From Verrucomicrobiia bacterium (lineage in GTDB: Bacteria > Verrucomicrobiota > Verrucomicrobiia > Limisphaerales > UBA11358): DNA of 51,246 nt. The DNA is taken from positions 1 to 51,246 of the forward strand of contig JANWKE010000020.1 of assembly GCA_025451535.1 (NCBI GenBank), given 5' to 3'. The notes beneath the pieces are model-generated. The model was not told the origin of the DNA. It made no database searches and saw nothing but the letters and a program-made list of their open reading frames with translations. Positions 1-51,246 of the stretch are shown here, one piece after another. The first letter of the stretch is position 1, and each line of letters starts with the position of its first letter. The translations under genes and the position numbers were made by a program.

Positions 1-2
1 GG

Positions 3-314
3 GAGGCATTCCTGCGTGAATTAGAGTCACAATTGCCGGATGTGATTCTTTCCGACCACGGCCTGCCCGCGTTCGACGGTGTTGCGGCGCTGGACGTGGC
101 GTGCGAAAAATGTCCCCAAGTGCCGTTCCTGTTCGTAACGGAGTCGTTCAAGCTGAAGCGGGAGATAGAAGAGCTGTGGCTGGGTGTCTGGGAGCACGTG
201 CCCAAGCGCCGATTGGATTTGCTGGCCCCGGCCATCCGGCGCGCCTTGTCCCAGGCGGAGAAGATCTGGTGGCGGAGCCGGGCGTTCCAAGCGGCGGATG
301 GCAGTTTGATTTAG
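3..314 (+). CDS. Response regulator receiver domain, 5' end outside the window
   Basis: The reading frame is open from the window edge and stops at 312-314, so only the C-terminal 103 residues are visible. The stretch PDVILSDHGLPAFDG is the phospho-acceptor region of a receiver (REC) domain, with the aspartate in LSDHGLP, followed by the FLFVTES strand that usually carries the conserved Thr/Ser. A short helical tail follows and there is no output domain after REC, so the complete protein is probably a single-domain regulator. The conserved lysine is not clear (the region reads WEHVPKRR). Its partner kinase must lie upstream or elsewhere. Confidence 0.7.
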   Translation, partial: EAFLRELESQLPDVILSDHGLPAFDGVAALDVACEKCPQVPFLFVTESFKLKREIEELWLGVWEHVPKRRLDLLAPAIRRALSQAEKIWWRSRAFQAADGSLI

Positions 315-380
315 GCCAAGCCCCAAGGCGCGGTGAGGTTTGCTTCTTCTCTGATTGTATCCGTTTCCCTTCACCTAACG

Positions 381-409
381 TTGACACGGTTGGCCCGGCC
401 GACCATGCT
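381..409 (+). promoter_or_regulatory. Sigma70-type promoter of the LamG-VanZ gene
   Basis: TTGACA at 381-386, a 17-base spacer, and CATGCT at 404-409. The predicted start of transcription is near 416. The -35 and -10 boxes match those in front of pyrK (2040-2068), and sequence similarity to pyrK continues for about 25 bases downstream. Confidence 0.55.
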
Positions 410-420
410 GGCCGTTAGCC

Positions 421-450
421 ATGCTTCAGCAAACCCGAACCTTCCTGTGA
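421..450 (+). other. Nine-residue leader ORF resembling the start of pyrK
   Basis: ATG at 421 opens a 9-codon frame (MLQQTRTFL) ending with TGA at 448-450. That stop overlaps the GTG at 447 that could start the LamG-VanZ gene. The first 15 bases match the pyrK start ATGCTTGAGCAAACC at 2079 at all but one position, and the promoter upstream is also shared. Expression and coupling are inferred from layout only. Confidence 0.3.
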
Positions 451-1631
451 AAGGCTTTCCCCACGACCGATGGTTCGGCTGGTTAAGTCTCCTGATTGTG
501 GCGGGTTACTTCATGGTCGGCCTGTGGCCGTTCGATTTCCATCCTCCCAACCGGGTCACCTGGCTGACCGACCGCCCCGGTCTGCACTTTGAGCCTTACG
601 GCATCGCCTACGACCCGGCGCCACTGCCGGTGCCGGCGCCCAGCGATGCCGTCGGACCGGCCGCAACCTTTACCGTGGAGCTGTGGATTGAACCGCAAGA
701 TGGACCGGCCAATAACGTGCTCGACATCCTGACCATCCACAACCCTCACCTGCCCTGCGATTTTGTCCTGGGCCAATGGAAGCGTGATTTTCTGCTGCGG
801 GCGACAACCTATCCTTTGCATCGAACCGGCAAAATCCCCGAGGTGGGCGTGGACCATGCGTTGGTGAAAGGAAAGGCCCAGTTCATCACCGTCCGGAGTG
901 ATGGCACCGGGACCGATTTTTATCTGGATGGAACGATGGCCGGACACTTTCCCGGATTCATCCTGAACGCGGAGGCGTTGAATGGACAACTCATCCTCGG
1001 CAACAGTGCCTCCGGGAAAAATTCGTGGACCGGTCGGCTGCTCGGATTCGCCCTCTATAACCGGGCGCTCGATCCGGCAGACATCACCTGGCGTTACGCG
1101 CTCTGGACGCAAGGCCGCACCGGGCAACTCACGAACGCGCCCGGCCTGACGGCCCGCTACTTTTTCGACGAGGGCCGGGGACAACAGGCGAACGATTCTT
1201 CCGCCAACCGCCATCACCTCCTCATTCCCGCCATCTTTCAACCGGTCCACCGGGACTTTTTAATCCCGCCCATGAGAAACATCGCTTACGACCATCCGGA
1301 TTATCCAGACATCGCTGTCAATATCCTTGGCTTCGTACCGTTCGGATTTTGTTTCCTTCTTTATCGCCGTTCGCTCAAGCCGAAACAATGGGTCGCCAAT
1401 ACTACTTTGTGGGTGGTCATCACCGGGGCCGCTATCAGTCTGGCAATTGAAGTGACCCAAACCTGGCTGCCCAACCGGGTTTCCTCCTCAACCGATTTGT
1501 TAATGAACACCCTCGGCACACTGCTGGGGGCGGTTCTGGCCCTGGGCATCCGACCCAAAATCGCGAAAACCGAACCCGCCCCGGAATCAAATGAGGGTAA
1601 GGAGACTGCGCCGTCCCTGCCTTCAAAATAG
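447..1631 (+). CDS. LamG-like and VanZ-like domain membrane protein
   Basis: Two recognisable parts. After an N-terminal hydrophobic segment (WLSLLIVAGYFMVGLWPF) comes a concanavalin-like LamG domain, marked by TVELWIEP, a TDFYLDG strand and the RLLGFALYNRALDPADI closing strand. The C-terminal third is VanZ-like: NILGFVPFGFCFLLY, then a helix with EVTQTWLPNR, then SSTDLLMNTLGTLLG, the usual glutamate, arginine, serine/aspartate and asparagine pattern of that family. VanZ-like proteins are integral membrane proteins of mostly unknown role; the first member affects teicoplanin resistance. The LamG part probably binds carbohydrate outside the cell. The start is uncertain: GTG 447 is downstream of the predicted transcript start; ATG 405 lies inside the -10 box and GTG 333 is also in frame. 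Confidence 0.8.
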   Translation: MKGFPHDRWFGWLSLLIVAGYFMVGLWPFDFHPPNRVTWLTDRPGLHFEPYGIAYDPAPLPVPAPSDAVGPAATFTVELWIEPQDGPANNVLDILTIHNPHLPCDFVLGQWKRDFLLRATTYPLHRTGKIPEVGVDHALVKGKAQFITVRSDGTGTDFYLDGTMAGHFPGFILNAEALNGQLILGNSASGKNSWTGRLLGFALYNRALDPADITWRYALWTQGRTGQLTNAPGLTARYFFDEGRGQQANDSSANRHHLLIPAIFQPVHRDFLIPPMRNIAYDHPDYPDIAVNILGFVPFGFCFLLYRRSLKPKQWVANTTLWVVITGAAISLAIEVTQTWLPNRVSSSTDLLMNTLGTLLGAVLALGIRPKIAKTEPAPESNEGKETAPSLPSK

Positions 1632-1692
1632 TCCACTACGGGACTTTTAAATTGCTTTCACCGGGGAGAGTTAACCCTTAGCCTTCCGGGAG

Positions 1693-1833
1693 ATGCTTGA
1701 GCAAACCGTCCAGATTGTCTCCCGCGTGCGTGACACTGATTCCTGTTTCCGGCTTGTACGGCACTCGCCGGTTGCCCCGCCGAAAACAGCCCTACCAGTC
1801 GCCATGGCAACCAAAGGGAAAGGAAAGCAATGA
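1693..1833 (+). CDS. 46-codon ORF with a PyrK-like N terminus (partial duplication)
   Basis: An open frame from ATG 1693 to TGA 1831-1833. Its first 29 residues copy the start of PyrK (about 21 of 29 residues identical to the protein starting at 2079), and the first 30 bases differ from pyrK at one position. After residue 29 it diverges into a lysine-rich tail (MATKGKGKQ). The stop overlaps the ATG of the next ORF as ATGA. It lacks the flavin, NAD and iron-sulfur parts, so it cannot act as PyrK. It may be a decayed duplicate that still reads open, or a leader coupling translation to the next ORF. Confidence 0.4.
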   Translation: MLEQTVQIVSRVRDTDSCFRLVRHSPVAPPKTALPVAMATKGKGKQ

Positions 1834-2015
1834 GTGTTCCGCTTAATGAGGCAAACATTCGGGCGATTATTGAAGAACTAAAGAAGGCAGACCCGAATAT
1901 CACCGTCGAGAACATCATTAAAAGGATTCGCGCCAGCCGGGAATCTCAAGGACTTCAGTGGAATGAGGATTTGGAAAGAAAAATCCGATACTGCATCCAG
2001 ATAAATCCCAATTAG
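1830..2015 (+). CDS. Small helical hypothetical protein (61 aa)
   Basis: I do not recognise a family. The protein is predominantly helical and charged (EANIRAIIEELKKADPNI, then ENIIKRIRASRES), with one cysteine near the C terminus and no membrane segment. A purine-rich stretch (AAAGGAAAG) stands just ahead of ATG 1830 as a good ribosome binding site, and the start overlaps the stop of the preceding mini-ORF, which supports real translation. It lies between two copies of the pyrK start (1693 and 2079), so it could have arrived or been stranded by the duplication that produced them. Confidence 0.5.
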   Translation: MSVPLNEANIRAIIEELKKADPNITVENIIKRIRASRESQGLQWNEDLERKIRYCIQINPN

Positions 2016-2039
2016 GGCACCGCCACCTCACACCCAAAG

Positions 2040-2068
2040 TTGACAGGTTTGCCGTTGCCGAGCATGCT
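2040..2068 (+). promoter_or_regulatory. Promoter of pyrK-pyrD
   Basis: TTGACA at 2040-2045, a 17-base spacer, and CATGCT at 2063-2068. The -10 box ends 11 bases before the pyrK ATG at 2079, so the mRNA leader would be only a few bases. Confidence 0.6.
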
Positions 2069-2078
2069 GGCCGTGCTG

Positions 2079-2870
2079 ATGCTTGAGCAAACCGTTCAGA
2101 TTGTCTCCAACGAGCGCGACACCGATTCTTATTTCCGTCTGGTCCTGCGCGCGCCGCTCATCGCGCCGCTCATCCAGCCCGGACAGTTCGCCCACGTCCG
2201 CGTGTGGCCGCTGAAGGACGCGTTGCTGCGACGGCCGTTCAGCATCTTCCAGGTTTCCGGCGACACGTTTTCCATCCTCTACAAAACCGTCGGCAAAGGC
2301 ACCGATGCGCTCGCCCGCCTGGGTGTCGGCGAGGAACTCAGTGTGATCGCGCCGCTCGGCCACGGATTCACTGTGCCGGAACGCGGCGGCGAAACACCGC
2401 TGCTCGTCGCGGGTGGTTACGGCATGGCGGCGATGTATCTGCTGGCGCAACGTTCACCGCAACGCGGCATCGTCTTCGTCGGCGGCCGGCGGCGCGTGGA
2501 CATTTTGTGTGAAACGGAATTTCGGGCGTTGGGCTGGGACGTGCGCGTGACCACCGAAGACGGCAGCCATGGCGAAAAAGGTCTCGTGACCGAGCCGCTC
2601 ATCGCCGAACTGCGGCGGAAGCCACCGGTGCCCCACCGGAAGGTGTTCGCCTGCGGTCCGACGGGAATGTTGAAAGCCGTCGGCAAAATCGCGGAGGAAT
2701 ACAATGTGCCGGCGGAGCTTTCGATGGACGAGCACATGTGTTGCGGCGTTGGCGTCTGCCTGACGTGTGTGATTCCGGTCAAGACCGGCAATGGCTGGGA
2801 ATACCAGCGCACCTGCACCGAAGGGCCGGTGTTCGAGGCACGGCAAGTCGAGTGGGAGGAGACAAGATGA
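2079..2870 (+). CDS. pyrK: Dihydroorotate dehydrogenase electron-transfer subunit PyrK
   Basis: Iron-sulfur flavoprotein subunit that passes electrons from class 1B dihydroorotate dehydrogenase to NAD in pyrimidine synthesis. The ferredoxin-reductase fold is visible in order: the flavin-binding RRPFSI motif, the GKGTDALARL loop, PLGHGF, the nucleotide-binding LLVAGGYGMAAMYLLA, and KVFACGPTGML. Near the C terminus a CCGVGVCLTC cluster plus a later cysteine (QRTCTEGPVF) supplies four ligands for the [2Fe-2S] centre. ATG 2079 is chosen because it matches the copied start at 1693 and follows the promoter; ATG 2064 is in frame but inside the -10 box. pyrD follows after about 100 bases. Confidence 0.92.
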   Translation: MLEQTVQIVSNERDTDSYFRLVLRAPLIAPLIQPGQFAHVRVWPLKDALLRRPFSIFQVSGDTFSILYKTVGKGTDALARLGVGEELSVIAPLGHGFTVPERGGETPLLVAGGYGMAAMYLLAQRSPQRGIVFVGGRRRVDILCETEFRALGWDVRVTTEDGSHGEKGLVTEPLIAELRRKPPVPHRKVFACGPTGMLKAVGKIAEEYNVPAELSMDEHMCCGVGVCLTCVIPVKTGNGWEYQRTCTEGPVFEARQVEWEETR

Positions 2871-2898
2871 ATTTACGATTTACGATTTACGATTTACG
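2871..2898 (+). repeat. Tandem heptanucleotide repeat, four exact copies of ATTTACG
   Basis: Four perfect copies begin at the first base after the pyrK stop codon. ATGA at 2867-2870 opens a frame through the array that would read NLRFTIYDLR, a peptide commonly produced when such repeats are translated. The unit is the reverse complement of CGTAAAT, found in the array before thiG at 24291-24325. Confidence 0.9.
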
Positions 2899-2967
2899 AT
2901 TGAGGAGAATACCCGGCTTGGGTGCTGTTTCCTTCGCCTTCGCGGAAAATAATTCGGAGCTGCGTTT

Positions 2968-3882
2968 ATGAATCTCTCCATCAAAATTGGCAAGTTGAAG
3001 CTGCCAAACCCGGTGATGGTCGCGTCGGGCACGTTCGGCTACGGGGTCGAATACGCCCAATTACTCGACTTGAACCAACTCGGGGCGGTGGTCGTCAAAG
3101 GCATCCGGCTTGACCCGGTCCGTGGCAACGCCACGCCACGCACGGTCGAGGTTGCCAGCGGACTCATCAACGCCATCGGCCTGCAAGGACCGGGTGTGGA
3201 CGGTTTTATCAAGAAGTACTGGCCTTTCCTCAAAACGCTGAAAGTTCCGACCATCATCAACATCTGGGGTACTACGGTTGAGGAATATGCCGAGGTCGTA
3301 GGGCGTTTCGACGCGCTCGGCGGCGTGGGCGCGTTGGAACTTAATGTGTCCTGCCCCAACATCAAGAAGGGCGGCGCGCAGTTTGGCACAGACTTGAAAT
3401 TGCTGGCGCAAGTCGTCGCCGCCTGCCGCAAGGTGACGAAGCTGCCGCTGATTACCAAGATGAGCCCGAACGTGGTAGGCATCGGGCCTTTCGCTCAGGC
3501 GGCGGAAGACGCCGGCAGCGACGCGCTGTCCATCATGAACAGCTACCCGGCCATGGCGATTGATATCGAGACGCGCCGGCCAAAACTGGCGAACGTGACC
3601 GGTGGCCTGACCGGGCCGTGTATCAAGCCGATTGCCGTCAAGCTGGTATGGGACGCAGCCAGGGCCGTAAAGATTCCCATCATCGGCATGGGCGGTATTC
3701 AAAACGCGGGGGACGCGATTGAATTCATGGTGGCCGGTGCGACGGCCGTGGCGGTCGGCACGGCGAATTTCTACGAACCGCAGACGCCGTTGCAGGTGAT
3801 TGCCGGCCTGCGCGAGTTCATGGAAAAACACGGGATGAAGGATGTGAAGGAAATTATCGGTAGCGTGCAGATTGTGAAATGA
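2968..3882 (+). CDS. pyrD: Dihydroorotate dehydrogenase, class 1B catalytic subunit
   Basis: Oxidises dihydroorotate to orotate in de novo pyrimidine synthesis, using FMN, with PyrK as its electron-transfer partner. The 304-residue length fits class 1B. Visible motifs are NPVMVASGTFGYG at the N terminus, GLQGPGVDGF, ELNVSCPNIKKGG with the catalytic cysteine of this class, TKMSPNV, NSYPAMAID and the phosphate-binding IPIIGMGGIQNAGDAIEFM near the C terminus. ATG 2968 has GGAG eight bases upstream. The 97-base gap to pyrK holds the heptanucleotide array, and the pair should be cotranscribed. Confidence 0.95.
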   Translation: MNLSIKIGKLKLPNPVMVASGTFGYGVEYAQLLDLNQLGAVVVKGIRLDPVRGNATPRTVEVASGLINAIGLQGPGVDGFIKKYWPFLKTLKVPTIINIWGTTVEEYAEVVGRFDALGGVGALELNVSCPNIKKGGAQFGTDLKLLAQVVAACRKVTKLPLITKMSPNVVGIGPFAQAAEDAGSDALSIMNSYPAMAIDIETRRPKLANVTGGLTGPCIKPIAVKLVWDAARAVKIPIIGMGGIQNAGDAIEFMVAGATAVAVGTANFYEPQTPLQVIAGLREFMEKHGMKDVKEIIGSVQIVK

Positions 3883-3899
3883 CTTTTACCGCCTCCTGG

Positions 3900-5084
3900 T
3901 CAGTTCGCGCTGGCAGTCGCAGATTTCAGTTTGTTCACCACAGCCACCACTGCGATGAACAGCAACATGCCCAGAATGCAGATAGCGGCTTCCGTGTTCA
4001 GCATGCCGGCGGCGCCCCGACGAGCGTATGCCCAGCCGTCAACGAGTGTCATATAGTAAATTGGCGCGTTGGAAAGTGAGGCGAAGACGTTGTACTTGGT
4101 GGCGGCGGCGCCCGTGCCGATGGCTTCGAGCACAAAGGCCGTGAAACCCGCATAAGTGAGGCCGGTGATCACCGCATACGAACAGGTCCAGAAGATGTAC
4201 ATCGGCTGGGTGCGCGGCGCGAACGCCATACCGACCGCACACGCGGCTTGCAACACCCCGTAGAGCACATACCCGGCCTTGCGGTCCATGCGGTCGCAAA
4301 TCCAGCCGCCGAGCAGACAGCCGGCGCCGGATAAAACCCCACCGAGCACTCCGGTCACAAGCGCCACCGTGTCGGCCGTCGCGCGCCAGTCGCCGGCCAC
4401 CGCGGACCAAAGATTGGAAGCAGCACCCGAGCCAATCGGCAGCAAGCACAGGAAAAGCGCCAGGTAACCCCGACGCGATTTTACCACACTCCAAACGTCT
4501 CCGAACAAATTGACGAACGTCTTGCGCAGAGTCGTCTCGCGAATCGTCGACTCCGGCTCGGGCAGAAAGAAAAGGCCGAGGCAGCACAGGAGGCACACGC
4601 CCGCCAGGATGGCGCACGCCATCCATTGGGCCGGCAGGCGTTGCGCAAGCCACAGCCCCACCCCGCCGCCGATGCCCGCGCCGCCAAGGTTGCCCGCCTG
4701 GAACCAGCCGCCCGCACGTCCCTTCAACTCCGCCGGCGTGTCGTAGGCCATGAGACTGTCCGTCGCCATGCCGAGGAATGTCACGGCAAAGTTTGAAACC
4801 AGGATGATGATCGTAATCAACGGCAGGCTGGCCGCCTTCACCGGCACGATGCCCGTGGCCAAAATGCCGACCACGCTTACCACGTTCGCAATCGCATACC
4901 ACTTTTTACGGGAGAACGTGGCATCCACCAGCGGCGCCCACATGAATTTCCAGGTGTGCGGCACGATGCTGACGGCCACCAGCGCGGCAACTTGCGCGAC
5001 CGGGATGCCGGCTTTTGAAAACAGGTAGGCGAGCGCGACGGTCACGTAGCCCGCCATCACACCAAACGGCAGGATCAGAAACAT
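3900..5084 (-). CDS. MFS transporter, AmpG/PAT-like
   Basis: About 394 residues, nearly all hydrophobic, with a 12-helix major facilitator pattern. The stretch KFMWAPLVDATFSRKKWY between helices 2 and 3 resembles the signature of the AmpG/acetyl-CoA transporter group, which imports anhydro-muropeptides in other bacteria. The substrate cannot be assigned from sequence and no peptidoglycan recycling genes are adjacent. ATG 5084 starts directly before the first helix (MFLILPFGVMAGYV); GTG codons at 5135 and 5129 are in frame upstream. A possible minus-strand promoter lies just upstream (TTAGCT at 5142-5137, with ATGACA 17 bases further), which would put the transcript start near 5130. Confidence 0.8.
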   Translation of the reverse strand: MFLILPFGVMAGYVTVALAYLFSKAGIPVAQVAALVAVSIVPHTWKFMWAPLVDATFSRKKWYAIANVVSVVGILATGIVPVKAASLPLITIIILVSNFAVTFLGMATDSLMAYDTPAELKGRAGGWFQAGNLGGAGIGGGVGLWLAQRLPAQWMACAILAGVCLLCCLGLFFLPEPESTIRETTLRKTFVNLFGDVWSVVKSRRGYLALFLCLLPIGSGAASNLWSAVAGDWRATADTVALVTGVLGGVLSGAGCLLGGWICDRMDRKAGYVLYGVLQAACAVGMAFAPRTQPMYIFWTCSYAVITGLTYAGFTAFVLEAIGTGAAATKYNVFASLSNAPIYYMTLVDGWAYARRGAAGMLNTEAAICILGMLLFIAVVAVVNKLKSATASAN

Positions 5085-5332
5085 GAAAACAGCCGGATGG
5101 ACATGGTGATGAGGTCCGGCAGAGCGCACAGGCACAAGCTAACAGGCCGCGGCCGCAGATGTCATTGTGAAACCATGCGAAAGCGAGGCATCCAAAAGTG
5201 CGAGCTCAACGAAAACGTGGAAGCCGTGAAATAACAATGTTGCGGCAGTCTGTGACCGCGCCTTTCTTCAATTCGCGATGCTACCGGCGCTGGACATGGA
5301 TGACTCATTTTGAAAACATGCCCTGGATCTTT

Positions 5333-5707
5333 ATGTTTGAGCACCGCTCAAAACCATTGCTGCCGCGCCGGCAATTTTACGTACGCCTGGCCCGGAGCGC
5401 GGGTGTGGCCCTGCTGCTCGTCGTGTTCGCGCTGGGCATCGGGATGGCGGGTTACCGCAGCTTTGAGCCGATGTCGTGGGTGGACGCCTTTGTCAACGCG
5501 GCGATGATTCTCTCCGGCATGGGGCCGGTGTCCTCGTTGCAAACCGATGGGGGCAAAATTTTCGCCGGTTGTTATGCGCTCTTCAGCGGCCTGGCGTTCC
5601 TCACGAGTCTCGGGATTATTTTTGCGCCGGTGTTCCACCGGTTCCTCCATAAGTTTCATGTGGAGGAAAGCCGGCGCGACGCAAAACCGCCGGGCAAACT
5701 CTTGTAA
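5333..5707 (+). CDS. Two-helix membrane protein resembling a K+ channel pore
   Basis: 124 residues from ATG 5333. There is a basic N terminus, one helix (VALLLVVFALGIGMAGY), a re-entrant-looking segment (WVDAFVNAAMILSGMGPV) and a second helix (CYALFSGLAFLTSLGIIFAPVFHRFLHKFH). This order matches the pore module of small potassium channels, where a filter such as TVGYG follows the pore helix and a hydrophobic inner helix comes next. Here the filter position reads SGMGP, so potassium selectivity is doubtful. In-frame codons continue up to 5198 but the extra N terminus looks non-coding. Function unknown. Confidence 0.6.
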   Translation: MFEHRSKPLLPRRQFYVRLARSAGVALLLVVFALGIGMAGYRSFEPMSWVDAFVNAAMILSGMGPVSSLQTDGGKIFAGCYALFSGLAFLTSLGIIFAPVFHRFLHKFHVEESRRDAKPPGKLL

Positions 5708-5714
5708 AGCGTTT

Positions 5715-5756
5715 GGAGTTCCGCCTTCGGGCGGTCCCGCGTAAACGCGGCACTCC
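5715..5756. repeat. Three-stem palindromic element
   Basis: Outer arms GGAGT (5715-5719) and ACTCC (5752-5756) enclose two hairpins: CCGCC-TTCG-GGCGG (5721-5734), with the very stable UUCG tetraloop, and CCGCG-TAAA-CGCGG (5737-5750). The result is a compact three-way junction. It starts eight bases after the stop of the channel-like gene and could end transcription or stabilise the message. It has the look of an interspersed repeat, but only one copy is in the window. Confidence 0.6.
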
Positions 5757-5788
5757 GAGCAATGGCCTTGGCCAGCCCTGATTCTGTT

Positions 5789-5816
5789 TTGCGCTTCGCG
5801 CCGGGCTCGGTATGCT
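5789..5816 (+). promoter_or_regulatory. Promoter of the dapF-like gene, predicting a leaderless mRNA
   Basis: TTGCGC at 5789-5794, a 16-base spacer, and TATGCT at 5811-5816. The -10 box ends seven bases before the ATG at 5823, placing the expected transcript start on the A of the start codon. There is no Shine-Dalgarno sequence. Confidence 0.55.
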
Positions 5817-5822
5817 GCATTC

Positions 5823-6680
5823 ATGCTGTGGGCATTTACCAAGTATCACGGGCTGGGCAACGACTACCTTGTCATTGACCCGAAGAACCTGCCGTCGCCG
5901 CTGACGGCGGCGCAGATCAAGACGATTTGTCATCGCAATTACGGCATCGGTTCGGACGGCATCCTGCTCGGGCCGCTGCCCGCCAAAACGGCGAAGTTCG
6001 CAGTGCGCATCTTCAATCCCGACGGCAGCGAAGCGGAAAAGAGCGGCAACGGCCTCCGGATTTTTTCACGTTACCTGTGGGACAAGAAACTGGTCGGCAA
6101 GGACGAGTTCGCCGTTGAAACCGCCGGCGGTATGGTGAAGGCCACGGTGATGGAACGCGGCAAAATTGTGCGCGTGGAGATGGGCAAGGTCAGCTTCTGG
6201 AGCGACGAGATTCCCGTGGCCGGCCCGCGCCGCGAAGTCATCAACGAACCGATTCATCTGCGCGGTGAACGATTCAACTTCTGCGCGGCCACCGTGGGCA
6301 ACCCGCATTGCGTGCTGCCGATGCCCAGGATCAGCCCGGAAATTGCGAAACAGATGGGCCCGTTGCTGGAAACGCACCTGCGTTTTCCCAACCGCACCAA
6401 TGTGCAATTCATGCGGGTGATGGACCGGAACAACATCCAGATTGAAATCTGGGAGCGCGGCGCGGGCTACACGCTGGCGAGCGGCAGCAGCAGCAGCGCG
6501 GCGGCGGCGGTAGCGCACCGGCTCGGCCTGTGCGATCGCGAGATTTCCGTGCACATGCCCGGCGGCATTATTGAAATCGAAATTGGCAACGATTACGCAA
6601 TTCGCATGACCGGCGCGGTGGCCAAAGTGGCCGACGGCGTGATCGCGAAGGAAATGTTCAGCGCGCCCATCGCGGCTTAA
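5823..6680 (+). CDS. dapF: Diaminopimelate epimerase homologue with both catalytic cysteines replaced by serine
   Basis: 285 residues covering the whole DapF fold: KYHGLGNDYLVID at the N terminus, RNYGIGSDGILL, RIFNPDGSEAEKSGNG, ATVGNPHCVL and ERGAGYTLASGSSSSAA. DapF interconverts LL- and meso-diaminopimelate with two active-site cysteines, one directly before GNG and one in the ERG..T.ACG motif. Here the first is Ser74 (EKSGNGLR) and the second Ser220 (TLASGSS), both encoded by AGC. The substrate-binding framework is otherwise retained. Either serine supports a slower or different reaction, the enzyme acts on another substrate, or the protein has lost activity. The gene stands alone behind its own promoter. 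The symbol reflects family membership, not proven activity. Confidence 0.85.
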   Translation: MLWAFTKYHGLGNDYLVIDPKNLPSPLTAAQIKTICHRNYGIGSDGILLGPLPAKTAKFAVRIFNPDGSEAEKSGNGLRIFSRYLWDKKLVGKDEFAVETAGGMVKATVMERGKIVRVEMGKVSFWSDEIPVAGPRREVINEPIHLRGERFNFCAATVGNPHCVLPMPRISPEIAKQMGPLLETHLRFPNRTNVQFMRVMDRNNIQIEIWERGAGYTLASGSSSSAAAAVAHRLGLCDREISVHMPGGIIEIEIGNDYAIRMTGAVAKVADGVIAKEMFSAPIAA

Positions 6681-6768
6681 AAAAGAGCTTAAGGGACAGC
6701 GGCTTAGTTCAATCTGGAGTCGGCCGCATTTTTGCGGTCCAACCTTGTTCTTTTGTCCTCGCTGATTT

Positions 6769-7953
6769 TTACCTCTCCGGGTGCAGCCGGGCGCGCAGCA
6801 CGTGGATGAGCGCCTTGACGGTGAGCTCGATGAAGAGAAACGGCTTGGCGATGAAATCGTTGCCGCCGGCCATCATGGAACTGGTGCGGCTGTCGAAGTC
6901 ACTGAGCGCGGTGACGAAGACGACGGGAGTTTTCTTGTACTGCGGCATGGCGCGCAGCTTGGTGCAAAGTTCAAAACCGGTCATGCCGGGCATGTCCACG
7001 TCCAGGAACACGAGGTCGTACCTTTTTTCCGTCAGCAAATTCAGGGCGGCGTTCGGGTCGGCGGTGCTGTTGGAAGGCAATTGGGCCTTTTCCAGGGCAT
7101 AAACCACGGCGCGCTGCGAGATCGGCTCGTCGTCCACCACGAGAATGTTAACGGCGGGCGGATCCGGATTATCCGGCCGTTTGCCGCGCTCGAAGAGAAA
7201 GCCGAGAAAATCCACGGCGGCGGCGACGGTGCGCAGGGTGGAGGGATTGATGCTCTTCGGTTTTTCGTAAAGCTCCTTGAGCAGCGCCTCCACGGCGGCG
7301 GACATTTGCGAGACATAAATGAATCCGGCCAGGCCGGCGTTGCCGGCGAGCGCATGGGTACGGCGGTAAAGCTCGTGGATGTATTTGAGCTGATTGGTTT
7401 CGTTGTCCGCCTTGATGAGACTCTGCAAACCGGAACGCAACGCCGCGAGGGTGGCCGGCTGGCTTTCAATGAACGCCGTCCGCAACTCCGTCAGAAATTT
7501 TGTGTCGCCCTCGGTATCGGTGAAATTGGGCCGGGCGGACGGGGTAGAAGTAGTCCGCGCGGCGGGGCCACGCGGGATGGAGCCGCTGTCGCCGATGGCC
7601 TGGCGGACGACATCCAGAACATCCTTGGGCGTGCAATTGGTCTTGGACAAGCATTTACTGGCACCGGCTTTCCACGCTTCCTGGATCTGGTTGGTGAGGT
7701 AGGTGTTGGAAAAAACGATGATGGGTACTTTGGCAAAATCCGCCTCGCTGCGGACTCTTTTAATGAAATCAACCCCGGACATCTGGGGCAGAATGAGATC
7801 GAGCAGCATGATGTCGGGTTGAAACGTCCGCATGGTTTTCAAGCCGCTTTCGGCGTCGAACGCCACTTCCGCCAGATAACCTTCAATCGCGAATTTATTC
7901 CGGTAGATGTTCGCTATGATTTGATCGTCTTCGATGATGAGAACTTTTTTCAT
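6769..7953 (-). CDS. REC-Hpt-REC phosphorelay protein
   Basis: 394 residues with three signalling modules. A first receiver domain (1-120) has EDD at 8-10 and the phospho-acceptor Asp52 in MLLDLILP. A central helical domain (about 150-250) carries His200 in [15 protein letters not shown], the histidine phosphotransfer signature. A second receiver (268-390) has VDDEP and Asp318 in [13 protein letters not shown]. There is no DNA-binding output. Its ATG overlaps the stop of the hybrid kinase as ATGA, so the two are translationally coupled and probably form one relay, with phosphate passing between the kinase, this protein's Hpt and its two receivers. Confidence 0.88.
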
Positions 7954-10394
7954 GAATGAGCCGTGGTCGCAACCGTCCCGGTCAGGGCCGGATGCTTCAC
8001 CAGAAAATCCTGGGTGCTTCTGAATTCGCGCCAGGCATCATCGCACAATTGTTGCGCATTGGTCAATCGGCCGGTCTTGCCCTGCCGCTCCAATTCCCGC
8101 AACAACGGCACCAGCAGCCGCATGCCCAGGGTGGCGCTGGCGCCGGCACAACTATGCGCCACCTGACGCACCTCCTCGGCTTTATTCGCGTCGACCGCCG
8201 TCTGCAATTGAGCGAGCTGACCCGTGGTTTGCTTGAAGTAAAGTTCCACCAATTCGCGAAGGCTTTCCACGTTTCCGCCGCCCAAATCCAACAGCCGATC
8301 CATTTCCACCGGCTCTTCTTCCGGGTCCGGCGGGGAGGCAACCGGCGGGACCACGGGTTGGGCCGGGGCCGGTAAAGCCAGCTCTGAAGTCCAGCGTTCG
8401 ATGACGGTGCGGACATCCTTCGGGCGGATAGGTTTGGCAAGGTAATCGTCCATGCCCGCCGCAATACATTTCTCACGGTCGCCCTGCATCGCCTGCGCGG
8501 TCATGGCAATGATGACAATGCGGGAGTGGAAATGGGCTTTCCCGCCGACTTTTTGGAACTCGCGAATCACCCGCGTCGCTTCCAGGCCGTCCATTTCCGG
8601 CATCATCACGTCCATAAAAATTAAATCATAGGGCTTCCGGTCAAGCGCGTCGAGTGCTTCCCGGCCGTTGGTGGCCAGGTCCGGCTCGTAGCCCAATTGC
8701 TGCAGGATGCGTACGGCAACTTTCTGATTGATAGCGTTGTCGTCGCACAATAGTACGTGCAAGGGCCGGCGGCTGGCAAAGGTTTCTTTGGGCTGAACTT
8801 GCGGGGGCGGGGGTTTCGGCGGCGCGGGTTTAATGTCGGAAAGCGCGCGCGTGAGGGTTTCGAAGAATTGCGCGGGCTTGACGGGCTTGACGGCAAAAGC
8901 CAGAAACGAGATGGACATCGTGGCGGGTGCTTCCAGGCGCGTGCCGACCGGCGTGAGCAACACGAGGGGCAGCGTCATTGCATTCGGCAACTGATGAATC
9001 TCGGCAGCCAGAGTGAAACCATCCATGCCCGGCAGTTGCGTGTCGAGAATCGCCAGATCAAACGGGTTGCCGTCGCGAAGGAAATGTATCGCCTGCTGCG
9101 GGTCCCCGGCGTCCTGGGGCACCATCCCCCACCGGACCGCCTGTTCGGCCAGCGCGCGGCGGCTGGTCGGATTGTCGTCCACGATCAACACCCGCCGGCC
9201 CGCGAGTTTATCCTGCCGGCCCGCGAGCGGGTGCAAGGCGGTTGGGAGTCGGGCCAGCACATTAATGGTGAAGTGAAAGGTCGAACCTTCGCCCGCCACG
9301 CTCTCGGCCCACATCTTGCCGCCCATCAATTCGACGAGTTGTTTGCTGATGGCCAGGCCCAGTCCGGTGCCGCCATAGCGGTGCGCCGTGGAGGCGTCGG
9401 CCTGCGTGAACGGCTTGAATAAACGCGCCAGGCGATCCGGTGGAATGCCAATCCCCGTGTCCCGCACGGAAAAATGAAGATGCAACAGGGAATGATTTTG
9501 TTTTTCCTCTGCCTTGGCGGAAAGCAGTTTGATTTGCACCAGAATCTCACCGGTCTTGGTGAACTTGATGCCGTTGCTCAATAGATTTACCAGGACCTGG
9601 CGCAGGCGCAAAGCGTCGCCTTCCACCAGCAGAGCAATCTCGTCGTCCATCTGATAAACCAGGTCGAGGTCCTTCTCGAATGCCTTCGTCGCCATCAGGT
9701 CCAGGGTTTCCTCCACGCACCCACGCAGGTCGAATGGCCGCGAATCCAGCTCCAGTTTGCCCGCTTCGATTTTCGAGAAATCCAGGATGTCATTGATGAT
9801 GGTGAGCAGTGCCTCACTGCTGGCGTGAATGGTTTCCAGGTAACCACGCTGCTCGGCAGTCAACTGCGTTTCGAGCAGCAGCCCGACCATCGCCACGACG
9901 CCGTTCATGGGTGTGCGAATTTCATGGCTCATCGCCGCCAGGAAATCCGATTTAGCGCGCGCGGCGGATTCGGCGGCAATCCGGGCCGACATCAACTCAC
10001 GTTGACGGTGGAGCAAGTCGCTGAACTGCCGCTTGATTTTCAATGCCGCGTGGAGGCGGGCGCGGAGTTCTGCGATCTCAAACGGCCGGCTCACGCAGTC
10101 GTGGGCACCGAGTTCAAACGCACGGATCTTCTCCGCCGAAGCCTTTGCGGCAACGAACACAATGACGGGAATGGTCTGGGTGGCCGGGACCTCCTTGAGC
10201 TCCTGTAATAATTCCATTTCCGCAGCCTCCAGCAGAATCAGTTCGGGCGGCTCGTCGCGGAGCATCTCAAAAATCCCGTCATCGGACGGCGCCAGCCGGA
10301 TGGCGATATCGTCCGCCCGCAGCAGCTCAGACAGCGTCGCCAGCAATTCCGGATCGTTGCCGATCAGAAAAATTTGGGCTGCTGCTTGTCTCAT
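7950..10394 (-). CDS. Soluble hybrid histidine kinase with three receiver domains and Hpt
   Basis: 814 residues, no membrane segment. Order: a degenerate receiver (1-120; the phospho-acceptor position reads LILLEA, glutamate instead of aspartate), HisKA with His157 in [13 protein letters not shown], an HATPase_c domain with [16 protein letters not shown] and GGTGLGL boxes, a receiver (about 408-525, Asp in [13 protein letters not shown]), a second receiver (about 555-680, Asp in [11 protein letters not shown]) and a C-terminal Hpt with a histidine in [13 protein letters not shown]. Cytosolic BarA/TorS-type architecture with a pseudo-receiver as the likely sensory input. First gene of a two-gene operon with the downstream REC-Hpt-REC protein. 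Confidence 0.93.
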
Positions 10395-10527
10395 GACGCC
10401 GGCTCTAATTTGATTTGTGATGTCTATTTTAAGGACGCTTTGCCTCAGGCCGACTATTCAATATCACTTTTGCCGTTTTAGCCAACCCGTTTTTTAGTCT
10501 ACTGCATTTCCAATGCCGAAAGAAACA

Positions 10528-10556
10528 TTGCTGGCACACGGTTTTGGCGGTAAAAT
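10528..10556 (+). promoter_or_regulatory. Promoter of the 2-oxoacid dehydrogenase operon, predicting a leaderless mRNA
   Basis: TTGCTG at 10528-10533, a 17-base spacer, and TAAAAT at 10551-10556. The -10 box ends seven bases before ATG 10563. Confidence 0.6.
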
Positions 10557-10562
10557 CCACCC

Positions 10563-11591
10563 ATGCTGCAAACGGTGCTTGAGCCACAAACAGCGGAAAA
10601 GGCGGCATTATTTCGAGAGACGTATTTGGCCGCCTACCGCTTCATGTTGCTGGCGCGGTTGTTGGACGACAAATTTGCCGCGCTTTGGCGCTCCGGCAGG
10701 ATCCATGGCGGAGTCTTCCTCGGACGCGGCCAGGAAGCCCTGAGCGCGGCGACCGGTATCTCGTTGAAGAAGGGCGACGTGTTTGCGCCGTTGATACGCG
10801 ACGCGGCAGGGCGGCTGGCCTTTGGCGAGACCGTCCTGGACGCCGCGCGCACCTATCTCGGCTCGGCGCGGGGACCGATGGGCGGGCGCGACGGCAACGT
10901 TCACCGCGGCAAACCAAAGGAAGGTTATTTGCCCATGATCAGCCATCTCGGCGCGATGATTTCCGTCGTGAACGGCATTTTACTGGCGCGCCGGTTCAAA
11001 AACCATGCCGGCACCGTCGGCGCCGCCAGCATCGGCGACGGCGCAACTTCCACCGGCGCGTTTCACGAAGCGCTCAATCAGGCGGCGGTGGAAAAATTGC
11101 CGCTCGTCCTGGTGGTCGCCAACAATCATTACGCTTATTCCACGCCGATTTCCCGCCAGTTCGCCTGCCGTGATCTGGCGGACAAAGCGGCGGGCTACGG
11201 CGTCGAGGTGGATTCCATGGACGGCACCGATCTGAATGCATGCCTGGAAACCGTCGGGCAGGCGGTGGACCGCGCGCGGGCGGGGCGCGGACCGCAAATG
11301 GTGGTCGCCACGCTGCTGCGGCTGTGCGGCCACGGCGAGCACGATGACGCCGGCTACATTGATCCGGAATTGAAAAAATCGCCGGTGGGACGAGATTGTC
11401 AGAAAGTGGCGGAGGATTATTTGATCCGGCAAAAATGGGCGGACCCTGCGACCCTGGCGACCTGGCGCACGGAAGCCGTTCACAAAATCGAGGAAGCCAT
11501 TGCCCAGGTGCAACGCGAGCCGGGGCCAGATCCGTTTACCGAGGAGTGGCGCGCCATTTCCACCCAGCGGTTGAATGAAGGGCATGAGTAA
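10563..11591 (+). CDS. pdhA: 2-oxoacid (pyruvate-type) dehydrogenase E1 alpha subunit
   Basis: 342 residues. E1 alpha binds thiamine diphosphate and decarboxylates the 2-oxoacid. The cofactor motif is present: GDG at 158-160 and NN at 187-188, about 28 residues apart, in GDGATSTGAFHEALNQ and LVVANN. The phosphorylation-loop-like region SRQFACRDLADKAAGYG and the CGHGEHDD histidine loop are present too. Pyruvate, branched-chain and acetoin enzymes share these motifs, so the pyruvate assignment is the most likely rather than certain. It begins a three-gene operon with E1 beta nine bases downstream. Confidence 0.88.
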   Translation: MLQTVLEPQTAEKAALFRETYLAAYRFMLLARLLDDKFAALWRSGRIHGGVFLGRGQEALSAATGISLKKGDVFAPLIRDAAGRLAFGETVLDAARTYLGSARGPMGGRDGNVHRGKPKEGYLPMISHLGAMISVVNGILLARRFKNHAGTVGAASIGDGATSTGAFHEALNQAAVEKLPLVLVVANNHYAYSTPISRQFACRDLADKAAGYGVEVDSMDGTDLNACLETVGQAVDRARAGRGPQMVVATLLRLCGHGEHDDAGYIDPELKKSPVGRDCQKVAEDYLIRQKWADPATLATWRTEAVHKIEEAIAQVQREPGPDPFTEEWRAISTQRLNEGHE

Positions 11592-11600
11592 GGCGGCGGC

Positions 11601-12566
11601 ATGAGCATCACCTATCTCGAGGCCATTCGTGAAGCGCAGGCGCAGGCTTTGCGCGACGATCCGCGCGTGTTCATCTACGGCCAGGATGTCGGCCCGTTCG
11701 GCGGCGCGCACAAGGCCACCAAAAACCTGGCGAAGGAATTCCCCGGGCGCGTTCTGGATTCGCCCATCAGCGAGGACGCCATTGTCGGCCTGGCCGTCGG
11801 CGCCGCCATTGAAGGCATGCGGCCCATTGTGGAAATGCAGTTCGCGGATTTTTCCACCGTGGGTTTCAACCAGATTGTGAATCAGGCGGCAACGCTGTTT
11901 TGGCGGACGAACGTCCCCTGCCCGGTCACAGTGCGCCTGCCGTTTGGCGGCACGTCCGGCAGCGGGCCGTTCCACAGCCAATGCATGGAAACCGTTTACG
12001 CGCACTACCCGGGCTTGATTGTCATGACGCCCGCCACAGTCGAGGACGCCTACAGCATGCTGCTCGAAGCGGTGGCCATTGACGATCCGGTGATTTTTTG
12101 CGAGCACAAATTTCTTTACTACCACCTCAAGGCCGAAAAACTGCCGAGCGAAGCCCTGCCGGTGGGCAAGGCCCGCATCGTGCGCGAAGGCCGGGATATG
12201 ACCATTGTGACCTACAGCGCCATGTTGCACGAGGCGCTGGAGGCCGCCAATGAACTCACCCCCGAAGGCTGGGAGGTGGAAGTGGTGGACCTGCGCTCCG
12301 TCAAACCGATTGATACCGACACGGTGATGGCCAGTGTCGCACGCACGGGACGGCTGCTCTGCGTCGGGGAAGCCTGGCCCTGGGGCGGTGTGACGGCGGA
12401 AATTATCGCGCGTGTGTCGAGCGAAGGCTATGGCCTGCTCGACGCCCCGCCGCAACGACTCAACGCCAAGGACACGCCGGTGCCGTATCACCCGAATTTG
12501 TGGGCGGCCCATCGCCCGACCGCCCGCGCCATTACCGCCGCCGCCCGGAAACTCTTAAGGCTCTGA
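11601..12566 (+). CDS. pdhB: 2-oxoacid (pyruvate-type) dehydrogenase E1 beta subunit
   Basis: 321 residues, the usual size. E1 beta forms the other half of the E1 heterotetramer active site. Visible are TYLEAIREAQAQAL at the start, YGQDVGPFGGAHKATKNL, the SPISEDAIVGLAVGAA stretch with the catalytic glutamate region, EMQFADFSTVGFNQIVNQAA, and the C-terminal transketolase domain (VVDLRSVKPIDTDTVMASV, then LLCVGEAWPWGGVTAEI). It follows E1 alpha after a short gap containing a GGCGGCGGC stretch, and E2 starts six bases after its stop. Confidence 0.92.
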   Translation: MSITYLEAIREAQAQALRDDPRVFIYGQDVGPFGGAHKATKNLAKEFPGRVLDSPISEDAIVGLAVGAAIEGMRPIVEMQFADFSTVGFNQIVNQAATLFWRTNVPCPVTVRLPFGGTSGSGPFHSQCMETVYAHYPGLIVMTPATVEDAYSMLLEAVAIDDPVIFCEHKFLYYHLKAEKLPSEALPVGKARIVREGRDMTIVTYSAMLHEALEAANELTPEGWEVEVVDLRSVKPIDTDTVMASVARTGRLLCVGEAWPWGGVTAEIIARVSSEGYGLLDAPPQRLNAKDTPVPYHPNLWAAHRPTARAITAAARKLLRL

Positions 12567-12572
12567 AAAGTT

Positions 12573-13766
12573 ATGCCACAGATTCCCATCATCATGCCGC
12601 AACTGGGCGAATCCATCGCCGAGGCCAGTATCACCGGCTTTCTGGCCAAACCCGGTGAGACCGTGGAAGCCGGCCAGGATTTAATTGAAGTCGAGACGAA
12701 CAAGGCGAACATGACCGTCACCGCCCCCTGTGGCGGGCGCCTCGAAGATTTCACGGCTCAATTGAACGAAAGTTATGCGGTCGGCGCCACGCTGGGCCGC
12801 ATCGAAGCCACGACGGAGGAAGCCGCACGGTTGGGCCTGGATGCTCCAGCGCCCGCCAAATCGGGTGACACCGATCGTCTGGGCAAGGGCAACGGGAACG
12901 GCAACCGGAGCCGGGTGCAGCCGACCGTGCGGGGTTTACCGGTGCCCGCCAACGTCGCCGGCGCAAGTTATCTTTCGCCGCGGCTCAAGGCGCGCATGAC
13001 CGAACTCGGTTTGAGCGCCGCCGACCTCGCGGGCGTCGCCGGCAGCGGCGCGGCGGGGCGTGTGACCATCGAGGATTTTGAGAAATTCATCGCGCACCTC
13101 GAGAAACAGAAAATGAGCCAGGCCTCGACGATGCGCGTGACCGTGGCCGACGCGATGCGGCGCAGTTGGACGCGGCCCATCGCGCACGTCGGCATGCCGG
13201 TTTGTCTCGACCCGCTCTTTGCCTACCGTAAGGTGGCCCGGCCCAAACCCGGCCCGGCGCTCTGCGCCTTGCGTGCGCTGGCGGTGGCGTTGGCCGAAAA
13301 CAGCGCCCCGGCCGGCCGCCTGGTGGGAAATAAAATCGTGCATCCCACCTCGATTGACATCGCGTTCGCGGTCGAGGCCGAGGAAGGCGTGCTGGTACCC
13401 GTCATTCGCAATGCCGATAAGCGGCCGTTAAAGGACCTGATTGCGCCGTACGACGAACTGGTCAAGCTGGCGCGCGACCGCAAACTGCCGCCGGACGCCA
13501 CCGGCGGTTCCATCGCCACGGTCACCAATTTCGGCACGTTCGGCCTGGAATGGGCGACGCCGATTCCGCTGCCGGAACAAACTCTCGTGTTGGGCATGGG
13601 CGCGGCGCGCCACGCGCCGAGTTGGGATTCTGTGAAAGGCCGGTTCGTGCCGATCATGGAGGCAAACCTGACATTGAGCTTCGACCATCGGGTGATTGAC
13701 GGCGGCGCGGCGGGCCGTTTGCTTCAGCACGTCGCGGATTTGATGTCGAAACCGGAAACGCTTTGA
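12573..13766 (+). CDS. pdhC: Dihydrolipoamide acyltransferase, E2 component
   Basis: 397 residues in the standard E2 order. One lipoyl domain (1-80) has the lipoylated Lys44 in ETNKANM. A glycine/asparagine-rich linker (about 95-130) follows, then a peripheral subunit-binding domain (about 133-170, YLSPRLKARMTELGL to GSGAAGRVTIEDF) that docks E1 or E3. The catalytic acyltransferase core ends in DHRVIDGG with active-site His372. It transfers the acyl group from E1 to CoA. No E3 (lipoamide dehydrogenase) gene is in the window, so E3 must come from another locus. Confidence 0.92.
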   Translation: MPQIPIIMPQLGESIAEASITGFLAKPGETVEAGQDLIEVETNKANMTVTAPCGGRLEDFTAQLNESYAVGATLGRIEATTEEAARLGLDAPAPAKSGDTDRLGKGNGNGNRSRVQPTVRGLPVPANVAGASYLSPRLKARMTELGLSAADLAGVAGSGAAGRVTIEDFEKFIAHLEKQKMSQASTMRVTVADAMRRSWTRPIAHVGMPVCLDPLFAYRKVARPKPGPALCALRALAVALAENSAPAGRLVGNKIVHPTSIDIAFAVEAEEGVLVPVIRNADKRPLKDLIAPYDELVKLARDRKLPPDATGGSIATVTNFGTFGLEWATPIPLPEQTLVLGMGAARHAPSWDSVKGRFVPIMEANLTLSFDHRVIDGGAAGRLLQHVADLMSKPETL

Positions 13767-13770
13767 TTCC

Positions 13771-14304
13771 GTGCACCGCGAGTCGGTTTCAAATCGCATG
13801 GTCGTGATGGCAGGCGACCTCACGCAACAGCGGGTGGACGCGATTGTGAATGCCGCAAACACATCGTTGCTTGGCGGCGGGGGCGTGGACGGGGCCATTC
13901 ATCGCGCGGCGGGGCCGGAGATGCTGGCGGAATGCCGCACCCTCGGTGGTTGCGCCACGGGCCAGGCCAAAATCACGCACGGCTACAAACTTCCCGCCCG
14001 ATGGGTGATTCATACCGTCGGCCCGGTCTGGCGCGACGGCCAGCACCATGAGGAGGAATTGCTCGCCGGTTGTTATCGAAGCTGCTTCGCGCTGGTGAAA
14101 CAGCGGGGAATAAAAACCGTGGCGTTTCCCTCCATCAGCACCGGCGCTTATGGTTTCCCGATGGAACGCGCGGCGGGAATTGCCTTGCGCGAGACGAAAC
14201 ATTTCCTGGAACAGGACCGTTCGGTGGAAAAGGTGATTCTGGTTTGCTTCGGTGCGAGGGCGTTGGAGGTTCACCAGACCGCCTTTCGGGAAGTTTGCGT
14301 TTGA
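13771..14304 (+). CDS. Macrodomain protein, probable O-acetyl-ADP-ribose deacetylase
   Basis: 177 residues, all macrodomain. GDLTQQRVDAIVNAANTSLLGGGGVDGAIHRAAG contains the ADP-ribose-binding NAAN and the GGGGVDGAIH loop typical of the MacroD/YmdB group, and SISTGAYGFPMERAAGIAL is the second ligand loop. Family members remove ADP-ribose from acidic residues or hydrolyse O-acetyl-ADP-ribose. GTG 13771 is four bases after the E2 stop and supplies the first strand of the fold; ATG 13798 is the alternative. Probably the last gene of the dehydrogenase operon. Confidence 0.88.
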   Translation: MHRESVSNRMVVMAGDLTQQRVDAIVNAANTSLLGGGGVDGAIHRAAGPEMLAECRTLGGCATGQAKITHGYKLPARWVIHTVGPVWRDGQHHEEELLAGCYRSCFALVKQRGIKTVAFPSISTGAYGFPMERAAGIALRETKHFLEQDRSVEKVILVCFGARALEVHQTAFREVCV

Positions 14305-14329
14305 TATGGTTGCGCGGCGTCTGCTAAAG
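14301..14329 (+). promoter_or_regulatory. Possible promoter of the GH5 gene
   Basis: TTGATA at 14301-14306 and CTAAAG at 14324-14329 with a 17-base spacer. The -10 box is a weak match. It would give a leader of about ten bases before ATG 14346. Confidence 0.3.
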
Positions 14330-14345
14330 CTGGTTCAGACAAAGC

Positions 14346-15467
14346 ATGGACTTTCTCAAAATAACGGTGGCCGTGTTGGCAGGGTTCACCCTGTTTCATT
14401 CGATCGCAAATGGCCAGACGGCCGTAACCGCGCTTCCCGCCAGCCAGACGCGCCCGTACAATTCCGCACTCGCGCCGATGCTTCTACATGGCGAAGGCAC
14501 CCGGGTGCTTGACGCGAATAACCAGCCGGTCTGGCTTTACGGGGTCAACATCGCATCACTCGAATATCGAACCGACGGCGACCACGTGCAGGAATCCGTG
14601 AGCCGCGCCATCAACGGGTGGAAGGTGAACCTGATCCGCCTGCCCCTGGCACAGGACCGCTGGTTCGGCAAAATGAAAGACCAGAACGACGGTGGCGCGG
14701 CTTATCGCGCCCTGGTGGACAACCTCGTGGATACCTGCGCAGCGGCTCATGTTTACATTGATCTGGATTTGCACTGGTCGGACTGCGGCAAATGGGTCAA
14801 CGACGGCGGCCGGCTCGGCCAGCACAACATGCCGGATGAAAATTCCGTTGTCTTCTGGCACGACCTGGCCACCCGCTACCGGAATCATCCCAACGTTATC
14901 TTCGGACTCTATAACGAACCGCATGACGTGTCCTGGGAGGTCTGGCGCAACGGGGGAACGGTCGCTGACATACCCCCGGACTGGAACCGCGACCAGACCA
15001 GAACCAAATTCGATTCAGTGGGTTTGCAGAAACTTTATGACACGGTCCGCGCGACCGGCGCGCAAAATCTTGTGACCGTGGCCGGACTGGATTGGGGTTA
15101 TGACTTGAGCGGCGTGCTGGATGGCAACGCCATCACCGGCACCAATTGCGTCTATGAAACTCATCCCTATCCCAATAAAAAAAATTGGAACAAAAATTTT
15201 GGCGAGGTCAGCCTGAAATATCCGGTGTATGCGGGAGAATGGGGTTTTGGCGGACGGGCCTTCAGCGGCACGAACGGCCCCGCTTACGGACAACAGTTGA
15301 TGGAGTACCTGAAGGGACATGACATCCGGATGTGGACCGCCTGGGATTTCAGCGCCACCGCGGGACCGACCATGTTTAAAAACTGGTCGTATGAGCCGAC
15401 GGTCTTCGGAGACTTCGTTAAAAAACAGCTGGTCGAGGCAGCCGCGGCACACGGTTCAACCAGATAA
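14346..15467 (+). CDS. Secreted glycoside hydrolase family 5 enzyme
   Basis: 373 residues with an N-terminal signal peptide (ITVAVLAGFTLFHSIANGQ), so exported. The GH5 barrel is recognisable from LYGVNIASLEY, the VNLIRLPLAQDRW strand, DLHWSD, the acid/base Glu191 in GLYNEPHD, a later TVAGLDWGYD and the nucleophile Glu298 in YAGEWGFGG. GH5 includes cellulases, mannanases and related beta-glycanases; sequence alone does not settle the substrate. No carbohydrate-binding module is attached. It is on the same strand as the macrodomain gene but 41 bases away with a possible promoter of its own. Confidence 0.88.
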   Translation: MDFLKITVAVLAGFTLFHSIANGQTAVTALPASQTRPYNSALAPMLLHGEGTRVLDANNQPVWLYGVNIASLEYRTDGDHVQESVSRAINGWKVNLIRLPLAQDRWFGKMKDQNDGGAAYRALVDNLVDTCAAAHVYIDLDLHWSDCGKWVNDGGRLGQHNMPDENSVVFWHDLATRYRNHPNVIFGLYNEPHDVSWEVWRNGGTVADIPPDWNRDQTRTKFDSVGLQKLYDTVRATGAQNLVTVAGLDWGYDLSGVLDGNAITGTNCVYETHPYPNKKNWNKNFGEVSLKYPVYAGEWGFGGRAFSGTNGPAYGQQLMEYLKGHDIRMWTAWDFSATAGPTMFKNWSYEPTVFGDFVKKQLVEAAAAHGSTR

Positions 15468-15554
15468 ATTGTTAACCCCGACAACTCACCGGCGCGGCAG
15501 CCTGGTTTTTCCGATTCCAATCCGAAGCGGCACGTTCGCCGGAAAAGTGAACGG

Positions 15555-15980
15555 CTAATCGTTCAGGCCTTCAAGAATCAGCAGAATGAAGGCGCTGCGG
15601 CCGTAGGTGAAAGGCTGGCAGCTCACCCGCAAATTCACCACGGCCGGGCGGCCCCTGGAAACCAACTCCATCCTTGCCTGCCGCCGCACGACACGTCTTC
15701 CCCGGGAAGCGGCCCGGATGCACTGGTACACCACACAATCGCGACAGGCCGGGGCATATCCGCACCCCCCTTTCGTTTCCGCAGCATGGATGCAGCGCAA
15801 TACTTCCCCGCTGCGCCGCTGCTTCACGAGCCGCCGGCTTTTCCCGGTCAGCCGCGTCGCCGCCAGGCTGCAATCCAGGATGCGCAAGTTTTTATCCATC
15901 ACAAAAACCGGGGCTGGAACAGCGTCGAACAGTACACGGTGAAAACCCTGATCAAGAAACTGAACATTAAGCCTGCTCAT
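15555..15980 (-). CDS. Single PAS-domain protein with a cysteine cluster
   Basis: 141 residues from ATG 15980; the frame extends upstream but that part overlaps the rplS end and is not protein-like. The first half is PAS-like: VLFDAVPAPVFVMDKNLRILDCSLAATRLTG. The second half carries a cysteine group at Cys63, Cys73, Cys79, Cys82 and Cys87 (GEVLRCIHA, then GGCGYAPACRDC), followed by a strand-rich C terminus closing the PAS fold. PAS proteins with this GGCG-x4-C-x2-C signature occur in signalling proteins; the cysteines could bind an iron-sulfur cluster or metal, or sense redox state. There is no kinase or output domain, so it would act through a partner. Confidence 0.65.
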   Translation of the reverse strand: MSRLNVQFLDQGFHRVLFDAVPAPVFVMDKNLRILDCSLAATRLTGKSRRLVKQRRSGEVLRCIHAAETKGGCGYAPACRDCVVYQCIRAASRGRRVVRRQARMELVSRGRPAVVNLRVSCQPFTYGRSAFILLILEGLND

Positions 15981-16024
15981 AGCATGGGCTATTTTATAAA
16001 GCCAGACTTGAAAATGCAGCAAAA

Positions 16025-16049
16025 AAAGACGAGGGAAAACCTCGTCTTT
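16025..16049 (-). terminator. Intrinsic terminator of the rpsP-rplS operon
   Basis: A perfect 10-bp stem, AAAGACGAGG (16025-16034) and CCTCGTCTTT (16040-16049), with a five-base loop. Read on the minus strand, the stem runs into a T tract ending near 16021, right after the rplS stop. Confidence 0.85.
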
Positions 16050-16068
16050 GCAGGGTAAATGAGATGTT

Positions 16069-16449
16069 TTACCTGGCCGCCGGTTCGGCCGCGGCTTTTT
16101 CCTCCCGCTCGCGCACGAGGGTTGCGCCCTTGCCGAGGCGTTTGCGCAGATAAGTGAGTTTGGCGCGGCGCACTTCGCCTTTGCGTTCAACCTCAATCTT
16201 ATCCACCCGCGGCGAGTGCAGCGGGAACACGCGTTCGACGCCTTCGCCGTAGCTGATGCGACGGACGGTGAACGTCTCATTCAAACCGTGTCCGCGTTTG
16301 CCAATAACGACCCCGGAGAAAATCTGAATGCGCTCCTTGTCGCCTTCGACGACCTTGGTATGCACGCGCACACTGTCACCGACGGCGAATTTTGCGTCGT
16401 CCTTGCGATACTGCTCCGATTCAATTTTTTCCTGTAATGCCTGGTTCAT
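16069..16449 (-). CDS. rplS: 50S ribosomal protein L19
   Basis: 126 residues, a normal L19 length. The core [33 protein letters not shown] is the L19 signature, followed by [30 protein letters not shown] and the basic [14 protein letters not shown] tail. L19 sits at the 30S-50S interface. Last gene of the rpsP-khpA-trmD-rplS operon; an 82-base AT-rich gap precedes it and an intrinsic terminator follows. Confidence 0.97.
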
Positions 16450-16531
16450 AAAATCAATTCCAAGTTTTGAATTTTTAATTTTGCGTTGCGTTTTGCCTTT
16501 AATCCAAAACTCAACCCTGAAAATTAAAAGC

Positions 16532-17206
16532 TTATTTTATCAAATCCGGCCGGCGCTCTTTCGTTCGCCGCTTCGCCTGCTCCCGCCGCCATTTTTCAAT
16601 TTCGGCATGGTGGCCGGACAACAGCATTTCGGGCACTTTCATTCCACGAAATTCCGCCGGTCGCGTGTATTGCGGGTATTCCAGCCCCGGCCGGCCGGAA
16701 CTGAAAGACTCGTCCTGCGAACTCTCGTCGTCGCCCAGAACCCCGGGTAACAGCCGGGCCACCGCGTCAATCACCACCATGGCCGGCAGCGCACCGTTCG
16801 TCAGCACGTAGTCGCCGATGGACAACTCGTCGTCGGCCAGTTTTTCCCGCACGCGTTCGTCAAAACCTTCGTAATGGCCGGTGACCAGCAGCAACTGTTT
16901 CTGCCCGGCCAGTTCGCGCGCAATGGCCTGCTCAAATTTCCGGCCGGCCGGCGACAACAAAATCACGCGCGTGTTTTTGCGCCGCAAATCTTCAATCGCG
17001 GCAAAGAGCGGTTCCGGCTTCAACAACATCCCCGGTCCGCCGCCGAAGGGCCGGTCATCCACCGTCTTGTGCCGGTCATGCGCCCAGTCGCGGAGATTGT
17101 GAATCTTCACATCCAGCAATCCAACGGCCCGCGCACGCTTGATAATGCTTTCATCGAGCGGCCCGGCGAACATCGCCGGAAACAAAGTGAGCACGTCAAT
17201 TTTCAT
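16532..17206 (-). CDS. trmD: tRNA (guanine-N1)-methyltransferase
   Basis: 224 residues. TrmD methylates G37 of tRNAs reading CNN codons, preventing frameshifting. Family marks are [13 protein letters not shown] at the start, [31 protein letters not shown] (knotted SAM site), [22 protein letters not shown] and the C-terminal [26 protein letters not shown]. The usual upstream neighbour rimM is missing: only 72 bases separate trmD from khpA, and they are filled by an inverted heptanucleotide array. Confidence 0.97.
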
Positions 17207-17207
17207 C

Positions 17208-17294
17208 AGTCCGTAGTCAGTAGTTGGCAGTCAGTCGCAGCCGGCACGGGTGTTTTGCCGCGGACCACTGACTACTGACTACTGACTACCGACC
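17208..17294. repeat. Inverted pair of heptanucleotide arrays between khpA and trmD
   Basis: Left arm: four 7-base units at 17208-17235 based on AGTCAGT. Right arm: three exact ACTGACT units (17267-17287) plus ACCGACC. The arms are imperfect reverse complements (23 of 27 positions over the core), separated by about 31 bases, and would form a large hairpin in the operon mRNA. The right arm encodes the last residues and stop of khpA; the left arm ends two bases before the trmD start. Confidence 0.85.
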
Positions 17295-17533
17295 GCCGGC
17301 TTGTCTTCCACAATCTCCACCGAACAACGCAATCCCTGTTTGGCACTGCCCGCCAGCAACAACGACCGGATGGCGTTGATCGTCACGCCGTGCCGGCCGA
17401 TAATTTTGCCGACGTCCTGCTGATCCAGGCGCAGTTCATACACCGTCGTGCCTTCGCGTTCCACCGGCGTAATGGAAACCGCCTCGGGATATTGCACCAG
17501 TCCCTTGACGATATATTCCAAAAAGGCCTGCAT
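17279..17533 (-). CDS. khpA: KH-domain RNA-binding protein KhpA
   Basis: 84 residues from ATG 17533. The single KH domain shows GxxG in VGKIIGRHGVTINAIRSLL, and MQAFLEYIVKGLVQYPEAVSI is the standard start of this family (YlqC/KhpA). Members bind RNA with KhpB and influence cell division and translation in Gram-positive bacteria. The frame runs further upstream to 17647 but that part overlaps rpsP and lacks family similarity. The last residues (VGSQ) and the stop come from the heptanucleotide repeat, so the native C terminus has been altered by it. Confidence 0.9.
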   Translation of the reverse strand: MQAFLEYIVKGLVQYPEAVSITPVEREGTTVYELRLDQQDVGKIIGRHGVTINAIRSLLLAGSAKQGLRCSVEIVEDKPAVGSQ

Positions 17534-17549
17534 GGCGGAGAAAACCAGG

Positions 17550-17804
17550 TCAGGCTGCAACGGTGGCCTTGCCTGCCTTCTTGATAAAACTGGCGACGGT
17601 CTCGCTCGGCTGGGCGCCCTTGCCCAGCCAATATTTGGCACGGTCAAGGTCCAGCGAAAAATTGTCGCCCTTCTTCAACGGCTGATACGTGCCGATTTCC
17701 TCGATGAACTTGCCATCGCGCGGACTCCGGCCGTCAGCCACCACAATGCGAAAAACCGGGGCATTCTTGGTCCCGACACGTTTCATGCGAATCTTTACTG
17801 CCAT
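17550..17804 (-). CDS. rpsP: 30S ribosomal protein S16
   Basis: 84 residues. [38 protein letters not shown] is unmistakably S16, followed by [26 protein letters not shown]. First gene of the operon with khpA, trmD and rplS. A good promoter on the same strand ends about 22 bases upstream, giving a leader of about 15 bases without an obvious Shine-Dalgarno sequence. Confidence 0.97.
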
Positions 17805-17825
17805 AATTTATTCAAAAGAGCGCAA

Positions 17826-17854
17826 AGATTAGCGGCGCGCGGCGTGCTTGGCAA
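17826..17854 (-). promoter_or_regulatory. Promoter of the rpsP operon
   Basis: On the minus strand TTGCCA (17854-17849), a 17-base spacer, and TAATCT (17831-17826). Predicted transcript start near 17819. It stands back to back with the Uma2 promoter at 17881-17909. Confidence 0.65.
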
Positions 17855-17880
17855 GTCCTGTTTTCACCGAAAAAGGCTGC

Positions 17881-17909
17881 TTGCCGAGTCCGCCCATCAC
17901 TGGTTTGCT
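17881..17909 (+). promoter_or_regulatory. Promoter of the Uma2-family gene
   Basis: TTGCCG at 17881-17886, a 17-base spacer, and TTTGCT at 17904-17909, ending nine bases before ATG 17918. Predicts a leader of at most a few bases. Confidence 0.45.
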
Positions 17910-17917
17910 TTGGCGGA

Positions 17918-18403
17918 ATGAGCCGGCCCTATGAAGAGATTTTAAGCGGCGAAACCTTTCCCCGCTCCGCACCCACCGCGCGACACGAGGCGATTTGTGA
18001 ACGTCTGCACACGTTGATGACGGCCAGCGTCGCGAATCTGCCTGCCACGCAATTGCTTGCTCCCCGAACCAAAGTCCGCGTTTCCCCTTCCAGTACGATT
18101 TGCCCCGACCTTGCCCTGGTCACGGTGGCCACAGGCAAACTCTGGCTCGCAGCGGAAATCATCGGCCGGGAAGATCATCAGGCGGACACCGTCGTCAAAA
18201 AGCAGCTTTACGAGGATATCCGTGTGCCGCGGCTCTGGATGATCGACCCGCGCTATGACAACGTGGAGATTTACCATTGCACCGAGTGGGGGTTGTCATT
18301 GAAGGGCATCCTCGCGGGAAGCGAGGTGCTGGGAGAGGCGTTGATCCCTGAATTTCAGATTGTTATCGCCGAATTGTTCGCCCCGGAGCCGAAGGCGGAT
18401 TAA
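17918..18403 (+). CDS. Uma2-family (DUF820) putative endonuclease-like protein
   Basis: 161 residues. The restriction-endonuclease-like Uma2 core is visible: a helix with ARHEAICERLHTLM, the acidic ICPDLALV strand, LAAEIIGREDHQADTVVKKQLYEDIRVPRLWMIDP with the E-x-D-K pattern, and a final YHCTEWG strand. Uma2 proteins are abundant in cyanobacteria and other environmental bacteria, and their role is unknown. It is a single gene divergent from the rpsP operon, with no partner or mobile element beside it. Confidence 0.75.
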   Translation: MSRPYEEILSGETFPRSAPTARHEAICERLHTLMTASVANLPATQLLAPRTKVRVSPSSTICPDLALVTVATGKLWLAAEIIGREDHQADTVVKKQLYEDIRVPRLWMIDPRYDNVEIYHCTEWGLSLKGILAGSEVLGEALIPEFQIVIAELFAPEPKAD

Positions 18404-18480
18404 TTTCCTGCTTTTTTGCTTGAATGAAACCCACGGTTAAGTTGTCTTAATCCCGACAACCACAAACCCAAATATAGCCT

Positions 18481-18819
18481 ATGAAAAAGAACTCCCTGAT
18501 ATTGACTCTGGCAACAACCCTGGTGCTGGCATTTGGCGCGGCGCGCGTGCTTGCCGACGCCAGCACGGAAACCACCCTGTCCGGCACGATGGTCTGTGCC
18601 AAATGCAAGTTGCACGAAGCCGACAAGTGCCAGAATGTCCTGCAGGTCGAGAAGGACGGCAAGACCGTCAACTACTACCTGAGTCAAAACAAGGTCAGCA
18701 AGGATTTCCACTCCAATATCTGCCAGAATGACGGCGAAAAAGTCACCGTCACCGGCAAAGTCAAGGAAAAGGATGGCAAAGAAATGATGTCCCCCACCAA
18801 AATTGAAGCGGCCAAATAA
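18481..18819 (+). CDS. Small secreted protein with a cysteine pair (DUF6370-like)
   Basis: 112 residues with a clear signal peptide (LILTLATTLVLAFGAARVLADA). The mature part has TLSGTMVCAKCKLHEADKC, an N-terminal CxxC plus a further cysteine, then a strand-rich domain (VNYYLSQNKVSKDFHSNICQNDGEKVTVTGKVKE) with another cysteine. It resembles small periplasmic proteins of planctomycetes and verrucomicrobia grouped as DUF6370, with an OB-like VTVTGKV strand. Metal binding or a disulfide is plausible. It ends convergent with hisA. Confidence 0.7.
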   Translation: MKKNSLILTLATTLVLAFGAARVLADASTETTLSGTMVCAKCKLHEADKCQNVLQVEKDGKTVNYYLSQNKVSKDFHSNICQNDGEKVTVTGKVKEKDGKEMMSPTKIEAAK

Positions 18820-18837
18820 AGGCAGTTTCTGATTCTC

Positions 18838-19611
18838 TCAACCGCCGCCTGATTTTTCCATCTGGCGGCGGTTGAATTTTACCACGTCGGCGTAGCGGAC
18901 CCCGGTGCCACCAAAGATGTCCAACGCCGAGCCGATGGTAAGATCAACTTTCCCCCGCCCCAGGCGGGTGACTTCCTCCAAATCGTTCAGTGAATTTGCA
19001 CCCCCCGCATAAGTCGTCGGGATCGGCGTCCAGCGACCGAGTTGCCCGACCAGTTCGCGGTCAATGCCGCGGCACAAGCCTTCCACGTCCACCGCGTGGA
19101 CCAAAAAGCCGGCGCAACTCCGGGCGAGGTTTCGCAGCGTTTCCGGGGAAATGGCCAGTTCGGTAAACTTTTGCCAGCGGTCGGTGACGACAAAATAACG
19201 CTGGTCGCGCCGGCGGCAGCTCAGGTCGAGCACCAGCCGTTCCTTGCCGATGGCGTTCACCAGTTCGCCCAGGCGTCCCTCATCCACGCGGCCCTCACGG
19301 AAAACCCAGCTGGTGACAATGACGTGTGACGCGCCGGCTTCCAGCCATGCGCGCGCATTTTGCGCGTTGACGCCCCCGCCGATGTGTAGTCCGCCCGGAA
19401 ACGCGGCCAGCGCCGCGCGCGCCTCGGTCTCGTTGCCGGGGCCCAGCATGATGACATGGCCGCCCGCCAGGCCATCGCGCTTGTAAAGTTCCGCGAACCA
19501 CGCGGCGGGTTTTTCGGAGATGAAATTCGTCCGCAAGCCGGAATCGCCCAGCGAGCCGCCGACGATTTGCTTTACCTTGCCTTCATGCAGGTCAATGCAG
19601 GGACGAAACAT
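18838..19611 (-). CDS. hisA: Phosphoribosyl-formimino-AICAR-phosphate isomerase, eukaryotic type
   Basis: 257 residues. HisA isomerises ProFAR in histidine synthesis on a TIM barrel. The sequence follows the eukaryotic (yeast HIS6/plant) subtype rather than the common bacterial one: FRPCIDLHEGKVKQIVGG, then HVIMLGPGNE, LHIGGGVN, HVIVTSWVF, LVLDLSCRRRD, FLVHAVDVEGLC, TTYAGGANSLNDLEEV and VDLTIGSALDIFGG. Catalytic aspartates are in CIDLH and HAVDVEG. No other his gene is in the window. A promoter ends seven bases before the ATG. Its 3' end contains the hairpin shared with the convergent small secreted-protein gene. Confidence 0.93.
   Translation of the reverse strand: MFRPCIDLHEGKVKQIVGGSLGDSGLRTNFISEKPAAWFAELYKRDGLAGGHVIMLGPGNETEARAALAAFPGGLHIGGGVNAQNARAWLEAGASHVIVTSWVFREGRVDEGRLGELVNAIGKERLVLDLSCRRRDQRYFVVTDRWQKFTELAISPETLRNLARSCAGFLVHAVDVEGLCRGIDRELVGQLGRWTPIPTTYAGGANSLNDLEEVTRLGRGKVDLTIGSALDIFGGTGVRYADVVKFNRRQMEKSGGG
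18839..18874 (+). terminator. Hairpin terminator of the convergent DUF6370-like gene, inside the hisA 3' end
   Basis: Arms CAACCGCCGCC (18839-18849) and GGCGGCGGTTG (18864-18874) with a 14-base loop, followed on the plus strand by AATTTT. The hairpin lies in the last codons of hisA. It reads best as a plus-strand terminator; on the minus strand there is no T tract. Confidence 0.55.
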
Positions 19612-19617
19612 GGCGTT

Positions 19618-19646
19618 AACCTAAAATCGTCGCGCACTGGTTCCAA
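19618..19646 (-). promoter_or_regulatory. Promoter of hisA, predicting a leaderless mRNA
   Basis: On the minus strand TTGGAA (19646-19641), a 17-base spacer, and TAGGTT (19623-19618). The -10 box ends seven bases before the ATG at 19611, as at the dapF-like and E1 alpha genes. Confidence 0.55.
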
Positions 19647-19868
19647 GCGCCAATTTGATCAATCAAAGCTTTCGGACAGATGCTGAAAAATCGAATCGCG
19701 GCCGTAACCGGGCAAAACCGGGCGGTGGTTGACCGGGACCCGGAGAAAATGACCGCCAGTGACGCCAGTTCACGTGGGGAAGCGACAGAAACTAAATCGG
19801 TGGACCGACTTGATAATCGATCCGCCGACGCTTTATTTTTACGGCTCTTTCTGAAAGTGCCAGATGCG

Positions 19869-20594
19869 CTATTCATCGCGCCGGGTTTGGCGCCGCGATT
19901 TCAGGAACAACAGCAATCCACCACCCAGGCCCGCGAGCAACAGCGTGCCCGGCTCGGGTACTTGATGGAACGATTGGGAAACCTGGGAAATGGTTACGAG
20001 CGATCCGGCTGGAGCAATCGCGGCCAGGGCGATATCTTTGGTTACATAGAGAAGAGTTTGCGGAGGAACGATATTGAGAACATCATTTATTTCCGCCGGC
20101 GGATCGCTGACATCCAAAGCTGTTAGATGACTCTGACCGACGATGATCCCGCCAAAAGACCCAAGGGCCGCGGTTTCGTCCACCGCGAGCAGCCCGCCGC
20201 CCTGAGCGCTGCCGGTATAGGCTTGATCAATCATAACAATCGAACCAGCACTGGCGGACACAATATAATTGAGCTTAAGATCTGCAACCGCGGTGCCAAA
20301 AGTTGCCAGGGCTATGTTTCCTGACCATGTGAGATAATATACCCCGTCGGAACCTATACCCGCCATAACGGTAATCTGGCTGGGATCAAAAGAAGTCAAA
20401 TCACTACTGGCGACATAGCTGAAACCGCTGAAAGTTTTATCGCCGACGGTAAGACTCCCGCCGGTCGCAGCGAGGTCGGCCAATGTACCCGTGTATACCT
20501 GGGCAAACAGTGGAGCCGCCCCCATCACGGATATGAAACCGCACACCAACGCTGCTTTCACCAGGCCGTTTATCGGATTTCCAAAGAGCTTCAT
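19869..20594 (-). CDS. PEP-CTERM-anchored exported protein
   Basis: 241 residues from ATG 20594. It starts with a signal peptide (VKAALVCGFISVMGAAPLFAQ) and ends with a PEP-CTERM signal: VPEPGTLLLAGLGGGLLLFLKSRRQ, that is VPEP, a hydrophobic helix and a basic tail, which an exosortase cleaves. The middle is strand-rich with no catalytic motif recognised. Such proteins are usually envelope or extracellular-matrix components. Exosortase is not encoded in this window. The frame continues up to 20651 without protein character. Confidence 0.85.
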   Translation of the reverse strand: MKLFGNPINGLVKAALVCGFISVMGAAPLFAQVYTGTLADLAATGGSLTVGDKTFSGFSYVASSDLTSFDPSQITVMAGIGSDGVYYLTWSGNIALATFGTAVADLKLNYIVSASAGSIVMIDQAYTGSAQGGGLLAVDETAALGSFGGIIVGQSHLTALDVSDPPAEINDVLNIVPPQTLLYVTKDIALAAIAPAGSLVTISQVSQSFHQVPEPGTLLLAGLGGGLLLFLKSRRQTRRDE

Positions 20595-20659
20595 AAGGCT
20601 TATTAGTTTGAATTTAGCGCGAGCCAACCACACAGCAACCAACTGATACAACGTGTTTC

Positions 20660-20688
20660 GTTTAACATCAGTTGTGCTAAAATGTCAA
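20660..20688 (-). promoter_or_regulatory. Promoter of the PEP-CTERM gene
   Basis: On the minus strand a consensus TTGACA (20688-20683), a 17-base spacer, and TTAAAC (20665-20660). The predicted leader is about 59 bases. An 8-bp inverted repeat, CAACTGAT (20640-20647) with ATCAGTTG (20667-20674), brackets the -10 box and start site, as an operator would. Confidence 0.6.
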
Positions 20689-21082
20689 GGAAATAATTTA
20701 GCTCTTTAACTATTATACCGGCTCCATCTGGCGGGCGGAAGGCTTCCTCATGATTGAAGACATGTAAGTGCCTGTGGCTGTTTAGAGAGCCGCAGAATCG
20801 ATTCCATTTATCAGTCAAATATTACCTGGCGCAACGACCTGAATGGTTCTTTGAACAGATTTTACGCCGGAACCCAAAGTGCGGAGGGGCACTATGATAA
20901 TCCTGACCCCGCAGACTTGAGAAACCGCACCAGCGTGGATGTTCCCTGCAAGAACAAATCCAAACCGCAATGTAACTTGATTCAAGTTTCATACGTCAAG
21001 GCTCCCAAACAACCTGTTGACGCAAAATCCAATACATGGAAACGGATTGGATGCAGCCGGGTCCGGCATTGGATTTGACACT

Positions 21083-21108
21083 CCACCAGAAGTGGGCAAG
21101 TCTGGTGG
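21083..21108 (+). promoter_or_regulatory. Inverted repeat upstream of the dehydrogenase-cytochrome gene
   Basis: CCACCAGA (21083-21090) and TCTGGTGG (21101-21108), 10-base loop, directly after a TTGACA at 21075-21080. No good -10 box is found at the normal distance. Either an operator or a 5' leader hairpin. Confidence 0.4.
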
Positions 21109-21124
21109 CGTTAATGTTGTTTTG

Positions 21125-24061
21125 ATGAACATACCACCAATGGGGCAGGCAAATTCCGCGCAAAGTTGGTCCGGGTCTGTGCCTCTTAAAGGCAGGCGAA
21201 TTTTGCCCCTGATTTTCCTGTTGTGTGTCGGAATCGTTCCCCTGTCCCGCGCAACCCCCTACGGTCTCGATTCGCATCCAGCCATCGGTGTCTTTTTGAA
21301 TGGTACCATGCCGGAAACTGCGCCGGGCATTTCGGGCGACTGGTCGGCGGTGGTCGCGTTTCCAAATCTGCTTTTCACCAACGCCGTCGGCCTCACGCCG
21401 GTGCCGGGCACGGATGAATTGTGTGTCTGGGAACGCGAAGGCCGCGTGTGGACGTTTGAAAAAAAGCCGGGCGTAACGAAGAAAAAACTCGTGCTCGACG
21501 TTCACAACCAATGCCAGGGCTGGGACGATTCCGGTTTGCTGGGCGTGGCGTTTCATCCGGGTTTTGCGACGAACCATTATGTTTTTGCCTATTACACCTG
21601 GTGCCCCCCCGGCACGGTGGCCGGCAGCCCAACGGTCCGCCCGCCCCCGACGGGCAATTACCACGACCGGCTCGAACGCTATACGCTCGACACCAATGGT
21701 GCGGCAATTCCCGGTTCCAAAACCGTCTTGATTGATTTGGCGGACCAGACCATCTGGCATCACGGCGGCGGCATATTTTTTCATCCGACGAACGGATTTC
21801 TTTATCTGACCATCGGCGATAACTCCGTCGGCGACAATGACCAGGTCATCAACAAAAGTCTGTTCGGCGGCGTGTTGCGGCTGGATGTGGATTGCCGCGG
21901 CGGCGGCGTCAGCCATCCGATTCTGCGCCAGCCGCTCAACGGCCACACGGCGAATTATTTCATCCCCAACAACAATCCCTTCGTCGGCCAATCCAATGTG
22001 CTGGAGGAATTTTTCTGCCTCGGTCTGCGCAGCCCGCATCGCATGACCTGTGACCCGGCCACCGGCCGGATTTTCATCGGTGACGTCGGTGAAAGCGCGC
22101 GCGAAGAGGTGGACGTGATAAAACCGGGCGAATCGGGCCTGAATTTCCAGTGGCCATACTGCGAAGGCACCCTCGGTCGCATGAAATCGCCGTACGTCGG
22201 CATCAACCGCGGGCCGGTTTTGGATTATCCGCACAGCGACGGACGCGCAGTCATCGGTGGCTATGTTTACCGCGGCCAAAAATTCGCCGCCGATCTCGGC
22301 GGCAAATACATCTTCGGCGACAATGTCATGCGCATTGTCTGGGTGATGGACGAAACCACCACACCGGTGAAAAAGAACGTCCTCTGCGTTGTACCCAAGG
22401 GCACCGGGCCGAATTCCGGCTCCGATTACACCGGGCTTTCGTCGTTCGGCACGGACGCGAACGGCGAAATTTACATGTGCCAGATGAGCAGCATCGGCGG
22501 GCGCATTTACACCCTGGCGCGTGGCGGCCCGCCGCCGCCGAGTCACGCGCTTCCTGAATTACTTTCGCAAACCGGCGTGTTCCGCGACCTGCAGACGATG
22601 CAGCCGGTCAACGGCCTCGTCCCCTACTCCGTTAACACGCCGCTATGGTCGGACGGCGCGGTCAAATCGCGCTGGATGGCACTGCCCACCGGCACGTCCG
22701 TTCATTTTGCACCGAACGGCGAATGGCAATTCCCCGCCGGAACGGTCTTCGTCAAAACTTTTCAACTGCCCATGGATGACACCGATCCCAAAACCCTGCG
22801 CCGGCTCGAAACGCGCCTGCTCGTCCGCGACACCAACGGCACGGTTTATGGCGCGAGTTACAAGTGGCGCGCCGACCATAGCGACGCCGATCTGGTCACC
22901 GCCGGCACCACCGAGCCGATTGCAATCAAAACCGCGACCGGCACGCGCACGCAAAACTGGTTTTATCCCGGACGACAGGATTGTCTGACCTGCCACACGC
23001 CTGCGTCCGGCGGTGTGCTCGGCGTCAAAACCCGCCAGCTTAATGGTGATTTCCAATATCCCAACGGCGTGACCGACAACCAGCTCCGCGCCTGGAACCA
23101 CATCGGCCTTTTTGATACCAGACTCGACGAAAACGACATCCCGCGTTTCGCCAAACTGGTCGCCGTCACCGACACCGCCGCGCCGCTCGAACGGCGCGCC
23201 CGCTCTTATCTCGACGCCAACTGCGCCCAATGCCATCGGCCCGGTGGGGTCGAGGCGTTCTTCGACACGCGGTTTGATACGCCGCTCGAACAACAGGGAC
23301 TCATTAACGGCCCCGTCGCCAATCCGCTCGGTATTTCCGGCGCAAAAATCATCGTGCCCGGCGACGTGTCCAAATCCGTTCTCTTTCATCGCGTCAGCAT
23401 CGTCGGCAACGGGCAAATGCCGCCGCTGGCCCGCAACGTCACTGACACCGACGCCGTCGCCGTCATCGCGGCGTGGATCAATTCGCTGCCGCGTGTCACG
23501 CCGAAGTTGCCAGCCGGCTGGCTGCATCGGGACATCGGCGATCTCGGTGTTCCGGGTGACGCCGGCTACGCGGACGGACGTTTAAACCTGGTCGCTTCAG
23601 GTGCAGATATTTGGGACAAGGCCGACGCCTTTCACTTCGCCGGCACGCCGCTGACCGGTAACGGGCAAATCACGGCGCATATCGTTTCGATGCAATACAC
23701 TGATCCATGGGCGAAGGCGGGCGTCATGTTCCGGGAAAATTTTTCCGCCGGCTCAAAGGATGCCATGATGATTGTCACTGCCGGTGGCGGTTCGGTTTAC
23801 CAACGGCGCGTGAAGGCCGACGGACATACCTGGAACACCGACGGTCCGGCCGTCAACGTGTCCTCCTGGGTGCGCCTGATCCGCGCCGGAAACATGTTTA
23901 CCGGCTACGTTTCAACGAACGGGATTGACTGGCAACGCGTGGACAGCATTGCCGTGCATATGGACAAGACCGTTTATGTCGGCCTCGCGCTCACGGCGCA
24001 CAACAACACGGAATTAAACTCCACGCTCTTCGATCACGTTACCGTCACGCCCGCGCCTTAA
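21125..24061 (+). CDS. Sugar (sorbosone-type) dehydrogenase fused to a diheme cytochrome c and a C-terminal lectin-like domain
   Basis: 978 residues from ATG 21125 (ATG 21140 also possible), with a signal peptide (RILPLIFLLCVGIVPLSRA). The first half is a PQQ-type glucose/sorbosone dehydrogenase beta-propeller: GLLGVAFHPGF, WHHGGGIFFHPTNGFLYLTIGDN, GLRSPHRMTCDPATGRIFIGDVG and GGYVYRGQKF. The middle resembles the SO2930-type diheme family (LPELLSQTGVFRDL, VNTPLWSDGAVKSRW, FPAGTVFVKTF), with haem-binding CLTCH near residue 620 and CAQCH near 700 and the axial-ligand region NGQMPPLARN. The last 170 residues look like a DUF1349/concanavalin domain. Probably a periplasmic oxidase passing electrons from sugar to its own haems. 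Confidence 0.85.
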   Translation: MNIPPMGQANSAQSWSGSVPLKGRRILPLIFLLCVGIVPLSRATPYGLDSHPAIGVFLNGTMPETAPGISGDWSAVVAFPNLLFTNAVGLTPVPGTDELCVWEREGRVWTFEKKPGVTKKKLVLDVHNQCQGWDDSGLLGVAFHPGFATNHYVFAYYTWCPPGTVAGSPTVRPPPTGNYHDRLERYTLDTNGAAIPGSKTVLIDLADQTIWHHGGGIFFHPTNGFLYLTIGDNSVGDNDQVINKSLFGGVLRLDVDCRGGGVSHPILRQPLNGHTANYFIPNNNPFVGQSNVLEEFFCLGLRSPHRMTCDPATGRIFIGDVGESAREEVDVIKPGESGLNFQWPYCEGTLGRMKSPYVGINRGPVLDYPHSDGRAVIGGYVYRGQKFAADLGGKYIFGDNVMRIVWVMDETTTPVKKNVLCVVPKGTGPNSGSDYTGLSSFGTDANGEIYMCQMSSIGGRIYTLARGGPPPPSHALPELLSQTGVFRDLQTMQPVNGLVPYSVNTPLWSDGAVKSRWMALPTGTSVHFAPNGEWQFPAGTVFVKTFQLPMDDTDPKTLRRLETRLLVRDTNGTVYGASYKWRADHSDADLVTAGTTEPIAIKTATGTRTQNWFYPGRQDCLTCHTPASGGVLGVKTRQLNGDFQYPNGVTDNQLRAWNHIGLFDTRLDENDIPRFAKLVAVTDTAAPLERRARSYLDANCAQCHRPGGVEAFFDTRFDTPLEQQGLINGPVANPLGISGAKIIVPGDVSKSVLFHRVSIVGNGQMPPLARNVTDTDAVAVIAAWINSLPRVTPKLPAGWLHRDIGDLGVPGDAGYADGRLNLVASGADIWDKADAFHFAGTPLTGNGQITAHIVSMQYTDPWAKAGVMFRENFSAGSKDAMMIVTAGGGSVYQRRVKADGHTWNTDGPAVNVSSWVRLIRAGNMFTGYVSTNGIDWQRVDSIAVHMDKTVYVGLALTAHNNTELNSTLFDHVTVTPAP

Positions 24062-24106
24062 AGGAGCAACTCTGCAACGCGGGATGAATCCGCTCACTCC
24101 TTAGAT

Positions 24107-24122
24107 GGAGCCGACTCACGTC
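24107..24122. repeat. Short hairpin after the dehydrogenase gene
   Basis: GCCGAC-TCAC-GTCGGC, 6-bp arms, about 45 bases after the stop at 24061. No T tract follows, so a terminator role is doubtful. It has the look of a short interspersed palindrome. The rest of 24062-24290 shows nothing recognisable. Confidence 0.45.
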
Positions 24123-24290
24123 GGCTGCTGCCAACCACGCTGGCAATTTCCGATGAAAAGGCCACCAGGCGTGTCCTCCCTTCCTATCTGTTCGTCTGTG
24201 GCTGATATTGCCCTTCCCGTCTCGACAAGCGGTATTTTTTTCTTAAATTGATGGAATGTCGTTTCGATCTGCCGCGTCTGAAAAAATCCG

Positions 24291-24325
24291 CGTCAATCGT
24301 AAATCGTCAATCATAAATCATAAAT
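24291..24325 (+). repeat. Heptanucleotide array running into the thiG start codon
   Basis: Five consecutive 7-base units with variants CGTCAAT, CGTAAAT and CATAAAT. The last unit supplies the A and T of the thiG ATG (24324-24326). CGTAAAT is the reverse complement of the ATTTACG unit after pyrK. No Shine-Dalgarno sequence is left between the array and the start. Confidence 0.85.
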
Positions 24326-25103
24326 GAGTCAGCCATTGACCATCGCGGGCAGAATCTTCCGGTCGCGCCTGATTCTGGGCACGGGCAAGTTTTCGTCGCC
24401 CGAAGCCATGCGTGACGCGCTCGATGCCAGCGGCGCGGAATTGGTGACCGTCGCCCTGCGCCGCGCCGATTTGTCCGGCCAACACGACCCGTTCGCAAAC
24501 ATTCTGGAATTCATTGACCCGAAAAAATATCTCCTGTTGCCCAACACCAGTGGTGCGATGAACGCCGAGGAAGCCGTCCGGCTCGCGCGCCTCGCCGCCG
24601 CCGCCGGTTTGCCGAAGTGGGTGAAGCTCGAAATTCATCCCGACCCGCGTTATCTGCTGCCCGACCCGGTGGAAACTTTCAAGGCTGCCGAAATGCTGGT
24701 GAAGGAAGGGTTCACCGTCCTGCCTTACATCAACGCCGACCCGGTGCTGGCCAAGCGGCTGCAGGATGCCGGTTGCGCGACGGTGATGCCGCTCGGCTCG
24801 CCCATTGGTTCAAACCGTGGCGTGCAGACGCGCGACCAGATCCGCATCATCATCGAACAGGCGACGGTGCCGGTGGTTGTGGACGCCGGCCTCGGTGCGC
24901 CGAGTCACGTCGCCGAGGCTATGGAAATGGGCGCCGATGCCGTGCTCGTCAATACCGCCATCGCCGTCTCCAGCGACCCGAACAAGATGGCGGTTGCCTT
25001 CAGAAACGCGGTGGAAGCCGGACGCACCGCCTACGAAACCGGTCTCGCCGTGCAACAGGATACCGCCAGCGCCACCAGCCCGCTGACGGCCTTTCTGGAT
25101 TAG
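24324..25103 (+). CDS. thiG: Thiazole synthase ThiG
   Basis: 259 residues. ThiG builds the thiazole phosphate of thiamine from deoxyxylulose phosphate, dehydroglycine and ThiS thiocarboxylate. Marks of the family: [56 protein letters not shown] (the lysine that forms the imine with the sugar), [48 protein letters not shown] and [11 protein letters not shown]. thiS, thiF and thiH are not adjacent, so the pathway is scattered. I see no TPP riboswitch upstream; the start codon lies inside the heptanucleotide array. Confidence 0.96.
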
Positions 25104-25302
25104 ACGAACCATCGCCTGGTCGGAATCGGAACGATTTTACAGGACAGTCAAAGGAAATTTTAGGCACGCGGCGGATTTTTTTTCCGGAAGCGCGAAAAGC
25201 TTTCCGGCGGCGGCCATCCGGAAGTTGCAAGACTGTCTTTCCCAACTGCATAGTCTCTCACTTCAAACCCGCTTGCACCCATGTGCCCGTTCCCCGGAAT
25301 TA

Positions 25303-25331
25303 TTCACAAACAAGTGCCGTGGCATTAGAGT
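25303..25331 (+). promoter_or_regulatory. Promoter of the outer-membrane barrel gene
   Basis: TTCACA at 25303-25308, a 17-base spacer, and TAGAGT at 25326-25331. Gives a leader of about ten bases before ATG 25348. Confidence 0.4.
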
Positions 25332-25347
25332 TGCTATTCGTTGCGAA

Positions 25348-26136
25348 ATGGAAATGAACATTCGTTCAATCACAATCGTCGTTGCTGTTCTCGTCATGTC
25401 CACGGTGGCTGGATCCGCACAGGATTGGACCAAAGGTTCACAAGGTTCAACGGTTTGGACGGTCCCCGACTCCCGGGCTCAGACGCCGGGCGCACAAGGT
25501 CAGACCGGGGACTCGCAGTTTTTTCTGACGGACCATCTGTATGCCGGTATTGATTTTGGCGGCTTGTACCAGCAAAACGCGACTTTGGACAAAACAACCT
25601 CCTCAAGCACGCCTCCCCCCATAACCACCAGCGGGACCGCAACGTTTAATCTCGGGATTCGCGGAGACGCCGTCCTGGGTTACAAAATCAACAAATCATG
25701 GGCGGCGGAATTTGATACGGGTTTGCTTTGGAATTCCATGGACAAAGTCGGCACCAATTCACTGAGTTCCCTTGGCCAAAGTGCCGACACCTATACGATA
25801 CCTTTCCTGGTAAACGCCATCTACCAGATACCGATCAGGGGCCCATGGTCTGCTTACGTCGGAATCGGAGCCGGCGGAGCGGCCACCATTCTCTCCTACA
25901 ACAACAGCGGAAACAATTTGAGTGATACCGCCTTCACCTTCGCCTACCAGGCAAAGCTGGGATTGAAATATGCACTGACAAAAAATGCTTCGTTCGACGT
26001 CGGCTATGATTTCCTGGGCATGACGGACCCGAGCTGGCGTGCCAGCGCAAATGTCGGCGCCCCGACTGATTATCAATTCAAGGAAAAAGGCTTTTACACT
26101 CATTCTGTCGCCATCAGTTTTACCTGGACGTTCTGA
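25348..26136 (+). CDS. Outer-membrane beta-barrel protein (OmpA/OmpW-like)
   Basis: 262 residues from ATG 25348 (ATG 25354 also possible). After a signal peptide (ITIVVAVLVMSTVAGSAQD) and a short Gln/Ser-rich linker the protein is a run of alternating strands (LYAGIDFGGLYQQN, GDAVLGYKINKSWAAEFDTGL, WSAYVGIGAGGAATILSY, AYQAKLGLKYALTKNASFDVGYDFLG). It ends VAISFTWTF, a terminal phenylalanine as used for outer-membrane assembly. It has eight or so strands, like small OmpA/OmpW-type barrels. No ligand can be named. An intrinsic terminator follows. Confidence 0.8.
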   Translation: MEMNIRSITIVVAVLVMSTVAGSAQDWTKGSQGSTVWTVPDSRAQTPGAQGQTGDSQFFLTDHLYAGIDFGGLYQQNATLDKTTSSSTPPPITTSGTATFNLGIRGDAVLGYKINKSWAAEFDTGLLWNSMDKVGTNSLSSLGQSADTYTIPFLVNAIYQIPIRGPWSAYVGIGAGGAATILSYNNSGNNLSDTAFTFAYQAKLGLKYALTKNASFDVGYDFLGMTDPSWRASANVGAPTDYQFKEKGFYTHSVAISFTWTF

Positions 26137-26162
26137 CCCCGCTCAAAATCAGACTGTGCCTC

Positions 26163-26188
26163 CGCGCCCCGATTTGTGACGGGGCGCG
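26163..26188 (+). terminator. Intrinsic terminator after the outer-membrane barrel gene
   Basis: Stem CGCGCCCCG (26163-26171) and CGGGGCGCG (26180-26188) with an 8-base loop, followed by AACATTTT. Confidence 0.7.
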
Positions 26189-26272
26189 AACATTTTCCGC
26201 GGCCCGCCAGGCCTCAATTCTTTGTTTCCTTCGCCGGCCAATACGGGTTAAAAGATGGTCGTGAACTACACC

Positions 26273-27277
26273 ATGTTATCGGTTGAGCGCGTCCGGAAAC
26301 TGCTCGCCGCCGCCCGCCAGGCCCGCGTGCTGGTGGTCGGCGACGTGATGCTGGACCATTTCATCTGGGGTGGCGTGTCGCGCATTTCACCTGAGGCACC
26401 GGTACCCGTAGTGGAGTTCGAGCGCGAAAGTTTCATGCCGGGCGGCGCGGCGAACGTGGCGCGCAATCTGGCCGCGCTCAACGTGGCCGTGGAACTTTTC
26501 GGCATGATTGGCCATGATGAAAACGGGCGGCATTTGAAAGAATTGCTCTGTGGACAAAATATCAACTGCGGGGGTCTGTTGGCCAATACCGTGCGCCATA
26601 CGAGCGTCAAAACCCGCATCGTAGCGCATCAGCAACAGGTCGTCCGCATTGACCGTGAAACCCGCGACGGCCTGGACGCGCGCCTCACCGGGCGTTTGCT
26701 GGCCGAAATCAAGGCGAAACTCCGCAAGACGGACGCCGTGATTGTCGGCGATTACGGCAAGGGCGTCATCACGCAGCCGTTGCTCAATGAACTCAAATCG
26801 CTTTGCCGGGCGCGCGGCGTCTGGATGAGCTTCGATCCCAAGCCGGTTCACCATTTGAACCTGGCCGGCCTTTCGCTCATCACGCCCAATCGCAAGGAAG
26901 CCTTTGAACTGGCGAACCTGCCGGACGAAACGCGCTGCTCGCATCCGCTGGCCGATAAAAATCTCATGCTCGCCGCCGAACGTTTGCTCAACGAACTCCG
27001 GCCGGCCGTTTTGCTCATCACGTTGGGCGAACTGGGCATGTTGCTCTGCCAGCGCGGGCAGAAGCCGGTTCACATTCCCACCGTGGCGCAGGAAGTGTTT
27101 GACGTCTCCGGCGCCGGTGACACCGTCATCGCCACTTTTACACTGGGGATTGCCGCCGGTGCGTCGCCGCTGGAGGCGGCCATCCTGTCGAATCATGCGG
27201 CGGGCATCGTCGTGGGCAAGGTCGGCACGGCCACGGCAGCGCCGGTGGAATTGCTAAAGAGTTTTAATCGCGGATGA
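26273..27277 (+). CDS. rfaE1: D-glycero-beta-D-manno-heptose-7-phosphate kinase
   Basis: 334 residues from ATG 26273; ATG 26255 is in frame but adds nothing family-like. PfkB-type sugar kinase: RVLVVGDVMLDHFIWGGVSRISPEAPVPVVE, then MPGGAANVARNLAAL, the central VVRIDRET, AVIVGDYGKGVI, and near the C terminus DVSGAGDTVIATFTLGI with the catalytic aspartate in GAGD. This matches the N-terminal kinase half of HldE. The protein ends there, so the ADP-transferase half (RfaE2) must be a separate gene elsewhere. It makes the heptose used in the lipopolysaccharide core, consistent with a Gram-negative envelope. Confidence 0.93.
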   Translation: MLSVERVRKLLAAARQARVLVVGDVMLDHFIWGGVSRISPEAPVPVVEFERESFMPGGAANVARNLAALNVAVELFGMIGHDENGRHLKELLCGQNINCGGLLANTVRHTSVKTRIVAHQQQVVRIDRETRDGLDARLTGRLLAEIKAKLRKTDAVIVGDYGKGVITQPLLNELKSLCRARGVWMSFDPKPVHHLNLAGLSLITPNRKEAFELANLPDETRCSHPLADKNLMLAAERLLNELRPAVLLITLGELGMLLCQRGQKPVHIPTVAQEVFDVSGAGDTVIATFTLGIAAGASPLEAAILSNHAAGIVVGKVGTATAAPVELLKSFNRG

Positions 27278-27326
27278 ATGGATGACGTGGATTGAATATA
27301 AGAGATGACGAACCCCTCGCCTCTTT

Positions 27327-27351
27327 CCTCTCCCCGCCGGGCGGGGAGAGG
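27327..27351. repeat. Near-perfect GC-rich palindrome
   Basis: Arms CCTCTCCCCGCC (27327-27338) and GGCGGGGAGAGG (27340-27351) with a single-base loop, within a stretch rich in CTC/GAG between rfaE1 and panB. It has the form of a REP-like interspersed element; only this copy is in the window. It could end rfaE1 transcription, although no T tract follows. Confidence 0.6.
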
Positions 27352-27412
27352 GAGGCCGGAGGTCGGATGAGGAATTTTAGTCCGTGCCAGTTCTTTGCTT
27401 CGTGAAAGCACA

Positions 27413-28177
27413 ATGAACCAGATAAAAATCACCGTTGACGCCATTCGCGCGATGAAAAGCCGCGGCGAAAAAATTGCCGCGCTGACGGCCTACGATTTCC
27501 CCATGACAAAATTGCTCGACGAGGCGGGCATTCCGTTCATCCATGTCGGCGACTCGCTGGGCATGGTCGTGCTGGGTTATCCCGACACCACGCACGTGAC
27601 GATGGCGGACATGGAACATCACATGCGTGCCGCGGCGCGGGCGCAACCGAAGGCCTTGCTCGGCGCGGATATGCCGTATCGGAGTTATGAAACGCCGGCC
27701 GATGCGGTCAAAAATGCCAGACGTCTTGTGGCCGCCGGCGCGGAATTCGTGAAGGCCGAAGGTGGACGCGGAATCCTCGAACAGGTTCGCGCGATTGTGT
27801 CCGCGGGCATTCCCTTTTGCGGACATCTGGGCATGTTGCCGCAGCACGTCGTCGAAGAAGGCGGTTATCACGTCAAAGGCAAAAAAGAACCGGAACACCA
27901 GGCGCTGCTCGACGACGCTCAGGCACTGGCCGATGCGGGTGCGTTTGCCATTGTCCTGGAACTGGTAACGCCGCCGGTGGCGAACGAGTTGACCAAAGCT
28001 CTGCCGATTCCGACCATCGGCATCGGCTCCGGTCCCGATTGTGACGGGCAAATTCTGGTCACGTCGGATTTGATTGGGATGTTTCCGTGGTTTACGCCGC
28101 GGTTCGTCAAACCGCAGGTAAATTGCGCGCCGGAAATCAAGGCCGCCGTGGCCGCCTGGAAAAATTCCCTTGGTTAA
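27413..28177 (+). CDS. panB: 3-methyl-2-oxobutanoate hydroxymethyltransferase
   Basis: 254 residues from ATG 27413; a TTG 18 bases upstream is in frame but less likely. PanB makes ketopantoate for pantothenate and CoA. The barrel is complete: KIAALTAYDFPMTKLLDEAGI, HVGDSLGMVVLGY (magnesium-binding Asp), DMPYRSYE, FVKAEGG, IPFCGHLGMLPQHV, and VPTIGIG-like IPTIGIGSGPDCDGQILVTSDLIGM, with the late catalytic glutamate in IVLELV. panC and panD are not next to it. Length and motifs are normal. Confidence 0.96.
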   Translation: MNQIKITVDAIRAMKSRGEKIAALTAYDFPMTKLLDEAGIPFIHVGDSLGMVVLGYPDTTHVTMADMEHHMRAAARAQPKALLGADMPYRSYETPADAVKNARRLVAAGAEFVKAEGGRGILEQVRAIVSAGIPFCGHLGMLPQHVVEEGGYHVKGKKEPEHQALLDDAQALADAGAFAIVLELVTPPVANELTKALPIPTIGIGSGPDCDGQILVTSDLIGMFPWFTPRFVKPQVNCAPEIKAAVAAWKNSLG

Positions 28178-28227
28178 TCCTGGAACTTTTCATTGGCCCA
28201 AGTGTTGCTTTAACAGGTTGAAATCGC

Positions 28228-29409
28228 ATGGAATTGGAATCATTGATTGAATCGGCGGCGGCCAACGGCGCCAGTGACTTGCACCTGGAAGCCGGGATGC
28301 CGGCGGCCTTGCGCGTGCGGGGCGCCTTGCGGGTGGCCGGCGAACCGATAGCACCAAAAACCCTGCTGGACATGGCGCACACGCTCATTGGCGAAAACCA
28401 TTGGCCCGCCTTCCTGGAGCGGCGTTCGTATGACCTGTCCAAAACCGTCCGCGGTGTCCGTTGCCGGATCAATGTGTTGCAAACGTCGCGTGGCGTTGGC
28501 CTGGCCATCCGCCTGCTCGCGCCGTTTCAGGCCACGGTGGAAAAACTCAATCTGCTGCCGGACCTGAAAAAACTGGTCAAAAACACCCACGGCCTGATTC
28601 TGATTTGCGGCCCCACCGGCAGCGGCAAATCGTCGACGCTGGCCGCCTTGATCCAGGAAATCAATCTCACCGATGCCCGGCACATCGTGACGGTGGAAAG
28701 TCCTATTGAATACACCTTCCGCCCGCGCCGCGCCTACATCCGCCAGCGCGAAGTGGGACGCGACACGCCGAGTTTCGAGCAGGCCCTGTTGGACGCCTTG
28801 CGCGAGGACCCGGACGTGCTGATGGTGGGCGAAATGCGCGACCCGGAAACGATGCGCCTGACCCTGAGTGCGTCAGAGACCGGCCATCTTGTCCTGGCCA
28901 CGGTGCATTCCTCAACCTGCGCCGAGGCGATCCAACGCGTGGCTTCCGCCTTTCCGGCGGAGATCCAAAGCGCTGTCTGCTCGCAACTGGCCGATTGCCT
29001 CGTCGCGGTCATTTCGCAACGGCTCCGGTTCCGGCAGGACTTGAACATCCTGGTTCCCGAGTGCGAAATCCTGATGGCGACCCATGCCGTGAAAAACTTC
29101 ATCCGCACCCGCGAATTTTTCAAAGTCATCACGGCCATCGAAACCGGCGCCGACCACGGCATGTGGACCTTCCAGCGTTACGCCAAATGGCTGGAAACCC
29201 GGGGCAACTTCTTCATCCCCGGTCAGAACGCGGAACCGCTCGATAACGAGCCGGCCGAATCGCTCCCGGCTGTCACGCTGCCGGCCATGACCGCCGGCAC
29301 ACCCAAGGCAGTGGAAAAGAAATCCAGGCCCCATGCCCACCACGAAAGCGGCCGGATCGAAATTGAACCGGTTGAAGGCGAGTTCGGGAAAATCCTCAAG
29401 AAACCGTAG
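28228..29409 (+). CDS. PilT/PilU-like twitching motility ATPase
   Basis: 393 residues. The N-terminal domain begins LIESAAANGASDLHLEAGMPAALRVRG, typical of PilT. The ATPase core has Walker A GPTGSGKS at 128-135, the Asp box (HIVTVESPIEYTF), Walker B (DALREDPDVLMVGEMRDPETM) and the His box (TGHLVLATVHSS). PilT-family motors depolymerise type IV pili. After residue 330 an unusual low-complexity proline/lysine-rich C terminus of about 60 residues is added, as in some PilU paralogues. No pilus assembly genes are adjacent, so whether it is PilT, PilU or a paralogue is open. Confidence 0.88.
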   Translation: MELESLIESAAANGASDLHLEAGMPAALRVRGALRVAGEPIAPKTLLDMAHTLIGENHWPAFLERRSYDLSKTVRGVRCRINVLQTSRGVGLAIRLLAPFQATVEKLNLLPDLKKLVKNTHGLILICGPTGSGKSSTLAALIQEINLTDARHIVTVESPIEYTFRPRRAYIRQREVGRDTPSFEQALLDALREDPDVLMVGEMRDPETMRLTLSASETGHLVLATVHSSTCAEAIQRVASAFPAEIQSAVCSQLADCLVAVISQRLRFRQDLNILVPECEILMATHAVKNFIRTREFFKVITAIETGADHGMWTFQRYAKWLETRGNFFIPGQNAEPLDNEPAESLPAVTLPAMTAGTPKAVEKKSRPHAHHESGRIEIEPVEGEFGKILKKP

Positions 29410-29580
29410 TAAGCCGGCCAGCGACGGTCAAACTGTCCCGGCCAAGGAAATTCCCCGATGATGGCTGGCCTCAAACTTAATCAGATTTTTCCATCGTGGC
29501 AGTTGCCCGGTTGGCTGCCCATTTAATCGTTTCCTTCATTTTCCCTGGGTTTGCGTTAAGTACATACTCCCGATTTTTCT

Positions 29581-29609
29581 TTGGGTTGGACAGCATTTGT
29601 CCAACCCAA
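29581..29609 (+). promoter_or_regulatory. Perfect 12-bp inverted repeat upstream of the 67-aa protein gene
   Basis: TTGGGTTGGACA (29581-29592), five-base loop GCATT, TGTCCAACCCAA (29598-29609), 35 bases before ATG 29645. The perfect symmetry suits a dimeric repressor operator; it could equally fold as a hairpin in the mRNA leader. No T tract follows, so it is not a typical terminator. Confidence 0.6.
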
Positions 29610-29644
29610 CCCCTTAGGATGCCATTAAAAATGAAAGGCACGAT

Positions 29645-29848
29645 ATGAATAACGAACAACTCGAACTCGGCATCCATGGTGGCAAAGTTCCACTAAATCC
29701 CGCGCCGCGGAACCGCCAAGTCCGCGCCAACTGGTGGTTCACCCAGATGCGGAACATCGTAGGCCGCGCGATGGATTGGGAAACCGCCGGCCAACCGCGC
29801 CCGGAACAAATCTGGATTCCCGGCGCCCACCGCGAGGTGGAAGTGTGA
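29645..29848 (+). CDS. Small conserved-looking protein (67 aa)
   Basis: Starts MNNEQLELGIHGG and contains NRQVRANWWFTQMRNIVGRAMDW, a basic amphipathic helix with a tryptophan pair, then PRPEQIWIPGAH. There is no membrane segment, signal peptide or cysteine. A GAAAGG Shine-Dalgarno sequence six bases ahead of ATG 29645 supports translation, unlike most genes here. I recall similar short proteins from verrucomicrobia but cannot verify it. No function is assignable. Upstream is a perfect inverted repeat, downstream a long palindromic element shared with the convergent esterase gene. Confidence 0.65.
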   Translation: MNNEQLELGIHGGKVPLNPAPRNRQVRANWWFTQMRNIVGRAMDWETAGQPRPEQIWIPGAHREVEV

Positions 29849-29853
29849 CAAAT

Positions 29854-29928
29854 CGGAGGGACGAGTTACACGAGTCCCTGAATTGCTTCGGGAACTGGTT
29901 TTGGGGACTCACGGAGCTCGTCCCTCCG
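29854..29928. repeat. Long nested palindromic element between convergent genes
   Basis: Outer arms CGGAGGGACGAG (29854-29865) and CTCGTCCCTCCG (29917-29928) are perfect complements. Inside, GAGTCCC (29872-29878) pairs with GGGACTC (29904-29910). The element fills the gap between the stops of the 67-aa protein gene (29848) and the esterase gene (29934) and could terminate both. Its size and nesting resemble a miniature interspersed element. Confidence 0.65.
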
Positions 29929-29933
29929 AAGTT

Positions 29934-30551
29934 TCAAGCAGAATAGCCGGCTTGCACAAAATCCCGGATCAGCACGATTTCCTCCTCGGTGATCGTGTGG
30001 ACCTTTTCAATTTCACGCCATTCCACATTGAGGCCCGCAGCTTTGAGCAGCGGAATTTGTCCGCGGACCGGATCAATCCGTATCAACGGGTCGCCGGTGC
30101 CATGGGTCATGAGCAGCCGCTGTTGACGGGCGACCGGCGAGAGTTCCTGCAGCAATTTTTCCAGCTGGCTCACCCAGCCGCTGATGCCGATAACCCCTGC
30201 AAACCGATGCGGATAGCGCAAGCCGACGTCAACGGCCATCAAACAACCCTGCGAAAAACCGCCGAAGGTGATTTGTTCCGCCGGAAATCCGCGCGACGGC
30301 AAATCATCGAGCAATTCAAAAAGCAGGGTCCGGCTGTGCTGCACGCCGGGCACGATGTCGTTCAAGTCGAACCAGGCATGACCGCCGTAGTAGTCATACG
30401 GCGCGTTGACGAGCAGATAATTGAGCCACGGCAGTTCCATCACCTCCGGCAGCCAGCGATAGCCTTCGATGCTGTCACCCAAACCGTGCAGCATCACCAT
30501 CAGCCTTTGGGAATTTTTCTCCCGGGCCGGGATCAGTTCGCTATGGAGCAT
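29934..30551 (-). CDS. Phospholipase/carboxylesterase-family alpha/beta hydrolase
   Basis: 205 residues. The fold and triad are clear: VMLHGLGDS (oxyanion-hole region), the nucleophile serine in GGFSQGCLMAVDV, the acid in THGTGDPLI, and a C-terminal histidine in EKVHTI. This is the size and layout of bacterial acyl-protein-thioesterase/YpfH-type esterases. Substrate unknown; no signal peptide, so cytosolic. It starts three bases after the stop of the haem-binding gene and is cotranscribed with it. Confidence 0.88.
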   Translation of the reverse strand: MLHSELIPAREKNSQRLMVMLHGLGDSIEGYRWLPEVMELPWLNYLLVNAPYDYYGGHAWFDLNDIVPGVQHSRTLLFELLDDLPSRGFPAEQITFGGFSQGCLMAVDVGLRYPHRFAGVIGISGWVSQLEKLLQELSPVARQQRLLMTHGTGDPLIRIDPVRGQIPLLKAAGLNVEWREIEKVHTITEEEIVLIRDFVQAGYSA

Positions 30552-30554
30552 GAA

Positions 30555-31028
30555 TTATTTTCCCGCAGCAGCGACGGTTTTCAAGCGTTTGGCCTCCTGA
30601 TCGAGCCATTGAATCAATTGCTGGCGTTGGTCGGCGGTGATCCGGGATGCCGGATGAATCATCTGGTACTTCGCCGGCGGCATTTCGTTGTAGCCCAGTT
30701 CTTCACTGGCGTTTTCCAGCCGTTTGGCGGCGTGTTCCGGGTCGTCCACCGGCCAGTCGGAAAGATTCAAATGCCGGCGCCCGCCCTGCACGTCGTTCGC
30801 AATCAACCATGATACCGGTGCGATATGGCTGTACCACGGCCATTGGGTTTCGTAGGAATGACAATCGTAACATGCCCCGCGGAACATCGCGGCGAGGGGC
30901 GGCGGCGGCGTTTCAGCGGCCAGAAAATCATGAACGACCGGCGGATTCGTGCGCGCCGGATTCGTCAATTGCAACAAGGCAAACACGACGACGAGCGCTC
31001 CCAAAATCCATTTCAATTTCTTCTTCAT
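30555..31028 (-). CDS. Membrane-anchored haem-binding domain protein
   Basis: 157 residues from ATG 31028. After a basic start (MKKKLKWILGALVVVFALLQL) comes one N-terminal membrane anchor, then the periplasmic haem-binding domain: MFRGACYDCHSYETQWPWYSHIAPVSWLIANDVQGGRRHLNLSDW, with one CxxCH and the conserved tryptophan/tyrosine pattern, and EMPPAKYQMIHPASRIT near the end, where a methionine could be the sixth ligand. A small single-haem electron carrier in the periplasm. The first gene of a pair with the esterase; nothing ties the two activities together. Confidence 0.85.
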   Translation of the reverse strand: MKKKLKWILGALVVVFALLQLTNPARTNPPVVHDFLAAETPPPPLAAMFRGACYDCHSYETQWPWYSHIAPVSWLIANDVQGGRRHLNLSDWPVDDPEHAAKRLENASEELGYNEMPPAKYQMIHPASRITADQRQQLIQWLDQEAKRLKTVAAAGK

Positions 31029-31177
31029 CCCGATTATCGGATGTACCAACAATGGGAAAAGTTCCCCACCAATGCAAACCCGAAAACGATATCACCACCT
31101 TCCGGGCTTGTTCAGCACCCTGCCCAACTTTAGTCTTCATCCGATTCAACCACATCCACCAACCCAAGAGGCATTTT

Positions 31178-31726
31178 ATGCGCAGACTGATTCAAGTCCT
31201 GGTTTCCCTGGCCATCCTTGACCTGGCAGCGGCCCAGCCAATCCATACCGAATTGACCAACGCCACCACACCGGCGGAGGACGCCAGGCCCAACAGTGAC
31301 CAGGTACCGGACGTGTATGCGCTCACCGGCCAGTTCGACCGGGTCCTCGTACTACGCTTCAAATACCAAACCGACCTGCTGGCTGGTTTGGAGCGGATGG
31401 TGAAGGTATGCAAAATCCGCAATGCCGTCATCCTGTCCGGCATTGGCTCGGTAAAAAGTTATCATTACCATACGGTAAGTAATGGCACTTTTCCCTCCAA
31501 GAACGTCCTGGTGAAGAATCCCGCCGGCCCGGCCGACATCGCCGGCATGAACGGCTACGTGATTGACGGCCGTGTCCATGCCCACATCACCTTCTCCGAT
31601 CCCGACAAGGCGTTCGGCGGACATCTCGAGCCCGGAACGACCGTGTTCACCTTTGCCATCGTCACCGTGGGTGTGTTCAAAGACGGCATGGATCTCGACC
31701 GGGTGGACGACAAGAACTACCGGTAG
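31178..31726 (+). CDS. Exported PPC (DUF296) domain protein
   Basis: 182 residues from ATG 31178, with AAGAGG about ten bases upstream. A signal peptide (RRLIQVLVSLAILDLAAAQ) precedes a linker and a single PPC/DUF296 domain: VLVLRFKYQTDLLAGLERMV, NAVILSGIGSV, GYVIDGRVHAHITFSD, and FGGHLEPGTTVFTFAIVTVGVF. The DGRVHAHI histidine pair is the presumed metal site. In plants the domain joins AT-hook DNA-binding proteins; bacterial versions are usually cytosolic and of unknown role. Export of this one is unusual. Confidence 0.8.
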   Translation: MRRLIQVLVSLAILDLAAAQPIHTELTNATTPAEDARPNSDQVPDVYALTGQFDRVLVLRFKYQTDLLAGLERMVKVCKIRNAVILSGIGSVKSYHYHTVSNGTFPSKNVLVKNPAGPADIAGMNGYVIDGRVHAHITFSDPDKAFGGHLEPGTTVFTFAIVTVGVFKDGMDLDRVDDKNYR

Positions 31727-31841
31727 CAGCCCGTTAAAACACTCCACAGCATAGTCGTTGGACCTGATTTGAGCTTCATTGCGAAATTTGCCGGTATCCG
31801 TTGGCCAACTGCCCTACCCACGAGCTAAAGTGGATTTCGTC

Positions 31842-32696
31842 TCATTTCAACTGCTTCCCAATATTCAATGTGCGCGGCAAAAATCTTTGCCGCGGTCGAA
31901 CCTGAACCAGTCGTCCGTGCGACCATTGCTCAAGCCGGTAAATGGCGCCGAACACAAAATCCGGCGCCCTCCCGCCCTGTCCGCCGACCCGTTCCGCACC
32001 GCGACGCACGTTGTCGATCAGCCACGCCGGCAGGCGCACGTGATACGGATTGCGCCGCACTTCGCCCGCGTGGCACGCCAGCGCCGCGACCAGATCGCCG
32101 ACATCCGCGGCACTCAATTCCACCAACAGATTCGGCTCCGCCATTTGTCCCCAAAATTCCGTCTCGATGACATGACATCGGAAACCGGCGGGCAGAGTTT
32201 TCAGCGCGTCCAACACCAGAAAATGCGTGCCGATGTGCACCGGGTGCCCGTCCTGTTCGTGTGGAATCAAAATCACGCGCGGCCGATGCTCAGCCAGAAT
32301 TCCGGCGACGCCTCTGACCGCCGCTTGCCAATGCGCCCGGTTTTGTTTCCGTGATTCAAGAGTGATACGCGGCCAACCCTGTTCCTTCGGCACCACCACA
32401 CCAAAGCCCAACGACGCGCAAGCGTTTTGCAATTCACGCCGACGGAAGGCTTGCCGTTCCTGCTTGCTGCCGAGCGTGACAGCGACGTTGATGACGTTCC
32501 ACCGGGCTTCACGCAATAACCGCAATGCCAGCCCGCCGACAATGCACTCGTCGTCCGGGTGCGGCGAGAAAATCAAAACCCTGGGTGCGCTGGCTGGAAT
32601 TTTCGGCCGCGTCTTGGGGGATATGTTTCCCGCCTTCAGAAAACTTCCCCGGTTGACCAGGCTTTGAAAGCGGGAAACGAATTGGCGCGCGTTCAT
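31842..32696 (-). CDS. PIG-L-family deacetylase
   Basis: 284 residues. PHPDDE at 45-50 (VLIFSPHPDDECIVGGLALRL) is the zinc-binding signature of LmbE/PIG-L N-acetylglucosaminyl deacetylases. ILIPHEQDGHPVHIGTHFLVLDAL carries the third histidine. The remainder is a less conserved GxxF-type fold. Family members deacetylate GlcNAc derivatives in mycothiol, bacillithiol or antibiotic synthesis; the substrate here is unknown. Its ATG overlaps the stop of the metal ATPase gene by four bases (ATGA), so the two are translated together. Confidence 0.86.
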   Translation of the reverse strand: MNARQFVSRFQSLVNRGSFLKAGNISPKTRPKIPASAPRVLIFSPHPDDECIVGGLALRLLREARWNVINVAVTLGSKQERQAFRRRELQNACASLGFGVVVPKEQGWPRITLESRKQNRAHWQAAVRGVAGILAEHRPRVILIPHEQDGHPVHIGTHFLVLDALKTLPAGFRCHVIETEFWGQMAEPNLLVELSAADVGDLVAALACHAGEVRRNPYHVRLPAWLIDNVRRGAERVGGQGGRAPDFVFGAIYRLEQWSHGRLVQVRPRQRFLPRTLNIGKQLK

Positions 32697-35032
32697 GTCT
32701 TTTTATTGGCCGATGCCGCGCCAAACAACAATCGCAAACTGTTCATCACCACGACCACCGTGCTGCCTTCGTGGCCGACCACGCCGATGGGCAGGGGAAT
32801 TTTTCCGAGCATGGCGAACGACACCAGCACCACCACCGTGCCGAGCGAAATGAACAGGTTCTGCCGGATGATGCGCCGCGCCCGCTGGCTCAGGCGGAAG
32901 GCGGCAAGGAAATTTTCCAGCCGGTCGTTCATCAGCACCACATCCGCCTGTTCGAGCGCGGCGTCGGCACCCCGCGCGCCCATGGCCACGCCGATATGTG
33001 CGGCGGCCAGGCTCGGCGCGTCGTTCACGCCGTCGCCAATCATCGCCACGCGCCGGTTGGCTTCACTCAAGGCACGGACCGCCTCGACTTTTTGTTCCGG
33101 TTTCAACTCGGCACGCACGTCGTCGAGCTTCAATTGCTCGCGCAAATGTTCCGCCGTCGCCTTGCGGTCGCCGGTCAATACCACCGTGCGCAAGCCCTCA
33201 TCCCGCAGTTCCTGAATGACCGTCGCGGATTGCGGGCGGATGTCATCGCGCAAAATGACGCGGCCCAGCAAATCATTCTCTTCAATCCAGACCTCGGAGA
33301 AACCGGCGTCGGTCACCGGCGCCAGCGCCATGGCGTCGGCATGACGGCCCTCCGCAATCCAATCGCGGCCGCCGAGCGCACAAACGCTGCCGTCCCGATT
33401 CGCGCGCAAGCCCTGTCCCGTCACCGATTCAAAATGTTCGAACTCAATCGGCTCCAGATTCTGCTGCTTGCCGTAACGCGTGATGGCGCGGGCGAGCGGG
33501 TGCGTGGAAAGCCGTTCCAGCGAGAAGGCCAGCCTCGCGATTTCCGATTCGCGTCCGGGCGGGAAACTTTCGATTTTTTCAACCCTTAATTCACCGGTGG
33601 TGAGCGTCCCGGTCTTGTCGAGCGCCACGATGTTCGTCTCCGCCAGTTTTTCCACGGCGGCGCCGCCGCGGAACAGGATGCCGTGCCGCGCGCCCCACGC
33701 GATGGCGGCCAGCACCGCCGACGGAATCGAAAGCACCAGCGCACAGGGCGACGAAACGACCAACAGCGTCATGGTGCGATAAAACGCGCTCTGCTCGTCG
33801 CCATGGGCCACGGAAAACGGCGCCAGACGAAATCCCAGCCACCAGACGAAAAACATCACGAAAGAAAGTCCGATGACGGCGTAGGTGTAAATCGAACTGA
33901 ATTTGTCGGTGAACTGTTGCGCCGGCGCCTTCCGTTGTTGCGCGTCCTTGATGAGCGTTATGATTTTCTGCAACGCGCTTTCGGCGGCGGGCCGTGCGAC
34001 AACGACTTCGACCGCGCCCCAAAGGTTGATGGTGCCCGCCAGCGCGGTATCGCCGACGGCCTTCTTTACCGGCGTCGCTTCGCCGGTCAGGTTCGATTCA
34101 TCCGCGGCCGTATTGCCCCTGGCAATTTCACCATCCACCGGAAACTGCACGCCGGGCTTGATCAGCAGGCGCATCCCCTGTTTGAGTTGTTCAACTTTGA
34201 CTTCGCGTTCCTTGCCCTGGACATCCAGCACCGTGGCGACTTTGGGCGCGTCGCGAAAGAGCGAGCGGATTTCCTTCTGGGTGCGACCGAGCGCGTAATG
34301 TTCGAGCGCACCGGAGAGTGAGAACAAAAACAGCAGCGTGGCGCCTTCCGCCCAGGCGCCAATGGAAGCGGCGCCCACCGCCACGGCGAGCATGAGGAAA
34401 TGCACGTCAATCGTGCGCTTGCGTAATCTTTCCCAGACCTCCTCCGCCGGATAGAATCCGCCGGCCAGATAGGCCGCGATGAAACTGAGGACCGACGGTG
34501 TGGGATGCCCAAACCGGCCGAGGAAAAAGCCGGCCAATCCGAAGACACCGCACAAAATCGCGGCGGCGAGCTGGGTTTTCCATTCGTCAATCTCGCCGAC
34601 GTGTTCAAGAAATTCGACGTCGCGCGGCACGACTTTTGGAAACGGCATGTCGCGCCAGCGCCAGAAGGTCGGCGCGGTCGGGCACGTGACCCGCGCAATG
34701 GTCGTCGTCGGGCCGTCGTTTTGGATTGTGATTCTTTTGCGTTCGTCCCCGGACAACGGCGTGTCGCACGAAAAACAATCGCCCTCGCCGCTCAACAAGG
34801 AGCAGGTATGGCCGGCGTCGGCGGCCTGGGCGGTCTGGAACCGGGTGGTGATGCACTCCGTCAACCGGGCCACGTCGGCGCGGCCCAGCGTGGCCACGGA
34901 AATTTTCCGCTGCGCGCGGTCAATGGTCACCGCTTCCAGCGTCGGTTCCTCGGCCAGGGTGTCCACCACCGAGCGGGCGAGGCAGGCATTGGCCGCAGAC
35001 GGCCTGGCGTGATGGGCAGACGACGGATTCAT
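32693..35032 (-). CDS. P1B-4-type heavy-metal-transporting ATPase
   Basis: 779 residues from ATG 35032 (ATG 35050 and 35074 are in frame upstream). It has all P-type ATPase parts: TGEATPVKK, the transmembrane metal motif SPC with Cys430, the phosphorylated Asp472 in DKTGT, STHPLARAI, and MIGDGVNDAPSLA. The last helix has HEGSTVVVVMNSLRL. SPC plus HEGS places it with P1B-4 (CoaT/CtpD) pumps, which export cobalt, zinc, nickel or iron. The N-terminal 150 residues are unusual: no CxxC metal domain, but a stretch with DCFSCD. It probably detoxifies divalent metal, and is coupled to the PIG-L gene. Confidence 0.9.
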   Translation of the reverse strand: MNPSSAHHARPSAANACLARSVVDTLAEEPTLEAVTIDRAQRKISVATLGRADVARLTECITTRFQTAQAADAGHTCSLLSGEGDCFSCDTPLSGDERKRITIQNDGPTTTIARVTCPTAPTFWRWRDMPFPKVVPRDVEFLEHVGEIDEWKTQLAAAILCGVFGLAGFFLGRFGHPTPSVLSFIAAYLAGGFYPAEEVWERLRKRTIDVHFLMLAVAVGAASIGAWAEGATLLFLFSLSGALEHYALGRTQKEIRSLFRDAPKVATVLDVQGKEREVKVEQLKQGMRLLIKPGVQFPVDGEIARGNTAADESNLTGEATPVKKAVGDTALAGTINLWGAVEVVVARPAAESALQKIITLIKDAQQRKAPAQQFTDKFSSIYTYAVIGLSFVMFFVWWLGFRLAPFSVAHGDEQSAFYRTMTLLVVSSPCALVLSIPSAVLAAIAWGARHGILFRGGAAVEKLAETNIVALDKTGTLTTGELRVEKIESFPPGRESEIARLAFSLERLSTHPLARAITRYGKQQNLEPIEFEHFESVTGQGLRANRDGSVCALGGRDWIAEGRHADAMALAPVTDAGFSEVWIEENDLLGRVILRDDIRPQSATVIQELRDEGLRTVVLTGDRKATAEHLREQLKLDDVRAELKPEQKVEAVRALSEANRRVAMIGDGVNDAPSLAAAHIGVAMGARGADAALEQADVVLMNDRLENFLAAFRLSQRARRIIRQNLFISLGTVVVLVSFAMLGKIPLPIGVVGHEGSTVVVVMNSLRLLFGAASANKKT

Positions 35033-35140
35033 TCGATTCACTCTTAGCATAATTCCGGGGACGCCGCGAAGCAAAAGGAACGCACAAAATTTTAATTTTA
35101 ACTGTTCAAATTCGTGCGCTTCTGGCAGTTTCTGCGGACA

Positions 35141-35169
35141 TCGACAGGTTAAAGTAACGCATCAATACA
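35141..35169 (+). promoter_or_regulatory. Possible promoter of pckG
   Basis: TCGACA at 35141-35146, a 17-base spacer, and AATACA at 35164-35169, ending five bases before ATG 35174. The -10 match is weak, but the geometry repeats the leaderless pattern. The upstream 35080-35105 stretch is AT-rich. Confidence 0.35.
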
Positions 35170-35173
35170 GATA

Positions 35174-36988
<1,815 letters not shown>

Positions 36989-37182
36989 TCGCGCCTGGTC
37001 ATTTTTCCCTGCAAATCAAAGGGCTGGCTGCGGAAAAGCAGGTTGTGTCTTTGGCAGGAAGTTTAATCTTAACTATTAAAACAGCCTGTTAAAGCATTGA
37101 AATAACTCGCTGTCGGTCAAAAGCAAAGGGTGGTAACAAAAACCGCCGGTTCTGGCATCCCAATTGCGGCTTGCCACGAACT

Positions 37183-38349
37183 GTGAAGATTGAGCAAAGA
37201 AAGTGGACCACCTCAACCGGCTGGACCTCCACCAGATCCGGAAACCCGGGAGAATCCGCCCAGTTAGTCCTGGTTTTTGGCGCTGTTTCCGCCCTCGGGC
37301 AATCAGAAGCGATTGATAGCATCAGAAAGTCCTACCCGTCGGCCATGGTCCTGGGCTGTTCGACAGCGGGCGAGATTTGTGGCACGGAAGTATTGGATGA
37401 ATCGCTGATCGCCACGGCGTTGAATTTTGAGCACACACAAATCAAAGGCGCCCGGGCCAGGCTCAACGAGTTTGAAGGCAGCTCCCAGGCAGGCGAGTTT
37501 CTGGCTCAGGCATTCCCACCTTCAGTCCCCGGGAAATCAGAAACACCGGACAAACTGGCGCATGTTCTCGTGTTTTCAGACGGACTGAAAGTCAATGGGA
37601 GCGATCTGGTCAGGGGTTTGATGAAACATCTACCCCATGGGGTCACCATCACCGGCGGACTGGCGGGTGATGGCGCAAGATTTCAAGAAACCCTGGTCTG
37701 CTGGAACGGTGTCCCGGAAAAGGAAACCATTGTCGCCCTGGGTCTGTACGGAAGCCGTTTGAAAATCGGTTTTGGCTCCCTGGGCGGTTGGGATTCCTTC
37801 GGCCCGGAGCGGCTCATCACCCGGTCAAAGGGGAATGTTTTGTATGAACTGGACGGACAATCGGCTCTTGGCTTGTACAAAAGATATCTCGGCGAGCACG
37901 CGGAAAAGCTCCCGGCTGCCGGCTTGCTGTTTCCCTTAAGCCTGCGAACCAAGACCGGTGATACGGCGGTCGTTCGTACCATTTTATCCGTAGATGAAAA
38001 GGAGCAGAACATGACCTTTGCGGGGGATGTCCCGGAAGGTGCCTACGCGCGCCTGATGAAAGCAAACTTTGACCGGTTGATTGACGGCGCCGCCGGAGCC
38101 GCCCGGACCAGCTACCGGGCGATTGGCTCCACCAGTCCCGACCTGGCGATTCTCATCAGTTGCGTTGGCCGAAAACTCGTCCTGAAACAACGCATCGAAG
38201 AGGAAGTCGAAGGCGTACGCGATGTCCTGGGTGAACGCACCGTATTGACGGGGTTCTATTCCTACGGAGAAATTTCCCCATTCACGCCCGGCGCCAAATG
38301 CGAGTTGCATAACCAGACCATGACCATCACCACGCTTTCGGAGCAATAA
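37183..38349 (+). CDS. FIST-domain sensory protein
   Basis: 388 residues from GTG 37183; TTG 37171 is an alternative four codons earlier. MKIEQRKWTTSTGW fits the normal start. FIST_N: AQLVLVFGAV, MVLGCSTAGEI, ESLIATALNFEHT, HVLVFSDGLKVNGSDLVRGL, TGGLAGDGARFQET. FIST_C: YELDGQSALGLYKRYLGEHAEKLPAAGLLFPL, then AILISCVGRKLVLKQRIEEEVEGVRDVLGERTVLTGFYSYGEISPF. FIST proteins are thought to bind small ligands, perhaps amino acids, and feed signalling proteins. One base separates its stop from the next ATG (TAATATG), so it works with the hybrid kinase downstream. Confidence 0.9.
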   Translation: MKIEQRKWTTSTGWTSTRSGNPGESAQLVLVFGAVSALGQSEAIDSIRKSYPSAMVLGCSTAGEICGTEVLDESLIATALNFEHTQIKGARARLNEFEGSSQAGEFLAQAFPPSVPGKSETPDKLAHVLVFSDGLKVNGSDLVRGLMKHLPHGVTITGGLAGDGARFQETLVCWNGVPEKETIVALGLYGSRLKIGFGSLGGWDSFGPERLITRSKGNVLYELDGQSALGLYKRYLGEHAEKLPAAGLLFPLSLRTKTGDTAVVRTILSVDEKEQNMTFAGDVPEGAYARLMKANFDRLIDGAAGAARTSYRAIGSTSPDLAILISCVGRKLVLKQRIEEEVEGVRDVLGERTVLTGFYSYGEISPFTPGAKCELHNQTMTITTLSEQ

Positions 38350-38350
38350 T

Positions 38351-41575
<3,225 letters not shown>

Positions 41576-41620
41576 TTTGACGCCGTGCGCTTTTCGGATT
41601 TGCAGCACGAACACTGTTAA

Positions 41621-42163
41621 TTAATGAACCTTGCTGTTCCGGTGTCCGTTCCTGCGTCCGAGCCGTTTGGGATGTTCATCCAGGTTTCGCGACAGATACA
41701 CATGCCGGGTTTCCTGGCCGAAGCCTGTGTCACGCAGGAACGCCAGCGCATCGGCATTGTCTTCGTCGGTGTCCACGAGCATGATGCGCGCTTCGCGATC
41801 AATGAAGAGCTGCGTCAAGTGGTTCAACAAGCGCCGGGCGATGCCGTGCCGCTTGTAACCCGGCGCCACGCCCAGCCACTCCAGCCAGCCGTATCGCCAG
41901 GCGCTGCGCGGTTTATCCATCATGCAGCCCAACGCAAACCCGATGATCTTTTCATCGTCTTCGGCCACCAGGCAGGTTTCTTCGTCCGAACGAAACAATT
42001 CCAGAATCTCGTATTCGTCCCAACTCCGATACAGTGTCGGCAAGTCTTCAGCGGTAAAAAGGTTTTGTCCCAGTCGAAAAACTGGAGGCAGATCCTTTAA
42101 CTGCATCTGCCTCAATACAATATTGCCATTTGGGGCTTTGTTTAGCCCCCGATTATGTTTCAT
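41621..42163 (-). CDS. GNAT-family N-acetyltransferase
   Basis: 180 residues. GNAT motifs: VLRQMQLKDLPPVFRLGQNLF, then ETCLVAEDDEKIIGFALGCMM, WLEWLGVAPGYKRHGIARRLLNHL (acetyl-CoA-binding RHGIARRL) and IMLVDTDEDNADALAFLRDTGF. The last motif is that of RimI-like transferases, but the lysine/arginine-rich tail (GRRNGHRNSKVH) is extra. Acceptor unknown. A TAAAAT box lies about ten bases upstream on the same strand (42178-42173), with TTGCTG 15 bases further upstream as a possible -35. Confidence 0.85.
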   Translation of the reverse strand: MKHNRGLNKAPNGNIVLRQMQLKDLPPVFRLGQNLFTAEDLPTLYRSWDEYEILELFRSDEETCLVAEDDEKIIGFALGCMMDKPRSAWRYGWLEWLGVAPGYKRHGIARRLLNHLTQLFIDREARIMLVDTDEDNADALAFLRDTGFGQETRHVYLSRNLDEHPKRLGRRNGHRNSKVH

Positions 42164-42217
42164 ACCGGCTGAATTTTAGAACGGCCGATTATCCAGCAAC
42201 AGGGAAAAAGAAAAATA

Positions 42218-42247
42218 TTGACATAAGTGACTTATAATCAACATAAT
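42218..42247 (+). promoter_or_regulatory. Consensus promoter or operator between the GNAT and alaS genes, no gene assigned
   Basis: TTGACA at 42218-42223, an 18-base spacer, CATAAT at 42242-42247. Inside the spacer is the palindrome ATAAGTGACTTAT (42223-42235), flanked by TTGA and TCAA, and a perfect TATAAT at 42233-42238. It points toward the 3' end of alaS; a 27-codon frame (42249-42332) follows, without other support. Confidence 0.45.
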
Positions 42248-42344
42248 AATGCAGCAATGCCAGTTAAAAGCCGATCATTGGCAAAATCTGTCGTGGACAC
42301 CTGCAAAACCTCAAACCGGCGCGCCAAAATGAAGTTTGTGACGT

Positions 42345-45155
42345 TCAGCTCAGCAACGTTTTCACCATAGCCAGCGCCTCGTCGAGCTTGCTGGCGTCCT
42401 TGCCGCCGCCACGCGCATTGTCCGGTTTCCCGCCGCCTTTGCCGCCCACGATCGGCGCAATCTGCTGAATGATTTTGCCGGCCTGAACCTTCCAAACGAA
42501 ATCAGGGGTGACCGCCGCCACGAGCGCCACGCTTCCAGACTGCGGGCCGCCACCGAGAACAATCACTCCCTTGAAACGCTCCCTCAACGAATCGGCGACG
42601 GCCTGGAGGAAATCGCCGTCCACGGCGCCGAGGTTGTGGATAATGACCGGTATTTCGTTCACCTGGTGAATCTCTTCCAGCAGACGGCTGGCGGCGTTGG
42701 AAGCTTCGCGTTGCTGTGCCGACTTGAGTTGCTTCTCGACCAGCTTCTGGTGTTCGAGCAGCGCCTCGATTTTCTTCTCCAACTCGTGTACCGGTGAATT
42801 CACCTTATCGGAGAGTGATTGGATAAGCGTCACTTCGTCGGTGGCCCGGCGATATGCCTCCAACCCGGCAACGGCTTCGATGCGCCGAACACCGGCGGCA
42901 ATCGCACTCTCGCCAACGATGCGGAACAGGCCAATTTCGCCCGTGGCCCGCGTATGCGTGCCGCCACACAATTCCATCGAATAACCGTCCAGTTTTTTGG
43001 GCTGGCCGCCGATTTGCACAACGCGGACAACGTCTCCGTATTTGTCGCCAAAGAATTGCATCACATCCTTGCGCGATTTTAAGTCGGCATAAGGAACTTC
43101 CGCCCACGACACACCGGCGTTTTCCAGAATGCGTTCGTTCACGAGCTTTTCGATGTCGGCCACCTGCTGTGGCGCAAGCGGTCCGCTGTTGAAATCGAAG
43201 GTCAACTTGTCCGGGCCGACGAATGAGCCTTTCTGCGACGCGTCGCGGCTCACAACCTCGTGCAATGCCCAGTGCAGCAAATGGGTGACGGTATGGTGCC
43301 GCTCAATGGCATTCCGGCGGTTCCGGTCCACGGTGAGCGTCACGCGGGAACCAACCGCCGGCAGGTCACCGCCTTCGACAAAGTGCAGCCACGTGTTGCC
43401 GGACTTCTGTGTGTTGGTAATTCGCCAAAGCCCGCCGCTGCCGGTCAGTTCCCCGGTGTCGCCGACCTGGCCGCCCATTTCGGCGTAGCAGGCGCTGGCG
43501 TCAAGAACGACCGCCGTCTTGTGCTTAAGTGACGCCACCTCCAAAACTTTGGCTTCCACCCCAAGCCGGTCGTAGCCGACAAATTTTGTGGGCGTGGTGG
43601 TTTCCATCTGCGAAAGTGAAATAACTTCCTTTTTTTGCGCGGCCCGGGCGCGGGTACGCTGTTCTGCCATCAACTTGTCAAAAACCTCCCTGTCCACCGT
43701 CATGCCGCGTTCGCGGGCCATCAATTCGGTGAGGTCGAGCGGAAAACCATAGGTATCGTAGAGTTTAAAGGCGAACTCGCCCGGAATCACCTTGCTCCCG
43801 AAATCGGTGATCTCAACAATCGGTCCGCCCTTGGGCACGGGGAATTCGACCAGGTTCGTGGAAACCCGCCGGGCCTCTTCGGCAAAAAGGTCAATGCCCC
43901 GGTCCAGCGTTTTATTGAACATTTCCTCCTCCACCCGAATGACCTCCTGGACGTGTTTTTTCCGGGCGCGGATTTCGGGAAAGGCATCACCCATCGTGTC
44001 GGCGAGCACGGTCACCAGCTTGTAAAAGAACGGTTCCCGGAAACCCAGCGAACGGCTGTAACGCACGGCCCGGCGCAGGATGCGGCGCAGGACGTAGCCG
44101 CGCCCTTCGTTGCCCGGCTGAATGCCGTCGGCAAGCGCAAAGCCGAGCGTGCGGATGTGGTCGGCGATGACGCGGAAAGCGATGTCGGTGGAGTGTTGCG
44201 GGCTGAGCGCTGAGAGATCGAGCGGCGGCAGCGTGCTGCCATATTTTTTCCCGCTTAATTTTTCCAGCGCGTCGAAAATCGGGCGGAAGATGTCGGTCTC
44301 GTAGTTGGAGATTTTCGCGCTGGCGAAATCCTTGAAACCCTTCGTGCCTTGAATGATGGAGGTAACGCGCTCGAAACCCATGCCGGTGTCCACGTGCCGG
44401 GCCGGTAGCGGCGAAAACGTACCGTCGGGGTTTGCATTGAACTGGATGAAAACGAGGTTCCAGATTTCGATGCAACGGGCGTCGCCCTTGTTTACCAGGC
44501 TGCCGTTGGTGCTGCCGCCCGGCGTGAGGTCCACATGCAATTCGGAGCACGGGCCGCACGGACCCGTGTCGCCCATCATCCAGAAATTGTCCTGCTTGCC
44601 GCCATAGACGATGTGGACAGCGGGATCAAGTCCGGCGGCGCGGAATTTTTCCGCCCAACAGTTCCAGGCCTCCTCATCGCGCTCGGAAGGGTCGCCCTGG
44701 GACTTGTCGGGATTATAAATCGTCGCGTAAAGGCGTTCGGGCGGAAATTTCCAGACTCCGGCAACCAATTCCCACGCCCAGTCGATCGCTTCCTTTTTAA
44801 AGTAACCTGCCCCGACGCCGTCCTTAGAGTCGGGGTCGCCAAAACTCCAGTTGCCGAGCATCTCGAAGAATGTGTGGTGATAGGTGTCGAGGCCGACATC
44901 TTCGAGGTCATTATGTTTACCGCCGGCGCGAATGCATTTCTGGGTGTCGGCGGCGCGCCCGGGTTGATAGGGGCATCGGAGCTGGCCGAGAAAAATGGGC
45001 ACGAACTGGTTCATGCCGGCATTCGTGAACAGGAGGTTCGGCGAATCGGGCAGCAGGCTGGAAGACGGCACAATCGTGTGCTGCTTCGACTTGAAGAAGT
45101 CGAGAAAGTCCTGCCGGATGCGGCTGCTTGGGCGAATGGTCGCGGATGTCGTCAT
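42345..45155 (-). CDS. alaS: Alanyl-tRNA synthetase
   Basis: 936 residues from ATG 45155; a start seven codons further upstream is in frame. Catalytic core: IRQDFLDFFKSKQHTIVPSSSLLP, LLFTNAGMNQF, FEMLGNWSFGD, MGDTGPCGPCSELHVD and the EGRGYVLRRILRRAVRY helix. The editing domain zinc site is in RHHTVTHLLHWALHE and CGGTHTRATGEIG. The C-terminal DHHA1 domain ends in GGGKPDNARGGGKDASKLDEALAMV. At 936 residues it is slightly longer than the 870-880 of E. coli AlaS. The gene is single and on the minus strand between two signalling loci. Confidence 0.97.
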   Translation of the reverse strand: MTTSATIRPSSRIRQDFLDFFKSKQHTIVPSSSLLPDSPNLLFTNAGMNQFVPIFLGQLRCPYQPGRAADTQKCIRAGGKHNDLEDVGLDTYHHTFFEMLGNWSFGDPDSKDGVGAGYFKKEAIDWAWELVAGVWKFPPERLYATIYNPDKSQGDPSERDEEAWNCWAEKFRAAGLDPAVHIVYGGKQDNFWMMGDTGPCGPCSELHVDLTPGGSTNGSLVNKGDARCIEIWNLVFIQFNANPDGTFSPLPARHVDTGMGFERVTSIIQGTKGFKDFASAKISNYETDIFRPIFDALEKLSGKKYGSTLPPLDLSALSPQHSTDIAFRVIADHIRTLGFALADGIQPGNEGRGYVLRRILRRAVRYSRSLGFREPFFYKLVTVLADTMGDAFPEIRARKKHVQEVIRVEEEMFNKTLDRGIDLFAEEARRVSTNLVEFPVPKGGPIVEITDFGSKVIPGEFAFKLYDTYGFPLDLTELMARERGMTVDREVFDKLMAEQRTRARAAQKKEVISLSQMETTTPTKFVGYDRLGVEAKVLEVASLKHKTAVVLDASACYAEMGGQVGDTGELTGSGGLWRITNTQKSGNTWLHFVEGGDLPAVGSRVTLTVDRNRRNAIERHHTVTHLLHWALHEVVSRDASQKGSFVGPDKLTFDFNSGPLAPQQVADIEKLVNERILENAGVSWAEVPYADLKSRKDVMQFFGDKYGDVVRVVQIGGQPKKLDGYSMELCGGTHTRATGEIGLFRIVGESAIAAGVRRIEAVAGLEAYRRATDEVTLIQSLSDKVNSPVHELEKKIEALLEHQKLVEKQLKSAQQREASNAASRLLEEIHQVNEIPVIIHNLGAVDGDFLQAVADSLRERFKGVIVLGGGPQSGSVALVAAVTPDFVWKVQAGKIIQQIAPIVGGKGGGKPDNARGGGKDASKLDEALAMVKTLLS

Positions 45156-45418
45156 TGCAAATAATCGGATGGGCACATTATTCCAATGGCCGGGGCAAAG
45201 CGAGTTGGAAGTTTACCCGTTTCTTTGCATGTGGATGCGGGTGGGCACAACCTGCCGTTGTCCCGGAAACGGCAGAAATCCTGCTGACTGAGCAGCATGG
45301 CCATAATGACACCAGCAGAGGCGTGAATTGGAATAACAACAAAAATTGATTTCAAAATCGCAAAATTGGTTTAACGCCGAATGAAGGCGTGAGGCAAGGT
45401 TTAAGTGGCACGGCCCGA

Positions 45419-48400
45419 ATGAAAAACAAACCAGCCAAAGTAGCGTTGCGCACCTGTTTGGTCTACGCAGTCGTTGGGAGCGCCTGGATACTGCTTTCAG
45501 GCCGGATGTTGCTGGCAGTCGTTGCCGATCCGGTACTTCGCAACCGTTTTGAGATCTACAAGGGCTGGGCGTTTGTCGCCGTCACAGCGCTATTGCTTTA
45601 CTTTGTGCTGCGAAGCCAATTACGACGCTGGGAACAGGAAGTCACCGAACGTCAACGGGCGGAAGCAGCGTTGTCGAAAAGCGACGAGCGGTTTCGTATT
45701 TTGGTGGAGCAGGCCGCGGACGCCTTTTTTGTGCATGATCGAAATGGCAGGATTCTGGATGTAAACCGGTGCGCCTGCGAAAGTCTGGGCTATGCGAGAG
45801 AGAAACTGCTCCAGATGAATGTGCTCGACCTTGAGCCGGATTCCGATTTGACCGACGCCCAGTCGGTTTGGGATCGGATTCAGCCCGGTGAGGCACTCAC
45901 CTTGAACCAACGGCATCGGAGAAGGAATGGAACCATTTTTCCGGCGGAGGTTCGCCTGGGCTGTTTTGAACTGGACGGCCAGCGGTTTTATTTGGGCCTC
46001 GCCCGGGAGATTACCGAGCGGAAGCAGGCGGAAGAAGCCTTGCGCAACAGTGAACGTCTCCTGCGAGTGGTGATGGACCTGGTGCCCCATTTCATTTTTG
46101 TCAAAGACCGGCAAAGCCGCCATCTGCTCGTCAATCTCGCCTGCGCCGAGGCCACCAACCTGACCGCGGAACAAATGGTCGGCCTTTCTGATCTGGACAT
46201 GGCGCCCGGCAGTGAACAGGCAAAGGCATTCATGCGAGATGACCAGGAGGTCATCACCAGCGGCCGGCCAAAGTTTACCGAGGGAAAATTGACCGATGCC
46301 AGGGGCCGAACGCGCATTCTGCAAACCACCAAAATCCCCTTCCCCTCCAGCTCGATTTCCCCGCCCATAATCAAAAACGGCGAGCCTGCCATCGTGGGTG
46401 TGGCGGTGGACATCACGACGCTCAAGCGGACTGAGGAGGCATTGAAGCAAAGCGAGGAGCGGCTGCATGAAGTCATGCGAAGCACTCGTTGCATCCTGAA
46501 TTACGGGGAGATGGAGGCACCCGAAGGATGGCGGGAGCGGGTCATGAATGAACCCCAGCTGTTCCGTTGGAATTTCCCCGTGTTGAACGAGGAAGCAGCG
46601 CAGGAGGTGTTTCCGCTCGACGTGCCCCCGGACAAGACGTACCAACAGGTCTGGAGCGAGAACCGCCATCCCGATGACTTCCGTCAGATGCATTTGGTTG
46701 CCCGCGACGCATTCCTCCAGGACGCGCCGTTTTATCGCAACGAATTCCGTTGCACCGACAAACACGGGATCGAGCACTGGATGCAGGAATTCATCACCAT
46801 CCATAAGTTGGGTGAAAACCGCTGGCAACTCTTCGGCATCAACACCGACATTACCGATCTGAAAAAAAGCGAGAGCGCCTTGCGGGAAAGCGAAGCCAAA
46901 TTCCGCTCTTATGTCGAAAACGCGCCGGTGGCGGTGCTTGTGGCCGATGAGAAAGGCTGCCTGGTGGATTGCAATCCGGCCGCCGGCCATTTGCTGGGTT
47001 GTGACGCCGCGACTTTGCTGGGCACCTCCATCAAGGATTTGCATCCCGCCGAAGACCTTGAGGAAGTACGCCAGACGTATCAGCTCCTGGCGACCAGGAA
47101 GCATGTCGAGGGCGAATACCGTTTCAAACGGCAGGATGGAAAATTGATCTGGGTTTCATTGCGCGCGGTCATGACGGGACGCGGCCATTCCATCGGTTTT
47201 TGCCAGGACATCACCGAGCGCAGACAGGTGGCGGAAGCCATTGCCAACGAACGCCAACTGCTCCGCACATTGATCGATCTGCTGCCGGAAACTTTTTATG
47301 TCAAAGACCTGGATAGCCGTTTCCTCATTGCCAACGAAGCGCTCGCCAAACACTTCGGGAAAGAGAGTCCCTCCCAAATCGTTGGCCGGACAGACGCGGA
47401 CTTTTTTTCCCCTGAAGTGGCTGCCGAGTTCCGGGCCGCGGAATTGAAGGTCCTTAAGGGTGAACCGCTCATGGAGCATGAAGGCAGAGGCGTCAGCCCC
47501 GATGGCCGGAGATGCATACACCTGACAACCAAGGTACCGTTCCGGGACAGCCAGGGACGGATTCAGGGCCTGGTGGGAATTGGGCGCGACATTACCGAGC
47601 GCAAGCAAGCCGAGGAAACATTTTTAGCGCAACAGAAGTTATTGGACAACCTGATCGCGGCCGTTCCCGACCTGGTCTATTTCAAGGACGGGCAAAGCCG
47701 CTTTATCCGAGTCAACGAGGCCTACGCCAGGCGAGCGCGATTAACCGATGTCCAGGCCGCGGCCGGGAAGACCGACTTCGATATTTTCGGGGAACAGCAC
47801 GCGCGCGAAGCCTACGCAGATGAACAGCGAATCATGGCCACGGGCGAACCGATCATCAACAAGGAAGAGCGGGAAGATTGGCCTGACGGGCGGATCACAT
47901 GGGCGACCAGCACAAAGATGCCGTTATTGGACAGCAGCGGTAAAATCGCGGGCACGATGGGCATTTCGCGCGACATCACCGAACGTAAACAAGCCGAGGA
48001 GGAATTGCGCCGGCTCAACCGGTCGCTCCAAACTCTCAGCAAATGTAACGAAGTGGTCGTGCGGGCAACCGACGAAATCACGCTGCTGACGAAGATTTGT
48101 CAAATCATAACGGAGATTGGCGGATTTCGTCTGGCTTGGGTGGGCTATGCGGAGCAGGACGAACCCAAATCCGTACGTCCCATTGCGTGGGCCGGGAACG
48201 AAGCCCATTATCTTGAAAATCTGCAAGTCTCCTGGGCGGACACGGAACGCGGCCGCGGCCCGACCGGCACTTCCATTCGCACCGGCCAATCGACCACGTT
48301 CTCGAATCTGGCCGAGAACCCCAACGTTGTGCTATGGCGGGAAGAAGCGTTGCGTCATGGTTTTGGTTCCAGCATCGGCCTGCCACTCAAGGCGGGTGAT

Positions 48401-49693
48401 AAAATATTCGGCGCGCTAACGGTTTATTCCTCCCAGATTGATGCCTTCAACCCCCAGGAAACGGCATTGTTGATGGAGCTCGCCGCTGACCTGGCCTTCG
48501 GCATTGCCACCCTGCGAAACCGGGTCCAGCGCAAGCACCTGGAGGAACAACTCCGACAGTCGCAAAAAATGGAGGCCGTCGGCCAGCTCGCGGGCGGAGT
48601 GGCGCATGACTTCAACAACATTCTCACCGTCATCCAGGGCAATGCCTCTCTCCTGTTGAATCCGCAACTTGACCCCGCGGAGAGATCCGGTTGTTCGCGC
48701 CAGATTGTCCAGGCCGCCGAGCGCGCCGCCAGCCTGACACGCCAGTTGCTCATTTTCAGCCGCAAGCAGGTCATGCGGCCGGCCAACGTGGACTTGAACG
48801 AAGTGGTTGCCAACCTGACCAGAATGTTGCGGCGCATTTTGGGTGAGGACATTGTACTGCAAACCAACTATGCCCCCGATCTGGCCCTGATTCACGCCGA
48901 CACCGGCATGATCGAACAGGTGCTCATGAATCTCCTGGTTAACGCGCGCGACGCGATGCCCACCGGCGGACAGTTGAGCATCGGTACCAGCAAGGAGAAA
49001 TTCACCAAGGCACAAGTGGAAAAAAATCCCGAAGCGGTCGCCGGGACGCACGTTCGTCTCACGGTCAGAGACACCGGCTGCGGCATCCCCGGGGAAAACC
49101 TGCCGCGCATTTTCGAGCCGTTTTTCACCACCAAGGCCGTTGGCAAGGGCACGGGGCTGGGACTGGCCACTGTTTACAGCATCATCCAGCAACATCGCGG
49201 CTGGATCACGGCCTCGAGCGAAGTCAACAAAGGCAGCACCTTTAACATCTATTTCCCCGCCATCGACGGCGGGTGGGCAGGAAAGGAACCCGCCCTCGCC
49301 GCCGTCAAACTGCCCCACGGCACGGGCACCATTCTGGTGGTTGAAGATGAACTGGCGGTGCGGGTGCTGGTCTCCAACCTGCTCCAGCGGTGCGGTTACA
49401 CCGTCCTGGCGGCAGAATCCGGCGTGGCGGCCTTGAAAGTCTGGCAGGAACATCAGGACCGGATCCAACTTTTGCTGACCGACATCATCATGCCCGACGG
49501 CATGAACGGCTATGAACTGGCCCAACAATTACAGGCCGCCAGACCCGGACTCAAGGTCGTCTACACCAGCGGATACAGCGGCGAAGTGGTTGGCAAAAGT
49601 CTCAGTTTGGTTGACGGCGCCAACTTTCTCCAAAAACCGTATCTACCCCAAAAACTCCTGCAAATTTTACAGGACCATCTCGGCCATAACTAG
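45419..49693 (+). CDS. Membrane-bound multi-PAS/GAF hybrid histidine kinase
   Basis: 1424 residues from ATG 45419. Two N-terminal membrane helices ([39 protein letters not shown]) enclose a short periplasmic loop. Then come six PAS domains: [17 protein letters not shown], a divergent one near [32 protein letters not shown] and [11 protein letters not shown], most closing with DITERK. A GAF domain follows ([25 protein letters not shown] to LTVYSSQ). HisKA has His1063 in [16 protein letters not shown], the HATPase_c has DTGCGIP and [10 protein letters not shown], and the receiver Asp1355 is in [13 protein letters not shown]. The kinase-receiver half is paralogous to that at 38351. The response output is not encoded here. 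Confidence 0.93.
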
Positions 49694-49700
49694 GAAGGCA

Positions 49701-51011
49701 TTATCGGCCAGAGGGGTTGTCCCTTCCCGGAGGCGGCCAGAAGAAAAAGGCGAGCGCGGCGGCAGACAGCAAGGCCACCGTCAACGGCACCAGAAACAGG
49801 TGATGGAAATCAGTTGCGCCATTCTGCAGAAATGTTTCCTGCGCCAGCTTCGGACAAATGCTGTTGGCCACCAGCACGCCGACGCCCAGGATCATCACGT
49901 TGAAAAGTCCCTGCGCGCTCGCCCGCACGTCCTTGGGAAAATATTCCTCCGCAAAAATGTAAACGGCCGCGAAGAAAAAGGCGTAGCAGACGCCGTGGAG
50001 AATTTGCACCAGAATGATGAGCATCTCGTTCTGCGGGAAAAACGCCCAGACGGCAAAACGCACCGGATACGCCAGAATACCCAGGATCATGGTCGTGCGG
50101 TAGCCGAAGCGCTTCAAGGTCGCACCGAGGATGAACATCGTGAGCAGCTCGGCGATCTGGCCGACGCTCATCACCGGCATAATCCAGTTGCCGGGGATGC
50201 CGACGCCGCCCGCATCCCGGCCCGCACCGAGAAACGAACCCGCCCAATTGAAATAGCAATTGTGCACCACCGCATCCAGAAAGGTAACCACCCACAGTAC
50301 CAGCACAAAAGGATGCCGCAGAAGTTTCATCGCCTCGGCCCAGGCCAGTTTTTCCGCGCCACCCTCGCCGGCCTTCTTCGGCGGCGTGTGCGGCAACGTC
50401 AAACTGAAGGCCGCCAATAGCAGCGACGCCGCGCCGGCAACCACATAAGTCCATTTGGTCGCGCTCTGTAATGCGGGGCCGGTCAATCCATTGGCCAGCG
50501 CCGTGCCGATCCAACCGGCCATCCCGTGCGGATGGGCCGCGTGCACCTTGTCCCAATCCACCAGTATAAACGTAAACGGCCAGGCAGCCAGAATCCAGCC
50601 GAGCGTGCCGCCCATGCGGACGAAACCGAACTCCCGGGCGTCCTTCAAGTGCGCGAAGGCAATCTGGTTCGCAATCGAAAGGGTCGGCACGTAAACCAGG
50701 CAATAGACGAGCATCAGGCCGAAGAACGGCCAGAACGTCGTCGTGACCGCCAGGCCGAGCAGGGCGAGACCGCCCACGAGATGGCTGAACGCCATGAATT
50801 TTTCCGCCGCAAAATTCCGGTCGGCGAACTGGTTGCTGAAAAACATGCCGATGATGGCGGCGACGGGAAAGGTGTTCAAAACCAGGGAGTGTTGCAGCGG
50901 AGAAAAGCCCAAACCGGGCAGATAGCTGATAATGAGCGGTAGCCACGCGCCCCAGATGAAAAATTCCAGAACCATCATGCCGAACAGCCGGATGCGGAGA
51001 GGGTGGTTCAT
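49701..51011 (-). CDS. MFS permease of the nucleoside:H+ symporter type
   Basis: 436 residues from ATG 51011, 12 predicted helices. MNHPLRIRLFGMMVLEFFIWGAWLPLIISYL is the NHS (NupG/XapB) family start; FGFVRMGGTLGWILAAW and FAEEYFPKDVRASAQGLFNVMILGVG are typical later motifs. Substrates in E. coli are nucleosides; related transporters in this phylum may take other small molecules. A promoter pair on the same strand lies at 51050-51023. The gene ends eight bases from the convergent hybrid kinase gene, with no obvious terminator. Confidence 0.85.
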   Translation of the reverse strand: MNHPLRIRLFGMMVLEFFIWGAWLPLIISYLPGLGFSPLQHSLVLNTFPVAAIIGMFFSNQFADRNFAAEKFMAFSHLVGGLALLGLAVTTTFWPFFGLMLVYCLVYVPTLSIANQIAFAHLKDAREFGFVRMGGTLGWILAAWPFTFILVDWDKVHAAHPHGMAGWIGTALANGLTGPALQSATKWTYVVAGAASLLLAAFSLTLPHTPPKKAGEGGAEKLAWAEAMKLLRHPFVLVLWVVTFLDAVVHNCYFNWAGSFLGAGRDAGGVGIPGNWIMPVMSVGQIAELLTMFILGATLKRFGYRTTMILGILAYPVRFAVWAFFPQNEMLIILVQILHGVCYAFFFAAVYIFAEEYFPKDVRASAQGLFNVMILGVGVLVANSICPKLAQETFLQNGATDFHHLFLVPLTVALLSAAALAFFFWPPPGRDNPSGR

Positions 51012-51022
51012 GAACGGGCACG

Positions 51023-51050
51023 AGTTTGCTATTGGTTTCCTGAGGCGCAA
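51023..51050 (-). promoter_or_regulatory. Possible promoter of the nucleoside-type permease
   Basis: On the minus strand TTGCGC (51050-51045), a 16-base spacer, and CAAACT (51028-51023). The leader would be about five bases before ATG 51011. The last 127 bases of the window show nothing else recognisable. Confidence 0.35.
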
Positions 51051-51246
51051 TAAAATATTTACACGAATTTTTCTTGAGAAAATTCCCGACTGAAGCGATA
51101 TTGGAACAGTTAGAAACACGAATTGCTCTTTGATTGAAAACCTGAATTTACCCTGCCCTGTTCGTGATTAGGCAACTAATCCTTGAACCGTAATTATACG
51201 ATCCCGGGACCCAAGCCGGGGCTGCGGCCGACACGCCTTCACTGGA

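Follow-up and report, generated by a model that had tools for sequence, protein, structure and literature searches.

A widespread DapF subfamily with serine at both catalytic cysteine positions, and its probable role as a diaminopimelate epimerase

The window analysed here is a stretch of 51,246 nucleotides from a Verrucomicrobiia bacterium of the order Limisphaerales (GenBank assembly GCA_025451535.1, contig JANWKE010000020.1). At positions 5823..6680 on the forward strand it carries a coding sequence, stop codon included, for a 285-residue homologue of DapF, the diaminopimelate (DAP) epimerase, which has serine where both catalytic cysteines belong. DapF is well known as an enzyme that works with two thiols; it is also a target for antibacterials, and mechanism-based inhibitors attack its cysteines. 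The gene's upstream neighbour (5198-5707, forward strand) encodes a small predicted membrane protein; its conservation in this position extends to many loci, both same-genus and related (24 matches, 57–88% identity). The original prediction held that the gene keeps its own promoter, for which we found no backing: the sole sigma-70-like match in a promoter scan lies about 485 bases upstream, within another open reading frame.

The first serine, Ser74 (codon AGC, 6042..6044, forward strand), lies in the context AEK-S-GNG and corresponds to Cys73 of Haemophilus influenzae DapF and Cys83 of the Corynebacterium glutamicum enzyme; the second, Ser220 (AGC, 6480..6482, forward strand), lies in ERGAGYTLA-S-GSSSS and corresponds to Cys217 and Cys221 respectively. 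The nearest solved structures are DapFs (E 1e-55), with their catalytic cysteines aligned opposite Ser74 and Ser220, although no close relative of the protein was found among solved structures. In a profile scan the protein scored 240.5 bits against the DapF model TIGR00652 (cut-off 114.65) and 64.5 bits against NF038284, the DapF/glutamate racemase model, which is below the cut-off of 350; the ncbifam scan returned these two DapF models only, and no proline racemase or hydroxyproline epimerase profile. By profile, then, the protein is a DapF, although it lacks the two catalytic cysteines expected of one. An AlphaFold2 model (pLDDT 79.7) again had DapFs as its top Foldseek matches (E 2e-25; VIA Z about 20), and indicates that the two-domain DapF fold is retained. 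The rmsd of 6–8 Å in these comparisons suggests that the two domains are opened differently in the model than in the DapF structures.

The substitution is characteristic of an entire class. An aligned set comprised 129 distinct Ser/Ser and 71 Cys/Cys sequences and no mixed ones; every relative at or above about 47% identity was Ser/Ser (129/129) and every more distant one Cys/Cys (71/71). A search of 59 relatives yielded a protein 63–95% identical to that of the window from 33 same-genus genomes and from five additional families of the order, and all copies with residues read were Ser/Ser; in another sixteen families of the order the DapF is Cys/Cys and 30–34% identical to the window protein. 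An independent scan of 84,980 species genomes, using patterns away from the active site that did not include the serines, recovered 80 loci, and all 80 were Ser/Ser. These belong to Verrucomicrobiota (subdivision 3 and Opitutae), Nostocales, Desulfobacterales, other Deltaproteobacteria and Planctomycetota. The same-genus copies and these independent loci together exclude chance or a sequencing error at codons 74 and 220. Within the phylum itself, 49 of 240 genomes, counting that of the window, had a best match of at least 50% identity by the search's own measure; three of the 49 (G202, G306 and G273) gave a second match besides the one counted here. When sampled proteins were re-checked with tblastn, all at or above about 47% identity were Ser/Ser and all at or below about 39% were Cys/Cys. 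In a tree built without the catalytic columns the Ser class occupies one side of a branch of length 1.76 with 100% SH-aLRT support, and the window protein is only about 30–40% identical to any Cys-DapF. Searches of the open-access literature turned up neither a paper nor an assay on a natural Ser/Ser DapF, and there was no structure of one among those solved. The Ser/Ser branch is a widespread, uncharacterised subfamily of diaminopimelate epimerase.

In Deltaproteobacteria and Desulfobacterota genomes the Ser form occurs as the sole DapF. Nostocales genomes (G059-G076) possess two DapF genes, one Cys/Cys and one Ser/Ser, and one of them, G076, has three. The canonical Nostocales copy scores 316–325 bits and the Ser form about 241–257, and the latter has no constant neighbour gene. 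Both types are also found in one Desulfobacterota genome (G405). Where the two coexist, in the Nostocales and in this genome, the Ser form possibly has a different role.

Further residues distinguish the classes. Lys73 (6039..6041, forward strand), directly before the first serine, occurs in every Ser-class sequence (129/129) and in no Cys-class one (0/71), the Cys class having Met there, rarely Thr or Ile; Ser223 (6489..6491, forward strand) is likewise invariant (129/129), against glycine in 71/71. Glu208 (6444..6446, forward strand) is found in 127/129 (98%) and replaced by arginine throughout the Cys class (71/71). Tyr216 (6468..6470, forward strand) is also found in 127/129 (98%) and never in the Cys class, which has Glu or Ile there; the two exceptions have Asn, for which reason we rejected Tyr216 as an essential base, and one of them (L142) sits in a dapF-dapA-dapB operon. 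The Ser class also has Ile80, where 68/71 of the Cys class have Cys, and Gln195, where the Cys class has Glu or Asn. A relocated catalytic pair was also considered, as the Ser class conserves Cys36 and Cys163, and was rejected: both cysteines are common in the Cys class too (46/71 and 45/71).

Codon usage and substitution rates confirm the earlier view that this is not a decaying copy. In the Ser class, codon 74 is AGY in 111 sequences and TCN in 18, while codon 220 is AGY in 49 and TCN in 80. Passage between AGY and TCN requires two changes, hence serine is actively kept at both positions. The dN/dS ratio of the window gene against its five closest relatives is 0.07–0.15. The original prediction also took the rest of the enzyme to be intact, and this is supported. 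Alanine mutants of N15, N74, N85, N159, N194, E212, R213 and T223 abolish the activity of C. glutamicum DapF (PMC5296763); the same eight positions in the window protein are N13, N65, N76, N160, N193, E211, R212 and S222. The DAP-binding set (five Asn, Glu, Arg and Ser/Thr), including the residues for the distal amino-carboxylate, is fully kept.

The genome containing the window (4.40 Mb, 97.9% complete, a draft of 188 contigs) has no second DapF, with cysteines or otherwise, above the Pfam family cut-off. A third, weak PF01678 match on contig C60 (3490-3744; L052:454-1395, reverse strand) was rejected as an extra DapF: it is a proline-racemase-family protein resembling 4-hydroxyproline epimerase, with the usual cysteine at both catalytic motifs and a score of 417 bits, just below the cut-offs for that enzyme (442). 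The pathway on either side of the epimerase is in place. The window's genome has DapL, as do most members of the genus; DapB was found in 18/18 genomes tested, and LysA, whose substrate is meso-DAP, in 20/21. A bypass through meso-DAP dehydrogenase (Ddh) was rejected, as TIGR01921 had no match in any of 21 genomes. The proposal that the cell needs another way to meso-DAP is thus disfavoured. One member of the genus (G034; 2.3 Mb, 94% complete) is without LysA (best 115 bits, cut-off 297.9) and retains DapL, DapB and Ser-DapF, which suggests a lysine auxotroph that has kept DAP for its wall.

Gene order in relatives links the Ser form to lysine and DAP synthesis. Ser-dapF heads a same-strand dapF-dapA-dapB cluster at eight loci (L135, L142, L132, L145, L148, L154, L176 and L198) and in three further genomes (G045, G049 and G053), and appears in the order lysC-dapB-dapA-dapF at another (L200). 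Cys-DapF families of the same taxonomic order (L314, L315, L316, L320 and L323) have Cys-dapF in this slot, next to DapA proteins that are 61–78% alike. Across the sister families this Cys-dapF is only about 33% identical to Ser-dapF, with the neighbouring DapA and DapB 61–83% alike. A tree of DapA and DapB from 23 genomes requires about five changes of dapF type (4–6 over bootstraps) and rejects a single clade of Cys families (p-AU 0.0225); several deep forks of this tree are unresolved, and the evidence is correspondingly modest. Repeated exchange of the Cys and Ser forms in one operon slot is as expected from functional equivalence. The window's Ser-dapF is not next to dapA-dapB; that pair is on a different contig of the genome (C58, L324).

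Chemical data are available for a cultured organism. The genome that we take as Opitutus terrae PB90-1 (G187) has one DapF match, which is Ser/Ser with the full class signature. GC/MS detected DAP in O. terrae and in three Lacunisphaera strains, at levels about tenfold below those of E. coli (4 nmol/mg in O. terrae vs 63 in the E. coli control, a measurement that does not resolve the isomers), and thin-layer chromatography showed no DL-DAP in the Lacunisphaera strains (PMC5303756). The Lacunisphaera genome is listed as containing LysC, Asd, DapA, DapB, DapL and DapF (PMC5303756).

Taken together, we consider it probable that the window gene is the cell's LL-DAP epimerase, belonging to a separate, thiol-free subfamily of DapF, in which the serines would likely act as acid and base and Lys73 might assist. 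We infer all three parts of this reading: that the protein is active as an epimerase, that its serines are the acid/base pair and that Lys73 contributes. The evidence for the epimerase role is much stronger than that on which residues act as bases. LL-DAP from the DapA-DapB-DapL route would be converted to meso-DAP for lysine and peptidoglycan. The substrate would be gripped by the same Asn/Glu/Arg set as in DapF, closure of the cleft would expel water, and the two serines, Ser74 and Ser220, facing the alpha-carbon from opposite sides, would take and give back the proton. Lys73, Glu208 (for Arg), Tyr216 and Ser223 may adjust the active site to allow catalysis by a hydroxyl; Lys73, for instance, could lower the pKa of Ser74 or itself share the role of base.

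Canonical DapF works with two thiols, one as thiolate and the other as thiol, within an active site that is closed and dry (PMC12039745). The C67S and C209S mutants of the related histidine racemase HisR are greatly impaired (PMC11602996), and Cys-to-Ser mutants of DapF are hindered enough to serve for crystallisation (PMC12039745). A Ser/Ser site therefore needs compensation, for which the class-specific residues are natural candidates. In favour of serine, a Ser/Cys enzyme of the proline racemase superfamily is a working 4-hydroxyproline epimerase, so that serine can be acid/base in this fold, and the precedent cited in the original prediction stands; a Ser/Thr enzyme of the superfamily is a dehydratase (PMC4113996). 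Against the epimerase reading are the presence of both types in Nostocales and one Desulfobacterota genome, the separation of Ser-dapF from dapA-dapB in the window's own genome, and the low DAP of O. terrae together with the lack of DL-DAP on chromatograms of Lacunisphaera.

Of the other explanations, the one we rate highest is that the Ser enzyme, as a DAP epimerase that is slow or proof against oxidation, is kept for conditions in which a disulfide would disable the Cys pair. Under H2O2 a disulfide between the catalytic cysteines inactivates C. glutamicum DapF (PMC5296763); a Ser/Ser site cannot form this bond, a possible advantage. Nostocales, which produce oxygen, carry both forms. However, Deltaproteobacteria and Desulfobacterota, many of them anaerobes, include genomes with the Ser form as their one DapF. 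We rate the idea as unlikely, and it adds to the epimerase reading more than it opposes it.

It is less likely again that the protein is a DAP epimerase in which Lys73 above all, or Tyr216, transfers the proton while the serines only shape the site. Lysine directly precedes Ser74 in the whole Ser class and nowhere in the Cys class, and there are parallels elsewhere: the two bases of PLP-dependent alanine racemase are a lysine and a tyrosine, and lysines act in the enolase-type racemases. However, Ser74 and Ser220 are equally invariant and outlast switches of codon class, and Tyr216 gives way to Asn in two members, including L142 with its dapF-dapA-dapB operon. In cyanobacterial and plant DapF none of the residues in this loop hydrogen-bonds directly with the ligand (PMC12039745).

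The original prediction raised the possibility of a new racemase, isomerase or binding protein. That the protein has another substrate or reaction, as a new racemase, dehydratase or binding protein, with meso-DAP made otherwise, now seems distinctly improbable. Within the proline racemase superfamily, swaps among Cys, Ser and Thr do alter the reaction catalysed (PMC4113996); both types coexist in Nostocales, and DAP is scarce in O. terrae. Yet every residue of the set that binds the distal amino-carboxylate of DAP is present, Ser-dapF fills the dapF slot of dapF-dapA-dapB operons and swaps there with Cys-dapF, and LysA is present although no Ddh was found in 21 genomes and no second DapF in the window's own. 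A pseudogene, sequencing error or binning artefact might be suspected in a draft assembly of 188 contigs, but this reading is scarcely credible: the motifs recur unchanged in 129 distinct relatives, drawn from several phyla and assemblies and including finished genomes, and dN/dS is 0.07–0.15.

Comparison with known systems places the window protein closest to DapF (TIGR00652; EC 5.1.1.7; H. influenzae 1BWZ/2GKE, C. glutamicum 5H2Y, Anabaena 9MRO), with which it shares full-length homology, a two-domain fold, all DAP-binding residues and an operon slot beside dapA and dapB; it differs in both catalytic residues, in Lys73, Glu208, Tyr216, Ser223, Ile80 and Gln195, and in forming a separate clade with 100% support. 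The catalytic-serine epimerase of the proline racemase superfamily shares the fold and uses serine for the first catalytic cysteine as acid/base, but has one serine, one remaining cysteine and another substrate, whereas the window protein has serine at both positions. The histidine racemases CntK and HisR and the O-ureidoserine racemase DcsC (7VDY) have a DapF-like fold as the window protein does; they are Cys/Cys enzymes with other substrates, and Cys-to-Ser mutants are nearly inactive (PMC11602996). The bifunctional DapF/glutamate racemase of Chlamydia (NF038284; PMC5885031) belongs to the DapF family and to the wider Planctomycetes-Verrucomicrobia-Chlamydiae group, and the window protein is unlike this type, scoring far below its model's cut-off.

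Thiol-free chemistry has not yet been described for DapF. A large natural Ser/Ser subfamily in the dapF slot, often as the sole DapF, means either that hydroxyls can transfer the proton or that the acid/base pair has been missed. Annotation pipelines name these Ser/Ser proteins DapF, overlooking the absent catalytic residues. We see as evenly balanced the stronger proposition that this is a cofactor-independent two-base epimerase acting at an unactivated alpha-carbon without any thiol, through a Ser/Ser pair perhaps activated by an adjacent lysine. On this view the Ser form has repeatedly taken over from thiol DapF in the same operon position, and neither oxidation nor inhibitors directed at thiols, aziridino-DAP among them, would affect it.

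A separate observation concerns the Mur ligases of these bacteria. The window's genome has only three genes of the Mur-ligase type, MurF, Mpl and FolC, on contigs C22 (L075) and C125 (L076:6208-7602, reverse strand); three are likewise present in G001, G003, G005, G012, G019, G034 and G045, and two in G043. MurF lies in the dcw cluster, and Mpl scores 466 bits against TIGR01081 (cut-off 388.7), the murC model being below its own cut-off. MurC, MurD and MurE were not found in the window's genome and those sampled relatives; MurI is absent from sampled members of the genus, with a weak match only in the window's genome. The whole UDP-MurNAc-tripeptide ladder seems to have been lost, with Mpl and MurF kept, and this implies that the tripeptide is either salvaged or made by an unknown synthase. 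In interest this loss may equal or exceed the Ser/Ser DapF. A causal tie between Ser-DapF and the loss of MurE and MurI was rejected, because both are also missing in Cys-DapF genomes. Genomes G046 and G049 possess a full Mur set.
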